A stretch of DNA of 64,000 nucleotides, from NCBI RefSeq assembly GCF_900167535.1, contig NZ_FUYE01000001.1:1-64000 (forward strand). Reading direction: 5' to 3'. Below, piece by piece: positions 1 through 64,000 of this stretch (its first letter is position 1; each line of letters begins with the position of its first letter). Source of the DNA: Prosthecobacter debontii. Its GTDB lineage: Bacteria > Verrucomicrobiota > Verrucomicrobiia > Verrucomicrobiales > Verrucomicrobiaceae. Under the pieces are notes generated by a model. The model did not search any database. It was not told where the DNA came from and saw only the letters and a program-made list of their open reading frames with translations. The position numbers and the translations under genes are program-made.

Positions 1-2
1 CA

Positions 3-326
3 GCTTTTGTCACTTACATTGAGCAGGTGCTCTGCCCGACGTTGAGATCGGGAGATATCGTGGTCATGGACAATCTGTCGGTGCATAAGAGTCCAGAAGT
101 CCAGAGGCTTGTCGAGGCGGTGGGAGCCGAGGGGCGCTTCCTTCCAGCTTACTCGCCGGACCTCAACCCGATTGAGAAGATGTGGAGCAAGATCAAGAAC
201 TCGCTGCGCAGCCTGGAGGCCCGCACACCGGAGCAACTAGATGCAGCCATCAGCGTAGCGTTCTCAAAGGTCACCGCCAAAGACGCCATGGGTTGGTTCG
301 CTTCTTGCGGTTATAGTATTATTTAA
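3..326 (+). CDS. IS630-family transposase, C-terminal part (5' end outside window)
   Basis: The reading frame is open from the left edge (in frame from base 3) to TAA at 324-326, so this is the 3' part of a gene that begins upstream. About 107 residues are visible. They carry the second catalytic aspartate in the context VMDNLSVHK and the third acidic residue in [12 protein letters not shown], both hallmarks of the DDE catalytic core of IS630/Tc1-type transposases. The stop is followed by about 35 bp of AT-rich sequence and then a palindrome that probably belongs to the next gene. No terminal inverted repeat can be assigned because the left end of the element is not in view. Whether the element is intact cannot be judged. 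Confidence 0.85.
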
Positions 327-360
327 TATGCTCTAGGGTAAAAATTATTCTCGCATTCAA

Positions 361-386
361 ATATCAAAGTGATATCACTTTGATAT
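361..386. promoter_or_regulatory. Perfect 26-bp palindrome, candidate operator of the SPFH/RHH pair
   Basis: The half-site ATATCAAAGTGAT is followed directly by its exact reverse complement, giving a 26-bp perfect palindrome that ends 23 bp before the ATG of the SPFH gene. Two-fold symmetric sites of this kind suit ribbon-helix-helix dimers, and the second gene downstream encodes such a protein. Autoregulation is therefore likely but inferred. A chance match with an IS end is the main alternative. Confidence 0.55.
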
Positions 387-409
387 TCAATTCAACCCGA
401 CACGCTTTT

Positions 410-1303
410 ATGAGCACGCCCACTCCTCGCAGCACGGAACGCACGATTAGCACGGCCAGTGGTTGGCCGGTTTTGTTCTTGGTCCTTTTGACATTGCTGG
501 GCGCGGCCGCGCTGATGCTGGTCAACATTGCGGCGGATAAACCGTCAGCGGGTCAGATCATCGTGGCCATTTTGCTCGTTCCGGTCTTGGGAGTCGTCAC
601 CAAGGGCTTTTTTACGCTTCAGCCGAATGAGGCGGTGGTGCTTCTGCTCTTTGGGGCTTATCGGGGCACGGAAAAGCGCGCGGGCTTTCACTGGACGAAT
701 CCCTTCTATACTCGAAGCAAAGTTTCTCTCCGCTCGCGTAACCTGAACTCTGAGCGGCTGAAGGTGAATGACAAGCGTGGCAACCCGATCGAAATCGGGG
801 TGGTGGTGGTCTGGCGTGTGGCAGATACGGCTCAGGCGGTTTTCGATGTCGAAAACTGCAACCAGTATGTCTCCATTCAGAGTGAATCAGCTGTGCGTCA
901 CTTGGCTTCCACCTATGCCTATGATCATGGGGAGGACAATGAGATTACCCTACGCAATGGTGGTGACGAGGTGGCCCAGGCTCTCCAGCAGGAGCTGCAA
1001 GAGCGGCTGAGCAAGGCGGGCGTGAAGGTGGAGGAAGCGCGAATCGCTCACCTCGCCTATGCCCCCGAGATTGCTCAGGCCATGCTGCGCCGTCAGCAGG
1101 CCGAGGCCGTGATCGCTGCCCGGCAGAAGATCGTACATGGGGCGGTGAGCATGGTGGAGATGGCGCTGAATGAATTGGCTGAAAAGCAGGTGGTCAGCCT
1201 GGATGATGAGCGTAGAGCCTCCATGGTCAGCAATCTGCTCGTGGTGCTCTGTGCCGAGTCAGAGGTGACTCCGGTGGTGAATACAGGCACGCTTTACCAC
1301 TGA
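410..1303 (+). CDS. SPFH/Band-7 domain membrane protein
   Basis: A 297-residue protein with two hydrophobic segments near the N-terminus (about residues 18-40 and 50-66). A stomatin/prohibitin-type SPFH domain follows, recognisable by the [15 protein letters not shown] entry, the GFHWTNPF segment, the conserved REV-like core ([16 protein letters not shown]) and the charged helix [19 protein letters not shown] proteins form oligomeric membrane microdomain scaffolds, and a specific role cannot be read from sequence. I chose ATG 410 because the upstream TTG at 380 would place the N-terminus inside the palindrome and lacks family support. The gene lies 35 bp upstream of an Arc-like gene, a pairing often seen for this SPFH subfamily. 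Confidence 0.8.
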
Positions 1304-1338
1304 TTTAACCTGATCTAATCCGTTCTTTCTATCCCCCC

Positions 1339-1536
1339 ATGGAAAGCCGCAAATCCTTCCTTCTACGCATCAACCCTCAGCTCTGGAAAGAGCTGGAGGG
1401 CTGGGCCGAGGCGGATATGCGCAGTGTGAATGCTCAGATCGAATTCATCCTGAAACAGGCGGTGCAGCGGCGGAAAGGGAGCGGAAAACCGCCCTCGCTA
1501 CAGGAGGGATCAGAGGCAATTCCGAAGGAGAGCTGA
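1339..1536 (+). CDS. Arc-like ribbon-helix-helix DNA-binding protein
   Basis: A 65-residue basic protein. Residues 5-45 match the Arc/MetJ ribbon-helix-helix fold: a short strand (SFLLRINP), helix A (LWKELEGWAEAD) and helix B (SVNAQIEFILKQAV), with a disordered tail. In this family a dimer inserts the paired strands into the major groove of palindromic DNA. It sits 35 bp behind the SPFH gene and is probably cotranscribed with it. The 26-bp palindrome before the SPFH gene is the obvious candidate target. No toxin partner is visible, so an antitoxin role is less likely than local regulation. Confidence 0.75.
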   Translation: MESRKSFLLRINPQLWKELEGWAEADMRSVNAQIEFILKQAVQRRKGSGKPPSLQEGSEAIPKES

Positions 1537-1627
1537 GCGGGAAGACCTCCGCGAAAGCCTAAACCGTGGTCGCCAACTTGACGCCTCCTCCCGGTTCGGC
1601 TAATACTCCGCGCCCCTTTTCCCCGTC

Positions 1628-2002
1628 ATGACCGAGAATTATCTGCCCGTCCTTTTGCAAGTGCTCATCGCGAGCGGTTTTGCTGGCGCTACCCTGCTGG
1701 CATCCGTGATTTTCGGCAAGGCGGCCAAGCGCAACAAGCTGAAGGACAGTGCTTATGAGTGTGGGATGCTGCCCCTGACCGAGGGGCAACCACGTTTCAG
1801 CGTGAAGTTCTACATCGTGGCGATGCTGTTCGTGCTGTTCGATATCGAGGTGGTGTTCCTCTATCCAGGTGCCATCATCTATCGGGATTACCTCGCCGTT
1901 TACGGCACGGGCATTGCTTGGGCAGCTCTGGGTTTCATCTCCATCTTGGGAGTGGCCTTCCTCTACGCCTGGCGCAAAGGTGCGCTGGACTGGAAGAACT
2001 GA
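1628..2002 (+). CDS. nuoA: NADH-quinone oxidoreductase subunit A
   Basis: A 124-residue integral membrane subunit of respiratory complex I (NADH to quinone with proton translocation). Three transmembrane helices (about 8-30, 62-84, 92-114) surround the family signature YECGMLP at 43-49 and the FYIVAMLFVLFDIEVVFLYP stretch in helix 2, whose acidic pair is conserved in NuoA/ND3. Length is normal. The usual neighbour nuoB is absent: the next gene begins 17 bp later and encodes a Dabb protein, and no other nuo gene occurs in the window. This copy therefore stands alone or belongs to a dispersed complex I gene set. Confidence 0.93.
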   Translation: MTENYLPVLLQVLIASGFAGATLLASVIFGKAAKRNKLKDSAYECGMLPLTEGQPRFSVKFYIVAMLFVLFDIEVVFLYPGAIIYRDYLAVYGTGIAWAALGFISILGVAFLYAWRKGALDWKN

Positions 2003-2019
2003 ACCCGCGCTTTCCTCAC

Positions 2020-2337
2020 ATGATCGCTTACCTCAGCCTCTATAAACTTAGACCCGAGGTCACCGAGGAAAAGCTGGAGGACATGATGTCCCGCACGCGC
2101 ATGGCTCTGCTGCGGGTGCCTGAGGTGCTGACGGTGAAAACCGGCAAGCGAGTCAACCCATCCGATCCCTACCCCTGGTTCGTGTATGTGGAGGTGGAGA
2201 GCATGGATAAGCTGGCGATTTGTCAGGACGATCCGCACTACATCAAGTTTCGTGAAGAAGTGATCCGGCCCCACGTGGCGGAGCAGGAGGCGACGGCTTT
2301 TGAAATGGAGCCGCGCAAGGATGTGAAATACTCCTGA
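2020..2337 (+). CDS. Dabb (stress-responsive A/B barrel) domain protein
   Basis: A 105-residue soluble protein starting MIAYLSLYKLRPEV and ending shortly after AFEMEPRKDVKYS. The pattern (N-terminal strand with a lysine, helix EEKLEDMMSRTRMALLRVPEVL, then YVEVESMDKLAICQDDPHYIKFREEVIRP) fits the dimeric alpha+beta-barrel Dabb family. Members include stress-induced plant proteins and small enzymes of unassigned activity. The frame is open further upstream, overlapping nuoA, but ATG 2020 is the first start that gives the family N-terminus. It lies 17 bp behind nuoA and is probably on the same transcript, with no known functional link. Confidence 0.72.
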   Translation: MIAYLSLYKLRPEVTEEKLEDMMSRTRMALLRVPEVLTVKTGKRVNPSDPYPWFVYVEVESMDKLAICQDDPHYIKFREEVIRPHVAEQEATAFEMEPRKDVKYS

Positions 2338-2370
2338 TCCTTGCTCTGACAGGAAACAAAAACCACAAAA

Positions 2371-2401
2371 CACCCCGGCACAGACGTCTGTGCTCGGGGT
2401 G
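2371..2401 (-). terminator. Rho-independent terminator of the TIG-like protein gene
   Basis: A long hairpin pairs CACCCCG with CGGGGTG around a second perfectly paired core (CACAGAC/GTCTGTG). On the minus strand it is followed by a T-rich run (the complement of AAAACCACAAAA). It lies 25 bp past the stop of the minus-strand gene and 33 bp past the plus-strand Dabb gene, so it may serve both. Confidence 0.8.
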
Positions 2402-2426
2402 CTGGGGGCTCCGGGGGGAGATTCGT

Positions 2427-3473
2427 TCAGTTAGCGCGGCGGAGCAGCATGGGGGTATCACCGCTGGCTGTAATCGAGCCGATTTGATTGGCGGCTATGA
2501 CGTCGAAGGGAGAAGCCAGGGACAGGGCAGGACCTGCCAGCACACCATTGCGACGCACACGGAAGCGGATGAGGCCTTTGGTGATTTCGGCGCTGGCTTC
2601 GTCGATGGTGAAAACCACGGGAGTCATGTTACCGATCTGGAGGGTCGGATTCACTGTCAGGCGGCCGTCATCGGTCACGACCATGCGGTTGAACTGACCG
2701 CCGAACTGAAGATTCCAAGGTGTGCTGGTAGCGTTGCCACCCATGCGCAGAACTTCCGTGACGGTGAAAGGTTCGATGGTCAGATCCACACGTTTCAGGA
2801 GAGTGGTGACAGTCGTTCCTGGGGTGGTTGGCAGCTTCACGGATTCCTGAATGGAAAACAGCGGCTGGCGGGTGATTGAGGTCAGAGTGGACTCCGTGAC
2901 GAAAGTCAGATTCAGGGGCAGAGCGGTGCGGGTGCTGAGCACGCGGGAGATGAAGTGAGCCTGACCCGCCGGGATGACGGTGTTGGCAGGCAGGAGTTCT
3001 GTGCTGCCTGTTTTGACACTGCCAATGTCCCACTGGGCGGTATTGATGACGCTAATGCCTGGGGATCTCTTGCTCAGAGACACCACAGAGAAGCTGGACT
3101 GCACGCGGCTGCGAAGCTGGCTGCCGCTCATGAGCGTTGTCGGGCCGGTGATCGCCAGATTCGGGATGGTGAAGCGGATCAAGGTGGGTGTGACGTAGAT
3201 CACCGGGGCTGACACAGGCAGGCCGATGGTGGTGCGGAATTGAATGTGGGTAACGGTCAGAGGCTCTGCAATGACGGCTCCACCGTTGGTGATGCGATCT
3301 GAAGCAAGGTTGGCCAGGACGGATTCGCCCACGGGTGCCGAAGCAGGGACGAAGGAGGTGATGACCGGGATGCCGGTGGGCGATACGGTGCTCTGAGCCG
3401 ATAGAGATTGGCTGAGACCCACGGCGAGCATGAGCAGGGTGTAGAACTTCAGAATGGAGGATGTTGTTTTCAT
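2427..3473 (-). CDS. Secreted protein with N-terminal TIG/IPT-like domain
   Basis: A 348-residue protein with a clear Sec signal peptide (MKTTSSILKFYTLLMLAVGL, cleavage likely after ...LSA near residue 26). The mature part opens with PVITSFVPASAPVGESV, the typical first strand of a TIG/IPT immunoglobulin-like domain (about 35-135). The remaining ~200 residues are rich in T, V and S and predict mostly beta strand. No catalytic motif is seen. It is likely an exported or surface protein of unknown function, conserved perhaps only within the phylum. It is monocistronic, with its own terminator. Confidence 0.65.
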   Translation of the reverse strand: MKTTSSILKFYTLLMLAVGLSQSLSAQSTVSPTGIPVITSFVPASAPVGESVLANLASDRITNGGAVIAEPLTVTHIQFRTTIGLPVSAPVIYVTPTLIRFTIPNLAITGPTTLMSGSQLRSRVQSSFSVVSLSKRSPGISVINTAQWDIGSVKTGSTELLPANTVIPAGQAHFISRVLSTRTALPLNLTFVTESTLTSITRQPLFSIQESVKLPTTPGTTVTTLLKRVDLTIEPFTVTEVLRMGGNATSTPWNLQFGGQFNRMVVTDDGRLTVNPTLQIGNMTPVVFTIDEASAEITKGLIRFRVRRNGVLAGPALSLASPFDVIAANQIGSITASGDTPMLLRRAN

Positions 3474-3603
3474 AATCGTGCGCTATTTGAGTGAAGAGGG
3501 GCTCATTCATCGAGCGAGCCTTGGTTCACGGGGCAGATGCAAGGCCGCCCACGAACTTGCGCAGATTCTGAAAATAATTTTTTCATAGCCTCATGAGAGG
3601 AGC

Positions 3604-3627
3604 GCGGATGCGCTTATCCGCCTTTTT
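3604..3627 (+). terminator. Orphan terminator-like hairpin on the plus strand
   Basis: GCGGAT and ATCCGC (3604-3609 and 3616-3621) form a 6-bp stem with a GCGCTT loop, followed by CTTTTT. The orientation is plus, but both flanking genes are on the minus strand, so no gene obviously needs it. It may end antisense transcription or a short RNA. Confidence 0.35.
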
Positions 3628-3716
3628 CACATAGAGCAGAGCCACGAATATCGAAGATGCGGTCAGATCCTCCCTGTTCATCTACGGGATTCGCGTTCAC
3701 GCTGCCTTGCCAGAAC

Positions 3717-4148
3717 TCAGTCCTGGGGTGTTGTGCCCTCTACCAGAATGCCACGATAGACCGCGCCTTTGACCCGATGCTCCCGGGCTTTTTGGTAGGC
3801 AGGGCTGTGATACCAGGCCCGGGCCGCCTCCATGCTGGGAAACTCAGCAATCACGACTCCCTCTGTGCTTTCGCCTTCCCACACTTCATGCGGTCCATAT
3901 CCGGAGAGCACCTTGATGGGGTGCCCTTCCAGGGTGGCCGGTGCCTCTTTCCAGTAGGCTTCCAGCTCGGCCCGGTCGAGAGTCTTCTCACGGGTGAAGA
4001 CGATATAAGCAGGCTTCGTGGTAGGGGGCTTCTGCCCTGGCGGCTGTGCTGAGGATGCTTCAGCTCGAGATACTTTCGTGGATGGATCGCAAGCGACCAG
4101 TGTCATGGCGGCGAAGATGGTGCCTGCGATGAGGAAGGGTTGTTTCAT
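3717..4148 (-). CDS. DUF1330-domain lipoprotein
   Basis: A 143-residue protein starting MKQPFLIAGTIFAAM with a lipobox LVAC at about residues 17-20, so it is probably a lipid-anchored envelope protein. After a linker rich in S, P and K (DPSTKVSRAEASS...) comes a DUF1330 domain: YIVFTREKTLDRAELEAYWKEA, then HEVWEGESTEGVVIAEFPSMEAARAWYHSPAYQKAREHR. This is a ferredoxin-like fold of unknown activity. Most DUF1330 proteins are cytosolic, so the lipoprotein signal is noteworthy. A longer frame reaches 4211 but lacks the lipoprotein start. It is the last gene of a minus-strand run with a VOC protein and an SDR. Confidence 0.72.
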   Translation of the reverse strand: MKQPFLIAGTIFAAMTLVACDPSTKVSRAEASSAQPPGQKPPTTKPAYIVFTREKTLDRAELEAYWKEAPATLEGHPIKVLSGYGPHEVWEGESTEGVVIAEFPSMEAARAWYHSPAYQKAREHRVKGAVYRGILVEGTTPQD

Positions 4149-4189
4149 CACTATCAATGCGTTCAGGGTTCTACAGGGTCCCGGTGGAG

Positions 4190-4573
4190 TTATGCCACAG
4201 GCTCGGTGCACACGGCTTCAATGTTGCAACCATCTGGGTCAAAGACATAGGCGGAGTAGTAGTCAGGCCCGTGGTCGGGAGTCAGTTCCGGCTTCCCGTT
4301 ATCCCGACCTCCTGCAGCAAGGCCAGCCGCGTAAAATTCCTCCACCTGCACCCGAGTTGAGGCCGTGAAGGCAATGTGGCACCGGGTCACTTGCGTCGCG
4401 CCCTCTTGGATAAAGAAATCTAGCCCGCCCTTGATGCCAAAACCAACGCCCTTTGTCCCTGTGCTGGACGTGTACTCCGGGGTGGCCGAGTATCCGAGCG
4501 GTGCCAGCGCCTTCTGATAGAATTCCAGACTGGCGGACAGATTGCTGACGGTGATGATGATATGGTCAATCAT
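4190..4573 (-). CDS. VOC-family (glyoxalase/dioxygenase-like) protein
   Basis: A 127-residue single-module protein of the vicinal oxygen chelate superfamily. It begins with MIDHIIITVSNLSASLEFYQKAL (first beta-alpha unit with a potential metal His at position 4) and ends with the typical AYVFDPDGCNIEAVC strand carrying a glutamate. Metal-dependent reactions in this fold include glutathione-dependent isomerisation and ring cleavage; the substrate cannot be named here. The N-terminus at 4573 fits the family exactly. It lies 46 bp downstream of the SDR gene in the same orientation, suggesting a small metabolic or detoxification operon. Confidence 0.78.
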   Translation of the reverse strand: MIDHIIITVSNLSASLEFYQKALAPLGYSATPEYTSSTGTKGVGFGIKGGLDFFIQEGATQVTRCHIAFTASTRVQVEEFYAAGLAAGGRDNGKPELTPDHGPDYYSAYVFDPDGCNIEAVCTEPVA

Positions 4574-4619
4574 AAATAAAGTGTTTTATGTTAATAGTTT
4601 GGCTGTTGTGCTTTCTTGG

Positions 4620-5429
4620 TTAGGCGGTCGGGACCGTGCCGCCATCAATGACATATTCCGTCCCGGTAATGGAGGTCGCCCGAGGCGATACGAGAAACGC
4701 AATCAGGTCGGCCACCTCCGCTGGCTTCGCCGGACGCCCCACGGGGATACCGCCCAGGCCATTCATGACGATCTGCTTTGCTCCTTCGTAGTCCGTGCCC
4801 GAACTCTCTGCGATGCGTTGGAGAAAGGGGTCGGCTGCTTCCGTCTCTACCCATCCCGGCGACACGCGCACCACGCGAATGCCCTTGGGAGTGACTTCCT
4901 TCGAAAGGCTCTTGCTGTAGGTGGAGAGCGCCGCCTTGGCCGCTGCATAGGCAGTCGTGGATTCCGGCAGTGGGAGCTCGTGCTGGATGGATGTCACATG
5001 CACGATGACACCTGAGCCTTGCTCAATCATCGCCGGAAGCAGCGCCCGGTCTATGCGGACAGCACTCATCAGGTTCAGGTTGAGTTCGCTTTGCCAGACA
5101 TCGTCATCGAGCTTAACGAAGCCACCGGCCGGTGCGTTTGAGCCGCCTACGACATTGATAATGATATCCACTCCTGCGAGAAGCCGATGCACCTCGCCCG
5201 TGACCATGGCACACCCCTCGGCAGTGGCCACATCCGCGGCAACGTAGTGCACACCCGGCACCGGATTTCGCGGTGCCTCACGTGCGGTGGTGACAATCCG
5301 AGCCCCCAGACCATGCAGAGTTTCCAAAACGGCGGCACCAATGCCCTTGGTCCCCCCAGTGACAAGGACACGGCGGCCATGGAGATGAAGGTCAAAACTG
5401 AATCTAGGATTGTTATTAGTATTGTTCAT
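4620..5429 (-). CDS. Short-chain dehydrogenase/reductase (SDR)
   Basis: A 269-residue classical SDR. The cofactor-binding motif TGGTKGIG is at residues 24-31, an NVVGG variant of the NNAG motif is near 92-96, and the catalytic set is Ser147, Tyr161 and Lys165 in S-x13-YAAAK. The C-terminal GGTVPTA and the [11 protein letters not shown] strand are standard. It oxidises or reduces a carbonyl/hydroxyl substrate with NAD(P); the substrate is unknown. It heads a minus-strand run with the VOC and DUF1330 genes and diverges from an AraC-type regulator gene across 134 bp, the usual layout for a regulator and its target. Confidence 0.88.
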
Positions 5430-5466
5430 GAGATAAATCGTTTGGTTGACGGGTGACTTTTATCTC
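5430..5466. promoter_or_regulatory. Inverted repeat in the SDR/AraC divergent promoter region
   Basis: GAGATAAA (5430-5437) is repeated in inverse as TTTATCTC (5459-5466), directly before the SDR start and within the 134-bp region shared with the araC-type gene. It is a candidate operator; no binding evidence exists. Confidence 0.3.
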
Positions 5467-5563
5467 GCCAAGACTGGAAAAACAATGGCAGTAAGTCCTA
5501 AATTCTGGTCCAAAACGCCAAAAGAAGATGCATTTTCTGTCTTTTTAGGCAATTGCTAGTCCT

Positions 5564-6499
5564 ATGGATGTTCTCGCTCATATGATGTCCCTCATGCGGA
5601 CCAAAGCCTCGCTTTACGGACGGCTGGAGTTCACTGCTCCTTATGGATTCCGATTCCCCGCCAAAGACGGCATCTGTCTCATGGTGACACGAGGTTCATG
5701 CTATCTGGGTGTCGATGACTCACCGCTGGTTTCTCTGGTGGGCGGCGACTTCGTTCTCATGCCGACTCCTGGCCAATACACCATTCGCAGCAGCCCTGAG
5801 GTGTCTCTACGCCCCTGCGAAGAAGTAGCATCTGCGGAGGAGTTTCACCGCACCCGCCTGATGTGCTTTGACGGTGGCCAGGGGCCTTCCACTTCGATCG
5901 TTGCGGGATGCTTCTCGCTGTCCACGACGGAGAGCAAGCTACTGGTCAAGCATCTTCCCTCAATCGTTCATCTGCAAGGCTCTGGGAGCCACATTGAACC
6001 GTGGTTTCAATCGACCTTGCAATTCATCGCCGCGGAGGTGTCCCAGAAGCTGCCGGGTGGCACTGCCATCGTGGACCGGCTGGCGGAGGTTCTTTTTGTG
6101 CAGGCGATGCGATCCCGCATCGGCTCCTCAGCCGCCACGGACAAACCAAGCTGGCTGCGGGCTCTAGATGATCCGCAGGTAGGCCGGGCCATCGAACTCA
6201 TGCACGCAGAGCCGGAGCGACAGTGGACCGTCGATGAACTTAGCCAGTGCGTCGCCATGTCGCGCTCGGCGTTCGCGGAGCGGTTCCGGAGGTTAGTGGG
6301 AGAGACGCCCATGGACCATCTCACCCAGTGGCGTATGGTGAAGGCTGGCCATATGATGAGGGCCAAGCCGACGATAAAGCTCGAGGAAATCGCCCTGGCA
6401 ACGGGCTACGAGTCGGAGAGCTCCTTCGGCAAGGCCTTCCGCCGAGTCATGGGCGTTTCCCCGGGTAAATATCGCTCCATGAACAACGCTGATATCTAG
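5564..6499 (+). CDS. AraC-family transcriptional regulator with cupin sensor domain
   Basis: A 311-residue regulator. Residues ~10-195 resemble the Cupin_6 ligand-binding domain found in AraC-type regulators: DVLAHMMSLMRTKASLYGRLEF, then GGDFVLMPTPGQYTI and a YWS-free middle. The last ~105 residues hold two helix-turn-helix units, WTVDELSQCVAMSRSAFAERFRRLVGETPMDHLTQWRM and LEEIALATGYESESSFGKAFRRVMGVSPGKYR, matching the AraC DNA-binding signature. It is divergent from the SDR-VOC-DUF1330 run and probably controls it, as is common for Cupin_6 AraC regulators beside SDR genes. The inducer is unknown. Confidence 0.88.
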   Translation: MDVLAHMMSLMRTKASLYGRLEFTAPYGFRFPAKDGICLMVTRGSCYLGVDDSPLVSLVGGDFVLMPTPGQYTIRSSPEVSLRPCEEVASAEEFHRTRLMCFDGGQGPSTSIVAGCFSLSTTESKLLVKHLPSIVHLQGSGSHIEPWFQSTLQFIAAEVSQKLPGGTAIVDRLAEVLFVQAMRSRIGSSAATDKPSWLRALDDPQVGRAIELMHAEPERQWTVDELSQCVAMSRSAFAERFRRLVGETPMDHLTQWRMVKAGHMMRAKPTIKLEEIALATGYESESSFGKAFRRVMGVSPGKYRSMNNADI

Positions 6500-6852
6500 G
6501 CTTCTAATTCCAACAGTGCCTGCCCTTCATCCCTAGATTGTCTAAAAGGGTAAAATGGAAGGCGGTTGCCTTCTTTGGGAGGAATCAAACAACTCTTGTG
6601 CCGCTTTGCTGGGGCGCCTATCCGATGATCGATTGGAGAATCTCTATACTTTCAAGGCAACATGGAACGTTACCCATTCCAACTCTTTATACAGCCACTG
6701 CCGAAAAACTGGCAAAACAGGCCCACTGACTGCAACTCGTTGCAAAGGCCAAAATGTCGCCGTCCCTTGATCTGCAAGGGATGGCAACAGGTTGCAACAC
6801 TGTGCAAAAGATGCGCATATAACAAGAGTGCCCGCGCTCCTCTCAGGACACT
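6500..6852. other. 353-bp stretch without a convincing gene
   Basis: Convergent intergenic region. It holds a terminator-like hairpin after the araC-type gene (GAAGGC/GCCTTC, 6558-6573, followed by only three T) and a second perfect 7-bp hairpin (TCCCTTG/CAAGGGA, 6763-6781). Several TTGCA-containing short repeats lie between 6725 and 6810. Short open frames here have no family features and overlap one another, so I call no gene. Confidence 0.5.
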
Positions 6853-8064
6853 CTAGAACTTCACCGTGATCTGAGCGGCGAGGAAATGATTACCTTCCTC
6901 ATCACGGCCTGAACGTTCCGCGATGCTATACTGCAATTTGGCTTGGAACTGACGGCTGAAACGATAGCCAACAGAGACATCCGCGCGCCAGCCATCGAGA
7001 TCCCAAGCCGTGCCCGTGCCTGGGACATTGCCAAACCAACTTTGATTCCAACGTCCGGCGATCCACCATTGCGAGTTCAGTTTGTATTTGGTTTCGAGAA
7101 ATCCGCTGAAGACACGCACTCCTCCGACATTGGGAACTTCAAAACGGCTGGTCATGAGTTCACTCCACACCTGCCAGGCTCCATGCGACCATGCGGCATC
7201 CAGGCCAAAGGTGGTTTGATCAAAGTCGCGGTAGTGACTGCCCGCAGGGAGGGTGCTTTGGGCTTCCTTCATCAAGTAGGGGCCGTGGCTGAAGGAGCCT
7301 CCCAAATTCCACTCCGGTGCCGGACGCCAACCAAGCCGCCCGGTATAAGTGGTGCTGTCCCAACCATTTTCGACGACGTCCCAGGAACGCGGCGCGGATG
7401 AGAGAGACGCATTCTTGATTTCAAAGGCATAGTCCACCGGTCCGAGTTGACCGAAGACGGAGGCACCGCTGGCATACGAAGGTCCCCAGATGAGGGGAAG
7501 CCAAGTCCGGCGGTTGTCCGGCAGGAAGCGGCGATTGAGAAACCCAGCCAAAGGCACGGCACCATCATCACTGACAGGAAGCATGTCATTGTAAGCCATT
7601 GGGGCTGTAATGAAAGGGTTCTCCCAGGAGAGCCGACGCTCCGTCCATGATCCGAAAGCTGTGGCGAATTTGCCTAACCGAAAGTTAATGAGATCATTCG
7701 AGGTGGGTTTCCACTCCACAAAATATTCGTCCAACCGTGTTTGCCCATCCGCAGCGAAGCCAGGATCGAAACCCCGATCTGTGCGCATTTGGAGATGAGC
7801 CCGCAGATGCTCGGTGGCTTGAAGATAGAGAAAGAGGATCAACCGAGGATTGAAAAACACCTCGTCATCCGTGTCCAACAAACCCATGGCGGGAGTTTCT
7901 GGGACATAAAGTTCCAAATCCAGTAACCCTGACAGATCGGTGCGGAACGTTGGATCTGGTGTCGCCAGGGTGAGGGCTCGATCCAGATTTTCAAGCCATC
8001 CCTGAGCGCGCAGGGAAGCTGTCGTGAGGGTCAGGAAAAGAAGAATCAGGATTGTTTTCATCAC
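6853..8064 (-). CDS. Outer-membrane beta-barrel (porin-like) protein
   Basis: A 403-residue protein with signal peptide MMKTILILLFLTLTTASLRAQ. The body is a series of alternating amphipathic strands rich in W, Y and F (for example FVEWKPTSNDLINFRLGKF and WNLGGSFSHGPYL) and ends with the terminal strand AAQITVKF. The C-terminal phenylalanine is the signal recognised by the BAM machinery. It is thus a likely outer-membrane channel or alginate-export/porin-type barrel; the substrate is unknown. Its ATG overlaps the stop of the cyclase gene in an ATGA arrangement, so the two are translationally coupled and share an operon with the cupredoxin-like gene. Confidence 0.72.
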   Translation of the reverse strand: MMKTILILLFLTLTTASLRAQGWLENLDRALTLATPDPTFRTDLSGLLDLELYVPETPAMGLLDTDDEVFFNPRLILFLYLQATEHLRAHLQMRTDRGFDPGFAADGQTRLDEYFVEWKPTSNDLINFRLGKFATAFGSWTERRLSWENPFITAPMAYNDMLPVSDDGAVPLAGFLNRRFLPDNRRTWLPLIWGPSYASGASVFGQLGPVDYAFEIKNASLSSAPRSWDVVENGWDSTTYTGRLGWRPAPEWNLGGSFSHGPYLMKEAQSTLPAGSHYRDFDQTTFGLDAAWSHGAWQVWSELMTSRFEVPNVGGVRVFSGFLETKYKLNSQWWIAGRWNQSWFGNVPGTGTAWDLDGWRADVSVGYRFSRQFQAKLQYSIAERSGRDEEGNHFLAAQITVKF

Positions 8065-9776
8065 ACGGAGGGCGTGGGTAAAACTTGAAAAGCAGGAATG
8101 GACTCGGAGAAACCTTTCAGCTTCAGTGGTGAAAGTGCCCGTGTCGAGATCGTGGGTGGAATCAGGGCCTGCGTGGCGACATCGATCACGATTTCACCCG
8201 CAGCCGCAGAGCTACAGAGCCGAGCGGCAAGATTCACATGCTCACCGACGACGGTGTAGTCAGCACGCTTCTCGGCACCAATGCAGCCAGCCACGACTTC
8301 TCCGGTGGCGATGCCGATGCCGATATTCAGAGGATGGCTGGCCTCAGTGTTGAGGCGCTGTCTTTCAGCCAGCATCTCCACGGCGCAGCGGACAGCATTC
8401 TCGGCATCGGAGCCATGTGTGGTCGGCGCACCAAATAGGATCATGATGGCGTCTCCGGCAAATTGATTGATGACGCCATGCCAACGATAAACGATCTGAG
8501 TCAGCGCTCCCATGTGGTGATTCAGCACGGCGATGACATCGCGTGGATCGCGCCCGGCACTGAAGGCGGTATAACCGCGGATATCGCAGAAAATGACAGT
8601 GACTTTTCTCAGTTCGCCCCCGAGCTGGATGGACCCCGAAATAAGCTGTTCCGCCACTTTGGCATCGGCCACCATACTTAGCACCGAGTGATAACGTTCC
8701 TTTAATGCCAAGCCCTCGGTCATGTGATTGAACGAATCATTGAGCTGCGTGAGTTCATCGGAACTGGCTTGCGCCAATCGCACCTGGAAATTACCCGCAC
8801 GCACCTCTTGGGTTGCTTGAACCAAGTCTTGGATGGGGCGTGATAACTGCTCGGCAAACCAACCGCCAGCCCAAGAGGCCAGCAGCAATGCGACACCGCC
8901 GATGCCGATGATCTGCCAAAGCAAGGTCTGCTGGCGCGCCTGAAGATCAGCGAGTGAAAAGACACTGACCAGCCAAGCCGGAGGTAAACGCGAACCTGCA
9001 TTGAGCAGATGTAATTGCACGAGGTGATCAATGCCTTGATCCCTAAAGGAGAAGCGAATTTGGTGAGACTCCGGCCCGGCTTTGATTTTTTCCGCGAGAG
9101 CGTGGGTCAATGATTGAGGAAGCCTCGAGCCAAAGGCTTGCCCATTACTCCAAAGGGCGGATTCCACATGTGGAGCCTGAGGATTGTCTCTGGAAGACTC
9201 CGGCATGAATCGGGCGGCATTCTGCCCCAGAAACAAGGTCCCGACGGTTTGATCGAATTTCCGAATCTGCATCCCCAGCACGCGGTGCAGTTGGGCCTTG
9301 CCTTGCGCATCTGGCAGGTGGACAAAACCGGCCTGGGCCTCCTCCAGATCTTCCGGGATGGCTTTGGCATAGTCGGTCAGTTGCTGAGCGAGAGCTTTTT
9401 CTTGAGCGTCTGCTAGCTGACCACTCCGGCTGTCTTCGGGCGGATGCATGATGCCGCTCTGTGTGCTGGCGAGCCGGAAGAAGTCGAATTCGGCCAATCG
9501 CAATTCATCGGCCGCCACATTGTAGGTCTCTGGATCACCCTCTTCCAGGGCTGCGAAGAGTCGCACCGAACTGGCCAGCTGGGCCGCTTGTTTACGTGCG
9601 GTGGCAAGTTGAGTGTCTTGTTCCCGACGAAACAGATCCATCTGCTGCTCAAACAAGGTATCGACCATGCCTTGATAGGCAGCGCTGTTCTGAGACTGAG
9701 CGACCCACAAAACTCCTGCCGTCGTACCTGCGACCACGACGACGATGGCTTGCTGGAGCTTGGCTCGAAAAGTCAT
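8061..9776 (-). CDS. Membrane-bound class III adenylate/guanylate cyclase with HAMP domain
   Basis: A 571-residue receptor cyclase. An N-terminal membrane helix (about 9-28) and a second at ~283-305 bracket a ~250-residue periplasmic sensor region. A HAMP linker (RPIQDLVQATQEV...) follows, then a class III catalytic domain from ~385. Metal aspartates lie in FCDIRGY (~394-400) and FAGDAIM (~438-445), and YTVVGEHVNLAARL supplies the purine- and transition-state-binding residues. The Asp in RADYTVVG favours ATP, so cAMP is the likely product, but this is inference. It sits between the cupredoxin-like and barrel genes, suggesting a sensor for the process those two serve. Confidence 0.88.
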   Translation of the reverse strand: MTFRAKLQQAIVVVVAGTTAGVLWVAQSQNSAAYQGMVDTLFEQQMDLFRREQDTQLATARKQAAQLASSVRLFAALEEGDPETYNVAADELRLAEFDFFRLASTQSGIMHPPEDSRSGQLADAQEKALAQQLTDYAKAIPEDLEEAQAGFVHLPDAQGKAQLHRVLGMQIRKFDQTVGTLFLGQNAARFMPESSRDNPQAPHVESALWSNGQAFGSRLPQSLTHALAEKIKAGPESHQIRFSFRDQGIDHLVQLHLLNAGSRLPPAWLVSVFSLADLQARQQTLLWQIIGIGGVALLLASWAGGWFAEQLSRPIQDLVQATQEVRAGNFQVRLAQASSDELTQLNDSFNHMTEGLALKERYHSVLSMVADAKVAEQLISGSIQLGGELRKVTVIFCDIRGYTAFSAGRDPRDVIAVLNHHMGALTQIVYRWHGVINQFAGDAIMILFGAPTTHGSDAENAVRCAVEMLAERQRLNTEASHPLNIGIGIATGEVVAGCIGAEKRADYTVVGEHVNLAARLCSSAAAGEIVIDVATQALIPPTISTRALSPLKLKGFSESIPAFQVLPTPSV

Positions 9777-9793
9777 GGGGAGCTGGCGACGAA

Positions 9794-10447
9794 TTAGCGA
9801 GCAAGCTGCACAGTGGTGCTCTTCCGGTCGATGACGGTCACTTTTTTCTGGAGGGTTTTTTCTGAAGGCAGCAAGGCCTTGATCTCATATTCGCCTGCGG
9901 GCAGGCCTGTAATTTTGAATCGTCCTTGGTTATCCGTGATCGAAAACCAGGGTGTATCGAGAACGAGGACTCGACAGCGCATGTGCTGGTGGATTTCGCA
10001 GTAGATTTTGACGAGGCCCGGTTTGTCAAAAGTGATTCGCGGGCTGGGTTCTGATTTGCGAAAGCGTCCAAGGTCGAAGCGCCGAATCTTCGAGAAGCTG
10101 AAGACGTTGTGAAATTCATCGTCTTCATTGGGGAATTCCGCGCTGGCACCCGTTTGCAGAGCAACGATGGAGGGGCGGAATTGATAGCCGTTTTGCCGAA
10201 TGCGCACGACTTCCCCGACACGAGTCCTGGGGTAAGTGATCCCGGGGCTTTCGAGCCAAACGATAGCAAGACCCGACTCTTCCGCCTGCACAGGTTTGAG
10301 CGTTTTGGGCTTGTAGCCCGGCTCGACCTCAGGGGGGCGTAGTGAATCGAGAACGACGGTGCCCTCCACAGTGCCATGGGCATGGACGTGGGCTGTGCAC
10401 AGCAGGAGAGTCAGGAAGGGCAGAAGCAAGGCCTTCATCCTGACCAT
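9794..10447 (-). CDS. Exported cupredoxin-like protein with C-terminal carboxypeptidase-regulatory-like domain
   Basis: A 217-residue protein with a Sec signal (MKALLLPFLTLLLCTAHVHA; ATG 10438 is an equally good start). Residues ~30-150 form a blue-copper-like region. The candidate copper ligands are the His in DDEFHNVFS (about 112) and the Cys and His of IYCEIHQHM (about 149-154). The tail (DNQGRFKITGLPAGEYEIKALLP) is a small CarboxypepD_reg/SpaA-like beta domain. The architecture recalls proteins labelled methylamine-utilisation or plastocyanin-like. It opens a minus-strand operon with the cyclase and barrel genes, 17 bp before the cyclase start. Electron transfer or metal sensing in the periplasm is inferred. 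Confidence 0.7.
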   Translation of the reverse strand: MVRMKALLLPFLTLLLCTAHVHAHGTVEGTVVLDSLRPPEVEPGYKPKTLKPVQAEESGLAIVWLESPGITYPRTRVGEVVRIRQNGYQFRPSIVALQTGASAEFPNEDDEFHNVFSFSKIRRFDLGRFRKSEPSPRITFDKPGLVKIYCEIHQHMRCRVLVLDTPWFSITDNQGRFKITGLPAGEYEIKALLPSEKTLQKKVTVIDRKSTTVQLAR

Positions 10448-10556
10448 GAAAGCCGCATTTCTTCAGAATGCTAGCTGACAAGTCTGTGACAGGCCGATGC
10501 TTGATGGATGGAGGCTGTCAGAGGGTCGGCAGCCCCGCATCATCGTGCATTCTTCA

Positions 10557-12443
10557 CTAAACACGGCTCCAGCGTTGGAAGGTCTCGATGGCTTCGTATT
10601 CGGCGAGGCCAAGAGCGTCATAGTGGCTGGCGTTTTGGCGATTGCTCTCGGGTGAGGAGAGCTCCAGGCTGGAAAGGGAGCCGTAGCGGGAAAGTGCGCG
10701 GGCTTTGCGTTCCAGCTGCATGGGGCTGAGAGGAACGGCCATGTCAATCTCATGGGCTGCGAGAGGCTTCTCCTTGCCGCGATAGAGCCAGAGGCTGGCA
10801 CTACCCGCCCACTCTTCTTTGTGGCAGGCTTTCAGAGAGCTTTCCAGAAGCTTGAAACAAATGCCAGACACGCTGCTCGGATCGGCGGCGTCACCGGTGG
10901 CATAAATCTGATGAGGCTTGTGCTCACGAAGTAGCGAGGTCAGCGCTTCGATGTCTGCTTCGGTGCTTTTGAATCTGCGGTAACGCCCTTGTTCATAGAA
11001 GGGCAGGCCGAGGAAGGTGACATGATCGGTGCCGACATTGCAGGCGTGGGCTGCATCGCGGAGTTCACCGCGTAGGATCAGGCCCTTCAGTTGACGCAGC
11101 ATGGGGGTGTCTTCGCCGAACTCGCCCTTGTCTTCCAGTTGCTTCAGCACTTCTCGGGCATAGGCCACCTGGCTCTGCCAAGCGGGGCTATCTTCCACCA
11201 CACCGGCGAGTTCCTGCAGGGTGCCTGCAAACTTGTCAGCCTCGCTGTCTGAAATTCGCAGACTGCCGCTGGTGAGCGCGACGATACGCACGTCGTGCCC
11301 CTGTTCGACGAGACGCTCGATGGTACTGCCCATGGCAACAATGGCGTCCTGGGGTTCGGGGCTGAAAACGAGCACGCGCTTCGGATAAGGCGTGGCACGT
11401 TCGGGGCGATAGGTGTCGTCTTCGTTCGGCTTGCCCCCAGGCCATCCAGTAATGGTGTGCTGGAGTTGATTGAAGATGCGGATGTTGAGCTGATACGCAG
11501 GGCCCTGCTCAGAGAGGAGATCGCTCAGACCGTGTTCATTGTAGTGCTCATCGGTGAGTTTCAGCACCGGACGATTGGTCTTGAAAGCCTGCCAGCAGAC
11601 GGCACGGCGGGTCTCACGCGGTGTCCAGGAGACGGGGCCGACCAGCCAGGGCAGCTTCACTCGTGTGAGTTCGCGAGAGGCACCTTCATCAATGCAGAAG
11701 CGGGCATCTGGGTGATCCTGAAGGAAGGAGGCGGAGATGGCTTCAGTGACAGGACCTTCGACGGCTTTAGCTACCATCTCGGCCTTGTTTTCACCCCAGG
11801 CCATGAGCACCAGCTTCTTGCCACGCAGGATGGTGCCTACCCCCATGGTGATGGCAAAGTGAGGCACGTTTTCCTCACCGCGGAAGTCAGCGGCTGCGTC
11901 TTGACGCGTGACGCGATCCAGGGTGATGCGGCGGGTGAGGGAGTCGCGGCTGGAACCGGGTTCGTTAAAGCCGATGTGACCTGTGCGGCCAATCCCCAGG
12001 ATCTGAAAATCAATGCCGCCCGCAGCGTCGATCTTCTCCTCATATTCGCGGCAATGCGCGAAGACCTGATCCCCCGGCACAGTGCCGCTGGGGATATTGA
12101 TGTTGGCTTTCGGGATGTCGATGTGATCGAAGATCTGCTCCCGCATGAAGCAGGCGTAACTTTCAGGGTGGTCGCCCGTCAGGCCGTAGTATTCGTCGAG
12201 GTTGAAGGTGATGACGTTTTTAAAGCTCAGGCCTTCTTCTTTATGCAGGCGGATCAGTTCCCGATAAAAGGGCACCGGCGTGGAACCTGTCGCCATGCCG
12301 AGCACGACGTTTTTGCCTTCTTTAGCGCGCTCTTCAATGAGGGCTTTGACTTCAGCGGCCAGGGCTTTGGCTGCAGCTCCAGAGTTGGGGAAAATGTGAG
12401 TGGGGATCTTCTCGTATGACTCGGCAAGCGTGCGGCGGGACAT
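10557..12443 (-). CDS. nagB: Glucosamine-6-phosphate deaminase fused to a degenerate PIG-L domain
   Basis: A 628-residue two-domain protein. Residues ~1-270 are a NagB isomerase-deaminase (glucosamine-6-P to fructose-6-P and ammonia), with VLGMATGSTPVPFYREL, FNLDEYYGL and GIGRTGHIGFNEPGS. Residues ~345-590 match the PIG-L/LmbE deacetylase fold of the longer NagB-like proteins of Bacteroidetes. The metal motif is gone: SPEPQDA stands where HPDDD is expected (~356-362), and ADPSSVS replaces the ADPHxxH pattern (~517). The second half is therefore probably not a zinc deacetylase. ATG 12443 fits the family; the frame stays open to 12518. Together with the KDPG aldolase gene upstream it points to amino- and acid-sugar catabolism. 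Confidence 0.88.
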   Translation of the reverse strand: MSRRTLAESYEKIPTHIFPNSGAAAKALAAEVKALIEERAKEGKNVVLGMATGSTPVPFYRELIRLHKEEGLSFKNVITFNLDEYYGLTGDHPESYACFMREQIFDHIDIPKANINIPSGTVPGDQVFAHCREYEEKIDAAGGIDFQILGIGRTGHIGFNEPGSSRDSLTRRITLDRVTRQDAAADFRGEENVPHFAITMGVGTILRGKKLVLMAWGENKAEMVAKAVEGPVTEAISASFLQDHPDARFCIDEGASRELTRVKLPWLVGPVSWTPRETRRAVCWQAFKTNRPVLKLTDEHYNEHGLSDLLSEQGPAYQLNIRIFNQLQHTITGWPGGKPNEDDTYRPERATPYPKRVLVFSPEPQDAIVAMGSTIERLVEQGHDVRIVALTSGSLRISDSEADKFAGTLQELAGVVEDSPAWQSQVAYAREVLKQLEDKGEFGEDTPMLRQLKGLILRGELRDAAHACNVGTDHVTFLGLPFYEQGRYRRFKSTEADIEALTSLLREHKPHQIYATGDAADPSSVSGICFKLLESSLKACHKEEWAGSASLWLYRGKEKPLAAHEIDMAVPLSPMQLERKARALSRYGSLSSLELSSPESNRQNASHYDALGLAEYEAIETFQRWSRV

Positions 12444-12605
12444 GGTTGGTGGGTGGTGAAGTTGGGGGTTCCTGCAAGGGGGGAACTGACTTATACGCCC
12501 ATTCTGGCGGCGTTTCATCAGGGCACAACAAGGAACACCGCAGCATCATCCGGCTCGGTTGCAGACACACGTATTCCTGTGACGAAGATGCGTTTCTTTG
12601 CGCAG

Positions 12606-13244
12606 TCAAGCGTCGCTAAAAGAGCGGGCGATGTCGACACTTTGGGCGGTGGCGCTCCGCACTTTGTCCCAAGCCCCCTCTTGGATCCAATCCCGCTGTG
12701 TCATCCAAGTGCCGCCACAGGCGAGCACCGAAGGATTGCTGAGGTAGCGGCTCAGGTTATCCAGATTGACGCCTCCCGTGGGCAAAAAGCGCATTTTCGG
12801 AAAAGGTGCTGAGAGAGCTTCAATGGCGTTCAGACCGCCGAAGATGTGTGAGGGGAAAAACTTGACCAGATTCACCCCCAAGTTTTGCGCACGCATGATT
12901 TCCGTGGGGGTGACCGCTCCTGGAATGACCAGCAGATCTCGGCGCCAACCATGTCGCAGAATGCTCTCGTCAAGACCCGGGGTAACGATGAACTTCACGC
13001 CCAGCCGCCAAGCCGCATCGAATTGAGCCAAGGTCGTGACCGTTCCAGCCCCGACGATCATGTCTCGCCGATCGATGATTCGTTCGAGAGCAGAGAGAGA
13101 CGTGGGTGTCCTGAGCGTCACTTCGACCAGAGGCAAACCTCCTGCCACGAGGGCATCGGTAAGTGGGATGGCTTTTTTAAGCTCATCAAGGACTACGACC
13201 GGGATAGCGCGATGGCGGGAGAGCAGCTCAAGAGTTTCATTCAT
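12606..13244 (-). CDS. eda: KDPG/KHG aldolase
   Basis: A 212-residue class I aldolase of the Entner-Doudoroff pathway, cleaving 2-keto-3-deoxy-6-phosphogluconate to pyruvate and glyceraldehyde-3-phosphate. It has the base-catalyst glutamate in LVEVTLRTP (~residue 42), the GAGTVTT turn, the TPG motif and the Schiff-base lysine in NLVKFFPSH (~residue 132). Phosphate-binding GGVNLDN and ACGGTWM follow. Length and motif order are normal. It lies 160 bp upstream of nagB on the same strand; cotranscription is possible but not shown. The substrate may also be a related keto-deoxy sugar phosphate. Confidence 0.9.
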   Translation of the reverse strand: MNETLELLSRHRAIPVVVLDELKKAIPLTDALVAGGLPLVEVTLRTPTSLSALERIIDRRDMIVGAGTVTTLAQFDAAWRLGVKFIVTPGLDESILRHGWRRDLLVIPGAVTPTEIMRAQNLGVNLVKFFPSHIFGGLNAIEALSAPFPKMRFLPTGGVNLDNLSRYLSNPSVLACGGTWMTQRDWIQEGAWDKVRSATAQSVDIARSFSDA

Positions 13245-13397
13245 GCGTTGAGGATCAAGGAATTGTCCAAAACTGAATACCGGGACAAATGCATGAAGTT
13301 ACAACGCGACAGCGAAAAATACTGCGGCCTGCCCTGGAGTGGGGAATGATGAATGATTTTGTTAGGCTAGAAGTGGCTTGAACCCAGGGAAGAGTGT

Positions 13398-13760
13398 TCA
13401 GCGATTTTCAGGGAAATCAAAACTTCGCCTTTTCTCAGGTCGTAGCTGGGTGGGGCCCCCGCGCTGACGGCGAAAAAGATCGAAAACGACGTCCGAGCCG
13501 TCCGCCTTCATCTGATGCACCATTTGCAGGAGTTTGCCGAGTCGTCCCTTGGGAAACCCACCTTTGCTGGCGAACCAGCCGAGGTATTCCGCAGGAAGAT
13601 CATAGATAGGCACGCCGTAAGGCGGATGATTCTGTGGGCCATATTTGCCAAAGGGCATGAACGTCCGTCCAATCTCTTCAAGATCGCGTTGCATCTGAGT
13701 GGTCAGGTCGTCCATAGACACATTGTTCGCGAGGTTCTCGCGTTCGTCACGAAAAGACAT
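13398..13760 (-). CDS. DUF3820 family protein
   Basis: A 120-residue protein. The central block MPFGKYGP....GVPIYDLPAEYLGWFASKGGFPKGRLGKLLQMV matches DUF3820 (E. coli YpeB-like, sometimes labelled a quorum-sensing-regulated factor without proof of function). I start at ATG 13760 (MSFRDERENL) because the longer open frame to 13991 runs antisense into the signal peptide of the divergent gene and has no family support. The tail (RRQRGGPTQLRPEKRRSF) is basic and may bind nucleic acid. No operon partner. Confidence 0.72.
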   Translation of the reverse strand: MSFRDERENLANNVSMDDLTTQMQRDLEEIGRTFMPFGKYGPQNHPPYGVPIYDLPAEYLGWFASKGGFPKGRLGKLLQMVHQMKADGSDVVFDLFRRQRGGPTQLRPEKRRSFDFPENR

Positions 13761-13857
13761 GGCCACCGATTCTTGAAGCGACAAAGCACACGTCCTTTTC
13801 TGGATCTGGGCTCGAATCAATGATGTCTCTATGGAGACATAACCCTTTCGATGTCCT

Positions 13858-14607
13858 ATGAAAACAGGTTCCTCTTGTTTCGTCTGCCGGGTGTGGCTGG
13901 GACTTTGTCTTTGCCTGACTTTTTCACCCGCTTTTCTTTCTGCCCAGGAGAAATCCTCACGTGGGCAAAGCATGGCCCTAGGGCGCGGCAAGCCTGAGGT
14001 GCGCCGTGGCTCAACCGCTAGGGACCGGTTGCGTCTGCGTCCTCTCCGGCTCGGTTCCGCCTATCCGTCGCGTGGAGCTTCTCCCGCCTACTCTGACCGC
14101 ATGTCGGCTGAAAGTTCGGCTGCAATGACAGGCGCTGCCTATCCCGCCCACTGGACTCATCCAGGCATGGCGGCCCCGACTGTCACGATCCGGGTGTCAT
14201 CTTCAGATCGAATGGGACACCGCACCATTCGGGAAGTGGAAGCCAGCCCTTCACGGGTCACATTCTTACCGGATGGCACCGTGATCACTCGAGAAGAATT
14301 GTATCCACCTGTGGACCCGGCTCTGGTCGAGATGCAACCCGAACTGGATGCGCTGGGCTTGCAGCCTACGACTTCAGGCATTCAGTTTCCAAATTCCGCC
14401 TTAGCTCCGCCGCCACCCCCCACAGCCCCGACGCCGCCACCCGCACCTAAGCCCGATCTCAGTAAGGTCGCTCGGGCAGAGGTTATCACGCCTGGGCTGT
14501 TGGTGAAAAGCCCTTATCCCCCCCATTTCTTGCTGGATGTGCGGGGACTACGCTCGGGTTCGTTGGCTCAAGATCCAGCTTCCAAAAAGATCTTCCGCGT
14601 GCCTTGA
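13858..14607 (+). CDS. Secreted proline-rich protein of unknown function
   Basis: A 249-residue protein with a signal peptide (MKTGSSCFVCRVWLGLCLCL, likely cleaved after FLSA near residue 29). The mature chain is basic and low in order: an R/S-rich first third, a strand-forming middle (TVTIRVSSSDRMGHRTIREV and RVTFLPDGTVITREELYP) and a proline tract (APPPPPTAPTPPPAPKP) before a C-terminal segment VARAEVITPGLLVKSPYPPHFLLDVRGL. I recognise no family. The ending DVRGLRSGSLAQDPASKKIF resembles other short verrucomicrobial exported proteins only in style. It is divergent from the DUF3820 gene. Confidence 0.6.
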   Translation: MKTGSSCFVCRVWLGLCLCLTFSPAFLSAQEKSSRGQSMALGRGKPEVRRGSTARDRLRLRPLRLGSAYPSRGASPAYSDRMSAESSAAMTGAAYPAHWTHPGMAAPTVTIRVSSSDRMGHRTIREVEASPSRVTFLPDGTVITREELYPPVDPALVEMQPELDALGLQPTTSGIQFPNSALAPPPPPTAPTPPPAPKPDLSKVARAEVITPGLLVKSPYPPHFLLDVRGLRSGSLAQDPASKKIFRVP

Positions 14608-14616
14608 TCCTACGAA

Positions 14617-14634
14617 CGGAAGCTCAAGCTTCCG
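14617..14634. terminator. Palindromic hairpin between convergent genes
   Basis: CGGAAGCT and AGCTTCCG are separated by only CA, an 18-bp near-continuous palindrome 10 bp past the plus-strand gene and overlapping the stop of the minus-strand gene. No T-run follows on either strand, so termination is only a suggestion. Confidence 0.3.
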
Positions 14635-15091
14635 AGGGTGCGTCAGCCAAAGCCCTCTGAGCCACTTGAAGGCGTAAATTTTCCACGAACTGGATTTGAC
14701 GGGTAGCCCCTGCTTCCAGTTCAGGGAGATTTAGCCCGGTGTCGAGGCAAGAAAGTGAACGCCAGAGCCGCAGCTTACCTTCAATGCCGAGCACGAGCAT
14801 CTCCAGAACTTCGAGAGTGCCCAATTCTCCTTCCGCCTTCACCTTCGTCATGAAGAGTTTTTCCGCCATCCAAGCCCCTGCTTTTTTCAAGGCGCTTTCA
14901 TCTTGCACCAGCTTGCTGAGCAAGGCCTTCACCACAGCTTGATCGGCCTCTACCTCCGTCTTAAGTTTGACGATTTGTGTCCCTTCCCGGCAATCTTGGA
15001 AAGCAATGATGAGATGATCCAAAGCCTCCAGCGCAACAATTGAACCCGCCAGATGATCTCGTAGATAGGTGGTTAGGTTTTCGAGGTTCAT
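14624..15091 (-). CDS. Hypothetical helical protein
   Basis: A 155-residue acidic, cysteine-poor protein that predicts as almost entirely alpha-helical, with long leucine/alanine heptads (LVQDESALKKAGAWMAEKLF and LGTLEVLEMLVLGIEGKLRLW). It has no signal peptide or membrane segment. It suggests a helical bundle, perhaps ferritin- or DUF-like, but I recognise no family signature or metal ligands. It lies 102 bp from the next minus-strand gene and is convergent with the proline-rich secreted protein gene. Coding is supported by length, codon pattern and absence of a better frame. Confidence 0.55.
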   Translation of the reverse strand: MNLENLTTYLRDHLAGSIVALEALDHLIIAFQDCREGTQIVKLKTEVEADQAVVKALLSKLVQDESALKKAGAWMAEKLFMTKVKAEGELGTLEVLEMLVLGIEGKLRLWRSLSCLDTGLNLPELEAGATRQIQFVENLRLQVAQRALADAPSEA

Positions 15092-15193
15092 ACCGAAAAA
15101 ATGTCTGAGTGATGAATATCGTGCATCAGCAGCAGAGTAGATGCCTGGATAAGATGGAAAACCATCGTTGAGTTCTGGCAGTTTAACGATCGC

Positions 15194-15835
15194 TTATTCC
15201 AGCGCCCACACCTTAATGTTATCCAGCTTTACCTCGTCGCCATCCTTGCCTCCCATGCGGAAAACAAGGCCTGGTTTTTTGACATGAAAGTCGGGAGCCT
15301 TGGCTTTAAGCGGCTCCTTGCCGTTGATCTGAGCCACGACTTCATCGCCTTTGCACTCCAGTAAGAGCGTATAGGTTGTGTCGGGATCGAAATCGGTTTT
15401 GGCCGTGGCGTGGACCTTGGTCTTTGATTCAGGATTGGCCTTGTCATTGTGCTCGATCAAAGACCAACTTTTAGGCGTGACCACGACGGAGAAAAGGTGC
15501 CCTTTCTTCTTCAATTCACTCGGCGCGGGATCATAACCGAGGTTGATGATCCGCATGGAGCCGAGTTGGAAATCCATCTGCACGGCGCAGTCTTGCACCG
15601 GCAGTCGATAGCGAAAGGCACCGATGTGTTGGTCGCTGGATTTTTCTCCGGCCAAGAGCTGTCCGTCTTCCACGCGTAAGGTGCCTGTGTTGGCATTCCA
15701 GCCTTTGGGAACGGCTTCGCCCGAGAAACTTTCATCCAGCAATAAGTCACTCTTTTGGCCAAGGGTTGGGCTGAGATCCGCAGCCAGGAGAGGAAGAACG
15801 GAGCTGGTCAAAAGCAGGTAGAGAAGACACTTCAT
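15194..15835 (-). CDS. Secreted LamG/DUF1080-like beta-sandwich protein
   Basis: A 213-residue protein with signal peptide MKCLLYLLLTSSVLPLLAA. The mature part has the strand order and spacing of concanavalin-like domains (3-keto-disaccharide hydrolase/DUF1080 or LamG type): LLLDESFSGEAVPKGWNANTG near the start, DCAVQMDFQLGSMRIINLGYD in the middle, TTYTLLLECKGDEVVAQINGKE and VKLDNIKVWALE at the end. Such proteins are abundant in Verrucomicrobia and Planctomycetes and are tied to carbohydrate binding or breakdown. No catalytic residue can be assigned. It lies 56 bp upstream of the hydrolase gene's stop, same strand. Confidence 0.62.
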   Translation of the reverse strand: MKCLLYLLLTSSVLPLLAADLSPTLGQKSDLLLDESFSGEAVPKGWNANTGTLRVEDGQLLAGEKSSDQHIGAFRYRLPVQDCAVQMDFQLGSMRIINLGYDPAPSELKKKGHLFSVVVTPKSWSLIEHNDKANPESKTKVHATAKTDFDPDTTYTLLLECKGDEVVAQINGKEPLKAKAPDFHVKKPGLVFRMGGKDGDEVKLDNIKVWALE

Positions 15836-15890
15836 GGTGAGCTCGTGAACGATCTCTGTGGGCCCATCTATGCGCTGTTTGGGGTAGGAT

Positions 15891-16682
15891 TTAAGGTTTC
15901 TTCAGCACTTCGTGTTGGGTGAACCAATCGCGAATGAGTTTAAAAACTTCGGTTCGCATAGTCTGATCGATGGGGTGTCCTTGGCCATCGGCGACGAGGC
16001 GGTCATTGGGGACTTTTTGTTGGTCCAAAACCTTTTTCAGCATCTCGGATTGTTCGGGACGGACGACGTTATCGTCCATGCCATGAAGCATGAGAAAGGG
16101 CGTGAGGATTTTTTCGGCCGCCTCAACGGATGGAGCGGGGTAGCCGTCTCGCGGGGCTAAACCACTCCCGGTGATGGCAGCGGCTTTGATTAGGCGAGGT
16201 TCGAGGGCCGCGAGCCCGATGGTGACGAAGCCTCCCACGCTGTGCCCGTAGGCACTGATTCGCTGGGGATCGACCTCCGGCAGCGACTGGAGAATTTGAA
16301 TGCAGGCGCGTGCTCGACGGATGTTTTTGTCGCTGGCTCCTTGATCAGAACTGGATTGCGGATTCCCTCGCATGGCTGAGCTGGCATGTGTGTAATCGGG
16401 GGCGATGCAGACCATGCCCCAGGCCACCATTTCACGGGCTTTTTGCCGGCCGAAGCTGGTCGCACTGCCTCCCTTTCCATGACTGATGAGAACAGCAGGG
16501 AAGGGGCCTTTCCCTGCGGGCTTGAGGAGGATGCCGCTGACCTCATCACCGTCCACCACGCAGGTCCAGCGTTCACCTCGGAGCACAAATTTCTCGGGCG
16601 GTTTCGTGGCACGAGGAGTTTCAGCGTGGAGCAGGCACGGGAGGAAAACGGCGAGACTGGCGAGAAAGTGACTGCGTTTCAT
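15891..16682 (-). CDS. Exported dienelactone-hydrolase-like alpha/beta hydrolase
   Basis: A 263-residue protein with signal peptide MKRSHFLASLAVFLPCLLHA, followed by an alpha/beta-hydrolase domain. The nucleophile elbow is GHSVGG (~residue 155), the acid lies in LHGMDDNVV (~residue 215) and the histidine in DGQGHPID (~residue 245). FPAVLISHGKGG provides the oxyanion region. The fold matches dienelactone hydrolase/acetyl-xylan-esterase-type exported enzymes; the substrate is unknown. ATG 16682 gives the signal peptide, whereas the frame is open to 16961 without it. It is divergent from prfC across 150 bp. Confidence 0.8.
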   Translation of the reverse strand: MKRSHFLASLAVFLPCLLHAETPRATKPPEKFVLRGERWTCVVDGDEVSGILLKPAGKGPFPAVLISHGKGGSATSFGRQKAREMVAWGMVCIAPDYTHASSAMRGNPQSSSDQGASDKNIRRARACIQILQSLPEVDPQRISAYGHSVGGFVTIGLAALEPRLIKAAAITGSGLAPRDGYPAPSVEAAEKILTPFLMLHGMDDNVVRPEQSEMLKKVLDQQKVPNDRLVADGQGHPIDQTMRTEVFKLIRDWFTQHEVLKKP

Positions 16683-16832
16683 AACGGCGGCTTCGGGAAC
16701 AAATACAGAGCTTAAACCCAGAAAATCGCGGTGGTTGCGTCGTGGGGCGATGCCGTTGAATTCGCGCCTGCCAGGAATCGTCCTTGAGAAAAGGCGCCGG
16801 GGAGGCGATGGAAACCACCCGTTTTTTCTGCT

Positions 16833-18473
16833 ATGTCCGAAGTCGCCGCCAAAGCCCCCCACGAAGTCAGCCGCCGCCGCACCTTCGCGATCATTTCCCA
16901 CCCTGACGCCGGTAAAACGACGCTGACGGAAAAGCTCCTGCTCTATGGGGGTGCCGTGCAACTCGCGGGTAGTGTGACGGCGCGTAAGAATCAGCGGGCG
17001 ACGACCTCGGACTGGATGGAGCTGGAAAAGCAGCGTGGTATCTCGGTGTCATCCACGGTGCTCCAGTTTGAATACAAAGATTGCGTGGTGAATCTGTTGG
17101 ATACCCCCGGTCACAAAGACTTCTCGGAGGACACTTATCGCGTGCTCACCGCCGTGGATGCGGCGGTAATGGTGATTGACGCCGGTAAGGGGATCGAGAG
17201 CCAAACGCTGAAGCTCTTCGAAGTCTGCCGCCGTCGTGGCGTGCCGATTTTCACTTTCATGAACAAGCTGGATCGCCCGGCTCGTCCACCGCTTGAACTG
17301 TTGGATGAACTGGAGCGCGTGCTCGGCATCGCCGCTTGTCCGATGAACTGGCCACTGGGTGATGGGGTGGATTTCAAGGGGGTGTTTGATCGTGAATCGA
17401 ATCAGGTCCACCTCTTTGAGCGAACCGTCGGTGGCAAGTTCCGTGCGCCGGTGAATGTGAAGGGCATCGAAGACGACAGCGTGCGGGATGCCCTGCCACC
17501 GTTGGTCTATCAGCGTGTCTGTGATGAGCTGGATCTGCTGGAGGGCGGAGGCTCTCCGTTTGATTTCGATCAAGTTCGTAAGGGTCAGCTCTCCCCCGTC
17601 TTCTACGGCAGCGCGATGAATAACTTCGGCGTGCAGATGATGCTGGACGGCTTCCTCAAAATTGCGCCACCTCCCGCGCCACGCATGTCAGGGGATCAAT
17701 TTATCGAGCCTGCGAGCCCGAATTTCAGCGGCTTCGTCTTCAAAATTCAGGCCAACATGAACCCGAAGCATCGTGACCGTGTGGCTTTCATTCGCATTGT
17801 CTCCGGCTGCTTCCAGCGTGACATGAGCGCCACCAATACCCGCACGGGAACACGCATGCGGTTAGGTAACTCGCAGCGTCTGTTCGCTCAGGAGCGTGAA
17901 ACGGTCAATGAAGCCTGGGCGGGTGATGTGGTGGGTCTGGTGGGGAACTATGATCTCCAGATCGGTGATACCTTATCGGAGGAAGCAGGCATCAAATTCG
18001 ACGAGATGCCGACTTTCCCGCCGGAGTGTTTTGCGTATCTGCACAATGAAAACACCTCCAAATTCAAACGCTTCCGTGAAGGTCTGGATCAGCTTCTCAA
18101 GGAAGGTGTGGCTCAACCCTTCGAGCTGCCCGATGCCGCCGTTCGTGTGCCTTTGTTAGGCGCCGTGGGACCTCTTCAGTTCGATGTGCTGAAGTATCGC
18201 CTGGAGAGCGAATACAACGCGGAGGTGCGCCTGGAATTTGCGCCCTGGAGTTTAGTGCGCTGGATCAAAGAGAAAAACCCAGAAGACGCTCCCAAGCCTG
18301 TTCGCGGACAGGTGGGGCCCTCCCGCCCTAACCTCGTGGCCTCCTACGACACGACTTTGGCTCAAGATGTCCACGGCAATTGGGTCGCGCTCTTCGGCGA
18401 CAAAGTCAGCCTCGGTTACTTTGAATCCAAGAACGCCGAGAAGTTCCACATCAGTCCATTTCCGGTGAGTTAA
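16833..18473 (+). CDS. prfC: Peptide chain release factor 3
   Basis: A 546-residue translational GTPase that recycles class I release factors from the ribosome. The P-loop is SHPDAGKTTLTEKL (~27-40), switch I QRGISVSSTVLQFEY (~68-82), G3 DTPGHKDFSEDTYRVL (~89-104) and G4 NKLD (~143-146). Domain II (KHRDRVAFIRIVSG) and the RF3 C-terminal domain (GAVGPLQFDVLKYRLESEY) follow in the usual order. Length is slightly above the 529 residues typical of E. coli RF3. It is monocistronic, and no Shine-Dalgarno sequence precedes ATG 16833. Confidence 0.95.
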   Translation: MSEVAAKAPHEVSRRRTFAIISHPDAGKTTLTEKLLLYGGAVQLAGSVTARKNQRATTSDWMELEKQRGISVSSTVLQFEYKDCVVNLLDTPGHKDFSEDTYRVLTAVDAAVMVIDAGKGIESQTLKLFEVCRRRGVPIFTFMNKLDRPARPPLELLDELERVLGIAACPMNWPLGDGVDFKGVFDRESNQVHLFERTVGGKFRAPVNVKGIEDDSVRDALPPLVYQRVCDELDLLEGGGSPFDFDQVRKGQLSPVFYGSAMNNFGVQMMLDGFLKIAPPPAPRMSGDQFIEPASPNFSGFVFKIQANMNPKHRDRVAFIRIVSGCFQRDMSATNTRTGTRMRLGNSQRLFAQERETVNEAWAGDVVGLVGNYDLQIGDTLSEEAGIKFDEMPTFPPECFAYLHNENTSKFKRFREGLDQLLKEGVAQPFELPDAAVRVPLLGAVGPLQFDVLKYRLESEYNAEVRLEFAPWSLVRWIKEKNPEDAPKPVRGQVGPSRPNLVASYDTTLAQDVHGNWVALFGDKVSLGYFESKNAEKFHISPFPVS

Positions 18474-18528
18474 GAAGAAACGTTTCCGAGCTTTCCAAAT
18501 CTTACCGTAGCCCTCATTCTGATGGGAT

Positions 18529-19071
18529 ATGCGTCAAATATTGTATTCCGTCCTCTTTGCTGTCGTCTCACTCACTGCCGCTGTTGCGGAAACTGTGGAC
18601 CTCGGGGCTTATGGAAAAGTGAGTCTAGATGTGCCTGAGGGGTGGACATCTGAAGTGCAGAGACATCCTGCGGGTGTCAACCTGACCGTGCGGCCCAAGG
18701 GCGAAGCGAATGCAGCATGTAAGGTCACCGTGATGCTGCTGGATGGTGAAAACGATGTCCCATTTGCCGAAATGGAAAAACGTTGGGTGGGCACGTTGGC
18801 TCCCTTTGCCGAGGGATCGGTCGAGAAATCGTCTGAACCAGTGAAGCTCCGCCTTAAGTCGGGTAACGGCATGTATGCCGTTTTTACAGATGCCAGCTTG
18901 GTGGGGAAACCTGTGCAGCCCGAGAATTACAAGGTGATGGCACCCGGAATGATTAAGCTGACGAAAGAAGTGATTGTTGCGACGACCATTTTTTGTGATG
19001 ATAAAGACGGCAAGGAGTTTGCGGATTTGGTGAAAATGCTGGAATCGCTAAGCCTCGATAACACGTTGTAA
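18529..19071 (+). CDS. Secreted hypothetical protein
   Basis: A 180-residue protein with a signal peptide (MRQILYSVLFAVVSLTAAVA, cleavage after residue ~20). The mature domain alternates strands and a few helices: YGKVSLDVPEGWTSEVQRH opens it, a motif resembling small exported PsbP/LpqN-type folds that start with a 'vPegW' segment. It ends with a helix EFADLVKMLESLSL. No catalytic motif is visible. It begins a plus-strand run (DUF2007 protein, redoxin, TPR protein) with 10- and 21-bp gaps, so an envelope-related role in that group is likely. Confidence 0.65.
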   Translation: MRQILYSVLFAVVSLTAAVAETVDLGAYGKVSLDVPEGWTSEVQRHPAGVNLTVRPKGEANAACKVTVMLLDGENDVPFAEMEKRWVGTLAPFAEGSVEKSSEPVKLRLKSGNGMYAVFTDASLVGKPVQPENYKVMAPGMIKLTKEVIVATTIFCDDKDGKEFADLVKMLESLSLDNTL

Positions 19072-19081
19072 TCGTTGCCGC

Positions 19082-19408
19082 ATGAAACAGATTTTCGTCG
19101 ATCCTGACCTGACACGCGTGAGCTTTGCTCGGAACGTCCTGGAGGCGGAGGGGATCGCTTGTTTCATCCAGAATGAAAACACGCGCACCCTCGGGCCAAG
19201 CGTCGCAGGCTACAGTTACACGCAGCTCCTGGACCCCGCCCTATGCGTCCTGGATGAGACGCAGTGGGAGAAGGCGGCGGAAATCATTCAGACGCATTTC
19301 AAGAACTCGACTGCGGACGGGCCGGAGTGGCAATGCAAAGGCTGCCAGGAATTGAATCCTGCGGCGTTTGATCTGTGTTGGAACTGCGGTGCCGAGCACG
19401 TCGTTTAG
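19082..19408 (+). CDS. DUF2007-type small protein with zinc ribbon
   Basis: A 108-residue protein. The N-terminal half (MKQIFVDPDLTRVSFARNVLEAEGIACFIQNENT) is the DUF2007/'putative signal transducing protein' fold, an alpha/beta ACT-like unit. The C-terminus (WQCKGCQELNPAAFDLCWNCG) holds a CxxC-x10-CxxC zinc ribbon of RanBP2 type. Binding of a small ligand or protein partner is assumed for the family, and no activity is known. It starts 10 bp after the secreted hypothetical gene and ends 21 bp before the redoxin gene, so the three are probably cotranscribed. Confidence 0.75.
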   Translation: MKQIFVDPDLTRVSFARNVLEAEGIACFIQNENTRTLGPSVAGYSYTQLLDPALCVLDETQWEKAAEIIQTHFKNSTADGPEWQCKGCQELNPAAFDLCWNCGAEHVV

Positions 19409-19429
19409 CCTTTCTCATCTCATCCTGCC

Positions 19430-20656
19430 ATGAAACCCTGCTTTTTAGTCTTTGCAGCTTTGTGCGCTTTGCTTGTCTCGCCGCTGGCTCATGGAGCCCC
19501 GGCTAAAAAAGGCAGTTTCATGCCTGAGGGGTTTCATGAACTTCAGATCGGTGATCAAGCGCCGGACTTTGAATTGTTAGGCATCGATGAAGAGATGCAT
19601 GGTCTCAGCGAGTATGCCGAAGCTAAGTATCTGATGATCGCTTTCATCAGCAATCATTGCCCGACTTCTCAAGCTATGGAGGGTCGCCTCAAGAGCTTGG
19701 CTAAAACCTACAAGAGCAAAGGGTTGAAGGTGGTGGCAATCAATCCGAATGACCCGGCGGCTTTGCGTCCTGATGAGTTAGGCTATTCCCAATACAACGA
19801 CAGCTTTCCTGAAATGAAGCGCCATGCGAAGGAGCAGGATTTTAACTTCCCTTACCTTTATGATGGCGAAACACAGAAGGTGGCACTGGCCTACGGTTGC
19901 CTTGCCACGCCTCATGTCTTCCTGTTCGATCGAGAGCGTAAACTTCGATACCAAGGGCGGTTTGACGATTCTCGTTTTGCCGATCCCCAAACGGTGACCA
20001 GCAATGACGCTCAAAACGCTCTGGACGCCATGCTGGCAGGGGCTGAAATCACAGTGCCTGTGACCAAACCTCATGGCTGTTCCACCAAATGGATCTCCAA
20101 ACGCGATCAGGTAACTGCCGACAATGAGAAGTGGGAGAAAGGCGAAGTGGATGTGCAATTGATCGATGCCAAAGGGGTCGCTGAACTGCGTAAAAATGAC
20201 ACGAAGAAGGTTCGCCTCTTCAACGTCTGGGCCACTTGGTGTGGTCCCTGTGTGAAGGAGTTTCCCGAGCTCGTCGCTACCTCTCGCAAGTTCGGTCTGC
20301 GTGATTTTGAGTTCATCAGCGTCAGCCTGGATGACCCTGAGACGGTGGCCGATGTGAAGGCCTTTCTAGAGAAGAACAACGCTATTGTTCCGGATAAACT
20401 CAAACCCAGTTTGAAAGCCGAAGGTCGCAGTGGAAATGCCTACATCTTCAATGAAGCCAACAGCGATGCCTTGATCCAAGCGCTCGATCCGGAATGGCCA
20501 GGACCGATTCCACACACCTTGGTCGTGGCCCCAGGCGGCGAGGTGATCTTTCGCCACAATGGTCCAGTCGATGGCGATGAACTCCGAGCCAAGATTCTCG
20601 ATCACATGGGCCGTTTTTATGTGCCGGAATCGGAACCTGCTGTCACTGCCCCATGA
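19430..20656 (+). CDS. Exported protein with two thioredoxin-like (redoxin) domains
   Basis: A 408-residue protein with signal peptide MKPCFLVFAALCALLVSPLA. Domain 1 (~40-200) is an AhpC/TSA-type redoxin: QAPDFELLGIDEE, FISNHCPTSQAMEGRL and ATPHVFLFDRERKLRYQGRFDD. The usual CNHCP pair has become SNHCP, leaving a single cysteine. Domain 2 (~230-400) is TlpA-like with an intact CxxC in FNVWATWCGPCVKEFPEL and a cis-Pro region IPHTLVVAPGG. It probably acts as a periplasmic thiol-disulfide reductase. Its stop overlaps the next ATG (ATGA), so it is coupled to the TPR protein. Confidence 0.82.
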   Translation: MKPCFLVFAALCALLVSPLAHGAPAKKGSFMPEGFHELQIGDQAPDFELLGIDEEMHGLSEYAEAKYLMIAFISNHCPTSQAMEGRLKSLAKTYKSKGLKVVAINPNDPAALRPDELGYSQYNDSFPEMKRHAKEQDFNFPYLYDGETQKVALAYGCLATPHVFLFDRERKLRYQGRFDDSRFADPQTVTSNDAQNALDAMLAGAEITVPVTKPHGCSTKWISKRDQVTADNEKWEKGEVDVQLIDAKGVAELRKNDTKKVRLFNVWATWCGPCVKEFPELVATSRKFGLRDFEFISVSLDDPETVADVKAFLEKNNAIVPDKLKPSLKAEGRSGNAYIFNEANSDALIQALDPEWPGPIPHTLVVAPGGEVIFRHNGPVDGDELRAKILDHMGRFYVPESEPAVTAP

Positions 20657-21282
20657 TTCGTCTTTTACTTCCTTTGTTTGTTTGTCTGGGCACGACGTGG
20701 GCCCAAGATGGCGTGTCGCCTAACGAGTTATTTCGTGAAGGTGTGAAAGCCTTTTATGACGCTAAGCCGAAGGAGTCGGTGCAGGCGTTTGATCGCTTGA
20801 TCGAAAAGGCTCCTCAAGCGAAACCCCAACTCTGGCAGCGCGGGTTATCGCTTTACTACACAGGGGATTTTCAGGCTGGGCGAGAGCAATTCGAGGAGCA
20901 TCAAACGGTGAATCCTGCGGACGTGGAGAATGCGGCTTGGCATTTCATCTGCGTGGCGCGAGCGGAGAATGTGGAAGCCGCGAGGAAAGCCCTGATCCCG
21001 ATCGAAGGGGACTCGCGCATTCCCATGAAAGAAGTACATGACTTGTTTGCGGGGAAGGGCACCCCTGAAGAAGTCCTCAAAGCGGCTGAAAGTGGCGACG
21101 GGGACGATTTAAGAAACCATCGCTGTTATGCTCATCTCTATCTCGGCCTTTATTTCGAGGCCCTCGGGGATGAAGCCCAAGCCAAGAATCATATGCTCAA
21201 AGCCGCGCGTGATTACTCGATGGATCATTACATGGGCACCTGCGCTCAGGTGCATGTGAAAGTGCGAGGCTGGGATCAGTAA
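20653..21282 (+). CDS. Exported TPR-repeat protein
   Basis: A 209-residue protein with a short signal (MIRLLLPLFVCLGTTWAQDG) followed by about four tetratricopeptide-like helix pairs: NELFREGVKAFYDAKPKESVQAF, LWQRGLSLYYTGDFQAGREQF, WHFICVARAENVEAARKALI and YAHLYLGLYFEALGDEAQAKNHML. TPR arrays mediate protein-protein contacts. This family of short exported TPR proteins (NlpI-like in architecture) has no assigned function here. Translation is coupled to the redoxin by a 4-bp overlap, and a strong terminator follows, marking the operon end. Confidence 0.78.
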   Translation: MIRLLLPLFVCLGTTWAQDGVSPNELFREGVKAFYDAKPKESVQAFDRLIEKAPQAKPQLWQRGLSLYYTGDFQAGREQFEEHQTVNPADVENAAWHFICVARAENVEAARKALIPIEGDSRIPMKEVHDLFAGKGTPEEVLKAAESGDGDDLRNHRCYAHLYLGLYFEALGDEAQAKNHMLKAARDYSMDHYMGTCAQVHVKVRGWDQ

Positions 21283-21287
21283 TGTAG

Positions 21288-21312
21288 AGCTGTTGCGCCG
21301 AAACAGCTTTTT
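21288..21312 (+). terminator. Rho-independent terminator of the 18.5-21.3 kb operon
   Basis: AGCTGTT (21288-21294) pairs with AACAGCT (21302-21308) over a GCGCCGA loop, ending in five T. It begins 5 bp after the TPR gene stop. A second perfect hairpin, CCGTTGG/CCAACGG (21313-21329), follows immediately and lies just past the stop of the convergent methyltransferase gene. Confidence 0.8.
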
Positions 21313-21334
21313 CCGTTGGTGCCCAACGGAGCAC

Positions 21335-21991
21335 TTAACCTTTCCTTTTCAGCACTGCGACCCAGCGATCTACCGATTTACCGGGAGCATCGGAAAGCTC
21401 ACGAGAGGCCTTGTTGCGCTTGTTGCTCACCACTTCCATGCCGAGGGCTTCGAGAGCTTTCAGCGCTAGCTTATGCTCCACATCGAAGTAGCTGGTAATG
21501 ACCAACATTCCATCGGGGCGAAGTTTGGCGATGCCCTGATCGAAGATCTTCTTCCAGAGTTCCTGACCGTGCCAGAAGTTCTGATGGCGCAGGAAGACGA
21601 GATTGAAGTCGTCACCTAACTCCTTGTGCTGGTCAATCTTGGTGGCGTCTTCGATCAGAAATTTGGCGGGGAGATGAGCGTGCTGATCTCGAGCTTGGCG
21701 GATTTCTCGGATGCGGATGTCGGCCCCGACCATTTCCACCTGACCACCCGTGGCGAGTTCCTGACCGACGCAAACCAAGGTTTCGGCTTCGTCACAGCGT
21801 CCACAAGCTAGGTTGAGGATGCGCATGTCGGGCTGGGGAGCGAGATTTGGCTTCAACCCGTCGTGTAATAGAGCTTTCAGTTTGGCCATGTCTTGGGCCA
21901 GCGCCGGAGGGAGAGGCGCGTCGGCCGAGGCTTGCACGAGGAGAGGGGCTCCTTCGTTCAGGATGAGGTCGGGGCGATCTGACGGGCTCAT
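21335..21991 (-). CDS. SAM-dependent methyltransferase (class I fold)
   Basis: A 218-residue protein from ATG 21991. Motif I appears as MRILNLACGRCDEAETLV (~residue 48), a cysteine-containing variant of the glycine-rich SAM loop. Motif II/acidic end is MVGADIRIREI (~82), and the later strands FNLVFLRHQNFWHG and GMLVITSYFDVEHKLALKALEALGMEV follow class I order. The C-terminus is basic (DRWVAVLKRKG). The acceptor is unknown. Its frame is open to 22087, but ATG 21991 gives the more natural N-terminus. It is divergent from a small exported-protein gene across a region rich in inverted repeats. Confidence 0.72.
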   Translation of the reverse strand: MSPSDRPDLILNEGAPLLVQASADAPLPPALAQDMAKLKALLHDGLKPNLAPQPDMRILNLACGRCDEAETLVCVGQELATGGQVEMVGADIRIREIRQARDQHAHLPAKFLIEDATKIDQHKELGDDFNLVFLRHQNFWHGQELWKKIFDQGIAKLRPDGMLVITSYFDVEHKLALKALEALGMEVVSNKRNKASRELSDAPGKSVDRWVAVLKRKG

Positions 21992-22012
21992 GGGAACTGA
22001 GAATGGATCATG

Positions 22013-22103
22013 ATTTGCGAGTTTTGGCAAGATGGGGAGGATGACGGAAATCGCCCCAGGTAGAATTGATAGTCGCAAATCTGGCATGAATATGGCATAT
22101 TCA
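22013..22103. promoter_or_regulatory. Divergent promoter region with two inverted repeats
   Basis: ATTTGCGA (22013-22020) is matched by TCGCAAAT (22073-22080). TGAATAT/ATATTCA with a GGC centre (22087-22103) is a perfect 17-bp inverted repeat 11 bp before the plus-strand start. It lies between the methyltransferase gene and the 22115 gene and is a candidate operator region. Confidence 0.35.
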
Positions 22104-22114
22104 GACCTCCGGAT

Positions 22115-22615
22115 ATGAATCGTCGTCTCTATTCGCTCGCTCTGCTCGTCGGTCTGCCGACGCTTTCCTCCGTTGGCGGGGACGTGATTGAGGCACCGCG
22201 TGCGACGCCCTGGGCTTCCCGCTGCCAGATTTTGTGCGCGAATTTAGTCACTGCGATTCGGGAGCGTCCCGATACCCTGGAGATGCGCTTGGAGGACGCT
22301 TTGGTGATCAATGAATCCTGTGCACCGGAGATCATTACGGCAGCCATGGATGCCGTGCGGGCTAAGCCAGCGCTCGTGCAGAAGATCCTAGAGACCGCCA
22401 TCAAGATGGTGCCGTCTCGGACCACGATGATGATGGAGGTGGTGCATTCCTACGTCCCTGCCTCGGAGATCCGCCCGGCGATCATTGAAGAAATCCGGAC
22501 CGCCATTGTTGAGGACGCCCCACCCTTGCAGGAAGAAATCCGCCGAGCCGAGCTGCCCACAACGGCGGTCTCCACGCCCATTGAGGAAATTCGCCGGGCT
22601 GAAGTGGTGCGTTAA
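22115..22615 (+). CDS. Exported hypothetical protein with repeated EEIRRAE motifs
   Basis: A 166-residue protein with a probable signal peptide (MNRRLYSLALLVGLPTLSSVG). The mature region is helical (CQILCANLVTAIRERPDTLEMRLEDALVIN and APEIITAAMDAVRAKPALVQKILETAIKMVP). It resembles small verrucomicrobial exported proteins in which short helices are repeated: IIEEIRTAIVEDA, QEEIRRAELP and IEEIRRAEVV recur in the last 50 residues. No known domain. It is convergent with the Doc toxin gene, ending 3 bp from it, and divergent from the methyltransferase. Confidence 0.6.
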   Translation: MNRRLYSLALLVGLPTLSSVGGDVIEAPRATPWASRCQILCANLVTAIRERPDTLEMRLEDALVINESCAPEIITAAMDAVRAKPALVQKILETAIKMVPSRTTMMMEVVHSYVPASEIRPAIIEEIRTAIVEDAPPLQEEIRRAELPTTAVSTPIEEIRRAEVVR

Positions 22616-22617
22616 AG

Positions 22618-23022
22618 TTAAAGCGTTTGAGCGTCCAGGTTCACGGAATTGGCCTCCAGCCAAGCTGCGTAGCCTGACTCAGTCATTTCACCTGCGGCGA
22701 GAGCAAGCGTGCGTATCGCCGCATCCGCTTCAGTGGCTTGAAAACAAAAGCCGTTAAGCTCTAACATCAAAACAGCGGTGACAAAGCCTGTTCGCTTATT
22801 CCCATCGAGAAAGGGATGATTTTTCACTAAGCCATAATATGCATAGCCGGCTGCCAAATCGAACAAGTTGGGATGCCCGTAAGCAAAGAGATTTTGTGGC
22901 TTGCCTAACGCCGAGTCAAGCAGCCCATCGTCTCGAATGCCAGAGGAACCGCCGTGTTCGTGTAGCGACTGCTCGTGGAGAGCGAGAACGGTTTCTTTCA
23001 AGATCCATTCGGGCTCGTTCAT
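22618..23022 (-). CDS. doc: Doc-type (Fic-fold) death-on-curing toxin
   Basis: A 134-residue Fic/Doc-fold protein with the catalytic motif HPFLDGNKR at residues 69-77, the same HPFxxGNKR core as P1 Doc, which phosphorylates elongation factor Tu. Helices before it (DDGLLDSALGKPQNLFAYG) and after it (TGFVTAVLMLELNGF) are typical. The motif is intact, so the toxin is probably active. Its ATG overlaps the stop of an AbrB-type antitoxin gene by 4 bp, giving a standard antitoxin-first operon. Confidence 0.9.
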   Translation of the reverse strand: MNEPEWILKETVLALHEQSLHEHGGSSGIRDDGLLDSALGKPQNLFAYGHPNLFDLAAGYAYYGLVKNHPFLDGNKRTGFVTAVLMLELNGFCFQATEADAAIRTLALAAGEMTESGYAAWLEANSVNLDAQTL

Positions 23023-23249
23023 TTGGCCAATTCTCGGAGAGTATTGCGGTAGCGCTCCATGATGCTTTGAGCCGCCTTCATTTGGGGACTGACGTCAGGT
23101 CTTGCTGTATTTAGGCGCAGGCTGCCATCGGGACCTTCACTCAAAAGCACGGTTTCACCCTCTTCTGCTTTCAAATGAGCGAGCGCTTCTTTGGGCAGAA
23201 CGAGACCCACAGAATTGCCTATTTTACGTAGTTTGAGTTCAAGAACCAT
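23019..23249 (-). CDS. AbrB/MazE-type antitoxin
   Basis: A 76-residue protein. Residues 3-48 form a SpoVT-AbrB swapped-hairpin DNA-binding domain (LKLRKIGNSVGLVLPKEALAHLKAEEGETVLLSEG). The C-terminal ~25 residues (DVSPQMKAAQSIMERYRNTLREL) would bind and neutralise the toxin. Coupling to doc by an ATGA overlap supports a toxin-antitoxin pair. Doc is classically paired with Phd, so an AbrB-type partner is a mixed pairing, though similar combinations are annotated in other genomes. A near-palindrome upstream is a candidate autoregulatory site. Confidence 0.85.
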   Translation of the reverse strand: MVLELKLRKIGNSVGLVLPKEALAHLKAEEGETVLLSEGPDGSLRLNTARPDVSPQMKAAQSIMERYRNTLRELAK

Positions 23250-23266
23250 AGGCCCACTGTATCCAC

Positions 23267-23282
23267 GGACGTTATAACATCC
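23267..23282. promoter_or_regulatory. Near-palindrome upstream of the toxin-antitoxin operon
   Basis: GGACGTTATAACATCC is symmetric around GTTATAAC with one mismatched pair and lies 18 bp upstream of the antitoxin ATG. AbrB-type antitoxins usually repress their own operon from such sites. Assignment is inferential. Confidence 0.35.
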
Positions 23283-23309
23283 ACAGAATAACAGTGACTG
23301 CTGTAGGCC

Positions 23310-24533
23310 TCAGAACTTCAATTCTTCGTTGAAGATCATGCGAGCGGCTTGAGCGACATCCTTGTCACCGCGGCCCGAGAGATTGGCGATGATGACTTGG
23401 TCCTTGCTCATTTTGGGGGCCTGTTTGCGCACTTCGGCCATGGCGTGGCTGCTTTCGAGGGCAGGGATGATGCCTTCGATTCGGCTGAGTTCCTGGAAGG
23501 CTTCCAGAGCTTCGTTGTCGGTGGCGTAGTTGTATTCGACACGACCTTCGTCGTGCAACCAGGCGTGCTCAGGGCCGATGGCCGCATAGTCGAGACCGGC
23601 GCTCACGCTGTGGGTGAGTTCGATCTGGCCGTCTGCATTCGCGAGCAACCAAGTCTTGGTGCCTTGCAGCACGCCGAGGCGTCCACCCTGGAATCGAGCG
23701 GCATGACGTTCGGGGATGATGCCGTCACCGCCAGCCTCCACGCCGATCATGCGCACATTGGCATCATTGAGGAAGGGGTGGAAAAGGCCGATGGAATTGC
23801 TACCGCCACCCACACAGGCGACGAGGAGGTCTGGGAGGCGCTCCTCGCGCTCCAAAATCTGCTGGCGAGCTTCCAGACCGATCACGCGGTGGAAATCACG
23901 CACCATCATGGGGAAGGGATGGGAGCCGAGGGCGCTGCCGAGGATGTAGTGGGTGCTACGCACGTTCGTCACCCAGTCACGCATGGCCTCATTCACGGCT
24001 TCTTTCAGCGTGGCCTGTCCAGCGGTCACGGCGACGACTTTGGCCCCCAGCAAACGCATGCGCGCCACGTTCAGGGCCTGACGCTCCATGTCCACCTGGC
24101 CCATGTAAATGGTACATTCCAGGCCGAAACGAGCACAGACCGTGGCGGTGGCCACACCGTGCTGACCCGCGCCGGTTTCTGCAATGATGCGCTTTTTGCC
24201 AAGGCGCAGGGCGAGCAGAGCTTGGGCAAGGGCATTGTTGATCTTGTGGGCACCTGTGTGGAGCAGGTCTTCACGCTTCAGGTAAATGCGGGCACCGCCC
24301 AGAACTTCCGTCCAGCGTTCGGCAAAGTAGAGAGGGGTAGGCCGGCCCACGTATTCATGGAGCAGGCGGTTCAGTTCTGTATGGAAAAGCGGATCCACCT
24401 TGGCGCGCTCATATTCCTCCGTCAGTTCGTTCAGCGCAGACATGAGTGTCTCCGGAACAAACATGCCTCCATAGCGGCCAAAGTGGCCGTGTTTGTCAGG
24501 CATCACAGGGAGAGGGGCAGCAGTGGCAGTCAT
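23310..24533 (-). CDS. trpB: Tryptophan synthase beta chain
   Basis: A 407-residue PLP enzyme that condenses indole with L-serine to tryptophan in complex with TrpA. The PLP lysine is in [11 protein letters not shown] (~residue 95), with [20 protein letters not shown] after it. The phosphate loop is [15 protein letters not shown] (~240), and the C-terminal [14 protein letters not shown] is typical of TrpB1. Length matches the family. No trpA, trpF or other trp gene is adjacent: the upstream neighbour is 5-formyl-THF cyclo-ligase and downstream is the toxin-antitoxin pair. The trp genes are therefore scattered, or trpA lies elsewhere. Confidence 0.96.
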
Positions 24534-24611
24534 GGCGGGGACGAAAAGGATAGAACAGAACTACGAATTGGCAAAGGGCGGCGTGAGTAAATGCCGTCCT
24601 AAAACATCGCA

Positions 24612-25196
24612 TCACCAGCGATACTCGGCGGCTTCGGTCAGCAGGGCTGGGACTGACAAGTCGTGGCTTTCATGCGGGATGGTTGGGAATAATTGTGCCT
24701 CGTAGGCCAGTGCTTGCCGTTTTGCCGTGACCTCGGGGCGTGCGAGAAATCGGTCATAATACCCCCCGCCACGGCCTAAACGGGTTCCATCTTGCCTGCT
24801 GAAGGCCAGTCCAGGGACCAGGATGAGGTTCAGTTCGCCCGGCTCAACAGCGTGTTCGAGAGTGGGAATAGGCTCCCAGACACCGAGAGGCCCCCGCTGA
24901 AGATCCTCTAGCCCTGTGACTTCATAAGCATGCAGGCCCATGCCTTCGACAAAGAACAGGGCGACTCGCCAGCCACGCTCGCGGAGCCAAGGCAAGAGCC
25001 CCGTGATGAGATCCGGCTCGTTTCGCAAACCACCAAAGAGGGCCACGGTGCCCGGGGGCTCCCAGAGATCGTCCCGGCTTTTGAGCCTTTCGATGAGCTG
25101 ATCCGACCATTGTTTGAGGTCGGCGGGAGTGACCGCACGCAGTCGGTCCCGCACTTGGAGGCGCAGTTCGGCTTTGGCTTGAGCAAGAGGAAGCAT
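24612..25196 (-). CDS. 5-formyltetrahydrofolate cyclo-ligase family protein
   Basis: A 194-residue protein of the MTHFS (YgfA) family, which converts 5-formyl-THF to 5,10-methenyl-THF with ATP. It has the N-terminal helix LAQAKAELRLQVRDRLRAVTP, the VALFGGLRNEPDLITGLLPWL strand-helix unit and the signature GRGGGYYDRFLA near residue 140. Length is normal. It starts 78 bp upstream of trpB on the same strand; co-transcription is plausible but there is no metabolic link. A rare alternative, a general cyclo-ligase-fold protein, is less likely given the intact signature. Confidence 0.88.
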   Translation of the reverse strand: MLPLAQAKAELRLQVRDRLRAVTPADLKQWSDQLIERLKSRDDLWEPPGTVALFGGLRNEPDLITGLLPWLRERGWRVALFFVEGMGLHAYEVTGLEDLQRGPLGVWEPIPTLEHAVEPGELNLILVPGLAFSRQDGTRLGRGGGYYDRFLARPEVTAKRQALAYEAQLFPTIPHESHDLSVPALLTEAAEYRW

Positions 25197-25305
25197 GGCT
25201 AGTCATACGTCTGTTCCCCTGCGGTGACACAATCTCGATGATCCAAAATGCGTGCTGGGGGAAGCGCGAGCTTGGTGGCTCATCATCTGCAAGTCATAGG
25301 GGTAA

Positions 25306-25563
25306 TCACTCGGCAGGCGGCGTGGGTGGCATCGATGACTCCCGCACTGGCGGCGGGCACATCGCATGAAACGTGATCAATCCTAAAACCGGTGCCAAGG
25401 TGATAACCAGAAACCAGAGGATTTTATCCTGGCTATCGAATTTTGACGCGCGGAGGATCTGCACCATCGCTCGCCAGTAGAGCGCCATGTAAACCAGCCA
25501 CAGCAGCATGAGTACCAGCGCAAACAGGGAGGAGTTAGGAAAGGTAAAATTAAACGGGATCAT
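25306..25563 (-). CDS. Small membrane protein, PLDc_N-like
   Basis: An 85-residue protein with two transmembrane helices (about 12-34 and 48-66). The motif KILWFLVITLAPVLGLITFHAM resembles the phospholipase D/nuclease N-terminal (PLDc_N) membrane region found in many small proteins. It ends in a short proline-rich tail (CPPPVRESSMPPTPPAE). No catalytic domain is attached. Function unknown. It stands alone between the cyclo-ligase gene and a lipoprotein gene on the same strand. Confidence 0.6.
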   Translation of the reverse strand: MIPFNFTFPNSSLFALVLMLLWLVYMALYWRAMVQILRASKFDSQDKILWFLVITLAPVLGLITFHAMCPPPVRESSMPPTPPAE

Positions 25564-25689
25564 AGGCGTGATTTGGATGCACTAACCTGACTTACTTCTT
25601 CCGCGGCACTGATTGGTGCACCTGAACGGATGATCGTTGTTAGAGTTTGAGGGCGCCCCGTGGCAGGACGGTTGAATCAGCAATGTTTA

Positions 25690-26076
25690 TCATCTCCAGA
25701 CCGTGCCTCCGACTGGGTTGGATTGACTCCAATTGAAATCACGAACACGGCCGTTAGAGTCAAAGTGGACGATGCCACTATGGCGTTGTTTGAAAGCATT
25801 GTGGAACGCTCCGTAATAGGGAATGAGGGTTCGGCTGTCCCAGTTGTTGAAGACATAGACCCATGTTTCACCCCGAGAGTTTACGGACACATTGACGGGG
25901 GTTCCGTATTTAGCTTCGACTTGAGCCTTAGTCATGCCAATGCGAGGCGGTGTGGAGCCTTCTTCGGGAACCTCTTCTTCTACTTCAGCCTCCTCAGCCG
26001 TTTCCGAGGTGGCGTCTGTGCTACAGCTTGTGAGCATGAAGGTGGAGGTTAGTAGAAATAAAAATAATGCTTTCAT
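25690..26076 (-). CDS. BamE/SmpA-like lipoprotein
   Basis: A 128-residue protein with lipoprotein signal (MKALFLFLLTSTFMLTSC, lipobox LTSC at 15-18), an acidic low-complexity linker (ETAEEAEVEEEVPEEG) and a compact domain. The segment IGMTKAQVEAKYGTPVNV matches the SmpA/OmlA (BamE-like) start pattern, G-M-T-x2-Q-V-x3-G-x-P. The rest (ETWVYVFNNWD...) fits its strands. BamE assists outer-membrane protein assembly, but many members of this fold have other roles. ATG 26076 gives the lipobox; the longer frame to 26130 does not. Confidence 0.7.
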   Translation of the reverse strand: MKALFLFLLTSTFMLTSCSTDATSETAEEAEVEEEVPEEGSTPPRIGMTKAQVEAKYGTPVNVSVNSRGETWVYVFNNWDSRTLIPYYGAFHNAFKQRHSGIVHFDSNGRVRDFNWSQSNPVGGTVWR

Positions 26077-26244
26077 GGAGCCGGATTGAGTAAAATACCG
26101 ATGTGAACTGCGCCTAGAACTCAATTTCAAAAGACTTTGTCAAGATCATTCCTGCTGGGATGAAGTCTCGGGGACGTGGAACTAAGTCTTCACCAATCGG
26201 TCCAGCGCTTGCTTGATCTCGAAAGCACCTGCATCATCCGCGCA

Positions 26245-27165
26245 ATGGTTATCTTCCTACTCCGCCGTCTTTTGAGCAGCATCGTGGTGCTGTTCTTTGC
26301 GGTGTCACTCACCTTTTTACTGACGCGCTCGCTGCCGGGCGGGCCGTTTGATCGGGAGAAGGCCAGTTCGGCTCAAGTGCAGGAGGCGCTTTTGGAGAAG
26401 TACAAGCTGAATGGCAGCCTCTGGCAGCAATACACAGCTTATTTGCGAGACCTCATGCACCTTGATCTGCGGGTTTCCTTCAAATACCGCGACTGGAGTG
26501 TGGCGGAGATTCTGGGGCAGAAAATGCCGACCTCGATCAAGCTTGGCGGCGTGGCTTTTTTGATCGCCAGCATCGCGGGTGTTTTTATCGGGGCCCTGGC
26601 GGCCATGCGGCGGAACACGGTCCTGGATTGGAGCGCCATGTTTGGGGCCATCGTGGCTATTTCGATTCCGTCGTTTATCACGGGGCCGTTCCTCATCGCT
26701 GTTTTCGCCTTGTGGTTAGGGTGGTTGCCTGTCGGGGGATGGGGGCGTGTGGATCATTTGATCTTACCGGCGGTGTGCTTGGCTGCGCCGTATGTGGCGT
26801 ACGTCGCGCGCTTGATGCGCAATAGCCTGCTGGATGTGTTGAAGAGTGACTTTCTGCGCACGGCGAAAGCTAAAGGGTTGACCGAATCGCAAGCGTTGGT
26901 GCGTCATGCGATGAAGGTGGCGATCCTCCCGGTGGTGACCTACCTCGGGCCGCTGGCCGCGCATTTGCTCACCGGTTCGATGATCGTCGAAAGCGTTTTC
27001 AATATCTCCGGTGCGGGGAGCATTTTTGTGAATGCCATTCAGAATCGCGATGCCTTCCTGCTCTGCGGTGCGGTGGTTATCTACTGTACGCTGTTGATCG
27101 TCTTTAACCTCATCGTGGACCTGCTCTACAGCGTCCTGGATAAACGCATCCAGCTCCATGCCTGA
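26245..27165 (+). CDS. ABC transporter permease, OppB/DppB type
   Basis: A 306-residue inner-membrane permease of the peptide/nickel (family 5) importers. Typical elements: N-terminal FLLRRLLSSIVVLFFAVSLTFLL, LPGGPFD, six hydrophobic helices, the EAA loop LRTAKAKGLTESQALVRHAMKVAILPVV (~205-232) and the C-terminal VDLLYSVLDKRI. ATG 26245 fits the family better than the 26176 start. It overlaps the OppC-type gene by 8 bp. No binding protein or ATPase gene is adjacent; those occur near 48-52 kb, so the permeases may work with that set. Confidence 0.9.
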   Translation: MVIFLLRRLLSSIVVLFFAVSLTFLLTRSLPGGPFDREKASSAQVQEALLEKYKLNGSLWQQYTAYLRDLMHLDLRVSFKYRDWSVAEILGQKMPTSIKLGGVAFLIASIAGVFIGALAAMRRNTVLDWSAMFGAIVAISIPSFITGPFLIAVFALWLGWLPVGGWGRVDHLILPAVCLAAPYVAYVARLMRNSLLDVLKSDFLRTAKAKGLTESQALVRHAMKVAILPVVTYLGPLAAHLLTGSMIVESVFNISGAGSIFVNAIQNRDAFLLCGAVVIYCTLLIVFNLIVDLLYSVLDKRIQLHA

Positions 27166-28144
27166 CGCCGCTGCCACCATATCTATCACACGGCCCGGCG
27201 GTTGGGCGATCGTGCGGCGCAACCGGCCCGCCATGATCTCGCTAGGATTTCTCGTTCTGCTCGTCTTGGTGGCCTTCACTCTGCCATTCACTTTGGATGA
27301 TGGTTTAAAAGCCACCAGTGACAGTGCTTTCCTTGCACCTTTTTCCAAAGATGGCACGACGGGGCTTCTGCATCTGTTGGGCACGGATGTGAATGGGCAG
27401 GATCTCTTCTATCGTCTCCTGACAGGAGCCCAGGTTTCTCTCGGTGTAGGGATCATCGGGGCACTGATTTCGCTCTTCATCGGCACGGCTTATGGGATGA
27501 TCAGCGGCTACTTCGGCGGGCGTGTTGATGCAGCGATGATGAGGCTGGTGGATATGCTGTATGCCGTGCCGCGGATCCTGTTCATCATGATCTTCATTGC
27601 GGCTTTCGACAGTGTCTTTAAAGACTGGCTGGATGGAATTCGCCTCGGGGCTCAGGCTCAGCATTGGCCACGGATGGAGGAGGTGGCGCGCTATCTCATC
27701 CCATATTCCAAGATCCTGGTGATGATCCTTTCGTTGGGATTGGTTGAGTGGCTGACCATGGCTCGCATCATTCGTGGGCAGGTGCTGGTGCTGAGAGAAA
27801 TGACCTTTGTGACCGCTTCACGGGCCATGGGGCAGAGCCGATGGGTGATTCTGAGAAAACATCTATTGCCTAACCTCAGCACGATCATCCTGACCTATCT
27901 CACGCTGACGATCCCGGCGGTGATTTTGGATGAGTCGTTTCTGAGTTTCTTGGGGCTGGGAATTGAAGACCCGGCCGCCAGTTGGGGATCCCTGCTGAAG
28001 GATGGCGCTCAAGTGATCAATCCCATCGAAAGCAAATGGTGGCTGCTGGCTTTTCCGGCCTTGCTGATGTCGAGCACGCTGCTGGCGCTCAATTTCCTGG
28101 GGGATGGCCTGCGCGACGCTTTCGATCCGAAATCTACGGATTGA
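27158..28144 (+). CDS. ABC transporter permease, OppC/DppC type
   Basis: A 328-residue permease partner of the preceding gene. The N-terminal region RRNRPAMISLGFLVLLVLVA, the LLGTDVNGQDLFYRLLTGAQVSLGVG entry (~78-103), the EAA loop FVTASRAMGQSRWVILRKHLLPN (~214-236) and FLGLGIEDPAASWGSLLKDGA are standard for DppC/OppC. An insert between helices (~148-180, FKDWLDGIRLGAQAQHWPRM) is longer than in E. coli. It overlaps the OppB-type gene (27158-27165), so translation is coupled. Substrate probably oligopeptides, by family only. Confidence 0.92.
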   Translation: MPDAAATISITRPGGWAIVRRNRPAMISLGFLVLLVLVAFTLPFTLDDGLKATSDSAFLAPFSKDGTTGLLHLLGTDVNGQDLFYRLLTGAQVSLGVGIIGALISLFIGTAYGMISGYFGGRVDAAMMRLVDMLYAVPRILFIMIFIAAFDSVFKDWLDGIRLGAQAQHWPRMEEVARYLIPYSKILVMILSLGLVEWLTMARIIRGQVLVLREMTFVTASRAMGQSRWVILRKHLLPNLSTIILTYLTLTIPAVILDESFLSFLGLGIEDPAASWGSLLKDGAQVINPIESKWWLLAFPALLMSSTLLALNFLGDGLRDAFDPKSTD

Positions 28145-28264
28145 GAAAGTCTGGTTTTCGCGGCCTTCGCTTTGAGTGACTAGGACGTTGACTTTAGTCC
28201 TAGGTGCGCCTTGTTTCAAATGTCGGAGGCCCCCGCGTCTGACTGGTAACAAGCTCCTGTCCTC

Positions 28265-28675
28265 ATGGCAAATCACAGCCAGCACCAACAGGGAAACTCC
28301 GCTAGCAAATGCAGCGGGGCTGGGCAAGCTATCGTCGAGCTCTGCGCTGCATCGGAGGGGGGGCTCACGTTTTGGTCGCGGCAGCGGTTCGATATTGGCG
28401 CAGAATTACAGATACGCGTGCGACGAGACGCCATTCCGAGCTTGCATCACGAGAAGATGGAAGTGTCCGAATGGATTACCGTCCGAGGATTTGTGGTGGC
28501 ATGTTCGGCGATGAGAAAGCCCAATGGCGAACATGGGTTCCAAGTTTCATTGCTGTTGGAGAGTGCCTTGAATAGCCAATGTCAGAAGCATAAACCACGC
28601 GTTATGGGATCGGCGGTGGCCTGTCCAAAAATGAAACCTCGTTTTGCTTGGCTTAAACGAGGCGGATTAAATTGA
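28265..28675 (+). CDS. Probable PilZ-domain protein
   Basis: A 136-residue cytosolic protein. The segment VELCAASEGGLTFWSRQRFDIGAELQIRV is the typical second part of a PilZ beta barrel (S-x-G-G-hydrophobic-phi-hydrophobic, then G-x2-hydrophobic strands). GFVVACSAMRKPNGEHGFQVSLLL is the closing strands. The conserved RxxxR loop that binds c-di-GMP at the N-terminal side is not evident, so nucleotide binding is uncertain. The tail is basic. It lies 120 bp after the OppC-type gene, same strand, likely a separate unit. Confidence 0.55.
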   Translation: MANHSQHQQGNSASKCSGAGQAIVELCAASEGGLTFWSRQRFDIGAELQIRVRRDAIPSLHHEKMEVSEWITVRGFVVACSAMRKPNGEHGFQVSLLLESALNSQCQKHKPRVMGSAVACPKMKPRFAWLKRGGLN

Positions 28676-28727
28676 AGGCTTTTAACGAGAAGGCTCCCGA
28701 AGCTGAATCGGTAGTTAGTTAAATAAA

Positions 28728-28757
28728 AAAGGCACCCGGAATATCCAAGGTGCCTTT
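28728..28757 (-). terminator. Rho-independent terminator of the ThuA gene
   Basis: AAAGGCACC and GGTGCCTTT form a perfect 9-bp stem with a 12-base loop. On the minus strand the stem is followed by a T-rich run (the complement of AAATAAAAAA). It is 27 bp past the ThuA stop and 52 bp after the PilZ-like gene, and may act in both directions. Confidence 0.82.
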
Positions 28758-28784
28758 CCCTGTGTGAGCGTTAGCGAGGGCCGA

Positions 28785-29699
28785 CTATTTCTTCTTGGCG
28801 GCCTTTTTTTCAGGGAGGCCCTGGCCAGGCTTCAAGTCCAGATTGGCTTGTAAATCGGCATCGGTGATGGTGGATTCCACTCCTGTTTCAGGAACATCCA
28901 TCTTGGCTGTCCAAAGGATGGCATTGAGTACCAGTTTGCGTTGGTCATTGTTAGCCCAGCCTTGATGGAAGTGACCGCCAGTGAAACCAAACCCACGCCC
29001 ACCGTTTTCATTTTCAGCGGCCCAAGCCACATGCTGTTTCACTTTGTTTTTGACGGATTCACGCACCGTCGGGTTACCGCTGTGGTGACCATCGGGGCGC
29101 TCCATGGTGGAGTCTGGAGCCACGGCGCTGAGGATCGGTGTCACGCCCTGCATGCCCTTGCGAAAGCGCATGTAGAAATACCACTCGTCATTGGTGGTGA
29201 AGGGCTTCACACCGCTGGCGATGGCATGGGCAGGGAATTCAGTGAAATTGGCATCCCAATGCGGGTTGACGCTCCAGTTGATCTCAAAGCAGCCACCCAT
29301 CCAGTCGATGAATTCCTTGCTGCCTGATTCAATGGTCGGCTCGACGGCATAATGAAGTGTGAGAAAGCCGCAGCCACGTTTCATTTCCTTATCCAATTGC
29401 TGGAGACGATCTCCTTGCAGGGCAGGGTGTTTGGGACCGCCATCGGCGTAAATGACCACGGTGGAGGTTTCTGCCAGTTCCTCAGCGGCAGGCCAGCCTC
29501 CGTTTAGGTGGACGCGCACATCCACTTGATCACCTGCTCCCAACTCCAGGCATTTTTTCAGCAGAAGGATGCCTGCATTGTGCTCATGCTGGCCAGGGCC
29601 GTGGGAAGGCTTACCGGCGATCATCGTGATGATCTTTTTATCCGCCGCCTGGAGGGTGACAGCAAAAGCGAGGGTGAGAGTGAAAAGAAGAAACTTCAT
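28785..29699 (-). CDS. Exported ThuA-domain protein
   Basis: A 304-residue protein with signal peptide MKFLLFTLTLAFAVTLQAA. The ThuA (trehalose-utilisation type, glutamine-amidotransferase-like) domain is seen in IITMIAGKPSHGPGQHEHNAG, STVVIYADGGPKHPALQGD, the LHYAVEPTIESGSKEFIDWMGGCFE block and GFGFTGGHFHQGWANNDQRKLVLNAILW. ThuA proteins occur in carbohydrate-related gene sets, and some keto-sugar activities have been assigned. This subfamily is very common as an exported protein in Verrucomicrobia and Planctomycetes. I start at ATG 29699; ATG 29711 is possible. Tail rich in K (KKAAKKK). Confidence 0.85.
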   Translation of the reverse strand: MKFLLFTLTLAFAVTLQAADKKIITMIAGKPSHGPGQHEHNAGILLLKKCLELGAGDQVDVRVHLNGGWPAAEELAETSTVVIYADGGPKHPALQGDRLQQLDKEMKRGCGFLTLHYAVEPTIESGSKEFIDWMGGCFEINWSVNPHWDANFTEFPAHAIASGVKPFTTNDEWYFYMRFRKGMQGVTPILSAVAPDSTMERPDGHHSGNPTVRESVKNKVKQHVAWAAENENGGRGFGFTGGHFHQGWANNDQRKLVLNAILWTAKMDVPETGVESTITDADLQANLDLKPGQGLPEKKAAKKK

Positions 29700-29746
29700 G
29701 GGGGTTGGCAAAGTGAAATGCTAACGACCAAAAACCAGGCTTCATT

Positions 29747-30682
29747 TCAGAAACCGAATCGCCGACGCCAAGCCAGGATGCCGCAGAGACCGAAGCCAAA
29801 GCCATTGAGAGTGCCGTGAATCGCCCACATGGCTGGCATCGGGAGTGCCCACTGGGGCAGATAGGATCTCAAACCGTAGCCGAGAGCCAGAAGCATGGCG
29901 ACCAAGAGGCTCAACCCAGACAGCACGAAGAGGGATCGAGTCATCCAAGATAAAGCCGGGGCCGAAGCCATCCGCATTTGCAGGCCACCGACGATGAAGG
30001 CTCCCAGAATCAAGACTGATACTCCCAGCGGCTCCATCCAAGGCAGGACGCCGAAGTGCGTGCAGGTGATACCCGTAGCCACTAGCGGAACTCCAGCAAT
30101 CACGGCTAGGCAAGCCAGTTTCGATAGCCGACTGGGAGATGCGTTGGAACAGCACCCGGTGATCAGAGGCAGTGTGAATCCGGCATGATGAAAGTGAGCG
30201 GCAGTCAGCAGCACCATGAGTGAGTCGAAACCAAAGGGCATCCAATTCAACCGATGTGCTAAAAGCCAAGCAGCCCCAATCGAAGGAAACACAAAGGCAA
30301 GCCGATGGCACAAGTAGGCAGCAGTGGGGGGCGGCGTGGTTTTCCATCTCCAAACGATCCAGGTGGCATCCCGCATCTGATGAATGAGCCAAAATCCGAC
30401 ACCGACAGCGCCCAGAACTGCAGGAATCGGTGAAAGCAAAGCGGGCACCAAGAGCAGACCTGCCATCAATTCGGTTTTGGCTCCACTCGGGTTCAAGGGG
30501 CCATGATGATGCCCGAGATGACGCGCCAACGGCATCAGGATCAAGACCGAAGCCATCAGTAAGATTTCAATCCAAGTGGCAGCTTGGGGTTCGAGCCCCT
30601 TGGCCCATGCAAAGCCAATCCAGGCCAATACGCGCAGCCCTAGGCTGATGCGAAAAGATGAATTTCCGAGATCCTTCTTCAT
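29747..30682 (-). CDS. YndJ-like multi-pass membrane protein
   Basis: A 311-residue protein with about nine hydrophobic helices (for example VLAWIGFAWAKGLEP, WIEILLMASVLILMPLARHLG and PLVATGITCTHFGVLPW). The HHAGFTLPLITG stretch carries histidines within a helix, as in the Bacillus YndJ family of unknown function. Its ATG overlaps the stop of the DUF1990 gene by 4 bp (ATGA), so the two are coupled. The same pairing is known in other bacteria and hints at a shared membrane or lipid-related role. Start 30682 is set by that overlap; the longer frame to 30763 lies inside the neighbour. Confidence 0.7.
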   Translation of the reverse strand: MKKDLGNSSFRISLGLRVLAWIGFAWAKGLEPQAATWIEILLMASVLILMPLARHLGHHHGPLNPSGAKTELMAGLLLVPALLSPIPAVLGAVGVGFWLIHQMRDATWIVWRWKTTPPPTAAYLCHRLAFVFPSIGAAWLLAHRLNWMPFGFDSLMVLLTAAHFHHAGFTLPLITGCCSNASPSRLSKLACLAVIAGVPLVATGITCTHFGVLPWMEPLGVSVLILGAFIVGGLQMRMASAPALSWMTRSLFVLSGLSLLVAMLLALGYGLRSYLPQWALPMPAMWAIHGTLNGFGFGLCGILAWRRRFGF

Positions 30683-31236
30683 GCAGAGAAGCTTTTCATG
30701 GCAGCTTGAGAGTCCTGCACGAATCGGAGCTGCCACCAACGAGCCAGAGGAAAAGCCAGCCATGCCATCCAGTGTCGTGGACGCGAGAAGGCACGGATCT
30801 CATACCACACAGAATCATCCGGCAATTTCTCGACCATGAACCGTTCCTCACCGCACTCGGCATGTTCGGGCAGGGTGCCATAGCTGAAGCCATGAAGGGA
30901 TGGGCTGTCCCACCGAGTGAGGATACGGCAGGGATTGATCAACCACAGCCCGAAAATTTGGATTACCATGGCGACAACGGCTCCCGGTGTTTGTTCCGCC
31001 TTCGTGCGGTGAACTTTTGCCCAGGAGGGGAACATCATCCAACGATCGAGGTTTGTGCAGGCTTGTCGATAGACGGCCTCTCCCTGGCCTAGCTTGATGC
31101 GATGAATGTCCTCGATGAAGCCTTTCTTTGGAGGTTTTTCGACACCTCCCTGATGGGTGTAACTCAAGGGTTCTCCAGCCCATGCGGAGAGCAGAGTTTG
31201 CATGAGGTCGTCACGAGGAGTTTGGAGGCGAACCAT
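30679..31236 (-). CDS. DUF1990 family protein
   Basis: A 185-residue protein of the DUF1990 family (START/SRPBCC-like fold). Visible segments: VYRQACTNLDRWMMFPSWAKVHRT, INPCRILTRWDS, FSYGTLPEHAECGEERFMVEKLPDDSVWYEIRAFSRPRHWMAWL and LARWWQLRFVQDSQAAM. This order (acyl-like ligand pocket with a GT-P-H-x-GEE turn) is diagnostic. The family has no proven substrate. It is the first gene of the pair with the YndJ-like membrane protein. Confidence 0.82.
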   Translation of the reverse strand: MVRLQTPRDDLMQTLLSAWAGEPLSYTHQGGVEKPPKKGFIEDIHRIKLGQGEAVYRQACTNLDRWMMFPSWAKVHRTKAEQTPGAVVAMVIQIFGLWLINPCRILTRWDSPSLHGFSYGTLPEHAECGEERFMVEKLPDDSVWYEIRAFSRPRHWMAWLAFPLARWWQLRFVQDSQAAMKSFSA

Positions 31237-31325
31237 ACGGAATCATGGCGATGAAACTTCGTTGAAACAACCCTAGGATAGGAATCTCTTTTGCGTCATT
31301 CGATCCTCTTGCCATAGTCGTCGTG

Positions 31326-31988
31326 ATGCCCCCCATACGCGCCATCATTTTTGATTTCGACGGACTCATCGTGGACACGGAAAGTGTCGGTTATCTGACA
31401 TGGAAAGAGTTGTATGCACGGCATGGGCATGAGTTGGCTGTGGAGACGTATGCGCAAGCGATTGGCACTGAGTTCAATGATCTCTATGACCCACGTCGTG
31501 ATCTCGATGCACTGACGGGGCAGCCATTGATCTGGGAGGAACTTGAACTGGCAAGGCTGGAACACGAGCGTGAGTTGAGGGCCACATTGAGCACCCTTCC
31601 GGGTGTTGTGGATCGATTGGAAGAAGCGCGTGCGTTGGGAATCCCCTGCGCCGTAGCGAGCAGCAGCCCTCTGTCTTGGGTGGGCACTTGGATCGATCAA
31701 CTGGAACTCCGAGGCTACTTCCATCATCTCACGACCGTGGACGACACAGGCAAGGTGAAGCCGGACCCAAGCCTCTTTCTTCACGCCGCAGAGCGATTGC
31801 AGGTCGATCCTGCGGAGGCCCTGGTTTTTGAGGACTCACTCAATGGCCTGCGTGCGGCAAAAGCGGCTGGCATGCGCTGTGTCGTGGTGCCAGGGCCGAT
31901 GACAAGGCATCTGGATTTTGAAGGTGCTTTCCACCGGGCGAAATCGCTCGCGGAAGTTTCAGTTCGTCAATTCATGGAGCCTCTATGA
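31326..31988 (+). CDS. HAD-superfamily phosphatase/phosphomutase-like protein
   Basis: A 220-residue HAD hydrolase with motif I FDFDGLIVDTES (Asp10 nucleophile, Asp12), cap domain (~18-85), motif II CAVASSSPLSWV (Ser ~118), motif III lysine in GKVKPDPSLF (~149) and motif IV LVFEDSLNGLRAA (~172-184). This is the beta-phosphoglucomutase/phosphoglycolate phosphatase-like branch; the substrate cannot be fixed. ATG 31326 is preferred over GTG 31323. Its stop overlaps the ATG of the DUF2851 gene (ATGA), so they form an operon. Confidence 0.88.
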   Translation: MPPIRAIIFDFDGLIVDTESVGYLTWKELYARHGHELAVETYAQAIGTEFNDLYDPRRDLDALTGQPLIWEELELARLEHERELRATLSTLPGVVDRLEEARALGIPCAVASSSPLSWVGTWIDQLELRGYFHHLTTVDDTGKVKPDPSLFLHAAERLQVDPAEALVFEDSLNGLRAAKAAGMRCVVVPGPMTRHLDFEGAFHRAKSLAEVSVRQFMEPL

Positions 31989-33406
31989 CCGTATCCAATT
32001 CCACCCTGAGTCTGCCGCTGGCGGATCGTTATGCACGATTCAAGGAAGCTGTATTTTCGGGATTGGAAGAGATCACATTGCCCGGCTTCGATCAGCCGGT
32101 GAACGAACTGGATTTGCAGAGCTTATGGTTCGGCGGTGCCTTCGGGCAGGAGTTCATCAGTCTGGATGGCAAAAAGGTCCAGGTGGTCGATTTCGGGGTA
32201 TGGAATTCTGGACCCGGGCCAGACTTCACTGACTGCACGGTCAAAGTGGGAACCCAAACCCTGAGAGGGGATATCGAACTGGACCCAGATGCTCGAGATT
32301 GGGAGCGGCATGCGCATGGAGGAAATCCGGATTACTCCCGGGTCATTCTGCATCTATTCCTGGATGCTCCAGACGAGCTATTTTTTACCCGGACCCATGA
32401 GCATCGTGAGGTGACTCAGGTCTGTCTCAGCCCGTCGGCCTTGCCGGAGAAGTCGAAACCTGATCGTGGCCTGGCTGCCGCTCGCCTAGGGCGTTGTCAT
32501 GCTCCGCTCAAGGACATGCAGCCGGGTCATATCCAATCGATGCTGGAAGCTGCCGCTCAATATCGACTGGAAAAGAAAAGTGTGCGTCTGCACCGATGCG
32601 CTGCGGCCCAGGGGCGCGAACAAACGATTTATCAAGCGCTTGCGCAAGCATTGGGGTATCGGAATAACCAACAGCCGTTCAATATTCTAGCGCAGAGGCT
32701 TCCTCTCAAGCGGTTGCAAAAGTTGTCTGGAGAAGAACGGGAGTCTCTGCTTTTCGGAGTCAGCGGATTTTTGGAAAGTGTACGATATGAGGACACACTG
32801 CCTGAGACGAGGCGCTATCTTCGTGGTTTGTGGGAATCGTGGTGGAAGCAGCGTGACTCTTGCCGTCGCTGGCTGGATCCCAGGCAGGCTTTACGATGGA
32901 AGCTGGCGGCTGTCCGCCCCGGCAATCATCCCCAGCGTCGGTTGGGTGCCTTGACTGCCTTGTTGAGTCGATGGAATTCTGTTTCAGGTCCTCTGTTCGA
33001 GGCAGGTCGTTGGTCCCGTGATGCCTGGTGTGAGACGATGCTGGCCATCGGCCATGACTATTGGTCCGGCCGTTACACCTTGCTTTCTGCGCCTACGGTC
33101 AAGCCCTTGGCTTTGATCGGAGCCACGCGGGTTCAGGAGATGCTGGCGAATGTGGCTTATCCGTTACTGATCCCTGAACGGACACGACTTTGGGCCGAAT
33201 ACCTGGAATTACCGGCTCTGCTAGACAATCAAAAGGTGCGACGTGCCGTTTTGCGTCTGTTTGGTAGCGATCCGAGAGGCCTTGAGTTCCAGAAAATGCT
33301 GCATCATCAGCAGGGGCTCCTCCAGGTCTATGAAGACTTCTGTCTGGAGGACGACTCCGCTTGTGCCGAGTGCCCGTTTCCAGAACGGCTCAAAGAGTGG
33401 TCCTGA
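31985..33406 (+). CDS. DUF2851 family protein
   Basis: A 473-residue cytosolic protein of the DUF2851 family. Recognisable blocks: LQSLWFGGAFGQEFISLDGKKVQVVDFGVWNSGPGPDFTDCTV (~40-82), GDIELDPDARDWERHAHGGNPDYSRVILHLFLD (~91-124), FNILAQRLPLKRL (~235) and the C-terminal cysteine pair DDSACAECPFPERL. The G-D-I-E-x-H/D and HGGNxxY patterns suggest an enzyme fold, and similarity to nuclease-like cores has been proposed for the family; no activity is proven. It is coupled by a 4-bp overlap to the HAD gene upstream and is convergent with the histidine-kinase gene. Confidence 0.78.
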   Translation: MTVSNSTLSLPLADRYARFKEAVFSGLEEITLPGFDQPVNELDLQSLWFGGAFGQEFISLDGKKVQVVDFGVWNSGPGPDFTDCTVKVGTQTLRGDIELDPDARDWERHAHGGNPDYSRVILHLFLDAPDELFFTRTHEHREVTQVCLSPSALPEKSKPDRGLAAARLGRCHAPLKDMQPGHIQSMLEAAAQYRLEKKSVRLHRCAAAQGREQTIYQALAQALGYRNNQQPFNILAQRLPLKRLQKLSGEERESLLFGVSGFLESVRYEDTLPETRRYLRGLWESWWKQRDSCRRWLDPRQALRWKLAAVRPGNHPQRRLGALTALLSRWNSVSGPLFEAGRWSRDAWCETMLAIGHDYWSGRYTLLSAPTVKPLALIGATRVQEMLANVAYPLLIPERTRLWAEYLELPALLDNQKVRRAVLRLFGSDPRGLEFQKMLHHQQGLLQVYEDFCLEDDSACAECPFPERLKEWS

Positions 33407-33430
33407 AAAGCAAAAGCTGACCTGCGGGGA

Positions 33431-34153
33431 TCACGCGGCAGGGCAGCTCAACCACAGTGTGGTGGTATTGTTTTCGGAGGCAATGCCGATCTGGAGATTC
33501 ATCTGGTGGGACAACATCGCGGCAATGGTCAAGCCAAGGCCCAGATGATTGCTATTCTTCGTGCCATGGAAGGGGCGGAAGACTTCAGCCAGTTTCTCGG
33601 GCTGGATTTGCGAACCTGTGTTGCTGACCAGGATATCCACACGGCGCTGCTCAGCCGGGGTGATCACGCCTGGACCGGCGATTTTCAGCATGGCTCGCCC
33701 ACCAGTCTTGCCTGCGGCTTCGGCGGCGTTTTTTAGCAGTTCAATCAGGATGTCCTTAAACTTGGTCGGATCGACCTGAATCGGAGGGAGGCCTGCTTGC
33801 ACATCGGCTTCCAATTGCACACCATTCTTGGTGAAGGGCTCGAGCAGAGCGGCTTCGACGACTCCCAAATAGTCATTCAGGCCCAAGGGTTGCACCGTCA
33901 GCTTGGCGCAGCCGCCTGCGGAGCGAATGCGCTCGCTCAGAGCAGAGACATTGACGGAAGCTTCCCGGATGTGCTGCATGTTTTCAGCCACTCCTGGGTC
34001 CAGATCGTCCGTCATCAGGATGAGGCTGCTGAACCCCTGGATCACTGCCAGCAAGTTGTTGAGCTTGTGAGTCAAGCCCCGCAGTAATTCCTGATGAAAC
34101 CCCTCGCTGTGTTCATGACCGAGCTGAAGATTGGTAGGGAAGACAAATTGCAT
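33431..34153 (-). CDS. Small sensorless histidine kinase
   Basis: A 240-residue soluble kinase with no membrane segment or sensory domain. The H-box is LRGLTHKLNNLLAVIQGFSSLIL with phosphoacceptor His29. The HATPase domain follows: N-box KDILIELLKNAAEA (~130-143), G1 ILVSNTG (~177-183), F-box region LAEVFRPFHGTKN and G2 HLGLGLTIAAML (~203-214). The H-box subclass with K-LNN-LL resembles proteobacterial-type signalling kinases working with a separate input. No response regulator gene is adjacent. It is transcribed away from the double pseudokinase gene, sharing a 334-bp intergenic region. Confidence 0.85.
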   Translation of the reverse strand: MQFVFPTNLQLGHEHSEGFHQELLRGLTHKLNNLLAVIQGFSSLILMTDDLDPGVAENMQHIREASVNVSALSERIRSAGGCAKLTVQPLGLNDYLGVVEAALLEPFTKNGVQLEADVQAGLPPIQVDPTKFKDILIELLKNAAEAAGKTGGRAMLKIAGPGVITPAEQRRVDILVSNTGSQIQPEKLAEVFRPFHGTKNSNHLGLGLTIAAMLSHQMNLQIGIASENNTTTLWLSCPAA

Positions 34154-34487
34154 GGGGGAGGGACGGATGGCTCAGATATAACCAAGGACAGGCCGGGGCA
34201 AACGTAATTTCGGCCCGCCGCGCAGTTCGAGAGAGGGAAATTGTCAAAGTAGCGAAAAAGCCACCGGGATTGACTTAGCGGGGAGTGAAAGTTCTGCGAA
34301 AGTTCCTATTTTTTACATTTTTTAGCGGTCCTTGAATATGCTGGGGGTCATAATTATTAGATTTTCTGGAAATTTTTTGCCAAATGACTACGAGGGCTTA
34401 CAGTATTTTGCAATTTGTGCGGGTTTGGTGTAGATTTAGCTCATTCTGAGCTTGGGTCGAACCGCTCGCTGATGCCCTTGTCATTCA
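34154..34487. promoter_or_regulatory. 334-bp AT-rich intergenic region between divergent genes
   Basis: The stretch from 34290 to 34440 is markedly AT-rich compared with its surroundings, which suits promoter DNA for the histidine-kinase gene and the pseudokinase gene. One candidate for the plus strand is TTGCAA (34408-34413), a 17-base spacer and TAGATT (34431-34436). No conserved RNA structure or gene is visible. Confidence 0.35.
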
Positions 34488-37124
34488 ATGATTCCTGAAA
34501 TTGAAAGCTTCGGTCACCTGATGATCGCTCGCCGTGCTGGTGGAGAACCAGTGGGGTTGGTGCGTTCACCCGATGAGGTCGTCTTTCTAGCTTTCGACGC
34601 CTCCATCAAACGACTGGTGGAGTTGCACATCCTGCGCAGCGGTCGCACTCTGGACTCGGTGGCGAAGAAGTCGGCCTTTGAACGGGCGAAGCAGGCCTCG
34701 GAAGTCCGTGGGCCTACCTTCATGCGCATTTTGGAAGTCGGGGAGGACCAAGGACTGGTTTATTACACCAGCAACTTGAATGATGGGGAGTTCATTGAGG
34801 ACTACATCCAGCGTCGGGGCCCGCTACTACCGGCGATTGTGTTTTCGCTGGTTTTCCAGATGCTGGATGATCTGATCCAACTCAAGGATTACCAGCGGCT
34901 GGTCGCTCAAATGCGTCTGGATCGCGTGGTGATGACCACCTTGGAAGATACCTTCCTGCATTTGCGGATATACGATTACGGCCTCTCCGCGAATGAGAGT
35001 GAGGAAGCGCCACGAGCACGGTTGGTGATCCAGGTATGTCAATTGATGTTCCTGATGCTGACGGGTAAAAAGCATGCCGGGGACAATCCAGATCGTTACC
35101 CCTCCCTCACGGCCTTGCCCATGAGCTTACGGATGGCGATGCGTGCCGCCCTCACAGACCCTGAACACTGCCCGAGTTCGCTGGAGCGTTTGCGTGATGA
35201 TGTGCGTGAGGCGATCGGCGCCTTGGTGAGCGGTATCCAAGCCCGCAATACACGTAAGCAACTCGTCGTCATCGCAGCCCTGCAGCCGCGTTCAGCGCTG
35301 CAAGACCTGCTTCTGGAGAACGTGCCCGTGGAGATCATTTTGGGCAATCGTTTCCGAGTGGAGGGTGAAAATGACGCCCGCCGTTATCCCTTCTCTATCC
35401 CGTGTTTCAACACGAAGAACGATCAGCCTGTAACGGTGCACCTGCTGCCGCCCTCACGCATCGTGGATAAGACGCAGTATGAAGCGGTGCCCCTGCAGAT
35501 GTGGCGTTTTAATGCCGATAAGCATCCGAATATTTTACGCAGCCTCAGTCTCTGGGAGAGTCCAGATTGGACATTCCTGACGGAGGAGCGTGAACCTGGA
35601 TTTGCCCTCAGCCGTTTGCTTGCGGAGCGCATCACTCTGAATCCTCAAGAGGTCGCTATTTTGCTCCGCCAAGTGCAAGCGGGCCAGGAGCAGGCCTTGG
35701 AGTGTGGCGTGCAGCGTCTGGATCTCCATCCTTCGAATATCCTCCTACGCGTCGGCAAAAACGGTCCCACAGCCAATCGGGAGCACGAGCGCCTCATGCA
35801 GAAGCGGCTGGATGCTTGGCCGCCTTTCCAAGTCAAGTTGCGTGCCCACCTGACCATGCGGAATCTCTACGAGCCGCCGCTGGTGGATAAACCGGAACAC
35901 GGTGAACATGGAGAAGCGCATCTGGCAGATCGTGATTATCGGCATCGTTCGTTTGTGGCGCTAGCAGCGTATCTTCTCACCGGGCAACGCCAAACGGGTG
36001 GAATGCCTCGTTTCCCCGATGCTACACCAGAGCCTTTGGCTGAGTTTATCCGTGAATGTTTAGAGAAGTCTCGGGATCACGGTCAGACACCCACTCCGCT
36101 GGACTTTCTGCTGCAATTTGAAGGCCTGATGAATGGCACCCAAGTCCGAGGCAGCGATTTGGCCTCTCGATTGAAGGGGACCGCCGTGCCCATCGAGGAG
36201 ATGGAGAGTGTCGGTAGCGTGTCCGATTTTGAAGACGATTGGGATGGTGGTGGTGATTTGCCCGAGCATGCGCCTTCGGCACCGATTGCACGACAACTAA
36301 GGGCGGTGGATTTTTCGAAACGGCGATCCCAAGGGACCACGGGAATAATCTGTTCGGGTGCAGCCCTAGTGGTGTTTGGTTTGTTAGGCTGGTGGCTCTT
36401 TAAAGGCGGCGAAACGCCTCCATTACGCAGCTCGATGCCTGCGGCTATTGGGGATGCGCCTTCGCCAGCTCCCCAACCAGCGGCCATCCCGCCCGCGGAA
36501 CGCGAAAAAAAAGTGATCGCCACGCAAGCCGAAGCCAAAGCTGAACCTGCGCGCGCGGTTATTGCTGAGCCCATTCCGACCCCGATGGCTCCTCCTCAAG
36601 TGGAGACTCCTCCTGCGGCTAAGCCCGTCGTTGCGGTCGCTCCTGAGCCCACTAAGCCTAAAGTTGAGGCTACAGCTACACCGCCACCGCCAGCCCCGAT
36701 GAAGGCCGAAGCGACAGTGACTGGTGTCGGGCCCGCGCCGACGACAAAGAGCTCAGTCAAAGCCTCGGAGGATCCGCCTCTGCCACCGTCGGGTGGGCTA
36801 GCACCCTCCGTGACGGCTTCGATGCCAACGATTCCTGTCAATAAACCGACTCCTCCTGCAGCCGCCCCGGCACCGACTGCCACACCTGCCTTACCTCCCG
36901 CACGCCAGCCCGTGCCCAATTCTGAAATCATCCGGAAGGCCATCGTTCCGTCTGCGGAGGAGATTGCGCGATTTAAGCAAGGCCAAGTCAAACCACCGCA
37001 ACAATTGCCAGCTCAAGTCCAGCCTAAGCCAGTGGATCCACAAGAACCACCGCTTCGTTCAGGGGCGATGCCTACACTTAATGTGGCGCAGCCTCTGCCT
37101 GACGAACCAAAAACACGTCAATGA
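34488..37124 (+). CDS. Transmembrane protein with two degenerate kinase-like domains
   Basis: An 878-residue protein. Residues ~20-250 read as a Ser/Thr-kinase-like fold: GLVYYTSNLNDGEFIEDYIQRRG fits the hinge, IYDYGLS (~161-167) stands for IxDFGLA, and the HRD loop is MRLDRVV. Residues ~290-545 are a second kinase-like unit with VTVHLLPPS (no beta-3 Lys), HPNILRSLSLWES and LDLHPSNILL (~410-419), which keeps the catalytic Asp and Asn but lacks a DFG. A membrane helix (~617-637) precedes a ~240-residue extracytoplasmic tail rich in A, P, K and T. The arrangement recalls planctomycete/verrucomicrobial receptor kinases, but both domains look catalytically impaired. Likely a scaffold or regulator. 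Confidence 0.72.
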   Translation: MIPEIESFGHLMIARRAGGEPVGLVRSPDEVVFLAFDASIKRLVELHILRSGRTLDSVAKKSAFERAKQASEVRGPTFMRILEVGEDQGLVYYTSNLNDGEFIEDYIQRRGPLLPAIVFSLVFQMLDDLIQLKDYQRLVAQMRLDRVVMTTLEDTFLHLRIYDYGLSANESEEAPRARLVIQVCQLMFLMLTGKKHAGDNPDRYPSLTALPMSLRMAMRAALTDPEHCPSSLERLRDDVREAIGALVSGIQARNTRKQLVVIAALQPRSALQDLLLENVPVEIILGNRFRVEGENDARRYPFSIPCFNTKNDQPVTVHLLPPSRIVDKTQYEAVPLQMWRFNADKHPNILRSLSLWESPDWTFLTEEREPGFALSRLLAERITLNPQEVAILLRQVQAGQEQALECGVQRLDLHPSNILLRVGKNGPTANREHERLMQKRLDAWPPFQVKLRAHLTMRNLYEPPLVDKPEHGEHGEAHLADRDYRHRSFVALAAYLLTGQRQTGGMPRFPDATPEPLAEFIRECLEKSRDHGQTPTPLDFLLQFEGLMNGTQVRGSDLASRLKGTAVPIEEMESVGSVSDFEDDWDGGGDLPEHAPSAPIARQLRAVDFSKRRSQGTTGIICSGAALVVFGLLGWWLFKGGETPPLRSSMPAAIGDAPSPAPQPAAIPPAEREKKVIATQAEAKAEPARAVIAEPIPTPMAPPQVETPPAAKPVVAVAPEPTKPKVEATATPPPPAPMKAEATVTGVGPAPTTKSSVKASEDPPLPPSGGLAPSVTASMPTIPVNKPTPPAAAPAPTATPALPPARQPVPNSEIIRKAIVPSAEEIARFKQGQVKPPQQLPAQVQPKPVDPQEPPLRSGAMPTLNVAQPLPDEPKTRQ

Positions 37125-37143
37125 AATGACGGTCGTGGAAAAC

Positions 37144-38079
37144 TTAGGTGCGTTCTTTCCAGCGATAGGCGGTCTGTGAGTTTCGCCAAAAGTATTTTTC
37201 AGTGGCCTCGGCCCCTTTCGATTGGAAGAAGTCAGAGACCAATTTGAAAACCGACGCGTAGGGTAAGCCCCGGTCTGAAACCGGCCAATTGCTGCCATAA
37301 ATGAGGCGATCCGGACCAAAGTGGGACCAGAGATGCTCCAGCACAGGCAGATAATATGAGAGGTCCTGAGGTGTATTGCCATCTTCAGGGCGAGTTTGTT
37401 CCGGCATCCCTGAAACTTTCATGAAGACATTCGGACATTGAGCGACCGCTTGAATATGGGCCTGCCACTCCGGCTTCAGTTTTTGCGGATCTCCTGCACC
37501 TCCGACATGATTGATCACAATACGCAAAGAGGGGATGGCCTGGGCCAGTTTTTCCACCTGAGGCAGAGTCGAAGATGGGCCGTTAAGATCCAACTCAAGA
37601 TCATGCTCAGCTAGTGATCGGGCACCTGAGAGAACTTGATCCTGACTGGCATCCAGCTTCACCAAATCACCACGCCAGCGGACGCCTCGGAAGATGGGGG
37701 TGGCCGAGAAGCGCTTCAAGTTAGACCTAAATGCTGGATCATTCGGATCGAGATTGCCGACAAAGCCGATGATGCACGCATGGTTTGATGCGAGGTCTAA
37801 AATCCATTGGTTGTCTTCGACCCAAGGGCTGGCTTCCACGACGATGGTCTCTCGGATCCCGAGGGGTTCGGCTAAGGCCATCCAATCTGGAGGCAGGACG
37901 GTGCGATAAAGCGGGGTGTTTTCCTTGGGCCAGGGCACACCTTGGGGGCGGCGAGGATCATAAAAGTGCGTGTGGGTATCGATCACGCGCGAAGGCTTGA
38001 TCGCTTGACCGAGGCTGTTTGAGGTGGCTATCGACAGGCTTCCGGCAAATGCAGATTGGATCCATTGACGTCGATTCAT
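37144..38079 (-). CDS. Amidohydrolase-family lactonase-like protein
   Basis: A 311-residue protein with an exported N-terminus (MNRRQWIQSAFAGSLSIATS, RR-x-W twin-arginine-like). The TIM-barrel amidohydrolase-2 fold is shown by VIDTHTHFYDPRR (metal HxH on strand 1), IVINHVGG (~174), VFMKVSGM and RLIYGSNWPV (strand 8 region). It resembles L-fucono-1,5-lactonase/2-pyrone-4,6-dicarboxylate lactonase-type enzymes often annotated in sugar gene sets. ATG 38079 gives the signal; the longer frame to 38121 adds nothing. It is convergent with the pseudokinase gene. Confidence 0.82.
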   Translation of the reverse strand: MNRRQWIQSAFAGSLSIATSNSLGQAIKPSRVIDTHTHFYDPRRPQGVPWPKENTPLYRTVLPPDWMALAEPLGIRETIVVEASPWVEDNQWILDLASNHACIIGFVGNLDPNDPAFRSNLKRFSATPIFRGVRWRGDLVKLDASQDQVLSGARSLAEHDLELDLNGPSSTLPQVEKLAQAIPSLRIVINHVGGAGDPQKLKPEWQAHIQAVAQCPNVFMKVSGMPEQTRPEDGNTPQDLSYYLPVLEHLWSHFGPDRLIYGSNWPVSDRGLPYASVFKLVSDFFQSKGAEATEKYFWRNSQTAYRWKERT

Positions 38080-38226
38080 AGGCCCTGAGTATGCGCAATG
38101 AGGCACCGAGCGGAAAGTCAAAACCCAGGCCGAGTGCTGGAAGATTGAGCGGTTGCCGAGTCCTCAGCGTCAGTTTATAAATGTCTAGGCAAAGTCACCC
38201 TTCAAGTGATCTGCCGCTAACCCGCA

Positions 38227-39042
38227 ATGGAACTTCAGCAAATCCTTTACCTTGCCGCGACGGTGGTCTTCTCCGTTGCATGCCGGACCTTTGACAACCG
38301 CTTCCTTCAGAAGCTGGGTTGGCTGGGGTATCTGGGGGCGTCGTATTTGGGAGGCTACTTTTTGACAGGCAGCCATGCCGCCGGTGCTTTTGGCATTGCC
38401 CTTTGGTTCATGCTGCCTTGGTTGGAGATCGTGGGTCGAGTCAGGCAACTCCGCTTTCCGCTTAAAAGTGAAGTGAAGCATCGTTTTCCGCCCTCCCGAG
38501 AAATCTTTCCCGATCTGGATGCCCTCACGAAGGAGACCGAAGCGACTGGTTTCGTCGAAGTGGGGGACACGGGTTGGAAGTGGAGTGAAACAGACCACTT
38601 CATGCGCCTCTTCTATCATAAGGAAATGCGCACTCAGGCGTCGATAGCGCTCGCTCAGCAGGGTGAGTTTTCCTTCTCATATGTGACCCTGACTTCCCGC
38701 ACTCAGGAGGGGATAACCTTGACCACAACGAATTACCCGTTTGCACCGACGATGCAGTTTTCGCCTCAGCAGCGAGTGAACCGCTTTGTTTATGCCCAGT
38801 CCATGGAGGAACTCGTGGCATCCCATCAGGCTTTCTTGACCAAGCGTCAAGCTGTCGGGCATCTCGTGGATTTGGATACTGAAGAACTCCCCGCTTACAT
38901 TGAGAAGGATATGAGCGCTCAGATCGATCATAACATTCACATTGGAGTGATTGAGCCCGCCGGAGAAGGCGTGTTCCGCTACTCCTGGCGTGGATGCTTC
39001 TACCTCTGGTTCCAGGTGGTGAAGGACATGATCCGTGTTTGA
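38227..39042 (+). CDS. Membrane-anchored hypothetical protein
   Basis: A 271-residue protein with two hydrophobic segments at the N-terminus (about 5-20 and 29-68, including GYLGASYLGGYFLTG and AFGIALWFMLPWLEIV), then a soluble ~200-residue domain of mixed strands: TGFVEVGDTGWKWSETDHFMRLFYHKE, SFSYVTLTSRTQEGITLTTTNYPFAP and RFVYAQSMEELVASHQAFLTKRQ. It ends in a short hydrophobic strand. I recognise no family; similar proteins would be expected in related Verrucomicrobia. It lies 51 bp before rph, possibly cotranscribed. Confidence 0.6.
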   Translation: MELQQILYLAATVVFSVACRTFDNRFLQKLGWLGYLGASYLGGYFLTGSHAAGAFGIALWFMLPWLEIVGRVRQLRFPLKSEVKHRFPPSREIFPDLDALTKETEATGFVEVGDTGWKWSETDHFMRLFYHKEMRTQASIALAQQGEFSFSYVTLTSRTQEGITLTTTNYPFAPTMQFSPQQRVNRFVYAQSMEELVASHQAFLTKRQAVGHLVDLDTEELPAYIEKDMSAQIDHNIHIGVIEPAGEGVFRYSWRGCFYLWFQVVKDMIRV

Positions 39043-39093
39043 CTTACAACGCTGGCCTCTTGACCACGCGGGCTCTCCGTATTACCACCGACC

Positions 39094-39879
39094 ATGCCCA
39101 GACACGACGGCCGAGCCGCTGACCAACTCCGTTCCATCGATTACGTTCTTGATATCGCACCGCATGCCACGGCCTCGGTGTTGATTGCCTTCGGGAACAC
39201 TCGTGTGATTTGCGCTGCCACCATTCAGGATGAAGTCCCGCGTTGGATGAAGGTGCAGAATGTCCAGGGTGGCTGGCTGACTGCAGAATATTCGATGTTG
39301 CCGTACTCCACGCTGGATCGCAAAGATCGCGATAGCAGCAAGGGCCGTCCCGATGGACGTAGCATTGAGATTCAGCGCCTGATAGGCCGCAGCCTGCGTG
39401 CCGTGGTGGATCTGAAGAAGCTGGGGCAAAGAACGCTGAGCATCGATTGCGATGTGCTTCAGGCCGATGGCGGCACGCGCACGGCTTCCATCACGGGTGC
39501 TTGCATTGCGGCTTCCATCGCCTTCAATCGCTTGCTGGAAAAAGGTAAGATCACCCAGCAGCCGATGACCAAGAAAGTGGCCGCGATCAGTGCCGGTATT
39601 CTGAGAGGCGAGGCCCTGCTGGATCTCTGCTATGTCGAAGACCGGGATGCCGATGTGGACTGCAATCTGGTGCTGACGGACACGGGTGATTTTGTGGAGA
39701 TCCAAGGCAGTGGTGAAGAAGCGACCTTCACTCAAGCTCAAATGGATGCCATGCTCGCAGTCGGTCGCAAGGGCATCGCGGAGCTTTGCGCGATTCAGCA
39801 ACAGGCTATCGAGAGTGCGATGAAGCCTGCCGAAGCCAAGGACCTGCAAAAGCTGGCGGCCTTCTTTGGTAAGAAATAA
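39094..39879 (+). CDS. rph: Ribonuclease PH
   Basis: A 261-residue phosphorolytic 3'-5' exoribonuclease that trims tRNA 3' ends. Family blocks: FGNTRVICAATI, GWLTAEYSMLPYSTLDRKDRDSSKGRPDGRSIEIQRLIGRSLRAV (~60-105, with the conserved SxGRxxGRxxEIQRLIGRsLR motif), DCDVLQADGGTRTASITGA and DLCYVEDRDADVDCNLVLT. The strand order is normal and length slightly above the 238 residues of E. coli. Its terminator hairpin (39891-39917) follows and separates it from the convergent PPK2 gene. Confidence 0.94.
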   Translation: MPRHDGRAADQLRSIDYVLDIAPHATASVLIAFGNTRVICAATIQDEVPRWMKVQNVQGGWLTAEYSMLPYSTLDRKDRDSSKGRPDGRSIEIQRLIGRSLRAVVDLKKLGQRTLSIDCDVLQADGGTRTASITGACIAASIAFNRLLEKGKITQQPMTKKVAAISAGILRGEALLDLCYVEDRDADVDCNLVLTDTGDFVEIQGSGEEATFTQAQMDAMLAVGRKGIAELCAIQQQAIESAMKPAEAKDLQKLAAFFGKK

Positions 39880-39890
39880 GAACCATGCGT

Positions 39891-39917
39891 GAGCCACGTT
39901 TTAAAAGAACGTGGCTC
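39891..39917. terminator. Perfect hairpin between convergent rph and PPK2 genes
   Basis: GAGCCACGTT pairs without mismatch with AACGTGGCTC over a TTAAAAG loop. It starts 12 bp after rph and ends 9 bp before the PPK2 stop. There is no long T-run on either strand, but its place between convergent genes supports a two-way terminator. Confidence 0.65.
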
Positions 39918-39925
39918 GCTGTGAT

Positions 39926-40816
39926 TCAGTCTTTCTCTTCAAGCAGCATTTTTTTAGCGACGGTTAAATGTGCTTTTTGTTCGGCGGGTAGCTCAGGGTA
40001 TTTAAGCTTCATGTCCTGCATTTCATGCAGAATGGCAGCACTGACGATGAGGCGCATGTTTTTCTTATCGTCCGCAGGCACCACATACCAAGGGCAGTCC
40101 TCAGTGGCGGTCTTGCGGATCGCATCCTCATAAGCGTGCATGTATTCCTTCCAGAAGCCGCGCTCTTTCACATCGCCTTCTTCGAACTTCCAGTTTTTGC
40201 TGGGGGTATCGATACGAGCGAGGAAGCGTTTCTTCTGTTCAGCCTTGGATACATTGAGGAAGAACTTTACGATCCGGATGCCGTTACGGTGGCTGTATTC
40301 CTCCATGTTGCGGATGTCCCTGAGGCGATCCGCAAAGAGGGTGTCCAGATTTTTGGTGGTCTTAGCAGGGAGACGCTGAATCTGCGTGACAATCTCAGGG
40401 TGTACACGGCAGCAAAGCACCTCCTCATAATAGCTGCGGTTAAAGATGCCAATGCGTCCTCGCTGAGGCATGACGCGATTGGTGCGCCACATGAAGTCGT
40501 GATCCAATTCCGCACTCGTGGGGCGTTTGAAACTATGCACCTCCACGCCTTGGATGTTCACGCCGCTCATCACATGCTTGATGGTGCTGTCCTTGCCCGC
40601 CGCATCCATGGCTTGAAAGACGAGCAGCATGGCTTGTCGATCCTGGGCATACATCTTTTGCTGGAGATCATCGATTTCTTCCCGGAACTGGGCGATCAAA
40701 GTTTCATAGTGACCATTGTCCAGATACAGATCTTTGATCTTGGTCTTTGCCTTTGCGATATTGAATTTCTTGTGATTCGGCACGCGGAAGGCACCCAGAT
40801 CGATCTTGAGTTTCAT
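39926..40816 (-). CDS. ppk2: Polyphosphate kinase 2 family protein
   Basis: A 296-residue PPK2 domain protein, which transfers phosphate between polyphosphate and nucleotides. Walker A is QAMDAAGKDSTIK (~70-82), preceded by LQQKMYAQDRQAMLLVF. The basic lid segment is HSFKRPTSAELDHDFMWR, with GRIGIFNRSYYEEVL (~120-134) as the Walker-B region and FFLNVSKAEQKKRFLARIDTPSKNWKF as the later helix. The class-I-like PPK2 length of about 300 fits. The direction (NDP to NTP or AMP/ADP use) cannot be told. Gene alone; convergent with rph. Confidence 0.9.
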   Translation of the reverse strand: MKLKIDLGAFRVPNHKKFNIAKAKTKIKDLYLDNGHYETLIAQFREEIDDLQQKMYAQDRQAMLLVFQAMDAAGKDSTIKHVMSGVNIQGVEVHSFKRPTSAELDHDFMWRTNRVMPQRGRIGIFNRSYYEEVLCCRVHPEIVTQIQRLPAKTTKNLDTLFADRLRDIRNMEEYSHRNGIRIVKFFLNVSKAEQKKRFLARIDTPSKNWKFEEGDVKERGFWKEYMHAYEDAIRKTATEDCPWYVVPADDKKNMRLIVSAAILHEMQDMKLKYPELPAEQKAHLTVAKKMLLEEKD

Positions 40817-41087
40817 AGGCTACCTGTAACAGGAAAGGTTCTCCATGAACAGGAAGAGTTTGGTAAGAATTGTGCGTTCTGCAGTGTAGCTTGGCCTTAT
40901 GCGAGTTCTTGATTTTGTGGCCTTGCTTTGGGCTCCCACGCGTTTCAAACACAAGGCAGATCCTGAAGACACCCGTGAAAGCGCGGGGATTGTTGAGCTG
41001 GCCAGATGAGGATGAGTGGTCGCAGGAGAACCCTTCACATTCGGAAGATCGTGGATGCGGTGCTGGCGCGTTCGAAGTGAGAAGATG
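40817..41087 (+). other. 271-bp gap with two overlapping tiny frames of doubtful status
   Basis: On the plus strand a 36-codon frame (40899-41009) overlaps by ATGA a 24-codon frame (41006-41080). The first reads MRVLDFVALLWAPTRFKHKA..., the second is strongly basic. They could be a small operon, a gene remnant, or nothing. No family is recognised. On the minus strand the region would hold the upstream region of the PPK2 gene. Confidence 0.2.
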
Positions 41088-42392
41088 CTACTTGGCCAAA
41101 AAATCACACACGGCGGCCGACATGACTTTCACGCCAACTTTGAGGCAGTCTTCATCCACATCGAACATGGGCGTATGCGCTCCATGGATGATGCCCTTAT
41201 CTTCATTCGCGACGCCTAACCGAAAGTAAAAACCGGGGGTGACTTGGGCGAAGTAGGAGAAGTCCTCGCCGCCCATGCCTGGGATCACTTCCCAGACATT
41301 GGCCTCACCCACTATGCGCCTGAACGCAGGAAGCGTGGCTTTGACGAGCGCTTCGTTATTGATGATGCTGGGGTAGCCGATGCGGTAGTCCATCTCATAG
41401 GTGGCTCCGTGCGCTTCGGTGATGCCTTTGAGGATGCGGTGCATCATTTCCACGACCTTATCGCGGAAGGCTGCATCATAGGTCCTCACCGTGCCTCCCA
41501 TCACCACTTTTTCCGCGATGATATTCTCCCGCTGACCTCCCTGGATGGTGCCGATGCTGATGACCAACGGTTGGCGGGTATTGGTCATGCGGCTGCGGAT
41601 GGTTTGCAGGGCATTGATGGCCTCAGCGGCCACGACGATGGCATCCACCCCGTAGTGAGGCGCGGAGCCGTGGGCCATCTTGCCACGGATGGTGATTTGA
41701 AAGCGGTCGCTGTTGGCGTTGTCCGGGCCGATGGTGTAGGCGAGTTGACCCGCTTGGAGATAATGGGTTTGGTCATCGATCAGGCCGACTGGAGAAACTG
41801 AAGTGGAACAGTGAAGCCCAAAAACAGCATCGGGGCGTGGATTGTCCATCGCGCCTTCGGCGACCATTAGCTTGGCACCCCAATCCTTCTTGTAGGTGTT
41901 AGGCATAGCTTCCTCCGCCGGTTGAAAAAGGAATTTGACGCTGCCTTTGATCTGGTCGCGATGTTTGGCCAGCAGTTCAGCGACGCCGAGAGCCACAGTG
42001 GTATGTACATCATGACCGCAGGCATGCATGACGCCGGGGTTTTGGGAGCGATAGGGCACGGCTCGCAGTTCTTTGATGGGGAGAGCATCCATATCCGCCC
42101 GCACGGCCACACATTTGCCCTCCTGGCCTCCTTTTAACAGGGCGACCACACCGTGCTTGGCGACTCCGGTTTGCACGTCCAGCCCGAGCGCTCTGAGTCG
42201 GTCGGCCACCAAGGCGGCCGTGCGGTGCTCTTCATTGGAGAGTTCGGGGTGGCTGTGAATGTCCCGTCTGGTTTCGACAAGCTTGGGAAACATCTCTTCC
42301 ACCGATTGCGCAAACAAAGCATCTCGGACTTCGTCGGCCCAGACCGAAGTCGCAAGACCCATGACCAGCAGCGGCAGGATTTTCAGGCTCAT
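41088..42392 (-). CDS. Exported M20-family amidohydrolase
   Basis: A 434-residue metallohydrolase with signal peptide (MSLKILPLLVMGLATSVWA). The M20D (hippuricase/IAA-amino-acid hydrolase) motifs are present: DIHSHPELSNEEHRTA (~45-60), RADMDALPI (~100), HACGHDVHTTVAL (~120-132), FQPAEEA (~155) and the dimerisation-domain entry GKMAHGSAPHYGVDAI. The last metal histidine is in IIHGAHTPMFDV near the C-terminus. It removes N-acyl groups or cleaves small amides in the periplasm; the substrate is unknown. ATG 42392 gives the signal; the frame is open to 42485. Divergent from ddl. Confidence 0.87.
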   Translation of the reverse strand: MSLKILPLLVMGLATSVWADEVRDALFAQSVEEMFPKLVETRRDIHSHPELSNEEHRTAALVADRLRALGLDVQTGVAKHGVVALLKGGQEGKCVAVRADMDALPIKELRAVPYRSQNPGVMHACGHDVHTTVALGVAELLAKHRDQIKGSVKFLFQPAEEAMPNTYKKDWGAKLMVAEGAMDNPRPDAVFGLHCSTSVSPVGLIDDQTHYLQAGQLAYTIGPDNANSDRFQITIRGKMAHGSAPHYGVDAIVVAAEAINALQTIRSRMTNTRQPLVISIGTIQGGQRENIIAEKVVMGGTVRTYDAAFRDKVVEMMHRILKGITEAHGATYEMDYRIGYPSIINNEALVKATLPAFRRIVGEANVWEVIPGMGGEDFSYFAQVTPGFYFRLGVANEDKGIIHGAHTPMFDVDEDCLKVGVKVMSAAVCDFLAK

Positions 42393-42496
42393 TCTCGGTA
42401 GGCTAGAAATGCGGCGTTCGTCTGGCAAGCCTGCTCGCAGGAATTTCTCTGTCACGCTCTTGCGTGTTGGCTGGAGTGAGCGCATATCTGCGCACC

Positions 42497-43417
42497 ATGC
42501 TCGACATCACAGGCAAGAAAATCGCCGTCCTTTTTGGCGGTCCGGGTAATGAACGCGAAGTGTCTAAAAAGACGGCGGAAAGCGTCGTCGCGGCTCTGAA
42601 AACGAAAGGAGCGGAGGTGGTGGAGGTGGATGTTCACGGGCCTGATTTCGTCGTGCCTGAGGGTGTCTTCATCGCCATGAACCTCATTCACGGCACCTTT
42701 GGTGAAGACGGACAGATTCAGGCGATTTTGGAAGAGCGCGGTATCCCCTATACCGGAGCTGGTGTGCAGAGCAGCCGCATTGCTTTCGACAAAGCTTTGA
42801 GCAAAGAGAAATTCATCGCCGCAGGGGTGCCTACGCCGCGCTCGCAGAACTACAAACTCGACGGCAGTGAGCCTCTGAGCATCACCATTCCTCTCGTTTC
42901 CAAGCCGCCTCGTGAAGGATCAAGCGTGGGCGTAAACATCTGCCGCACGGGAGAAGAGTGGGCCAAGGGGATCGAAGAAGCGCTTAAGTACGGAACGACC
43001 ACGTTGGTGGAGGAATTCATCGACGGAAAGGAACTGACGGTGGGCGTTTTGGGCGATCAAGTCCTGCCGATCATTCACATCGAGCCCGTCGAGGGCTTTT
43101 ACGATATCAACAACAAGTATCCATGGATGACGGGCACGGGCAAAACGCTCTACCATTGTCCGGCTGAACTGGATGAGGCCACCACCAAGCGGGTGCAGGA
43201 TGCAGCACTTGCAGCTTTCCAGTCCTGCGGCACCGAGGTTTATGGCCGTGTGGATGTGATGCTGAGAAACGACGGCGAACCCTTCGTTTTGGAGATCAAT
43301 ACGATTCCAGGCATGACGAGTAGCAGTCTCTTGCCCAAAGCAGCGGCGGCGGTGGGCATCGATTTCCCAGACCTGTGTGTGCGCATCATTGAGTTGTCTC
43401 TGGCGGCTCGCCCCTAA
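42497..43417 (+). CDS. ddl: D-alanine--D-alanine ligase
   Basis: A 306-residue ATP-grasp ligase that forms the D-Ala-D-Ala dipeptide of peptidoglycan precursors. N-terminal KKIAVLFGGPGNEREVSKKTA holds the E-x-x-S substrate motif, IHGTFGEDGQIQAILEERGIPYTGAGVQSSRIAFDKALSKE the central strand, and VSKPPREGSSVGV the ATP-grasp lysine region. FVLEINTIPGMTSSSLLPKAA is the metal-binding loop. ATG 42497 gives the family N-terminus. It heads a cell-wall/division cluster followed by ftsQ, ftsA and ftsZ, although a hairpin with a T-run at 43423-43469 separates it from ftsQ. Confidence 0.93.
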   Translation: MLDITGKKIAVLFGGPGNEREVSKKTAESVVAALKTKGAEVVEVDVHGPDFVVPEGVFIAMNLIHGTFGEDGQIQAILEERGIPYTGAGVQSSRIAFDKALSKEKFIAAGVPTPRSQNYKLDGSEPLSITIPLVSKPPREGSSVGVNICRTGEEWAKGIEEALKYGTTTLVEEFIDGKELTVGVLGDQVLPIIHIEPVEGFYDINNKYPWMTGTGKTLYHCPAELDEATTKRVQDAALAAFQSCGTEVYGRVDVMLRNDGEPFVLEINTIPGMTSSSLLPKAAAAVGIDFPDLCVRIIELSLAARP

Positions 43418-43422
43418 CCTCA

Positions 43423-43469
43423 GGAAAACTTCGCGGTTTTGTAGGAAAACCCGCAAGAGTTCCTTTTTT
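43423..43469 (+). terminator. Terminator-like hairpin after ddl
   Basis: A long imperfect stem (GGAA...CTTCGCGGTTTT against AAAACCCGC...GAGTTCC) is followed directly by six T at 43464-43469. This suggests that ftsQAZ uses its own promoter in the 92 bp between the hairpin and ftsQ, or partial read-through. Confidence 0.6.
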
Positions 43470-43561
43470 CTGGAAAATTCATGGCATTTAGAGACTGTTT
43501 CGGGTATTTAAGATAAGCTAAACATCAAGATCTTTGTGATTTTGGCGAGCAGCTCCCGAAC

Positions 43562-44551
43562 ATGGTCACTCCCAAAAATGCTTCTGCTGCGGCTTCGAAG
43601 CCGAAACGCCCTGCTAAAAAGCGGCGGGTTCAGGCTGCTGTGACGACCGTGGAAGTGTGCTTGAATGTGGACTCCCCCAAGATCCGCGAGATGGAAAAAA
43701 AAGCCGCCCAGCGTCGTGGTTTTAAATGGGCTTTGGGGCTGATCATCATCATCTGCTTTTTAGCTTTGCTGAAAGTGACGGTGCAGGAGGCCATTCTGAA
43801 AAATCCCCAGTTTGCTTTGCGGGATGTGGCAGTTCAGACCACCGGTCCTTTGACCGTCGAAAAGATCGTCCGAGCCACCCAACTGACTCAGGGAGAAAAT
43901 CTGCTGACGATCAACATGCGAGCCCTGCACACGCGGCTGCGCCAGCTTCCTCCGGTGAAGGACGTGTCGATCGAGCGGGATTTTGATGCGGGTCTGATGA
44001 CCCTTCGCATCAGCCAACGCCTACCTGTCGCTTGGCTGGATTGTGCCAAGCTGGGCATGATCGCAGGTAGGCCAGAGGTGGGTTATCTGTTGGATCATGA
44101 TGCGGTGCCTTTTCCGTGTGATGTGGTCTCCGAGGCGCTCGCCGGTCTTCCGGTGATTCGTTACCCAGGACTAGCCCAGAAAACGGCCGGGGTGGCGCTT
44201 CAGGATTTGCAACTGACAGCCGCACTGACGCTGTTGAAGGAACTCGAATCCCGCTTTGAAAACGGTCAGCCCCAGGTTCGCATCATCGAGATTCAGACGC
44301 CGTATTCCATGGTGGCATCCTTCACGGACAAATCAGAAATCACTTTCGGCGTGGATGATTTGGATGTGCAACTCGCCCGCTTGGATCGTGTGAGGATCGA
44401 AGCTCGGCAGCGTGGCTGGGAGATCGAAAGCTTGAATCTTCTCGCCCGTCAAAACGTCCCAATCACTTTTCGCCAACCCCCGGACCTCGCTGGCCTTCAG
44501 CCCGAGCCGACCGTGCCCGTTTCCCTCCCCAAAACCCCCTCTGTTCGTTGA
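43562..44551 (+). CDS. ftsQ: Cell-division protein FtsQ-like
   Basis: A 329-residue bitopic membrane protein. The cytoplasmic N-terminus is basic and Lys-rich (KPKRPAKKRRVQ), one transmembrane helix lies at ~57-75 (WALGLIIIICFLALLKV), and a POTRA-like domain (FALRDVAVQTTGPLTVEKIVRATQLTQGENLLTINMRALHTRLRQLPPVKDVSIER) is followed by the FtsQ beta domain. This is the usual architecture of the divisome protein linking FtsB/FtsL to early ring proteins. Sequence is divergent, but position directly before ftsA and the domain order make the call strong. Its stop is 6 bp before ftsA. Confidence 0.85.
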   Translation: MVTPKNASAAASKPKRPAKKRRVQAAVTTVEVCLNVDSPKIREMEKKAAQRRGFKWALGLIIIICFLALLKVTVQEAILKNPQFALRDVAVQTTGPLTVEKIVRATQLTQGENLLTINMRALHTRLRQLPPVKDVSIERDFDAGLMTLRISQRLPVAWLDCAKLGMIAGRPEVGYLLDHDAVPFPCDVVSEALAGLPVIRYPGLAQKTAGVALQDLQLTAALTLLKELESRFENGQPQVRIIEIQTPYSMVASFTDKSEITFGVDDLDVQLARLDRVRIEARQRGWEIESLNLLARQNVPITFRQPPDLAGLQPEPTVPVSLPKTPSVR

Positions 44552-44557
44552 CCTACT

Positions 44558-45772
44558 ATGGCGAAGACCACCATCTATGCAGGCCTGGAAATCGGCACCA
44601 GCAAGATCTGCGTCGTCGTCGGCGAGGCAAAGCGTGATGGCACCATCAAGATTCTGGGTGTCGGCACGGCCCCTTCCCGCGGCGTTCGCAAAGGCGAAAT
44701 CGTGGACTTTGATACAGTCCATACCTGTCTGAATGATGCCCTCGTGCGGGCTGAGGATTATAGCGATGTGATGATCCGCAATGTCTTCCTGGGCGTTAGT
44801 GGTGGACACATCGAGAGCGTGAATAACCGGGGATGTTACCGGCTGCCAGCCGATCAATCGGAAATCACCGAAGATGATGTGGAAGAGGTGAAGGAGATTG
44901 CTCGGAATGTGCCTGCGCCTCAGGACAGCATCTCCATGCACAGCGTGACCCGCCAATACATCGTGGATGGAGTCGAGGCCGTGCGACAGCCGATCGGCCG
45001 CCAAGCCCGCCAACTGGAGGCGGACTATCACATTGTCCATGGCAGTCTGCCGCGGATTCAGAATTCGATCAAATGCGTCAAAGAAGTGCCTTTGGAAGTC
45101 GAAGACGTGGTCTTCAACGGTATCGCCGCAGCCCAAGTCGTCTTGAATCGCGAAGCGAAGCGGGAAGGGGCTTTGATGATCGATTTAGGCGGAGGCACGG
45201 CTGACTTTGTGCTGTATGAAGATGGCATGCTCACCATCTCAGGCTGCGTGCCACTGGGCGGAGATCACATTAGCCAAGATATTGCCATGGCTCTCCAGAT
45301 CCCCCACGGCAGAGCTGAGGCCCTGAAAATCACTGAAGGAAGCTGCGTGTATGAAGACGTCCCGCCTGGGGACATGGTGCGTGTGGAGGACGACACGGGC
45401 TATGTGCTGGGCGAGGTGGAGCGCGCTTTCCTGAATGAGGTGATCTACCTGCGAGTGAGAGAAATCTTGGAGCAGGTTCACCAGAGGTGTGAGGGGCACA
45501 TCGGGCGTCTTGCAGCAGGAGTTTATCTCACAGGTGGCTCTAGCCTGCTAAAAGGTATTGACGTAGTGGCCCGGGAAGTGTTTGGAATGAAGGTAACGCG
45601 GGCCGGGTCAGCTCCCGTCAGTGGCGTCACTGCCACTTTCGAGAATCCTCAATTCTCCGCGCCCATCGGTCTCATTCGCTATGCGCAGATCTTGGATCAA
45701 GAAAAGCCATTCCTCTCCCCGCTTAAACGGCTGGCGCATCGGATGGCTGACCTCTTGTCCGTGGCCATCTGA
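44558..45772 (+). CDS. ftsA: Cell-division protein FtsA
   Basis: A 404-residue actin-like ATPase that tethers the Z-ring to the membrane. Phosphate-1 is YAGLEIGTSKICVVVGE (~6-22), phosphate-2 is LMIDLGGGTADFVLYEDG (~207-224), and the adenosine region is GVYLTGGSSLLKGID (~320-334). The 1C domain lies between 85 and 165. The C-terminus (LSPLKRLAHRMADLLSVAI) is a probable amphipathic membrane-binding helix, as in other FtsA. It starts 6 bp after ftsQ and ends 61 bp before ftsZ. Confidence 0.92.
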   Translation: MAKTTIYAGLEIGTSKICVVVGEAKRDGTIKILGVGTAPSRGVRKGEIVDFDTVHTCLNDALVRAEDYSDVMIRNVFLGVSGGHIESVNNRGCYRLPADQSEITEDDVEEVKEIARNVPAPQDSISMHSVTRQYIVDGVEAVRQPIGRQARQLEADYHIVHGSLPRIQNSIKCVKEVPLEVEDVVFNGIAAAQVVLNREAKREGALMIDLGGGTADFVLYEDGMLTISGCVPLGGDHISQDIAMALQIPHGRAEALKITEGSCVYEDVPPGDMVRVEDDTGYVLGEVERAFLNEVIYLRVREILEQVHQRCEGHIGRLAAGVYLTGGSSLLKGIDVVAREVFGMKVTRAGSAPVSGVTATFENPQFSAPIGLIRYAQILDQEKPFLSPLKRLAHRMADLLSVAI

Positions 45773-45833
45773 CATAGCTTTTTTCTTTTCATCCCCCCTT
45801 TCGTTATAACCCTTCATTCATCCCATCCGTCCT

Positions 45834-47732
45834 ATGGTTGAATACGATCGCCAATCGCTGCGAGAAGAGCCCAATAAACCCGCCCTCCGCACCTGCATCG
45901 TCGGCATCGGCGGCGCGGGTAGCAATGTTCTGGATCGCATCACCCTGGACCGCACGGTGGATGCGCAATTGGTGTGCATGCATACGGATATTCGTGTGCT
46001 CGGTCATGCCATGGCACCCACGAAGATTCAGCTCGGGGCTGAACTCATGCGGGGCGTCGGTGCCGGTGGTGATCCCGACCTTGGGCGTGAAGCGGCCATG
46101 TACTCCCGGGATGAAATCCGGCAGGCCATTGAAGGGCACGACATCGTCTTCATCTGCGCCGGTCTTGGCGGAGGAACCGGGTCGGGTGCCGCGCCCGTGG
46201 TCGCAGAAATTGCCAAATCCACCAATTCTCTGGTTTATATCACGGCGACCATGCCTTTCAGCTTTGAAGGTCGCCGCCGTCTCAATCAGGCTGAGGAAGC
46301 TTTGCAGCAGCTTCAAAAGCGTGCGGATGCGCTCATCCTCTTTGAAAATAATCGCATGGGGGAACTGACCCTGCCGAAGGATGGTATTCAGAAAGCCTTT
46401 GCTCAGGCGGATCAACTGATCGCTCAGAGCTTGCGCGCTGTTTCCACCATCGTCAGCATGCCAGGTCTCGTGAAGCTAGGTCTGGATGACCTCACCAGTG
46501 CTCTTAGTACCTCGAATGGTCGTTGCTTGTTCGGCTTCGGTGAGGCCCGTGGTCAGAACCGTGGCACGGAAGCTCTCAAGCGTGCACTCAAAAGTCCGCT
46601 TATCGATCAAGGCCGTCTCCTGCACCAGACTAAGACCCTGCTTGTGCACATCGCTGGTGGGGAGACGCTCACGCTCATGGAGGTGGATGCCATCATGAAG
46701 CAATTGGGCCGCCATGTGCCAGACCATACGCACATCCTGTTCGGGGTGGCTGTGGACGCTAAACTGGGAGAAACCATTTCCGTCACACTCATCAGTTCCT
46801 TGGGCCTCGCTCAGCTGAACACCATTGCTGCGGCTGCGCCGCCTGCCAACATGCTGCCACTGACGGATCGCCCCATGCCCAGCATGGCCGATGCTGTCGC
46901 AGCCCCACCGGCTCCTGCGCCTGCACCGAAAGTTCGTGCCCCGGCTTCTCGCCCGACACCCCCTGTCGCTGCAGCTCCAGCCATGTCCCCGGCTGCTCCT
47001 GCCACATCGCCAAGCCCAGTTCGCGCCGGTCCTCCGCCTTTCGAAGACTCCATGGACATGTTGTTCAAGGAGGATGAAATCATCTCTCAATCTTCGCTGA
47101 CCCATTTGGAATCTCAGGGCAGTTATAAGGCCGAAGCGCCTGAGCTTTTCTCTGAAAGTTTCGCTCCTGCTCCCGCTGCTTCGGTTTCGGCCCCCGTGGC
47201 TCCTGCCTCGGTGGCAGCTTACACGACTGCTCCAGCCCACAACTCACCTTTCCCACCTGCGCCTGCGGCTGAGATGGTGCCTGAGCAGCCTCCGGTCGCC
47301 TACGAGGAAGAGGAGTATTACGAAGAAGAGACGCAAGTGGTGAGCAGCACCTATGAGCCGGAGCCTGAACCTCCTGCTCCCGAGCCAGCCCCAGCCCCGG
47401 CTCCTGTTGTGCGCGATCGTCCGCGCATCGAAGACTTTATCCAGGCTGCACCGCCTCCGCCTCCGCAGCCCCAGCAGCCCGTTTCTCGTCCTCCGACATC
47501 GCCTTTGGCTGCGGTCGTGGCACGTACCAATCTTCCGCCGGAAGACATGGCTTACGCACCACCGCCTAACATGGTGATGCCGAAGAAGCTGGCAGGTGAA
47601 GCTCAATCGGATCTGGGTTTCTCCAACCAAGATCGTGGGCGTTTCAAAGACACGGAGCCCGCGTTGGCCTCTGGGGGTGAAGACCTGGATGTGCCGACAT
47701 GGATGCGCCTGAAACGGAAGCTGAAGCGCTAG
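45834..47732 (+). CDS. ftsZ: Divergent, extended cell-division protein FtsZ
   Basis: A 632-residue tubulin-like GTPase; typical FtsZ is 350-420. The GTPase fold spans ~18-330: IVGIGGAGSNVLD (T1), MHTDIRVL (T2), GAGGDPDLGREAA (T3), FICAGLGGGTGSGAAP (T4 signature) and NNRMGEL (T6 region). In the T7 synergy loop, where NxDxxD is expected, residues 214-219 read KLGLDD, so the conserved Asn and first Asp are missing and only the last Asp is kept. Residues ~340-615 are an A/P/E-rich linker of about 280 residues. The final DVPTWMRLKRKLKR resembles a conserved C-terminal peptide with a basic tail. Located directly after ftsA. Confidence 0.93.
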   Translation: MVEYDRQSLREEPNKPALRTCIVGIGGAGSNVLDRITLDRTVDAQLVCMHTDIRVLGHAMAPTKIQLGAELMRGVGAGGDPDLGREAAMYSRDEIRQAIEGHDIVFICAGLGGGTGSGAAPVVAEIAKSTNSLVYITATMPFSFEGRRRLNQAEEALQQLQKRADALILFENNRMGELTLPKDGIQKAFAQADQLIAQSLRAVSTIVSMPGLVKLGLDDLTSALSTSNGRCLFGFGEARGQNRGTEALKRALKSPLIDQGRLLHQTKTLLVHIAGGETLTLMEVDAIMKQLGRHVPDHTHILFGVAVDAKLGETISVTLISSLGLAQLNTIAAAAPPANMLPLTDRPMPSMADAVAAPPAPAPAPKVRAPASRPTPPVAAAPAMSPAAPATSPSPVRAGPPPFEDSMDMLFKEDEIISQSSLTHLESQGSYKAEAPELFSESFAPAPAASVSAPVAPASVAAYTTAPAHNSPFPPAPAAEMVPEQPPVAYEEEEYYEEETQVVSSTYEPEPEPPAPEPAPAPAPVVRDRPRIEDFIQAAPPPPPQPQQPVSRPPTSPLAAVVARTNLPPEDMAYAPPPNMVMPKKLAGEAQSDLGFSNQDRGRFKDTEPALASGGEDLDVPTWMRLKRKLKR

Positions 47733-47747
47733 TAAGGCTCTCTCGGA

Positions 47748-48560
47748 ATGGCTTTGCCTGCGCTTGAGCAGCCTGCGGAATGTCGGCGTGAAAATGCGCG
47801 CCGATTCGTCGTCAGTTTGTTGCCGGGTACGGCTGTCGTCCTGCTTTTGACGTTCGGTCAATGGGGCTGGGCGGCTATCGTTTTTTGGACGGTTTTCGCC
47901 ATCATTGGTTATGGCAGCACCATTCCTTCATCGCGGTTGTTCGGGCCGCATGTCACGGAATTACCGGAGCCGCAGACGCAGCAAAATCAGGTCTGGATCA
48001 CCCTAGACGATGGGCCTGATCCAGTGATCACTCCTCTGCTTCTGGATATCTTGGATCGCCATCAAGCTAAGGCGGGTTTTTTCTTGATAGGAGATCGAGC
48101 TCAGAAGCACCCCGATCTCGTGCGGGAGATCGCCAAGCGTGGGCATTTGATTGGCAATCATAGCCAAACCCATCCATCCGCTAATTTTTGGATTTTGCGG
48201 CCCAAGCGGATGTGGGCGGAGGTGGCGGGTTGTCAAAAGACGCTCGGTGAGATTTTGGGAACGCCACCGACGTGGTTTCGCCCGCCTGTAGGGCATCACA
48301 ATCTGTTTCTGTCTCCCCCCTTGCGTGCGCTCGGCCTGACAATGGCCATTTGGAATTGCCGGGGCTTCGATGGCGTGATCCAAGATCCGGCTTTGATTCT
48401 GGAGTTAATCGGGAAGCAATTACGTCCCGGCTCCATCATCCTCTTGCATGACGCCGTGCCGAGTGGTCCTGACGTGTTGGAGTCCACTTTGAAGCTGATC
48501 CAGGCACGAGGATTGCATCCAGCTTTGCCTGAGATTGCATCCCCCGATACACGCGCCTAG
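47748..48560 (+). CDS. Membrane-anchored polysaccharide deacetylase (NodB homology)
   Basis: A 270-residue protein with one or two N-terminal membrane helices (~19-55) and a NodB-type carbohydrate esterase 4 domain. Motif 1 is TLDDGPD (Asp87, Asp88) and motif 2 GNHSQTHPS (zinc histidines, ~139-144). Motif 3 is FRPPVGHHN (~181) and motif 4/5 ILLHDA. Such enzymes remove N-acetyl groups from peptidoglycan, chitin oligomers or exopolysaccharide. The gene follows ftsZ by 15 bp and overlaps upstream codons of the next frame. Its location in the division cluster fits a peptidoglycan-related substrate, but this is inference. Confidence 0.88.
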   Translation: MALPALEQPAECRRENARRFVVSLLPGTAVVLLLTFGQWGWAAIVFWTVFAIIGYGSTIPSSRLFGPHVTELPEPQTQQNQVWITLDDGPDPVITPLLLDILDRHQAKAGFFLIGDRAQKHPDLVREIAKRGHLIGNHSQTHPSANFWILRPKRMWAEVAGCQKTLGEILGTPPTWFRPPVGHHNLFLSPPLRALGLTMAIWNCRGFDGVIQDPALILELIGKQLRPGSIILLHDAVPSGPDVLESTLKLIQARGLHPALPEIASPDTRA

Positions 48561-48573
48561 TCTGGCAGACTCT

Positions 48574-50577
48574 ATGAAGCGGACTCTTATCTTTGGCATT
48601 CCCCTGGTGGCGATTGGTGTCGCCTTCTGGGCGGTATGGCAGGTCCGCCAATTGCAGACACCTTCGGAAGCGGTCGTGATGATGTTACCCGACGGCATTC
48701 CTGCTCTAAATCCTTTTTTACCGACCTCGGAGGCAGAGCGGCAGTTGCTGGACCTTCTGCACGAGCCGCTGGTTCGGTTGGATGGACAGGGAAGGCTCAG
48801 CCCGGGGCTTGCCTCCACCTGGGGCTGGCACCAGCGGGTGAGTTGCATCTACGCGTCTTCCCAGGCTTTGCAGGCGGCTCAGAGAAGATTGGCTGAGGTT
48901 TCAGAGGAGTTGAGGCAGCTTTGGGGATTGGAGGAGGTGACCACGGAGGGGCAGATCTTGTCTCTACGCTTTGCCAGCCCAGCTAGCGCCCGGGTGGATG
49001 ATGCCTTGCAAGCCTTGAAAGAAGACCCGCCTCAGCCCTTGGCCTTTTTGCGAGTGGAGGGGTCTTCTCGACCTCTGCTGGAAGAGTTTTTTCAGTCGTC
49101 GGGTCGGGCTCTGCGTCTTTGGTTTGATACCAACGGCGCCTGCGAGGTAGTGACTTCTCGTTCACTCTATCAGCTCAGAGAGGCCGCTGCGGCTTTCTTT
49201 GCAGAGAAAAAACAAGAGACGCCCAAATTGACCGTCTTCGCTGAGGTGGCTGCTCTGGTGGAGCCCGTGCTGGACTTCGAATTGAATGTCAACCGGGCTA
49301 CCTGGGCGGATGGTTCACCAGTGACGGCTGCGGACGTGGATGCCACCGTTCAGCATGTGAACCGTGCGGGTTATCCCGTGGCGGGACGGGAGGGATTTCA
49401 GCACATTCAGTCCATCGCGGCGCAGGGCAGCCGTGGAGTGCGTGTCACTTATCGGCGCAGTTATGGCGCGGCTTTGGCCAGTTGGGTTGGGTTGCCGATT
49501 TTGCCTCAAAAATGGTTAGCCGCCTCGCAAGATGTTGAAGGGCCTCCGCCTGGGGCAGGGGCTTGGCAGATTCAGTCCCAGTCGAGCCGACAGCTTTCCC
49601 TAGTGCCGAAGACGGATGCTGAGGCTGCTACCGGAAGTTCGCTGCAGGTAATGGCGGCATCTCCGGCGCTTCAGGCTCGGGTGGCTCTGGCGGCGGGGGC
49701 CTTAGACATCGTCTGGCCGGGGAGTGATGGCGCTGAGCTGTATCAGGAATCTCTGCTGACCTTTCAACCTGCGCCGCCTCACAATCGTTTGTTAGCGCTA
49801 TGCAATGTCCGCTCGTCTCGCCTTTCCGAGTTGCCCGTGCGTGAGGCTTTGTTCTTGGGGTTGAATCGTCACGCTCTGCTTTCAGAAGGCGCAGATGGTG
49901 TGGCACGGCTGGCCGAGATGCTGTTTCCGCCGGGTTTGTGGCTTTCACCGGCCCCGGAACCGGCGGCGTATGATCTACAAGCCGCGCGGCAAAAGCTGGA
50001 GTCGGCGGGCTGGTTGCCGGATGTTACAGGCGTGGCGAAAAAGGGAGGTCAGGCTCTGAAGTTCAACCTCCTCGTTACGACGGGCAATCCCCAGCGTGAG
50101 CGTTTGGGCCGATTGATCGCCGAGCAGTGGGCGGAGTTGGGGGCACAAGTCACGGTGCAGCTCGTGGCTCCAGAGGATTTCGTGGGCGACCATTTAGCGC
50201 CAGGGAAGTTCGATGTGGCTCTGGTGGGGTTGGATTATGAATTGGCCTGGGATCAAACGGCGTTTTGGCACAGCGCGCAGATCGAGTCGGGTCTGAATTT
50301 CTCTCGGGTGGCCGATGCTCAGCTTGATCTTCTATTGGAAGCTTTGGCAGCGGAGTTTGATGCCAGTCAATTGCCGGCTCGCGCACAAGCGGTGCAAGAT
50401 CGACTCATGGCTCTCCGCCCCGCGTTACCGTTGATTGGTGATCTCCAGCAGATGGGCCTTCGCAAGAGCCGCTTTCCTCAGCTTGAGAAACCCGATCCGT
50501 ATCGCCCCATGACCTTGCGCGGTCTTTTGCGGGATAATGGCTCATCCAGCCTGCAAATGCGGCCGCCGGATGAATGA
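48574..50577 (+). CDS. Membrane-anchored family-5 (oligopeptide) binding protein with large insert
   Basis: A 667-residue protein. Instead of a cleaved signal or lipobox it begins with a membrane helix (MKRTLIFGIPLVAIGVAFWA, ~4-22). SBP_bac_5 features follow: LLDLLHEPLVRLDGQGRLSPGLASTWGW (~58-85) and RATWADGSPVTAADVDATVQHVN (~241-263), then GLNRHALLSEGADGVARLAEMLFPPGLWL and LEKPDPYRPM near the end. Between the first two blocks lie ~145 residues (~87-232) where usual members have about 25, an unusual insert with its own helices and strands. ATG 48574 is 13 bp after the deacetylase stop. It heads a three-gene transporter-like set. Confidence 0.8.
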   Translation: MKRTLIFGIPLVAIGVAFWAVWQVRQLQTPSEAVVMMLPDGIPALNPFLPTSEAERQLLDLLHEPLVRLDGQGRLSPGLASTWGWHQRVSCIYASSQALQAAQRRLAEVSEELRQLWGLEEVTTEGQILSLRFASPASARVDDALQALKEDPPQPLAFLRVEGSSRPLLEEFFQSSGRALRLWFDTNGACEVVTSRSLYQLREAAAAFFAEKKQETPKLTVFAEVAALVEPVLDFELNVNRATWADGSPVTAADVDATVQHVNRAGYPVAGREGFQHIQSIAAQGSRGVRVTYRRSYGAALASWVGLPILPQKWLAASQDVEGPPPGAGAWQIQSQSSRQLSLVPKTDAEAATGSSLQVMAASPALQARVALAAGALDIVWPGSDGAELYQESLLTFQPAPPHNRLLALCNVRSSRLSELPVREALFLGLNRHALLSEGADGVARLAEMLFPPGLWLSPAPEPAAYDLQAARQKLESAGWLPDVTGVAKKGGQALKFNLLVTTGNPQRERLGRLIAEQWAELGAQVTVQLVAPEDFVGDHLAPGKFDVALVGLDYELAWDQTAFWHSAQIESGLNFSRVADAQLDLLLEALAAEFDASQLPARAQAVQDRLMALRPALPLIGDLQQMGLRKSRFPQLEKPDPYRPMTLRGLLRDNGSSSLQMRPPDE

Positions 50578-50587
50578 TCTTTTCTGA

Positions 50588-51505
50588 ATGAATGCCTCTT
50601 TGCCATCCTTCCTGGTTAGCCTCATCCTCGTTTCGGGGGGGATGCTGCTGGGAGTGACGTCAGGGCTGGCGCTGGATCGGCTCACCCATTCCTGGCCGAG
50701 TTGGGCGCGACGCAGCTTGGCCGTCCTGGGCACAGGCGTGACCTTGATTCCTCTGGCCGCGTTGATCTGGTCCTTTATTGGCATCTGGACAGGCCAGTGG
50801 AGTCTCCCGGTCTCCAGCCTCATGCCGGAGCTCGGTCAGGCGGTCCCGGCCAGCTTCCAGGCGAGGCTGGCAGAGCGGATCTGGTGGTGGTTACCCCCGG
50901 TCTTTGCGGTCAGTCTGCCCGTCGCATTGCTGCTCTGGACCACTCGTGTTTACGGCTGGGGAGATGAGCAGGGGCAGGTGCGGCGGGCGGGTCTCGTGGG
51001 GCTCTTGCTTTTGCCGGTGGTGGAGGAGGTGTTTCAGATGCCTGGTGCCTTTGCCAGCCTCGTGCCGCTGCTGCATGGTCGGGGAGGGCAGTCGGCGTCG
51101 GTATTTCTCGCCCTCTTGCCGCTGATCGTTGGAGGCGCGCTTTGGTGTTGGGCCGTCTGGGCTTGGCCTTGGCAAACCGGTCCCTTTCAGTTGAGCAAGC
51201 GGGATCAGGTGAGGGAGGGGGCCGTGGTCATCGGCTTGAGTCCGGCTGAGGTCTGGCGTCGTTACGTGCTGCCGGTCCAGGTTCAGCGGGCTGTCGCCAT
51301 CCTTTGTTATGTCGTTGCTTGGGGCACCAGCCTATGGGCGGCCTATGGATGCCCGGGCAATGCCGCCCGTGGGCAGGACTTCCACACCGCCTACCGCGCC
51401 GCTTTGGCGGACCCTCTCACTCCCCTACAGACGGCGCTCCCGCTCACGCTTTGCGCCTTGTTTTTCTGGTTCTTGGGCCGCATGGTTCATCCGCGCCAGA
51501 GTTAA
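50588..51505 (+). CDS. Degenerate ABC-type permease-like membrane protein
   Basis: A 305-residue protein with about seven hydrophobic helices. The region REGAVVIGLSPAEVWRRYVLPVQVQRAVAIL (~211-241) is a recognisable EAA loop (E-G/A-A-x3-G-x-S-P), the coupling site that binds the ATPase in ABC importers. The N-terminal half (LVSGGMLLGVTSGLALDRL, LSVLGTGVTLIPLAALIWSF-like) does not match OppB or OppC. It therefore looks like a highly diverged permease subunit, sitting between an oligopeptide-binding protein and an OppD ATPase. Whether it forms a channel with the 26-kb permeases is unknown. Confidence 0.65.
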   Translation: MNASLPSFLVSLILVSGGMLLGVTSGLALDRLTHSWPSWARRSLAVLGTGVTLIPLAALIWSFIGIWTGQWSLPVSSLMPELGQAVPASFQARLAERIWWWLPPVFAVSLPVALLLWTTRVYGWGDEQGQVRRAGLVGLLLLPVVEEVFQMPGAFASLVPLLHGRGGQSASVFLALLPLIVGGALWCWAVWAWPWQTGPFQLSKRDQVREGAVVIGLSPAEVWRRYVLPVQVQRAVAILCYVVAWGTSLWAAYGCPGNAARGQDFHTAYRAALADPLTPLQTALPLTLCALFFWFLGRMVHPRQS

Positions 51506-51526
51506 AACCCTCTCGCTTCATTACCC

Positions 51527-52372
51527 ATGGCATCCCTCCTCAGCATCCGTGACCTGAAGATCGAGTTCCGCCGCCATGGAGGACCTCCCGCTCAGGCGGT
51601 GAAAGGACTCAGCCTGGAACTCCGGCAGGGCGAGTCCATCGCCATTGTCGGGGAGAGTGGCAGTGGTAAAAGCGCCACCGCCTTGGCCCTAGCACGCTTG
51701 CTTCCCGAGCCCCCCGCCAGCATCACGGCGGAGCATCTCAGCATCGCTGGACACGAGGTGCTGAAGATGAGTGAAAAGGAGCTGCGTAAAATCCGCGGCA
51801 AGGAGATCGCCTACATCTTCCAAGAGCCCACCACTTCACTGAATCCCGTCCTCACTGTCCGCACCCAGATCGGTGAGGCTCTGGCTCTCCATCGCCCCGA
51901 GGTGAAGGATCGCGATGCCGAGATCCTCAGTTGGCTGCGCCTCGTCGGCATCACCGAGCCGGAAAAACGTCTGCGTGCCTACCCGCACGAACTCAGCGGA
52001 GGCATGCAGCAGCGTGTGATGATCGCCATGGCCCTGTGCTGCCAGCCCAAGCTGCTCATCGCTGACGAACCCACCACGGCACTGGACGTCACCATTCAGA
52101 AACAGATCATGGAACTCCTGGCTGATCTGCGAAAGCGCCTGGACATGAGCCTGATCCTCATCACCCACAACTTTGGCATCATCAAAGACGTGGCGGATCG
52201 GGTGGCGGTCATGTTCCGTGGCGAGATCGTCGAAACCGGGCCCACCGCCGAGATTCTCACGAATCCCAAACACCCCTACACCCAGGCTCTCCTGGACTGC
52301 GTGCCACGCATGGGGCAAAAACAGCCCCGTCTGCGCACCATCGACTATGCAGCGTTGACACCAAAGGCATGA
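51527..52372 (+). CDS. Oligopeptide ABC transporter ATP-binding protein, OppD/DppD type
   Basis: A 281-residue ATPase. Walker [16 protein letters not shown] (~39-53), Q-loop [11 protein letters not shown] (~99-109), signature [15 protein letters not shown] (~155-169) and Walker [20 protein letters not shown] (~177-195). H-loop [11 protein letters not shown] (~208). The terminal segment [17 protein letters not shown]...L is the OppD/DppD C-terminal signature, shortened compared with full OppD. It follows the degenerate permease by 21 bp. No OppF partner is present in the set, so a homodimer or a distant partner is required. Confidence 0.93.
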
Positions 52373-52417
52373 GATCAAGCCTCGGTCTTGCCCAAAATCG
52401 GCTCCAATTCGTCCGCC

Positions 52418-52879
52418 ATGCAGCTCATCGCACCGAATACGGATACACGGATCGCTCTCGAGTGGAAGTATCAGGCCAAGCCGCTCCTCAGCTCCACTGA
52501 GGCCCACTTTCACACCGTCCTCGCCAGTCTTTCGGATGGCCGCTGCCACATCTTGTGTAAGCCGCGCCTGGCGGACTTCCTTGATCATGGGCACGACAAG
52601 GTTGCCTTCAATAAAATCAGCCAAAAGCATGTGGACTTCCTCGTCTGCCGCACCGGAGACTGGATGCCCATGCTCGCCATTGAGCTGGACGACGCCAGCC
52701 ACGAGAAAAAAGCCGCGAAAGAGCGGGACATGCTCGTCAATGCCATCTTTGCCCAGGTGGGCATCCCCCTCGTCCGCATCCATTGCAGCGAGGTCCAGCA
52801 GGTGGATCAGCTCGTACAAAAGCTCTCCCACGCCTGGCAGCACCGCTGGCAGCTCCTGGAGAAAAACCCCATGCCGTAA
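52418..52879 (+). CDS. DUF2726 domain protein
   Basis: A 153-residue protein with the DUF2726 pattern: LLSSTEAHFHTVLASLSDGRCHILCKPRLADFL (~23-55), then KHVDFLVCRTGDWMPMLAIELDDASH (~76-101, a PD-(D/E)xK-like strand pair with Asp and Glu-x-Asp) and KERDMLVNAIFAQVGIPLVRI. The order resembles restriction-endonuclease-like folds, so a nucleic-acid role is possible but unproven. I use ATG 52418; the earlier TTG at 52388 would overlap sequence with no family features. It is 45 bp behind the OppD gene but functionally unrelated. Confidence 0.75.
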   Translation: MQLIAPNTDTRIALEWKYQAKPLLSSTEAHFHTVLASLSDGRCHILCKPRLADFLDHGHDKVAFNKISQKHVDFLVCRTGDWMPMLAIELDDASHEKKAAKERDMLVNAIFAQVGIPLVRIHCSEVQQVDQLVQKLSHAWQHRWQLLEKNPMP

Positions 52880-53302
52880 GGGAAAACCAAGGCGTAAGCC
52901 CAACACACCCTCCTGCTAGGCCAAGCCCGACATCCTCCGGGCCCCACTCCTCCCCAGGCTCTAGAAATCCGACAGGATGCGCCCGGAAGCTGATTCTAGC
53001 TGGCCCGAAGCCTTTTCCAGTGACCCTGAAGTCCCTTCCAGTCGGTCAAAAGCTCTGTTCGGTGCCTCGAATGATTCATATTTCTCCCCAACGAGTCTTT
53101 TGAACACCTGGAGTCCGATGTCTCCAGGGACGGAGATTCATTCGATCTCCGGTGGATAAAAGCCTGGGTCCAAAAAGCGGGAACCCAGCGCAGGCTTTGG
53201 CGTTTTTGCTGGGAGACACGAAGCCGAGGGCTGCGCTCACGGTCTGTGGCCCAAGTGTCTTGGACTCTGTTTCCCCAGTCTTGGAGGGCGAGGTCAGTCG
53301 CT
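52880..53302. other. 423-bp gene-free stretch containing a degenerate 21-bp tandem repeat
   Basis: This is a convergent intergenic region. Between 52964 and 53069 five units of 21-22 bp begin with GAAA/GAAG and share a C-rich end. The remainder (53070-53302) is unstructured; a run near 53170-53230 could hold weak promoters. Short frames here have no recognisable domain. Confidence 0.5.
52964..53069 (+). repeat. Five degenerate 21-22-bp tandem units
   Basis: Units start at 52964, 52986, 53007, 53028 and 53049. Three of them begin GAAG and contain a TTCCAGT or TTCTAGC core. In one frame the middle units read as seven-residue blocks of the form E-x-x-S-S-x-P (EADSSWP, EAFSSDP, EVPSSRS). The last unit is diverged. 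No start codon or ribosome site argues for coding, so it is probably a decayed minisatellite; the seven-codon period is still notable. Confidence 0.6.
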
Positions 53303-55057
53303 TCACAATAAAGCTAAGCTGGCGAGCTCTCGGTAATAGGCACAGGATTCCAGCAACTCCTCATGCCGTCCGTGAGCCAGCACCTCGCCTTGGCGCATGA
53401 CGTAGATGACATCGGCGCTGACGACGGTGCTGAGGCGGTGGGCGATGACGAGGCAAGTGCGGTCCTGGCGGAGGGTTTCCAGCGCTTGCTGGATGAGTTG
53501 CTCGGAGCGGTTATCCACGGCGCTCGTGGCCTCATCCAAGAGCAGAATGGGAGCGTCCTTCAAAAACGCCCGAGCCATGGCGATGCGCTGGCGTTCGCCA
53601 CCGCTGAGCATGACCCCACGCTCGCCCACCTGGGCATCAAGTCCATTGGGATGCTGCCGAACAAACTCTTCCGCACAAGCGTGACGCAGGGCGAGCCAGA
53701 GTTCCTCCTCGGTGGCATCGTGTTTCCCTAGACGCAGGTTTTCCCGAATGGTCCCAGCAAAAAGAAAGGCGTCTTGAGTGACGTAGGCGATGGAGTCGCG
53801 CAAGGAGATGCGGCTGTAGGCCGTGATGTCCTTGCCATCCAGGGTGATGCTGCCGGATTGAGGATCGTAAAAACGCGTGAGGAGTTGAAACAGGGTGGAT
53901 TTGCCCGATCCCGTGGCCCCGACAATGGCGATCGTCTGGCGTGGGTGAACGGTGAGGTGGAGATGTTGGAGAACGGGCTTTTCAGGCTGATAACCGAAAC
54001 CGATATCCTGGAACTCGATGGCCCCTTGAGCCCGGATGAGGGCCTGGCCGCGTTCAAGATCTTCCTCGCCTTCTTGATCGAGAATCTTGAAGACACGTTC
54101 CGCACTGGCGAGTCCCGTGACGAGGGTTTGATTCACCCCATGCAGGCGGGCGATGGGTTCGAAAAAGAAGCCTAACAAGAAGATGAATTTGAAAAGCTCG
54201 CCCGTGGTGATTTCCCCCTGGATGGTCCCATAGGCCCCTAGGCTGAGCAGCATGACGAGGCCGAAACTGCCGAAGAAACCCATGAGCGGACTGTAAACCG
54301 CCCAGGCGGTCATCAGCCGCTGTTGAGACTGTCTGAGTCGGTGACTGGCTTCATTGAAGTCTTCCTGCTTGGTGTCTTCCGCCGTGTAGCTTTTGATCTG
54401 CCGGATGCCCGTGATGGTGTCATGCAGGAGGGAATTCATGTGGCTGCTGGCCTCCCGTGCCAGTTTGGCCCGAGGCGCCACCCAGCGAGCGAACAACCAT
54501 CCTCCGGCGGCAATGAAAGGAGTGGGGATCATGACGATGAGTGCGAAGGCACTGTTCGTGTAAAACATGACCACTGCGCTGATGATGATCTGAAGGATGG
54601 AGGTGAGGCCTTGCTCAATGCCTTCCAGGATCACGCGCTGAGTCGCGGGCACGTCATCGGCCATGCGCGTGAGGATATCCCCCGTGCTTTGTCGATCGAA
54701 CCAACTCAAAGGCAGGCGGGCGATCTTGCGATGGAGCTGACCCCGCAGGTCGAAAATCATCCGTTGCTCAAAGACACTGTTTACCCGCGTGCGGACGTAG
54801 AAGAGAAACTCGCGCAGAAAAAAGGCCCCCACAGCGAGCCCTCCCGCCTTCCAAATGCCCGCGATGTCTTTACTCGGAATGATGTCATCCACAAACCACT
54901 GCACCACGCCAGGGAAGACAATGATCAATGAGGTGCCGAACACGGCCAAAACGAACTGCAACAAGGCCATGCGCCAGTGCGCCCGCGCAAACTGAAGCAG
55001 GCGGCGCGCGGCAGACAGGGATGAAGAAGGACGATCGGGCATGAAGGGCGAGTACAA
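53303..55057 (-). CDS. MsbA-like ABC exporter (permease and ATPase fused)
   Basis: A 584-residue half-transporter with six membrane helices in residues ~25-300 (AVFGTSLIIVFPGVVQWFVDD, SLGAYGTIQGEITTGELFKFIFLLGFF and others) and a C-terminal ATPase. Walker A GATGSGKSTLFQLL (~385), signature LSGGERQRIAMARAFL (~480), Walker B ILLLDEATSAVD (~502), H-loop VIAHRLSTV (~536). MsbA/LmrA family members export lipids or drugs. An alternative start exists at 55042 (MPDRPSS). Convergent with the DUF2726 gene and followed by nothing on its strand for 350 bp. Confidence 0.93.
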   Translation of the reverse strand: MYSPFMPDRPSSSLSAARRLLQFARAHWRMALLQFVLAVFGTSLIIVFPGVVQWFVDDIIPSKDIAGIWKAGGLAVGAFFLREFLFYVRTRVNSVFEQRMIFDLRGQLHRKIARLPLSWFDRQSTGDILTRMADDVPATQRVILEGIEQGLTSILQIIISAVVMFYTNSAFALIVMIPTPFIAAGGWLFARWVAPRAKLAREASSHMNSLLHDTITGIRQIKSYTAEDTKQEDFNEASHRLRQSQQRLMTAWAVYSPLMGFFGSFGLVMLLSLGAYGTIQGEITTGELFKFIFLLGFFFEPIARLHGVNQTLVTGLASAERVFKILDQEGEEDLERGQALIRAQGAIEFQDIGFGYQPEKPVLQHLHLTVHPRQTIAIVGATGSGKSTLFQLLTRFYDPQSGSITLDGKDITAYSRISLRDSIAYVTQDAFLFAGTIRENLRLGKHDATEEELWLALRHACAEEFVRQHPNGLDAQVGERGVMLSGGERQRIAMARAFLKDAPILLLDEATSAVDNRSEQLIQQALETLRQDRTCLVIAHRLSTVVSADVIYVMRQGEVLAHGRHEELLESCAYYRELASLALL

Positions 55058-55138
55058 AAACCAATGACGACAACAGGGGCAAAAACTCAGACGGTTTGAC
55101 CCGCCAGATTCGTCATGGAGATTTCGACTTTCGCCGTT

Positions 55139-56035
55139 TTACCGCCTTTGTTGATACACGATGTTGTCCATCGCTTGCTCCAGCGCCAAGCCTTTGAGGA
55201 ATGGCTCAAGGTCTGGATTGTTGGCCACTTCAACGACTTGGGGAAGCTGCATGAGTCCGGCGAAGTCTTGCCGCTCGATGGCTTGGCGCACTTTCGGGTC
55301 ACGGCCCAGTTTGCCCAGTTCAGGGTGATTGAGGGCCTGGGCCATGGAGGGGCTCTTCGCTGCGATTTGCTGCCAGACACGGCCATCGGGCCAGAGAATG
55401 AGTAGGCGTGCGAGGTTCGCCGTGGCCTTGAGATCATAGGGGTCCAGCTTTTCCACCCACTGTCCAACGGAGGTGCGGTCCACCTTCTGCGCGAGTTGCT
55501 GCACCCAGGCTCCGAAGTCACTGGTGCTGCCTTTTCCACTCTGCTGGACGGAGGCATTCTCCAACCCGTAAACGCTACCGACGAGGCGCAACACTAGAGT
55601 GCTCAGCCAGACGATGACCCCCGAAGGAAGTAGGCTCAGCAGTCCCGCCTTCCAGCCTGTGATGTTGGCCAGGAAGGCTAGCAGGCCAAAGCCTGCGACC
55701 AGATTGATCACAGCGCGGACGATGAAGAAAGTCAGCAGAGCGGCGGCGCCTGACATGATGAGCAGCGTATCCGTGCTCATATTGGCCCCATAGGCGCCAA
55801 AGATCTGGGCCCGATGCTGGAAGACGTAAAGCCCGGCCAGCACGGCGGCCCCGAGGCTGGCCATGGTCAGAATCTGCTTCACAATGCCACGTGCGAAGGC
55901 CAACCCCGCTAAGAAGGCGACCACGATCAAGCCCCCTGTCGTCATGCTGCTGCCTGAGAAGGCGCGTTTGACAGATTCGATGATGCCACTGAAGTCCGGC
56001 AGGCTAAAGGCAAGGTCATGCATGACGTGGCGCAT
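55139..56035 (-). CDS. CvpA-like multi-pass membrane protein
   Basis: A 298-residue protein, from ATG 56035 (ATG 56023 equally possible). Four hydrophobic segments in residues ~25-150 follow the CvpA pattern: FLAGLAFARGIVKQILTMASLGAAVLAG, IMSGAAALLTFFIVRAVINLVAG and GWKAGLLSLLPSGVIVWLSTLVL. A C-terminal soluble helical half includes LDPYDLKATANLARLLILWPDGRVW. CvpA is linked to colicin V production and envelope maintenance; function is not established. The longer frame to 56137 overlaps the next gene by 4 bp (ATGA), which supports a possible start there instead. Confidence 0.62.
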   Translation of the reverse strand: MRHVMHDLAFSLPDFSGIIESVKRAFSGSSMTTGGLIVVAFLAGLAFARGIVKQILTMASLGAAVLAGLYVFQHRAQIFGAYGANMSTDTLLIMSGAAALLTFFIVRAVINLVAGFGLLAFLANITGWKAGLLSLLPSGVIVWLSTLVLRLVGSVYGLENASVQQSGKGSTSDFGAWVQQLAQKVDRTSVGQWVEKLDPYDLKATANLARLLILWPDGRVWQQIAAKSPSMAQALNHPELGKLGRDPKVRQAIERQDFAGLMQLPQVVEVANNPDLEPFLKGLALEQAMDNIVYQQRR

Positions 56036-56133
56036 CAAACGAGGTCGCCGGGCAGCCTGCAAGCCGTTTGTTGAAGTGCCCTTAAGGTAGGAAAGGGCTC
56101 TGTGTCTCGCGTGGCAGCGAAGCTTGCGGGCGG

Positions 56134-56718
56134 TCACTTACCTTTGGGGGGCTTGGACTCGGTCCTCCATAAACTCGGCGGATTGAGTTCCTCCCCCTTC
56201 ATGAATCTGCCGTCGTAATGACGATGGAGATCATCGTCCGTCCACATTTGGCCGTCAGGTCCAGCACTGCGGATATCCACGCGGTCTTGTGAGACGGTGT
56301 GGAAATAAAGCGGACTGCCCCAGCGATCCAAAAGCTGACCGTTGGGATTGAAAGCCCGGTGGGAGTCTGACACAAAACGCAAGTGGCTGCGGTTCTTCCC
56401 ACGGAGGGCGGCTGCGAATTCTTCATTCGCCCCCATGTGAAAGGGCGAGTCACCTTTGACGAGAAGCATGAGATTTGAAAAGGCATGTGCGAGCATGTCC
56501 AGATCCTCCTCTGGGCGTGTCTCGGGAGACGCATAATGCTTCAGGATTTCATCCCCCGGAAGAGTGGTGGCTCGATCTTGTCGAGTTTCCATCACCTTCT
56601 GGGTTTGGGCAAAACGCGCAGCATCCTGGTGGGCTCGATACCTGCTGATCCCATCATAGAGCCCCCAAGACAAGGTCACGACAACGGCTAAGATGAGGAG
56701 CTTTCGCAGCCGTGACAT
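56134..56718 (-). CDS. Membrane-anchored protein with GspG-like C-terminal motif
   Basis: A 194-residue protein with an N-terminal membrane helix (LLILAVVVTLSWGLYDGIS) and a basic start. The C-terminal half holds GQLLDRWGSPLYFHTVSQ and VDIRSAGPDGQMWTDDDL, which closely resembles the D-x-W-G-x-P-hydrophobic-Y and the 'S-x-G-x-D-G' end of type II pseudopilin GspG. No prepilin peptidase site is seen at the N-terminus, so it is probably not a pilin. Short overlap with the CvpA-like gene suggests an operon. Confidence 0.58.
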   Translation of the reverse strand: MSRLRKLLILAVVVTLSWGLYDGISRYRAHQDAARFAQTQKVMETRQDRATTLPGDEILKHYASPETRPEEDLDMLAHAFSNLMLLVKGDSPFHMGANEEFAAALRGKNRSHLRFVSDSHRAFNPNGQLLDRWGSPLYFHTVSQDRVDIRSAGPDGQMWTDDDLHRHYDGRFMKGEELNPPSLWRTESKPPKGK

Positions 56719-56760
56719 GGCGAGGGGGGAAGAATGCTAGGAATACAGATGGCAGATCGT

Positions 56761-57801
56761 TTAAAGCCGTCGCAATCCGTCTTCCGTCATCGGATTGGGG
56801 ATTTCGACATCCAACTCGTCAATGCGGCGGAGGGTTGCGGCATCCAGAATCAGATCTTTGGCCTTCAGACTCTCATCGAGTTGCTCAACGCTTGTAGCTC
56901 CAATGATGGTCGAGCCCACAAAGTTGTGCTGCCTGCTCCAGGCCACCGAGAGGGCAGTGACACTCACCCCGATATCGGCGGCGATCTGTTGCAGGCGTGC
57001 GGTTGTGGCGAGGGTGCGCTCGTTGACGAAACGTTTGGCCATGCGCTTCTGGCGTTCCCCGCCATTGACGAGGTAATCGCTAAAGCGGGCCCCCGTGGGG
57101 AGAGCACCTTGATTGTATTTGCCTGTCAGCACCCCGCCGCCCAGGGGGGAGTAGGGGAGAAGGCTCACGCCTTCCATCCGGCAGACCTGCGCCAATTCAT
57201 TTTCGCAGCGGCGATTGATGAGGGAGAAGTTGTTCTGGACGGTGTCAAAGCGAGCCAAATGATGCTTTTCGGAGGCCCAGAGGTTTTTCATCAGACCCCA
57301 GCTTGTTTCATTGCTACAACCGATGGCGCGGACTTTTCCCTGCTTCACCAACTCTGTGAGGGCCTCCAGGGTATCTTCTTGGCGCATGCCGTGGTCCGGC
57401 CAATGGGTCTGGTAGAGGTCGATGTAGTCCGTTTGCAACCGCCGCAGGCTGTCCTCACAGGCGCGATGAATCTGACGGCGATCCAGAGCTGTGAAGCCTC
57501 CTCGAAGGGGTGGGCGAAACCAGCCGTGACCCGGACCCGTGACCTTAGTGGCAACGATGATTTCCTCTCGGCGTTTCGTTTTCAGCCAGCGACCCACGAT
57601 CGCCTCGGTGTCACCTGCGAGCTCGGCGCTGGGGGGCACAGGGTAAATTTCGGCGGTGTCGAAGAAGTCAATTCCGGCTTCATAAGCCCGATCCATGATT
57701 GCAAAAGAGGTCTTTTCATCGGCCTGGAGACCGAAAGTCATGGTCCCCATGCAAATGTCTGTCACTACAATGCCACTGCGTCCGAGTCGTCTGCGTTCCA
57801 T
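56761..57801 (-). CDS. Aldo/keto reductase
   Basis: A 346-residue NADPH-dependent oxidoreductase of the AKR family. The catalytic Asp and Tyr are in [16 protein letters not shown] (~50-55), the Lys in IVATKVTG and the His in YQTHWPDHG (~125). The N-terminal strand [13 protein letters not shown] and the C-terminal [19 protein letters not shown] phosphate-binding region are typical of the KCNAB/YakC-like group. It is divergent from the porin gene; the shared region contains the GTCAC cluster. Confidence 0.92.
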
Positions 57802-57856
57802 GATAACAGGGTAAAAAGAAGCGGGGGAGGATCAACTATCAGCCGAATTTACCTGC

Positions 57857-58014
57857 TTTGTGACAGGAAAACGTCACAAAACGGGCCCATGTGACAGGTT
57901 GTGTGACGAACATGTCACACATGATCGCTACGCATTTCCCGCGGATGTTTCAAATGTGACGCGCATGTCACTAAGTAACCGCGTCACATCAACCCTCTTG
58001 TCAAAGCTGTCACA
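57857..58014. promoter_or_regulatory. Cluster of nine GTGAC/GTCAC motifs in a divergent promoter region
   Basis: GTGAC or its complement GTCAC starts at 57860, 57873, 57891, 57903, 57914, 57956, 57967, 57983 and 58009. Three pairs form inverted repeats (GTGAC-N8-GTCAC at 57860; GTGAC-N6-GTCAC at 57903 and 57956), extended to 8 bp arms in the first two. Spacings of 11-12 bp recur, matching the helical repeat. The motif is unlike the strict CRP site TGTGA-N6-TCACA in spacing. A Pho-box-like or Fur-unrelated activator is possible. The last three copies fall within the porin coding region. Confidence 0.5.
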
Positions 58015-59539
58015 GAGCTTCCGTGTCGGCACCGCCCTCCTTACCCTTTTTACCTTGGCTCTGCCGCCTCAGGTTCTGGCCGATAATGCGGCTCTTCTGA
58101 AGCTGTTTGAAATCATGAAGGCCAAGGGTTCCATCACCCAAGAGGAATATGATCTCCTCGTGGCCACGGCGAAGGAGGACTCCGCTAAGGATGTGCCATC
58201 AGCCAGTCCCGCTCCGGCGGCTGCACCTGCGCCTGCCGTCGCTTCTGTGGAGAGCTACCCGACCGAACAACGCCTCCAGCAGATGGAGGCCCGGATTGCC
58301 GAAACGGAGGCAGAAATGAAGGCCTTGGATGCCCATATCGCCGAAAGCCGCAAATCTCTCGCCGAGCTCGACAAACTTTCCGCCGAGAATCCCAAGGACC
58401 TGCTGGAAAAGATGTTGGACGGCAAGTGGTATGAAAACTTGAGCTTCCGTGGGTATGCCCAGTTCCGCTACACGGCTGTCTATGGCGACAACGGGGGAGA
58501 TCTGAGTGTGCCGAATGACCGTTCCGTCAGCGATATGGAATCCTTCATGATCCGCCGTGGTCGGTTGGTGCTGAGTGGAGATGTCACCGACCATCTTTAT
58601 ATCTATGCGCAGACCGATTTTGCGGGTTCCACTGGTAGTGGCGACTACGCGCTACAGATGCGTGATCTTTATGCAGATATCGCTCTGGATGCTGATAAGG
58701 AGTTCCGTTTCCGCGTGGGTCAGTCCAAGGTTCCCTTCGGCTTCGTGAACATGCAGTCCAGCCAGAACCGAGCCGCCCTTGAGCGTCCAGACGCCCTTAA
58801 CTCGGCAGTCGAAGGTGAGCGTGACATCGGTGCCTACTTCTACTGGGCACCGAAAGAAAAGCGCAAGCTCTTCAGCAAACTGGTCAAAGAGGGCCTCAAA
58901 GGTTCCGGCGACTATGGGGTCTTTGGCATCGGTGCCTACAATGGCCAGGGTTTGAACCGAGGGGACTTGAACGGCCAGCCTCACTATGTGGCTCGCTTCA
59001 GTTACCCTGTGGAGTTTAGTAACAAGCAGATCATGGAGTTTGGTATTCAGGGTTATACCGGAAGCTATGTTTCCCGAGTTTCGAGCATTCCTGGCGTGGG
59101 CACGCCAGCGTCTCCGGAGCACGGGAATAAGGATGAACGTGTGGCTCTCTCCTACATTCTGTATCCGCAACCTTTCGGCATCGAGGCCGAATGGAACTGG
59201 GGTCGCGGGCCCCAGCTCACGGACGATATGACGGCGATCGAATCCACATCCCTCCAAGGTGGATATGTACAGGCCAGCTACCGCATCAAGGATGGTCAAG
59301 CCGCTTGGTTGCCATTCGTTCGCTACAACCACTATGATGGTGGCCGCAAGTTCGGCACCAACTCGCCATGGGATCGCGTAACTGAGCTCGATATCGGTCT
59401 GGAGTGGTCACCTCGTCCAGAAATCGAATTGGCACTGATGTATACCCACACCTTCACTCGCACCAACACCTCCACCGCACCTTACAACGATGTGGAAGAT
59501 GTGGATCGTCTAGGTTTGCAACTCCAGTGGAACTTTTGA
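57965..59539 (+). CDS. Porin O/P-type outer-membrane channel protein
   Basis: A 524-residue protein from ATG 57965 (the frame is open to 57860). A signal peptide (~FRVGTALLTLFTLALPPQVLA) is followed by a SHOCT-like segment LKLFEIMKAKGSITQEEYDLL, a coiled coil (TEAEMKALDAHIAESRKSLAEL) and a long beta-barrel: YENLSFRGYAQFRY, FRFRVGQSKVPFGFVNMQ, LSYILYPQPFGIEAEWNWG and the terminal DRLGLQLQWNF. This fits phosphate-selective porin O/P of the Oprs group; selectivity is not proven by sequence. The barrel ends in Phe. A strong terminator follows. Confidence 0.82.
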   Translation: MSLSNRVTSTLLSKLSQSFRVGTALLTLFTLALPPQVLADNAALLKLFEIMKAKGSITQEEYDLLVATAKEDSAKDVPSASPAPAAAPAPAVASVESYPTEQRLQQMEARIAETEAEMKALDAHIAESRKSLAELDKLSAENPKDLLEKMLDGKWYENLSFRGYAQFRYTAVYGDNGGDLSVPNDRSVSDMESFMIRRGRLVLSGDVTDHLYIYAQTDFAGSTGSGDYALQMRDLYADIALDADKEFRFRVGQSKVPFGFVNMQSSQNRAALERPDALNSAVEGERDIGAYFYWAPKEKRKLFSKLVKEGLKGSGDYGVFGIGAYNGQGLNRGDLNGQPHYVARFSYPVEFSNKQIMEFGIQGYTGSYVSRVSSIPGVGTPASPEHGNKDERVALSYILYPQPFGIEAEWNWGRGPQLTDDMTAIESTSLQGGYVQASYRIKDGQAAWLPFVRYNHYDGGRKFGTNSPWDRVTELDIGLEWSPRPEIELALMYTHTFTRTNTSTAPYNDVEDVDRLGLQLQWNF

Positions 59540-59583
59540 GCCGAAGCTTTGTGTAGCAATCTGAACTCCTAAAGTCTTGAAAC

Positions 59584-59616
59584 AAAACGGGGAAACCACA
59601 CTGGTTTCCCCGTTTT
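59584..59616. terminator. Bidirectional terminator between porin and esterase genes
   Basis: AAAACGGGGAAACCA pairs perfectly with TGGTTTCCCCGTTTT, a 15-bp stem with a CAC loop. The A and T runs at either end are part of the stem, giving U-tracts in both directions. It ends 3 bp before the stop of the minus-strand esterase gene. Confidence 0.9.
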
Positions 59617-59618
59617 GG

Positions 59619-60512
59619 TTATTTGAGATGCTCTAACAGAAACCCAAACAAGTCAGGATGCTTCACGGGTGGAGCTCCGATGTAGTTCAGTTCATAGGGA
59701 ATGCCGACTTCGTTGAGTTTCTTTTCCAAACCGACGCCGAAGTTGGCGGAGTGCGGCGGGTCCTTGGCCTCTTTTCCCATGGCGGGTGCAGAATCATAGA
59801 AAAGATAAACGGGAGGATCGTCCGAGGTGGCCAGTTCATAAGGCGAGAACTTCTGGATCCACGGCATCAACTCCTGGCGGCGATTGATGAATTCCTGGTA
59901 GCTCGGCAGCAGGAAGGCGTGGTGACCGTAATCATTGTTAGAAATCCAATCGCGCATTTGCTGGGGATCGAGTGAGGTCTGCGGCACGAAGGCAAGCACA
60001 CAGCTTAGACGTGTGGATTCATGAGCGATAGGATCACTGCTTTGAGGATCAGCCAAGTCGGGGTGGAAGGCCAACCAGAGGCAGTTGAATCCACCCGCAG
60101 AGCCGCCGCAGCCTCCGATGCGAGTGGGATCTATCTGCCATTCGTGGGCTTGGCTGCGCACGAATTGTAAGGCCCGGGCACAATCGTCCAGGCAGGTTTT
60201 TACAGCCGGGATCTGCTTGTCCGGGCTTGCATCGGGGATGAGGCGATAGTTGATCGATACAACCGAGATACCGGCTTGGAGGCATTGTGGTAGAAAGTCA
60301 GGATTGGCTTTATCCCCACTCATCCACCCACCACCGTGGATGAAAAACAATAGTGGGTGAATGCCTTCGCCGGGGGCTTGATAGAAATCCAGCACCTGCT
60401 TCGGGTGGCCTCCATAGGCCACGTCGGCGTGAGTGGGCTTTGCCTGCTCGGCCCCGGATGCCAGACGAAAGGTGAAGGCGACTGAGGTCAGCAGGATAAA
60501 GAAAGAGCGCAT
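59619..60512 (-). CDS. Exported esterase/lipase of the BD-FAE-like alpha/beta hydrolase type
   Basis: A 297-residue hydrolase with signal peptide (MRSFFILLTSVAFTFRLASG). Oxyanion motif FFIHGGGWMSGDK (~70-82), nucleophile elbow GGCGGSAGGFNCL (~152-164, GxSxG as GGSAG), and terminal PPVKHPDLFGFLLEHL with the catalytic His near residue 286. Closest pattern is bacterial carbohydrate esterases (feruloyl/acetyl) of Verrucomicrobia, often found in gene sets for plant and algal polysaccharides. Catalytic Asp is less certain (SDDPPVYLFYDSA). Convergent with the porin gene. Confidence 0.85.
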   Translation of the reverse strand: MRSFFILLTSVAFTFRLASGAEQAKPTHADVAYGGHPKQVLDFYQAPGEGIHPLLFFIHGGGWMSGDKANPDFLPQCLQAGISVVSINYRLIPDASPDKQIPAVKTCLDDCARALQFVRSQAHEWQIDPTRIGGCGGSAGGFNCLWLAFHPDLADPQSSDPIAHESTRLSCVLAFVPQTSLDPQQMRDWISNNDYGHHAFLLPSYQEFINRRQELMPWIQKFSPYELATSDDPPVYLFYDSAPAMGKEAKDPPHSANFGVGLEKKLNEVGIPYELNYIGAPPVKHPDLFGFLLEHLK

Positions 60513-60568
60513 GCCCAAACCAAGCGGAGAAATGCTCGGTAGCAACTGGATGCTCGTGGAGGGGGCCT

Positions 60569-61498
60569 CTAGGCAGAGAGTGCACTCTGGACATCCCCGC
60601 GATGAGGAATGCCTTCCTGAGCGCCCACTTTAAGGGTGGCCAGCGCCCCTGCGGTATTGGCCCAGCGCACGCACTCCAGCAGCGGGGAGCCCTCAGCCAG
60701 ATGAGTCGTGAAGGCTCCTGCAAAGGTATCTCCTGCACCCACGGTATCGATAGGTTTGACCTTGTGGGTGGCCACTTTTTTCAAGCCCGAGTCGGTGAGT
60801 ACCAAAGTCGATTTTTCACCTCGGGTAACGACCAGAGTACGCACCCCTTTCTCTTTCAGGCGCTGTTTCCAGGCATCAAGTTCATCGGCGATGTCATCGG
60901 CATCGGCACCGAAGATTTGGCGAGCCTCTCCGTTGTTGACGATCAAGACATTGATGGTCACTTCGCCCCAGGGGAAATCGGCTTGAGCCGGAGAAGGATT
61001 CAAAACGACAGGCACCTCGCGGCCGTTGGCGAGTTTGATGGCCTCGATTACCGTATCCAGAGGTACTTCCAGCTGTACCAGCAGGGCTTTGGCCACCTCG
61101 ATGCGAGAGCGTTGCATCTTGAGAGAGGGGGCTGTCAAAGCTGCATTTGCGCCCGGGATAACGATGATCTGATTCTCCCCTTTGGCATCGACGGCGATGA
61201 AGGCGCTGCCGGTGCCGCCTTTGACAGTATTCACCGCACTGCAGTTGATCCCCTCACGACGGAGATGATTGCGGTAGTCCCGGCCGTCGGGATCGTCTCC
61301 GAGGCATCCAATCAACGTCACCTGAGCCCCGTGGCGAGCTGCAGCCAAGGCTTGATTGGCTCCTTTACCGCCGAAGCGTTTTTCCAGAGAGGTCGCCGAA
61401 ACGGTCTCACCCGCAGTGGGCAGACTCTTCACGGAAGCGATATGGTCCACATTCAGGGACCCCACGACGACAACGGAGGCTGCAGAGATTCTGGCCAT
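60569..61498 (-). CDS. rbsK: Ribokinase
   Basis: A 309-residue PfkB-family kinase that phosphorylates D-ribose at O-5. The N-terminal VVVGSLNVDHIASVKSLPTAGETV is the family signature with the substrate Asp; RFGGKGANQALAAARHGAQVTLIGCLGDD is PfkB signature 1; and the DTVGAGDTFAGAFTTHLAEG (~245-264) is signature 2 with the catalytic Asp. NPSPAQ and VNNGEARQIFG lie between. Typical length. ATG 61498 is chosen over the longer frame to 61531. It lies 56 bp upstream of the esterase gene on the same strand. Confidence 0.92.
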   Translation of the reverse strand: MARISAASVVVVGSLNVDHIASVKSLPTAGETVSATSLEKRFGGKGANQALAAARHGAQVTLIGCLGDDPDGRDYRNHLRREGINCSAVNTVKGGTGSAFIAVDAKGENQIIVIPGANAALTAPSLKMQRSRIEVAKALLVQLEVPLDTVIEAIKLANGREVPVVLNPSPAQADFPWGEVTINVLIVNNGEARQIFGADADDIADELDAWKQRLKEKGVRTLVVTRGEKSTLVLTDSGLKKVATHKVKPIDTVGAGDTFAGAFTTHLAEGSPLLECVRWANTAGALATLKVGAQEGIPHRGDVQSALSA

Positions 61499-61843
61499 GA
61501 TAAAGGAAGTTAAAACGTGACGAGACGCCATCAGCCTTGCATTGCAAGCGTAGTCCAGAAATCTTTTTCAGGGGTGAATGCAAGGCCCGACTTCATTTGT
61601 GGGCTCTTAGCGGATAGCATTCTCGTTGGAGAGCCGGGAAGGAAAAACGTATTCTAACGAGTGTTTCCTTTATGGAAACACAAGGCCCTTTGAGGGGATA
61701 TGGGGATTGCTAAATCGCGTTCATTTTGAGCAAATGCCCCGGCTGAGCCCAGGGCCAGTTCCAACCCCCACCCCAAGGCCGCTCTCTGCATACGGATTCC
61801 CCTTCCGGATTGTCGGTGCTGTCGTCTCTACCTGTCATTTCTT
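61499..61843. other. 345-bp region with strong hairpins upstream of the autotransporter gene
   Basis: A perfect 8-bp stem GTGTTTCC/GGAAACAC with a TTTAT loop lies at 61661-61681. An outer near-complementary pair (CTCGTTGGA at 61623 against TCTAACGAG ending at 61661) could enclose sequence before it. The region may form a structured 5' leader of the large secreted protein, or hold the ribokinase promoter on the minus strand. No gene is called. Confidence 0.4.
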
Positions 61844-64000
61844 ATGCCAAGCACTCGGCTTACTTCCCTGTCTACAAGTGCCCGCACTCTCTTCCCGAAG
61901 ATCTCTTCGCTGATGTTCAATGCCACATGGGCGAGCTTAGTCACTCTTGCGACCCCTGCCATAGCTCAGACAGGTTCTTTTGCGGATTGGAATGTGAACG
62001 CAGATGGCAATTGGGGGGATGCAAGTCGTTGGACAGGAGCAACACCTTCTTCCACTTACCCTAGCGGTGTCGGAGCAACGGCCAGTGTGGTCCACGACAT
62101 TGGGGCTACGCGAACGATTTCACTGGTCGATGGCTCGGGCAGTATCGACGTGACGCTCGGCACACTGAGGTTAGGGGACACCAATGCAACTCATGCGTTC
62201 GTCCTAGGCTCTGTCAGCAGCGGTGGCAAATTCATCTTCGATAACGGTGGCCTTGGGGCGTTGCTGGATCACAGCGTCAAGACGGGTGGCACTACGACGG
62301 ATCCGAATAAGAATCCTAACAGTGGAGATCGCATCGATGCTCAAGTTTTGCTCAATGACGACCTGACCATCTTTGCCAACACCAACATTGAATTTAGGAA
62401 TCTGTGGACGGCTGCTGGCCATGACATCACGCTAACCGGAGCAGGGCGAGTTTACTGGAATGCCAACAATACCAGCACGGCAAAGGGCACTCTCTCGGGC
62501 ATGGGCAATCTCTACATTTACAATGGCGAGGCTCGTTTTGATGGTATTGCAGGCACGGCGGATTCTAATGTTATTGATGCGCCGGAGATTTATATCGGAG
62601 ATGGCTTGGTCACGACGGGCAATACGGGTTTCCGCACCTTACCCCGCCTTTATCTGGTCAATACTGAATCCACGCTGACTTCGGATCTCTTCCTCAATGG
62701 GGGCATGCTGGTCTCTGACCTTGGTAACCTGACGCCCGTCAATGGCGATGGCATGGTGATCCTGAGTGGTAACTTACAAATCACAGGGGCAGCGGCCACG
62801 AATATCATCGATGTCAATGACACCAGCACCTCGGTCGCAGGAACGCCGGAGGTTCATTATGTAACGGGAGTCATCAGTGGCACGGGTGGATTCAGCAAGG
62901 TCAATATTGGTAGTCTGAACCTCCAGGCTGACAACACGATCCAGGGTGAGATTTATGTGCAGCGTGCTGGACCCGGAGGGGCGGCTTTGACGGCTAAAGG
63001 TGGTCTCACGCTCTCGGGGGCGGACGGTGCCTTCTCTGCGGCTTCAAAATTAATCATGAGCCGCGATGGCAGCTTCTATCTGGATAACTCGAAGGCGGTG
63101 AATTTGAACCGTGTTACTGATACCGCAGAAATCATCCTGCGTGGCCAAGGGCGTCTTCGCATGGTGGGAAATGCCAGTGCAGCCACCTCGGAAACCTTGG
63201 GGGCGCTGACGGTTGAGACAGGGTCTGGCAAGATCAACTTTGATCTGGATGACACCACACCGCAGTCCACCACACTGACCTTCAGCAGCTTTAATCGTAG
63301 CGTGGGTGCCATCGCGCAGTTTCAGGTGCTGGATAACACCCCCGGTGCCTTTGGCTCCTATCTGGGCGGCAATGCCAGACTCAACATCGCGGATCAAGGA
63401 GCCTCTGCTGTGCTAAAAGGCGGCGGTGGTGCTAATGGCAGCACGAATCAAACGCTGGTGATCGGTGCCTTTGGAGGGGTCAATAACATCTCCAATCACT
63501 TCATGACCTTTGATAAGACGAATCCGACGGAATTGCGTCCGCTCGATTTCGATACGGAGTATCTCAAGAGTTCCACCCTGGTGGATGGCGGTGTGATCCA
63601 TACCATCAACCCCACCACATTGGGAACGTTGGATCAGAACCTGATGATCAACTACAACGTGGATCGTGATGGCGATGTGAATTGGTATGAAGCTCGTCCG
63701 GTGCGGATGACCGCTAACTCGGCCGTCAATTCGCTTCGATTCGGTGTGAATGTGCCCACTGCGGCGAGCAACAGCCAAAACACCAATGAAATCGGCGCGG
63801 CCCTGGTGCTCAATCCGGGGGCGGTTCTGTATCTTGGCGATTCCCTGGCTGCTAACACGGGTCTCTCGGGGAATACCGATGGCTCAGGCATGGTCCTCTT
63901 CGGAAGGGATGTCACGGGCACGAACCCTGGAAGGAATCAGTTTATCGCGGGCGGTATTTTAGACTTCGGCAGCCGCGAGGCCATCTTCGTCAATGAAAGT
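61844..64000 (+). CDS. Autotransporter-repeat secreted protein, N-terminal part (3' end outside window)
   Basis: An ATG at 61844 opens a frame with no stop to the window edge, 719 codons so far. The N-terminus has a long signal (LFPKISSLMFNATWASLVTL...AIAQ), then a sequence of glycine-, asparagine- and threonine-rich strands: GSFADWNVNADGNWGDASRWTGATP at the start, then GTLSGMGNLYIYNGEARFDG, NLNRVTDTAEIILRGQGRL and LSGADGAFSAASKLIMSRDGS. Such right-handed beta-helix 'autotransporter-associated beta strand' repeats are abundant in Verrucomicrobia. Expect a C-terminal PEP-CTERM or barrel beyond the window. No catalytic residues. Confidence 0.82.
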   Translation, partial: MPSTRLTSLSTSARTLFPKISSLMFNATWASLVTLATPAIAQTGSFADWNVNADGNWGDASRWTGATPSSTYPSGVGATASVVHDIGATRTISLVDGSGSIDVTLGTLRLGDTNATHAFVLGSVSSGGKFIFDNGGLGALLDHSVKTGGTTTDPNKNPNSGDRIDAQVLLNDDLTIFANTNIEFRNLWTAAGHDITLTGAGRVYWNANNTSTAKGTLSGMGNLYIYNGEARFDGIAGTADSNVIDAPEIYIGDGLVTTGNTGFRTLPRLYLVNTESTLTSDLFLNGGMLVSDLGNLTPVNGDGMVILSGNLQITGAAATNIIDVNDTSTSVAGTPEVHYVTGVISGTGGFSKVNIGSLNLQADNTIQGEIYVQRAGPGGAALTAKGGLTLSGADGAFSAASKLIMSRDGSFYLDNSKAVNLNRVTDTAEIILRGQGRLRMVGNASAATSETLGALTVETGSGKINFDLDDTTPQSTTLTFSSFNRSVGAIAQFQVLDNTPGAFGSYLGGNARLNIADQGASAVLKGGGGANGSTNQTLVIGAFGGVNNISNHFMTFDKTNPTELRPLDFDTEYLKSSTLVDGGVIHTINPTTLGTLDQNLMINYNVDRDGDVNWYEARPVRMTANSAVNSLRFGVNVPTAASNSQNTNEIGAALVLNPGAVLYLGDSLAANTGLSGNTDGSGMVLFGRDVTGTNPGRNQFIAGGILDFGSREAIFVNES

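Follow-up and report, generated by a model that had tools for sequence, protein, structure and literature searches.

An altered T7 loop in the FtsZ of a Prosthecobacter-like bacterium and its relatives in the Verrucomicrobiota

Catalysis by FtsZ is held to depend on a conserved core made up of the Asn and the two Asp residues of the T7 loop, and the treadmilling of FtsZ is driven by GTP hydrolysis. An ftsZ gene in which two of these three residues are replaced raises the question of whether it is a damaged gene or encodes a working protein with a different site. Such a gene lies at positions 45834-47732 of the + strand in the window, by which we mean the whole 64,000-nucleotide stretch of DNA analysed here. 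We give a probability of about one half to the reading that this sole ftsZ of a Prosthecobacter-like bacterium encodes a functional cell-division FtsZ whose composite GTPase site was rebuilt long ago.

The gene, its product and the T7 loop

The reading frame starts with ATG and encodes 632 residues, the length given in the initial annotation. It comes directly after ddl (D-Ala-D-Ala ligase, 42464-43417; Pfam Dala_Dala_lig_C, 3.2e-47), ftsQ (43562-44551; POTRA_1, 2.8e-07) and ftsA (44558-45772; FtsA, 3.8e-27, and SHS2_FTSA, 9e-20), all on the + strand, and is the ftsZ of the dcw cluster. The product contains both FtsZ domains, Tubulin (PF00091, 1.8e-37) and FtsZ_C (PF12327, 1e-18), and the T4 tubulin signature GGGTGSG (residues 112-118; 46167-46187, + strand) is intact in the translation, as had been noted, and invariant in the six sequences of alignment A1. 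BtubA/B were set apart here as Tubulin-type proteins that lack FtsZ_C and carry GGGSGSG, the signature of two Btub-type frames of the same genome; the window protein has FtsZ_C and GGGTGSG. An Ala/Pro/Glu-rich linker, assigned from composition and boundaries, spans about 280-290 residues (46815-47681, + strand), close to the roughly 280 first proposed, and residues 331-611 (281 residues) include 62 Pro, 53 Ala and 24 Glu. Long linkers are usual in the group, ranging from 52 to 595 residues with a median of 232 in the 89 rows with Gly at 209 (E. coli numbering) and a recognizable C-terminal motif. The conserved C-terminal peptide DLDVPTWMRLKRKLKR (47682-47729, + strand) is also present in this FtsZ encoded behind ftsQ and ftsA; the peptide is conserved in alignment A1, and among the 30 loci of the same genus, L008-L037, the motif LDVPTW lies close to the C-terminus in 28 (L032 is incomplete and L036 was left out).

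An AlphaFold2 model of residues 1-333, calculated with 67 relatives from named records, has the ordinary FtsZ fold (pLDDT 92.4, pTM 0.90), with helix H8 beginning at residue 217. FtsZ chains head the structural comparison, the best match being 2rhj (B. subtilis FtsZ; Z 41.4, rmsd 2.5, 311 aligned residues), and Z ranges from 39.0 to 41.4 over the 50 rows compared; the best Foldseek matches are likewise FtsZ chains. These comparisons cover the fold and the aligned ranges. By its domains, fold, synteny and C-terminal peptide the frame at 45834-47732 is an FtsZ orthologue, but one without the canonical NxDxxD GTPase motif.

The protein scores 271.5 bits against the NCBIfam equivalog TIGR00065, below the curated cut-off of 295.2 bits, which 19 of the 193 genomes sampled from the phylum reach, compared with 13 of the 14 named controls. 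The shortfall concerns a score threshold and is no biological feature, yet it shows that the protein is divergent. Very divergent FtsZ sequences were also seen in family f12 (G061, G068, G076, G083, G094, G098, G103, G107, G112 and G117), with TIGR00065 values of 2e-6 to 5e-22; G134, which belongs to the same family, has no TIGR00065 match.

The T7 loop reads PGLVKLGLDD (residues 210-219; 46461-46490, + strand). In a phmmer comparison with FtsZ from the PDB, PGLVKLGLDDLT pairs gap-free with PGLINLDFADVK, and phmmer, anchored blastp and MAFFT all set the loop opposite the canonical PGLxNxDFAD with no gaps, placing K214, G216, D218 and D219 at E. coli N207, D209, A211 and D212 (alignment positions are given in E. 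coli numbering below). All 18 mapped positions (E. coli residues 20-212) show the same offset of +7 between the E. coli and window numbering, which fixes the register of the loop. Neither NxDxxD nor Nx[DE]xx[DE] occurs anywhere in the protein, and N228 is the only Asn within residues 190-235, so no shift of the loop restores the motif. A misread register is thereby ruled out, and the idea that the true catalytic Asn and Asp lie elsewhere in the loop retains a negligible probability. The initial annotation, which had two of the three T7 residues lost and the last Asp retained, was therefore right for Asn207 (K214), Asp209 (G216) and Asp212 (D219), and the shifted alignment it had named as a possible refutation was sought and proved impossible. 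The loop has also gained an Asp, D218, at the position of A211.

On the surface opposite the neighboring subunit's T7 loop, alignment mapping of the T2/H2 segment H50-T-D52-I-R54 (E. coli N43 to Q47; 45981-45995, + strand) gives His for N43, a retained D45 and Arg for Q47, and R149 (R142 in E. coli, R143 in S. aureus; 46278-46280, + strand) is kept; two of the D45/Q47/R142 trio are thus present as D52 and R149, with R54 in place of Q47. In summary, the window protein shares with canonical FtsZ (E. coli, B. subtilis, S. aureus) the GTPase and C-terminal domains, the fold, the T4 motif (GGGTGSG or GGGTGTG), the equivalents of D45, E138 and R142, the gene position after ftsA and the C-terminal peptide, but differs in having K-x-G-x-D-D for N-x-D-x-A-D in T7, R54 for Q47, H50 for N43 and a linker of about 290 residues.

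Conservation of the altered loop in genus, order and phylum

Among the 36 genus-level rows, the window included, K207, G209, D211 and D212 are invariant (36/36), while two, four, two and two codons, respectively, are used at these positions; core identity in this set has a minimum of 77% and a median of 83%. Such constancy of residues together with variation of codons argues that purifying selection acts on the new loop, and the invariance rules out sequencing error or local decay. D209 is absent from all 90 rows fetched for the order (89 Gly, one Glu), whether or not btub genes are present, and from all seven named Chthoniobacterales loci, each of which has Gly. Because the same loss runs throughout the order, including a species with a reportedly essential ftsZ, an ancient rebuilding of the enzyme seems a better account than damage to one gene. 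The initial annotation had missed that the change is not peculiar to this gene: the loss itself stands, but that of D209 is order-wide and old.

For the phylum we used an alignment of 309 rows, 297 from Verrucomicrobiota (296 usable) and 12 others, which over-samples the window's genus, holds some named loci that duplicate other genomes and includes a few second copies (e.g., row L238). Row L238 is a second ftsZ-like gene (L340:3766-5769, genome G308) with the T7 sequence KVGKQA, in which both Asp are lost; its product lacks the usual C-terminal peptide and has a Glyco_tran_28_C (MurG-type) domain at its end (24.9 bits against a cut-off of 22). The genome and phylum samples are draws rather than censuses, and one scan comprised the best 80 of 436 rows. 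NxDxxD is retained in only 27 of the 296 usable Verrucomicrobiota rows as opposed to all 12 of the others, a small control made up of E. coli and 11 loci, in which titles of metagenome-assembled genomes may be wrong and one locus, L321, carries no title beyond “uncultured bacterium” (its sister in the tree is a Yanofskybacteria row). In the set below 80% identity the motif is found in 22 of 180 Verrucomicrobiota rows.

Taken singly, D209 is present in 96, D212 in 205 and N207 in 102 of the 296 rows, and at least one Asp or Glu stands at 209 or 212 in 291. Gly occupies position 209 in 162 rows; these carry Asp or Glu at 211 in 145 cases and at 212 in 160, Asp at 45 in 160, Arg at 142 in 158, and a basic side chain (K/R/H) at position 207 or 47 in 156. 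The 27 canonical rows of the phylum include one with an acid at 211 and seven with a basic residue at 47. A separate observation concerns G043, a 96% complete genome, whose sole ftsZ match (L339, frame 2983-5097) overlaps and follows ftsA: its T7 loop reads R-L-E-L-A-Q, with Glu for D209 and Gln for D212, and its T4 motif GGGTASG.

Sub-patterns in the named loci show that a basic residue at 207 does not go hand in hand with one at 47: the 12 loci titled Akkermansiaceae have N207 in 10 and R47 in 12, and the seven titled Chthoniobacterales have R207 in four, Q47 in four and both in three. The case for covariation of these two positions is accordingly weak. Titles in this area should be read with some caution, as L276, L288 and L290, titled Akkermansia muciniphila, have FtsZ cores 47-51% identical to that of the window and may be mislabelled; the Akkermansia sp. 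rows L317 and L327 are far below these at 35-37%, and L290 stands apart from both in the tree. The Opitutaceae FtsZ sequences (L315, L330 and L331, together with L314, titled Opitutae) belong to the same phylum as the window and also have an incomplete T7 motif, yet their change is the opposite one: N207 and D209 are kept and D212 is replaced by Thr, in all three Opitutales loci and in the one titled Opitutae (4/4). A second phmmer run confirmed the T7 register of this group for L315.

The tree was inferred without the T2 and T7 columns from 191 rows below 80% identity with 230 or more aligned letters (190 of the rows are usable, and 10 come from outside the phylum), and is a single-gene tree from a quick search. 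The window FtsZ falls within a clade of 80 rows (support 99), to which the Verrucomicrobiales and Chthoniobacterales rows belong and in which D209 is wholly absent (68 Gly, seven Thr, two Ala and one each of Ser, Asn and Glu); four further Gly209 rows lie outside it (L129, L130, L143 and L195). At least 12 changes are needed on the tree for the loss of D209 and 16 for that of D212. Within the 190 rows, 107 are without D209, 38 without Asp or Glu at 212, and five without both. A model of dependent rates for the two losses was preferred (LR 16.99, p = 0.0019); on a 229-row tree the LR was 18.16, and a 245-row alignment had 16 rows dropped, two for short cores and 14 as duplicates. None of 192 data sets simulated under independence reached the observed LR, which was obtained with three optimizer starts as against one for the simulations, the root being fixed with both Asp. 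The raw count of five double losses was matched or undercut in 16 of the 192 simulations, and a sign test on independent pairs found no significance for the avoidance (median p 0.25). The losses of D209 and D212 thus seem to avoid each other on the tree, though the simpler tests are weak. A coupling between the loss of D209 and the gain of an acid at 211 gave p = 0.063 under dependent rates and nothing in seven independent pairs; as a tree-wide rule this exchange is weak, resting largely on one clade.

A possible rewired GTPase site

In filaments of S. aureus FtsZ, the T7 Asp equivalent to D209 swings and positions the catalytic water, the equivalent of D212 and R143 form the surroundings of that water, and the side chain of the T7 Asn touches a potassium ion that is locked in by Gln48 of the partner subunit; N208L, D210N and D213N each suppress assembly and Q48A reduces GTPase activity (PMC8936486). 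The E. coli mutants D212G and Q47K divide only with suppressor mutations (PMC5405962), and a D212G chimera forms static rings in vitro with an almost tenfold lower GTPase activity (PMC7320174). These laboratory mutants resemble the window protein in that T7 or its partner residue is changed; they are single changes, whereas the window has natural replacements at 207, 209 and 47 in the only ftsZ of its genome.

A close natural comparison is Verrucomicrobium spinosum, a species with symmetric binary fission in which ftsA and ftsZ, the latter together with its C-terminal extension, are reportedly essential, and in which targeted mutagenesis has been described (PMC12283558). Genome G316 is almost certainly that of V. 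spinosum, its FtsZ measuring 673 residues from the first Met, the published length (PMC1845146). As in the window, N207 is lost, D209 is replaced by Gly, D212 is kept, R47 and H43 are present and the C-terminal extension is long; the T7 loop differs in having R207/G209/A211/D212, with R207 and A211 for K207 and D211. Since this V. spinosum-type FtsZ has Ala at 211, D211 is not obligatory.

Our best reading is a working FtsZ with a rewired and probably slow composite GTPase site. The protein would still bind GTP and polymerize head to tail, and hydrolysis, probably slow, would proceed with D219 (D212) facing R149 (R142) of the neighbor. D218, at the start of helix H8, may act as a second carboxylate that partly makes up for the missing swinging Asp (D209), and K214, R54 or both may place a positive charge where the canonical T7 loop holds a potassium ion; Lys or Arg can substitute for this ion in other enzymes. 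Such a protein is predicted to have a low, potassium-insensitive GTPase activity, slow or absent treadmilling and a normal Z-ring function. The constancy of the loop in the genus, the one remaining T7 carboxylate, the retained R142 and the essentiality in V. spinosum together favor a rebuilt, still-used site over decay, and to that extent the initial annotation, which had offered a different catalytic arrangement among its interpretations, is partly supported. A point against this best reading is that, by analogy with the S. aureus substitutions that suppress assembly, the window FtsZ could be assembly-poor.

A broader extension of this reading, which we offer tentatively, is that two large lineages of the Verrucomicrobiota independently turned FtsZ from a two-Asp, potassium-dependent GTPase into a one-Asp GTPase by opposite routes: the Verrucomicrobiales and Chthoniobacterales would have lost D209, in most cases with the gain of an acid at 211 and, again in most, of a basic residue at the potassium site, and the Opitutaceae would have lost D212. 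In both lineages the hydrolysis behind FtsZ-based division would then be slow or independent of potassium, and treadmilling slight or absent. The group is natural, large and partly culturable, its ftsZ is usually single and is reported to be essential in V. spinosum, and the core of catalysis is replaced. It provides a direct test of how far bacterial division depends on hydrolysis and treadmilling and of whether one carboxylate is enough; FtsZ inhibitors and models based on the canonical site may fail to transfer to this phylum, which includes Akkermansia.

A rather unlikely alternative is that the protein is a hydrolysis-dead or nearly dead scaffold, which binds GTP and forms static filaments, and that division in the order needs no treadmilling driven by hydrolysis. 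The rings still formed by the E. coli D212G chimera (PMC7320174) lend it plausibility, as does the absence here of the very Asp whose swing puts the catalytic water in place (PMC8936486). A dead site fits poorly with the Asp or Glu found at 209 or 212 in nearly every row of the phylum (291/296) and with the Arg at 142 in 158 of the 162 Gly209 rows; moreover, the avoidance between loss of D209 and loss of D212 looks as though a single catalytic carboxylate remained necessary.

Bacterial tubulins and further FtsZ-like proteins

We regard as improbable a second alternative, that selection was relaxed in a fast-evolving lineage and the loop drifted as FtsZ came to matter less, for example because BtubA/B took over its work. 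Accelerated evolution of ftsZ in Prosthecobacter has been described (PMC2474590, citing a 2007 paper) and the FtsZ of V. spinosum is highly divergent (PMC1845146); PMC9871819 is a further record of divergence or acceleration in verrucomicrobial ftsZ, and the earlier remark that divergent FtsZ had been described for Verrucomicrobia agrees with PMC1845146 and PMC12283558. The window's own genome carries four BtubA/B-type genes, arranged as two BtubA/BtubB-like pairs (L001-L004) on contig C9 (13234-15407 and 234049-236141); two btub operons have been described for Prosthecobacter debontii (PMC3232192), and the frames at two of the four loci have the signature GGGSGSG. Drift is, however, hard to reconcile with a loop that is invariant in all 36 genus-level rows in the face of synonymous codon change, or with the reported essentiality of ftsZ in V. 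spinosum (PMC12283558). The distribution of the tubulins is also at odds with it, as the loss of D209 is order-wide and btub is not: among 26 genomes of the same family, the window's own included, 15 have a btub pair and 11 have none, although G030, one of the 11, has a broken fragment that scores under the cut-off. Each of the 11 has an ftsZ with Gly at 209 (rows L015, L016, L023, L033, L097, L212, L215, L228, L233, L234 and L235). Btub thus does not explain the loop, and BtubA/B were ruled out as the cause of its alteration.

The same data make it very improbable that the protein works in a heteropolymer in which another FtsZ or a tubulin subunit provides a normal T7 loop. Four tubulin genes in the same genome would supply candidates, but BtubA and BtubB heterodimerize with each other (PMC3232192), the pair is missing from those 11 family genomes with the same Gly209, and a search of the assembly (6.29 Mb, 99.6% complete) with PF00091 yielded no second ftsZ: its matches were this ftsZ, the four tubulins on contig C9 (177-199 bits) and one fragment below the cut-off. 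A hidden second ftsZ in the assembly is ruled out by this search, which the initial annotation had proposed, and its statement that the window holds no second ftsZ extends to the whole assembly.

Our literature search found no report of the loss of T7 residues in Verrucomicrobiota, and no assay of GTPase activity or polymerization for a protein of this clade, within a coverage that excludes the likeliest sources of such a report (Pilhofer 2007, 2008). These papers lie outside it, and eight divergent positions are marked in Figure 1 of PMC1845146, so some of the present findings may already be in print.

Several other proteins with a Tubulin/FtsZ GTPase domain were encountered in the sampled genomes. 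In G309, the frame L333:93-2027 joins such a domain (PF00091, 110.7 bits) to an Xre-type helix-turn-helix (HTH_31, 39.3 bits), and GTPase-domain proteins of about 600-650 residues like that of L333 occur in G053 (contig C54), G044 (C23), G050 (C326) and G315 (C374). G314, a genome from another family of the order, has two Tubulin-domain matches on contig C108 (41525-44775), in frames of 431 and 452 residues that perhaps form a btub-like pair.
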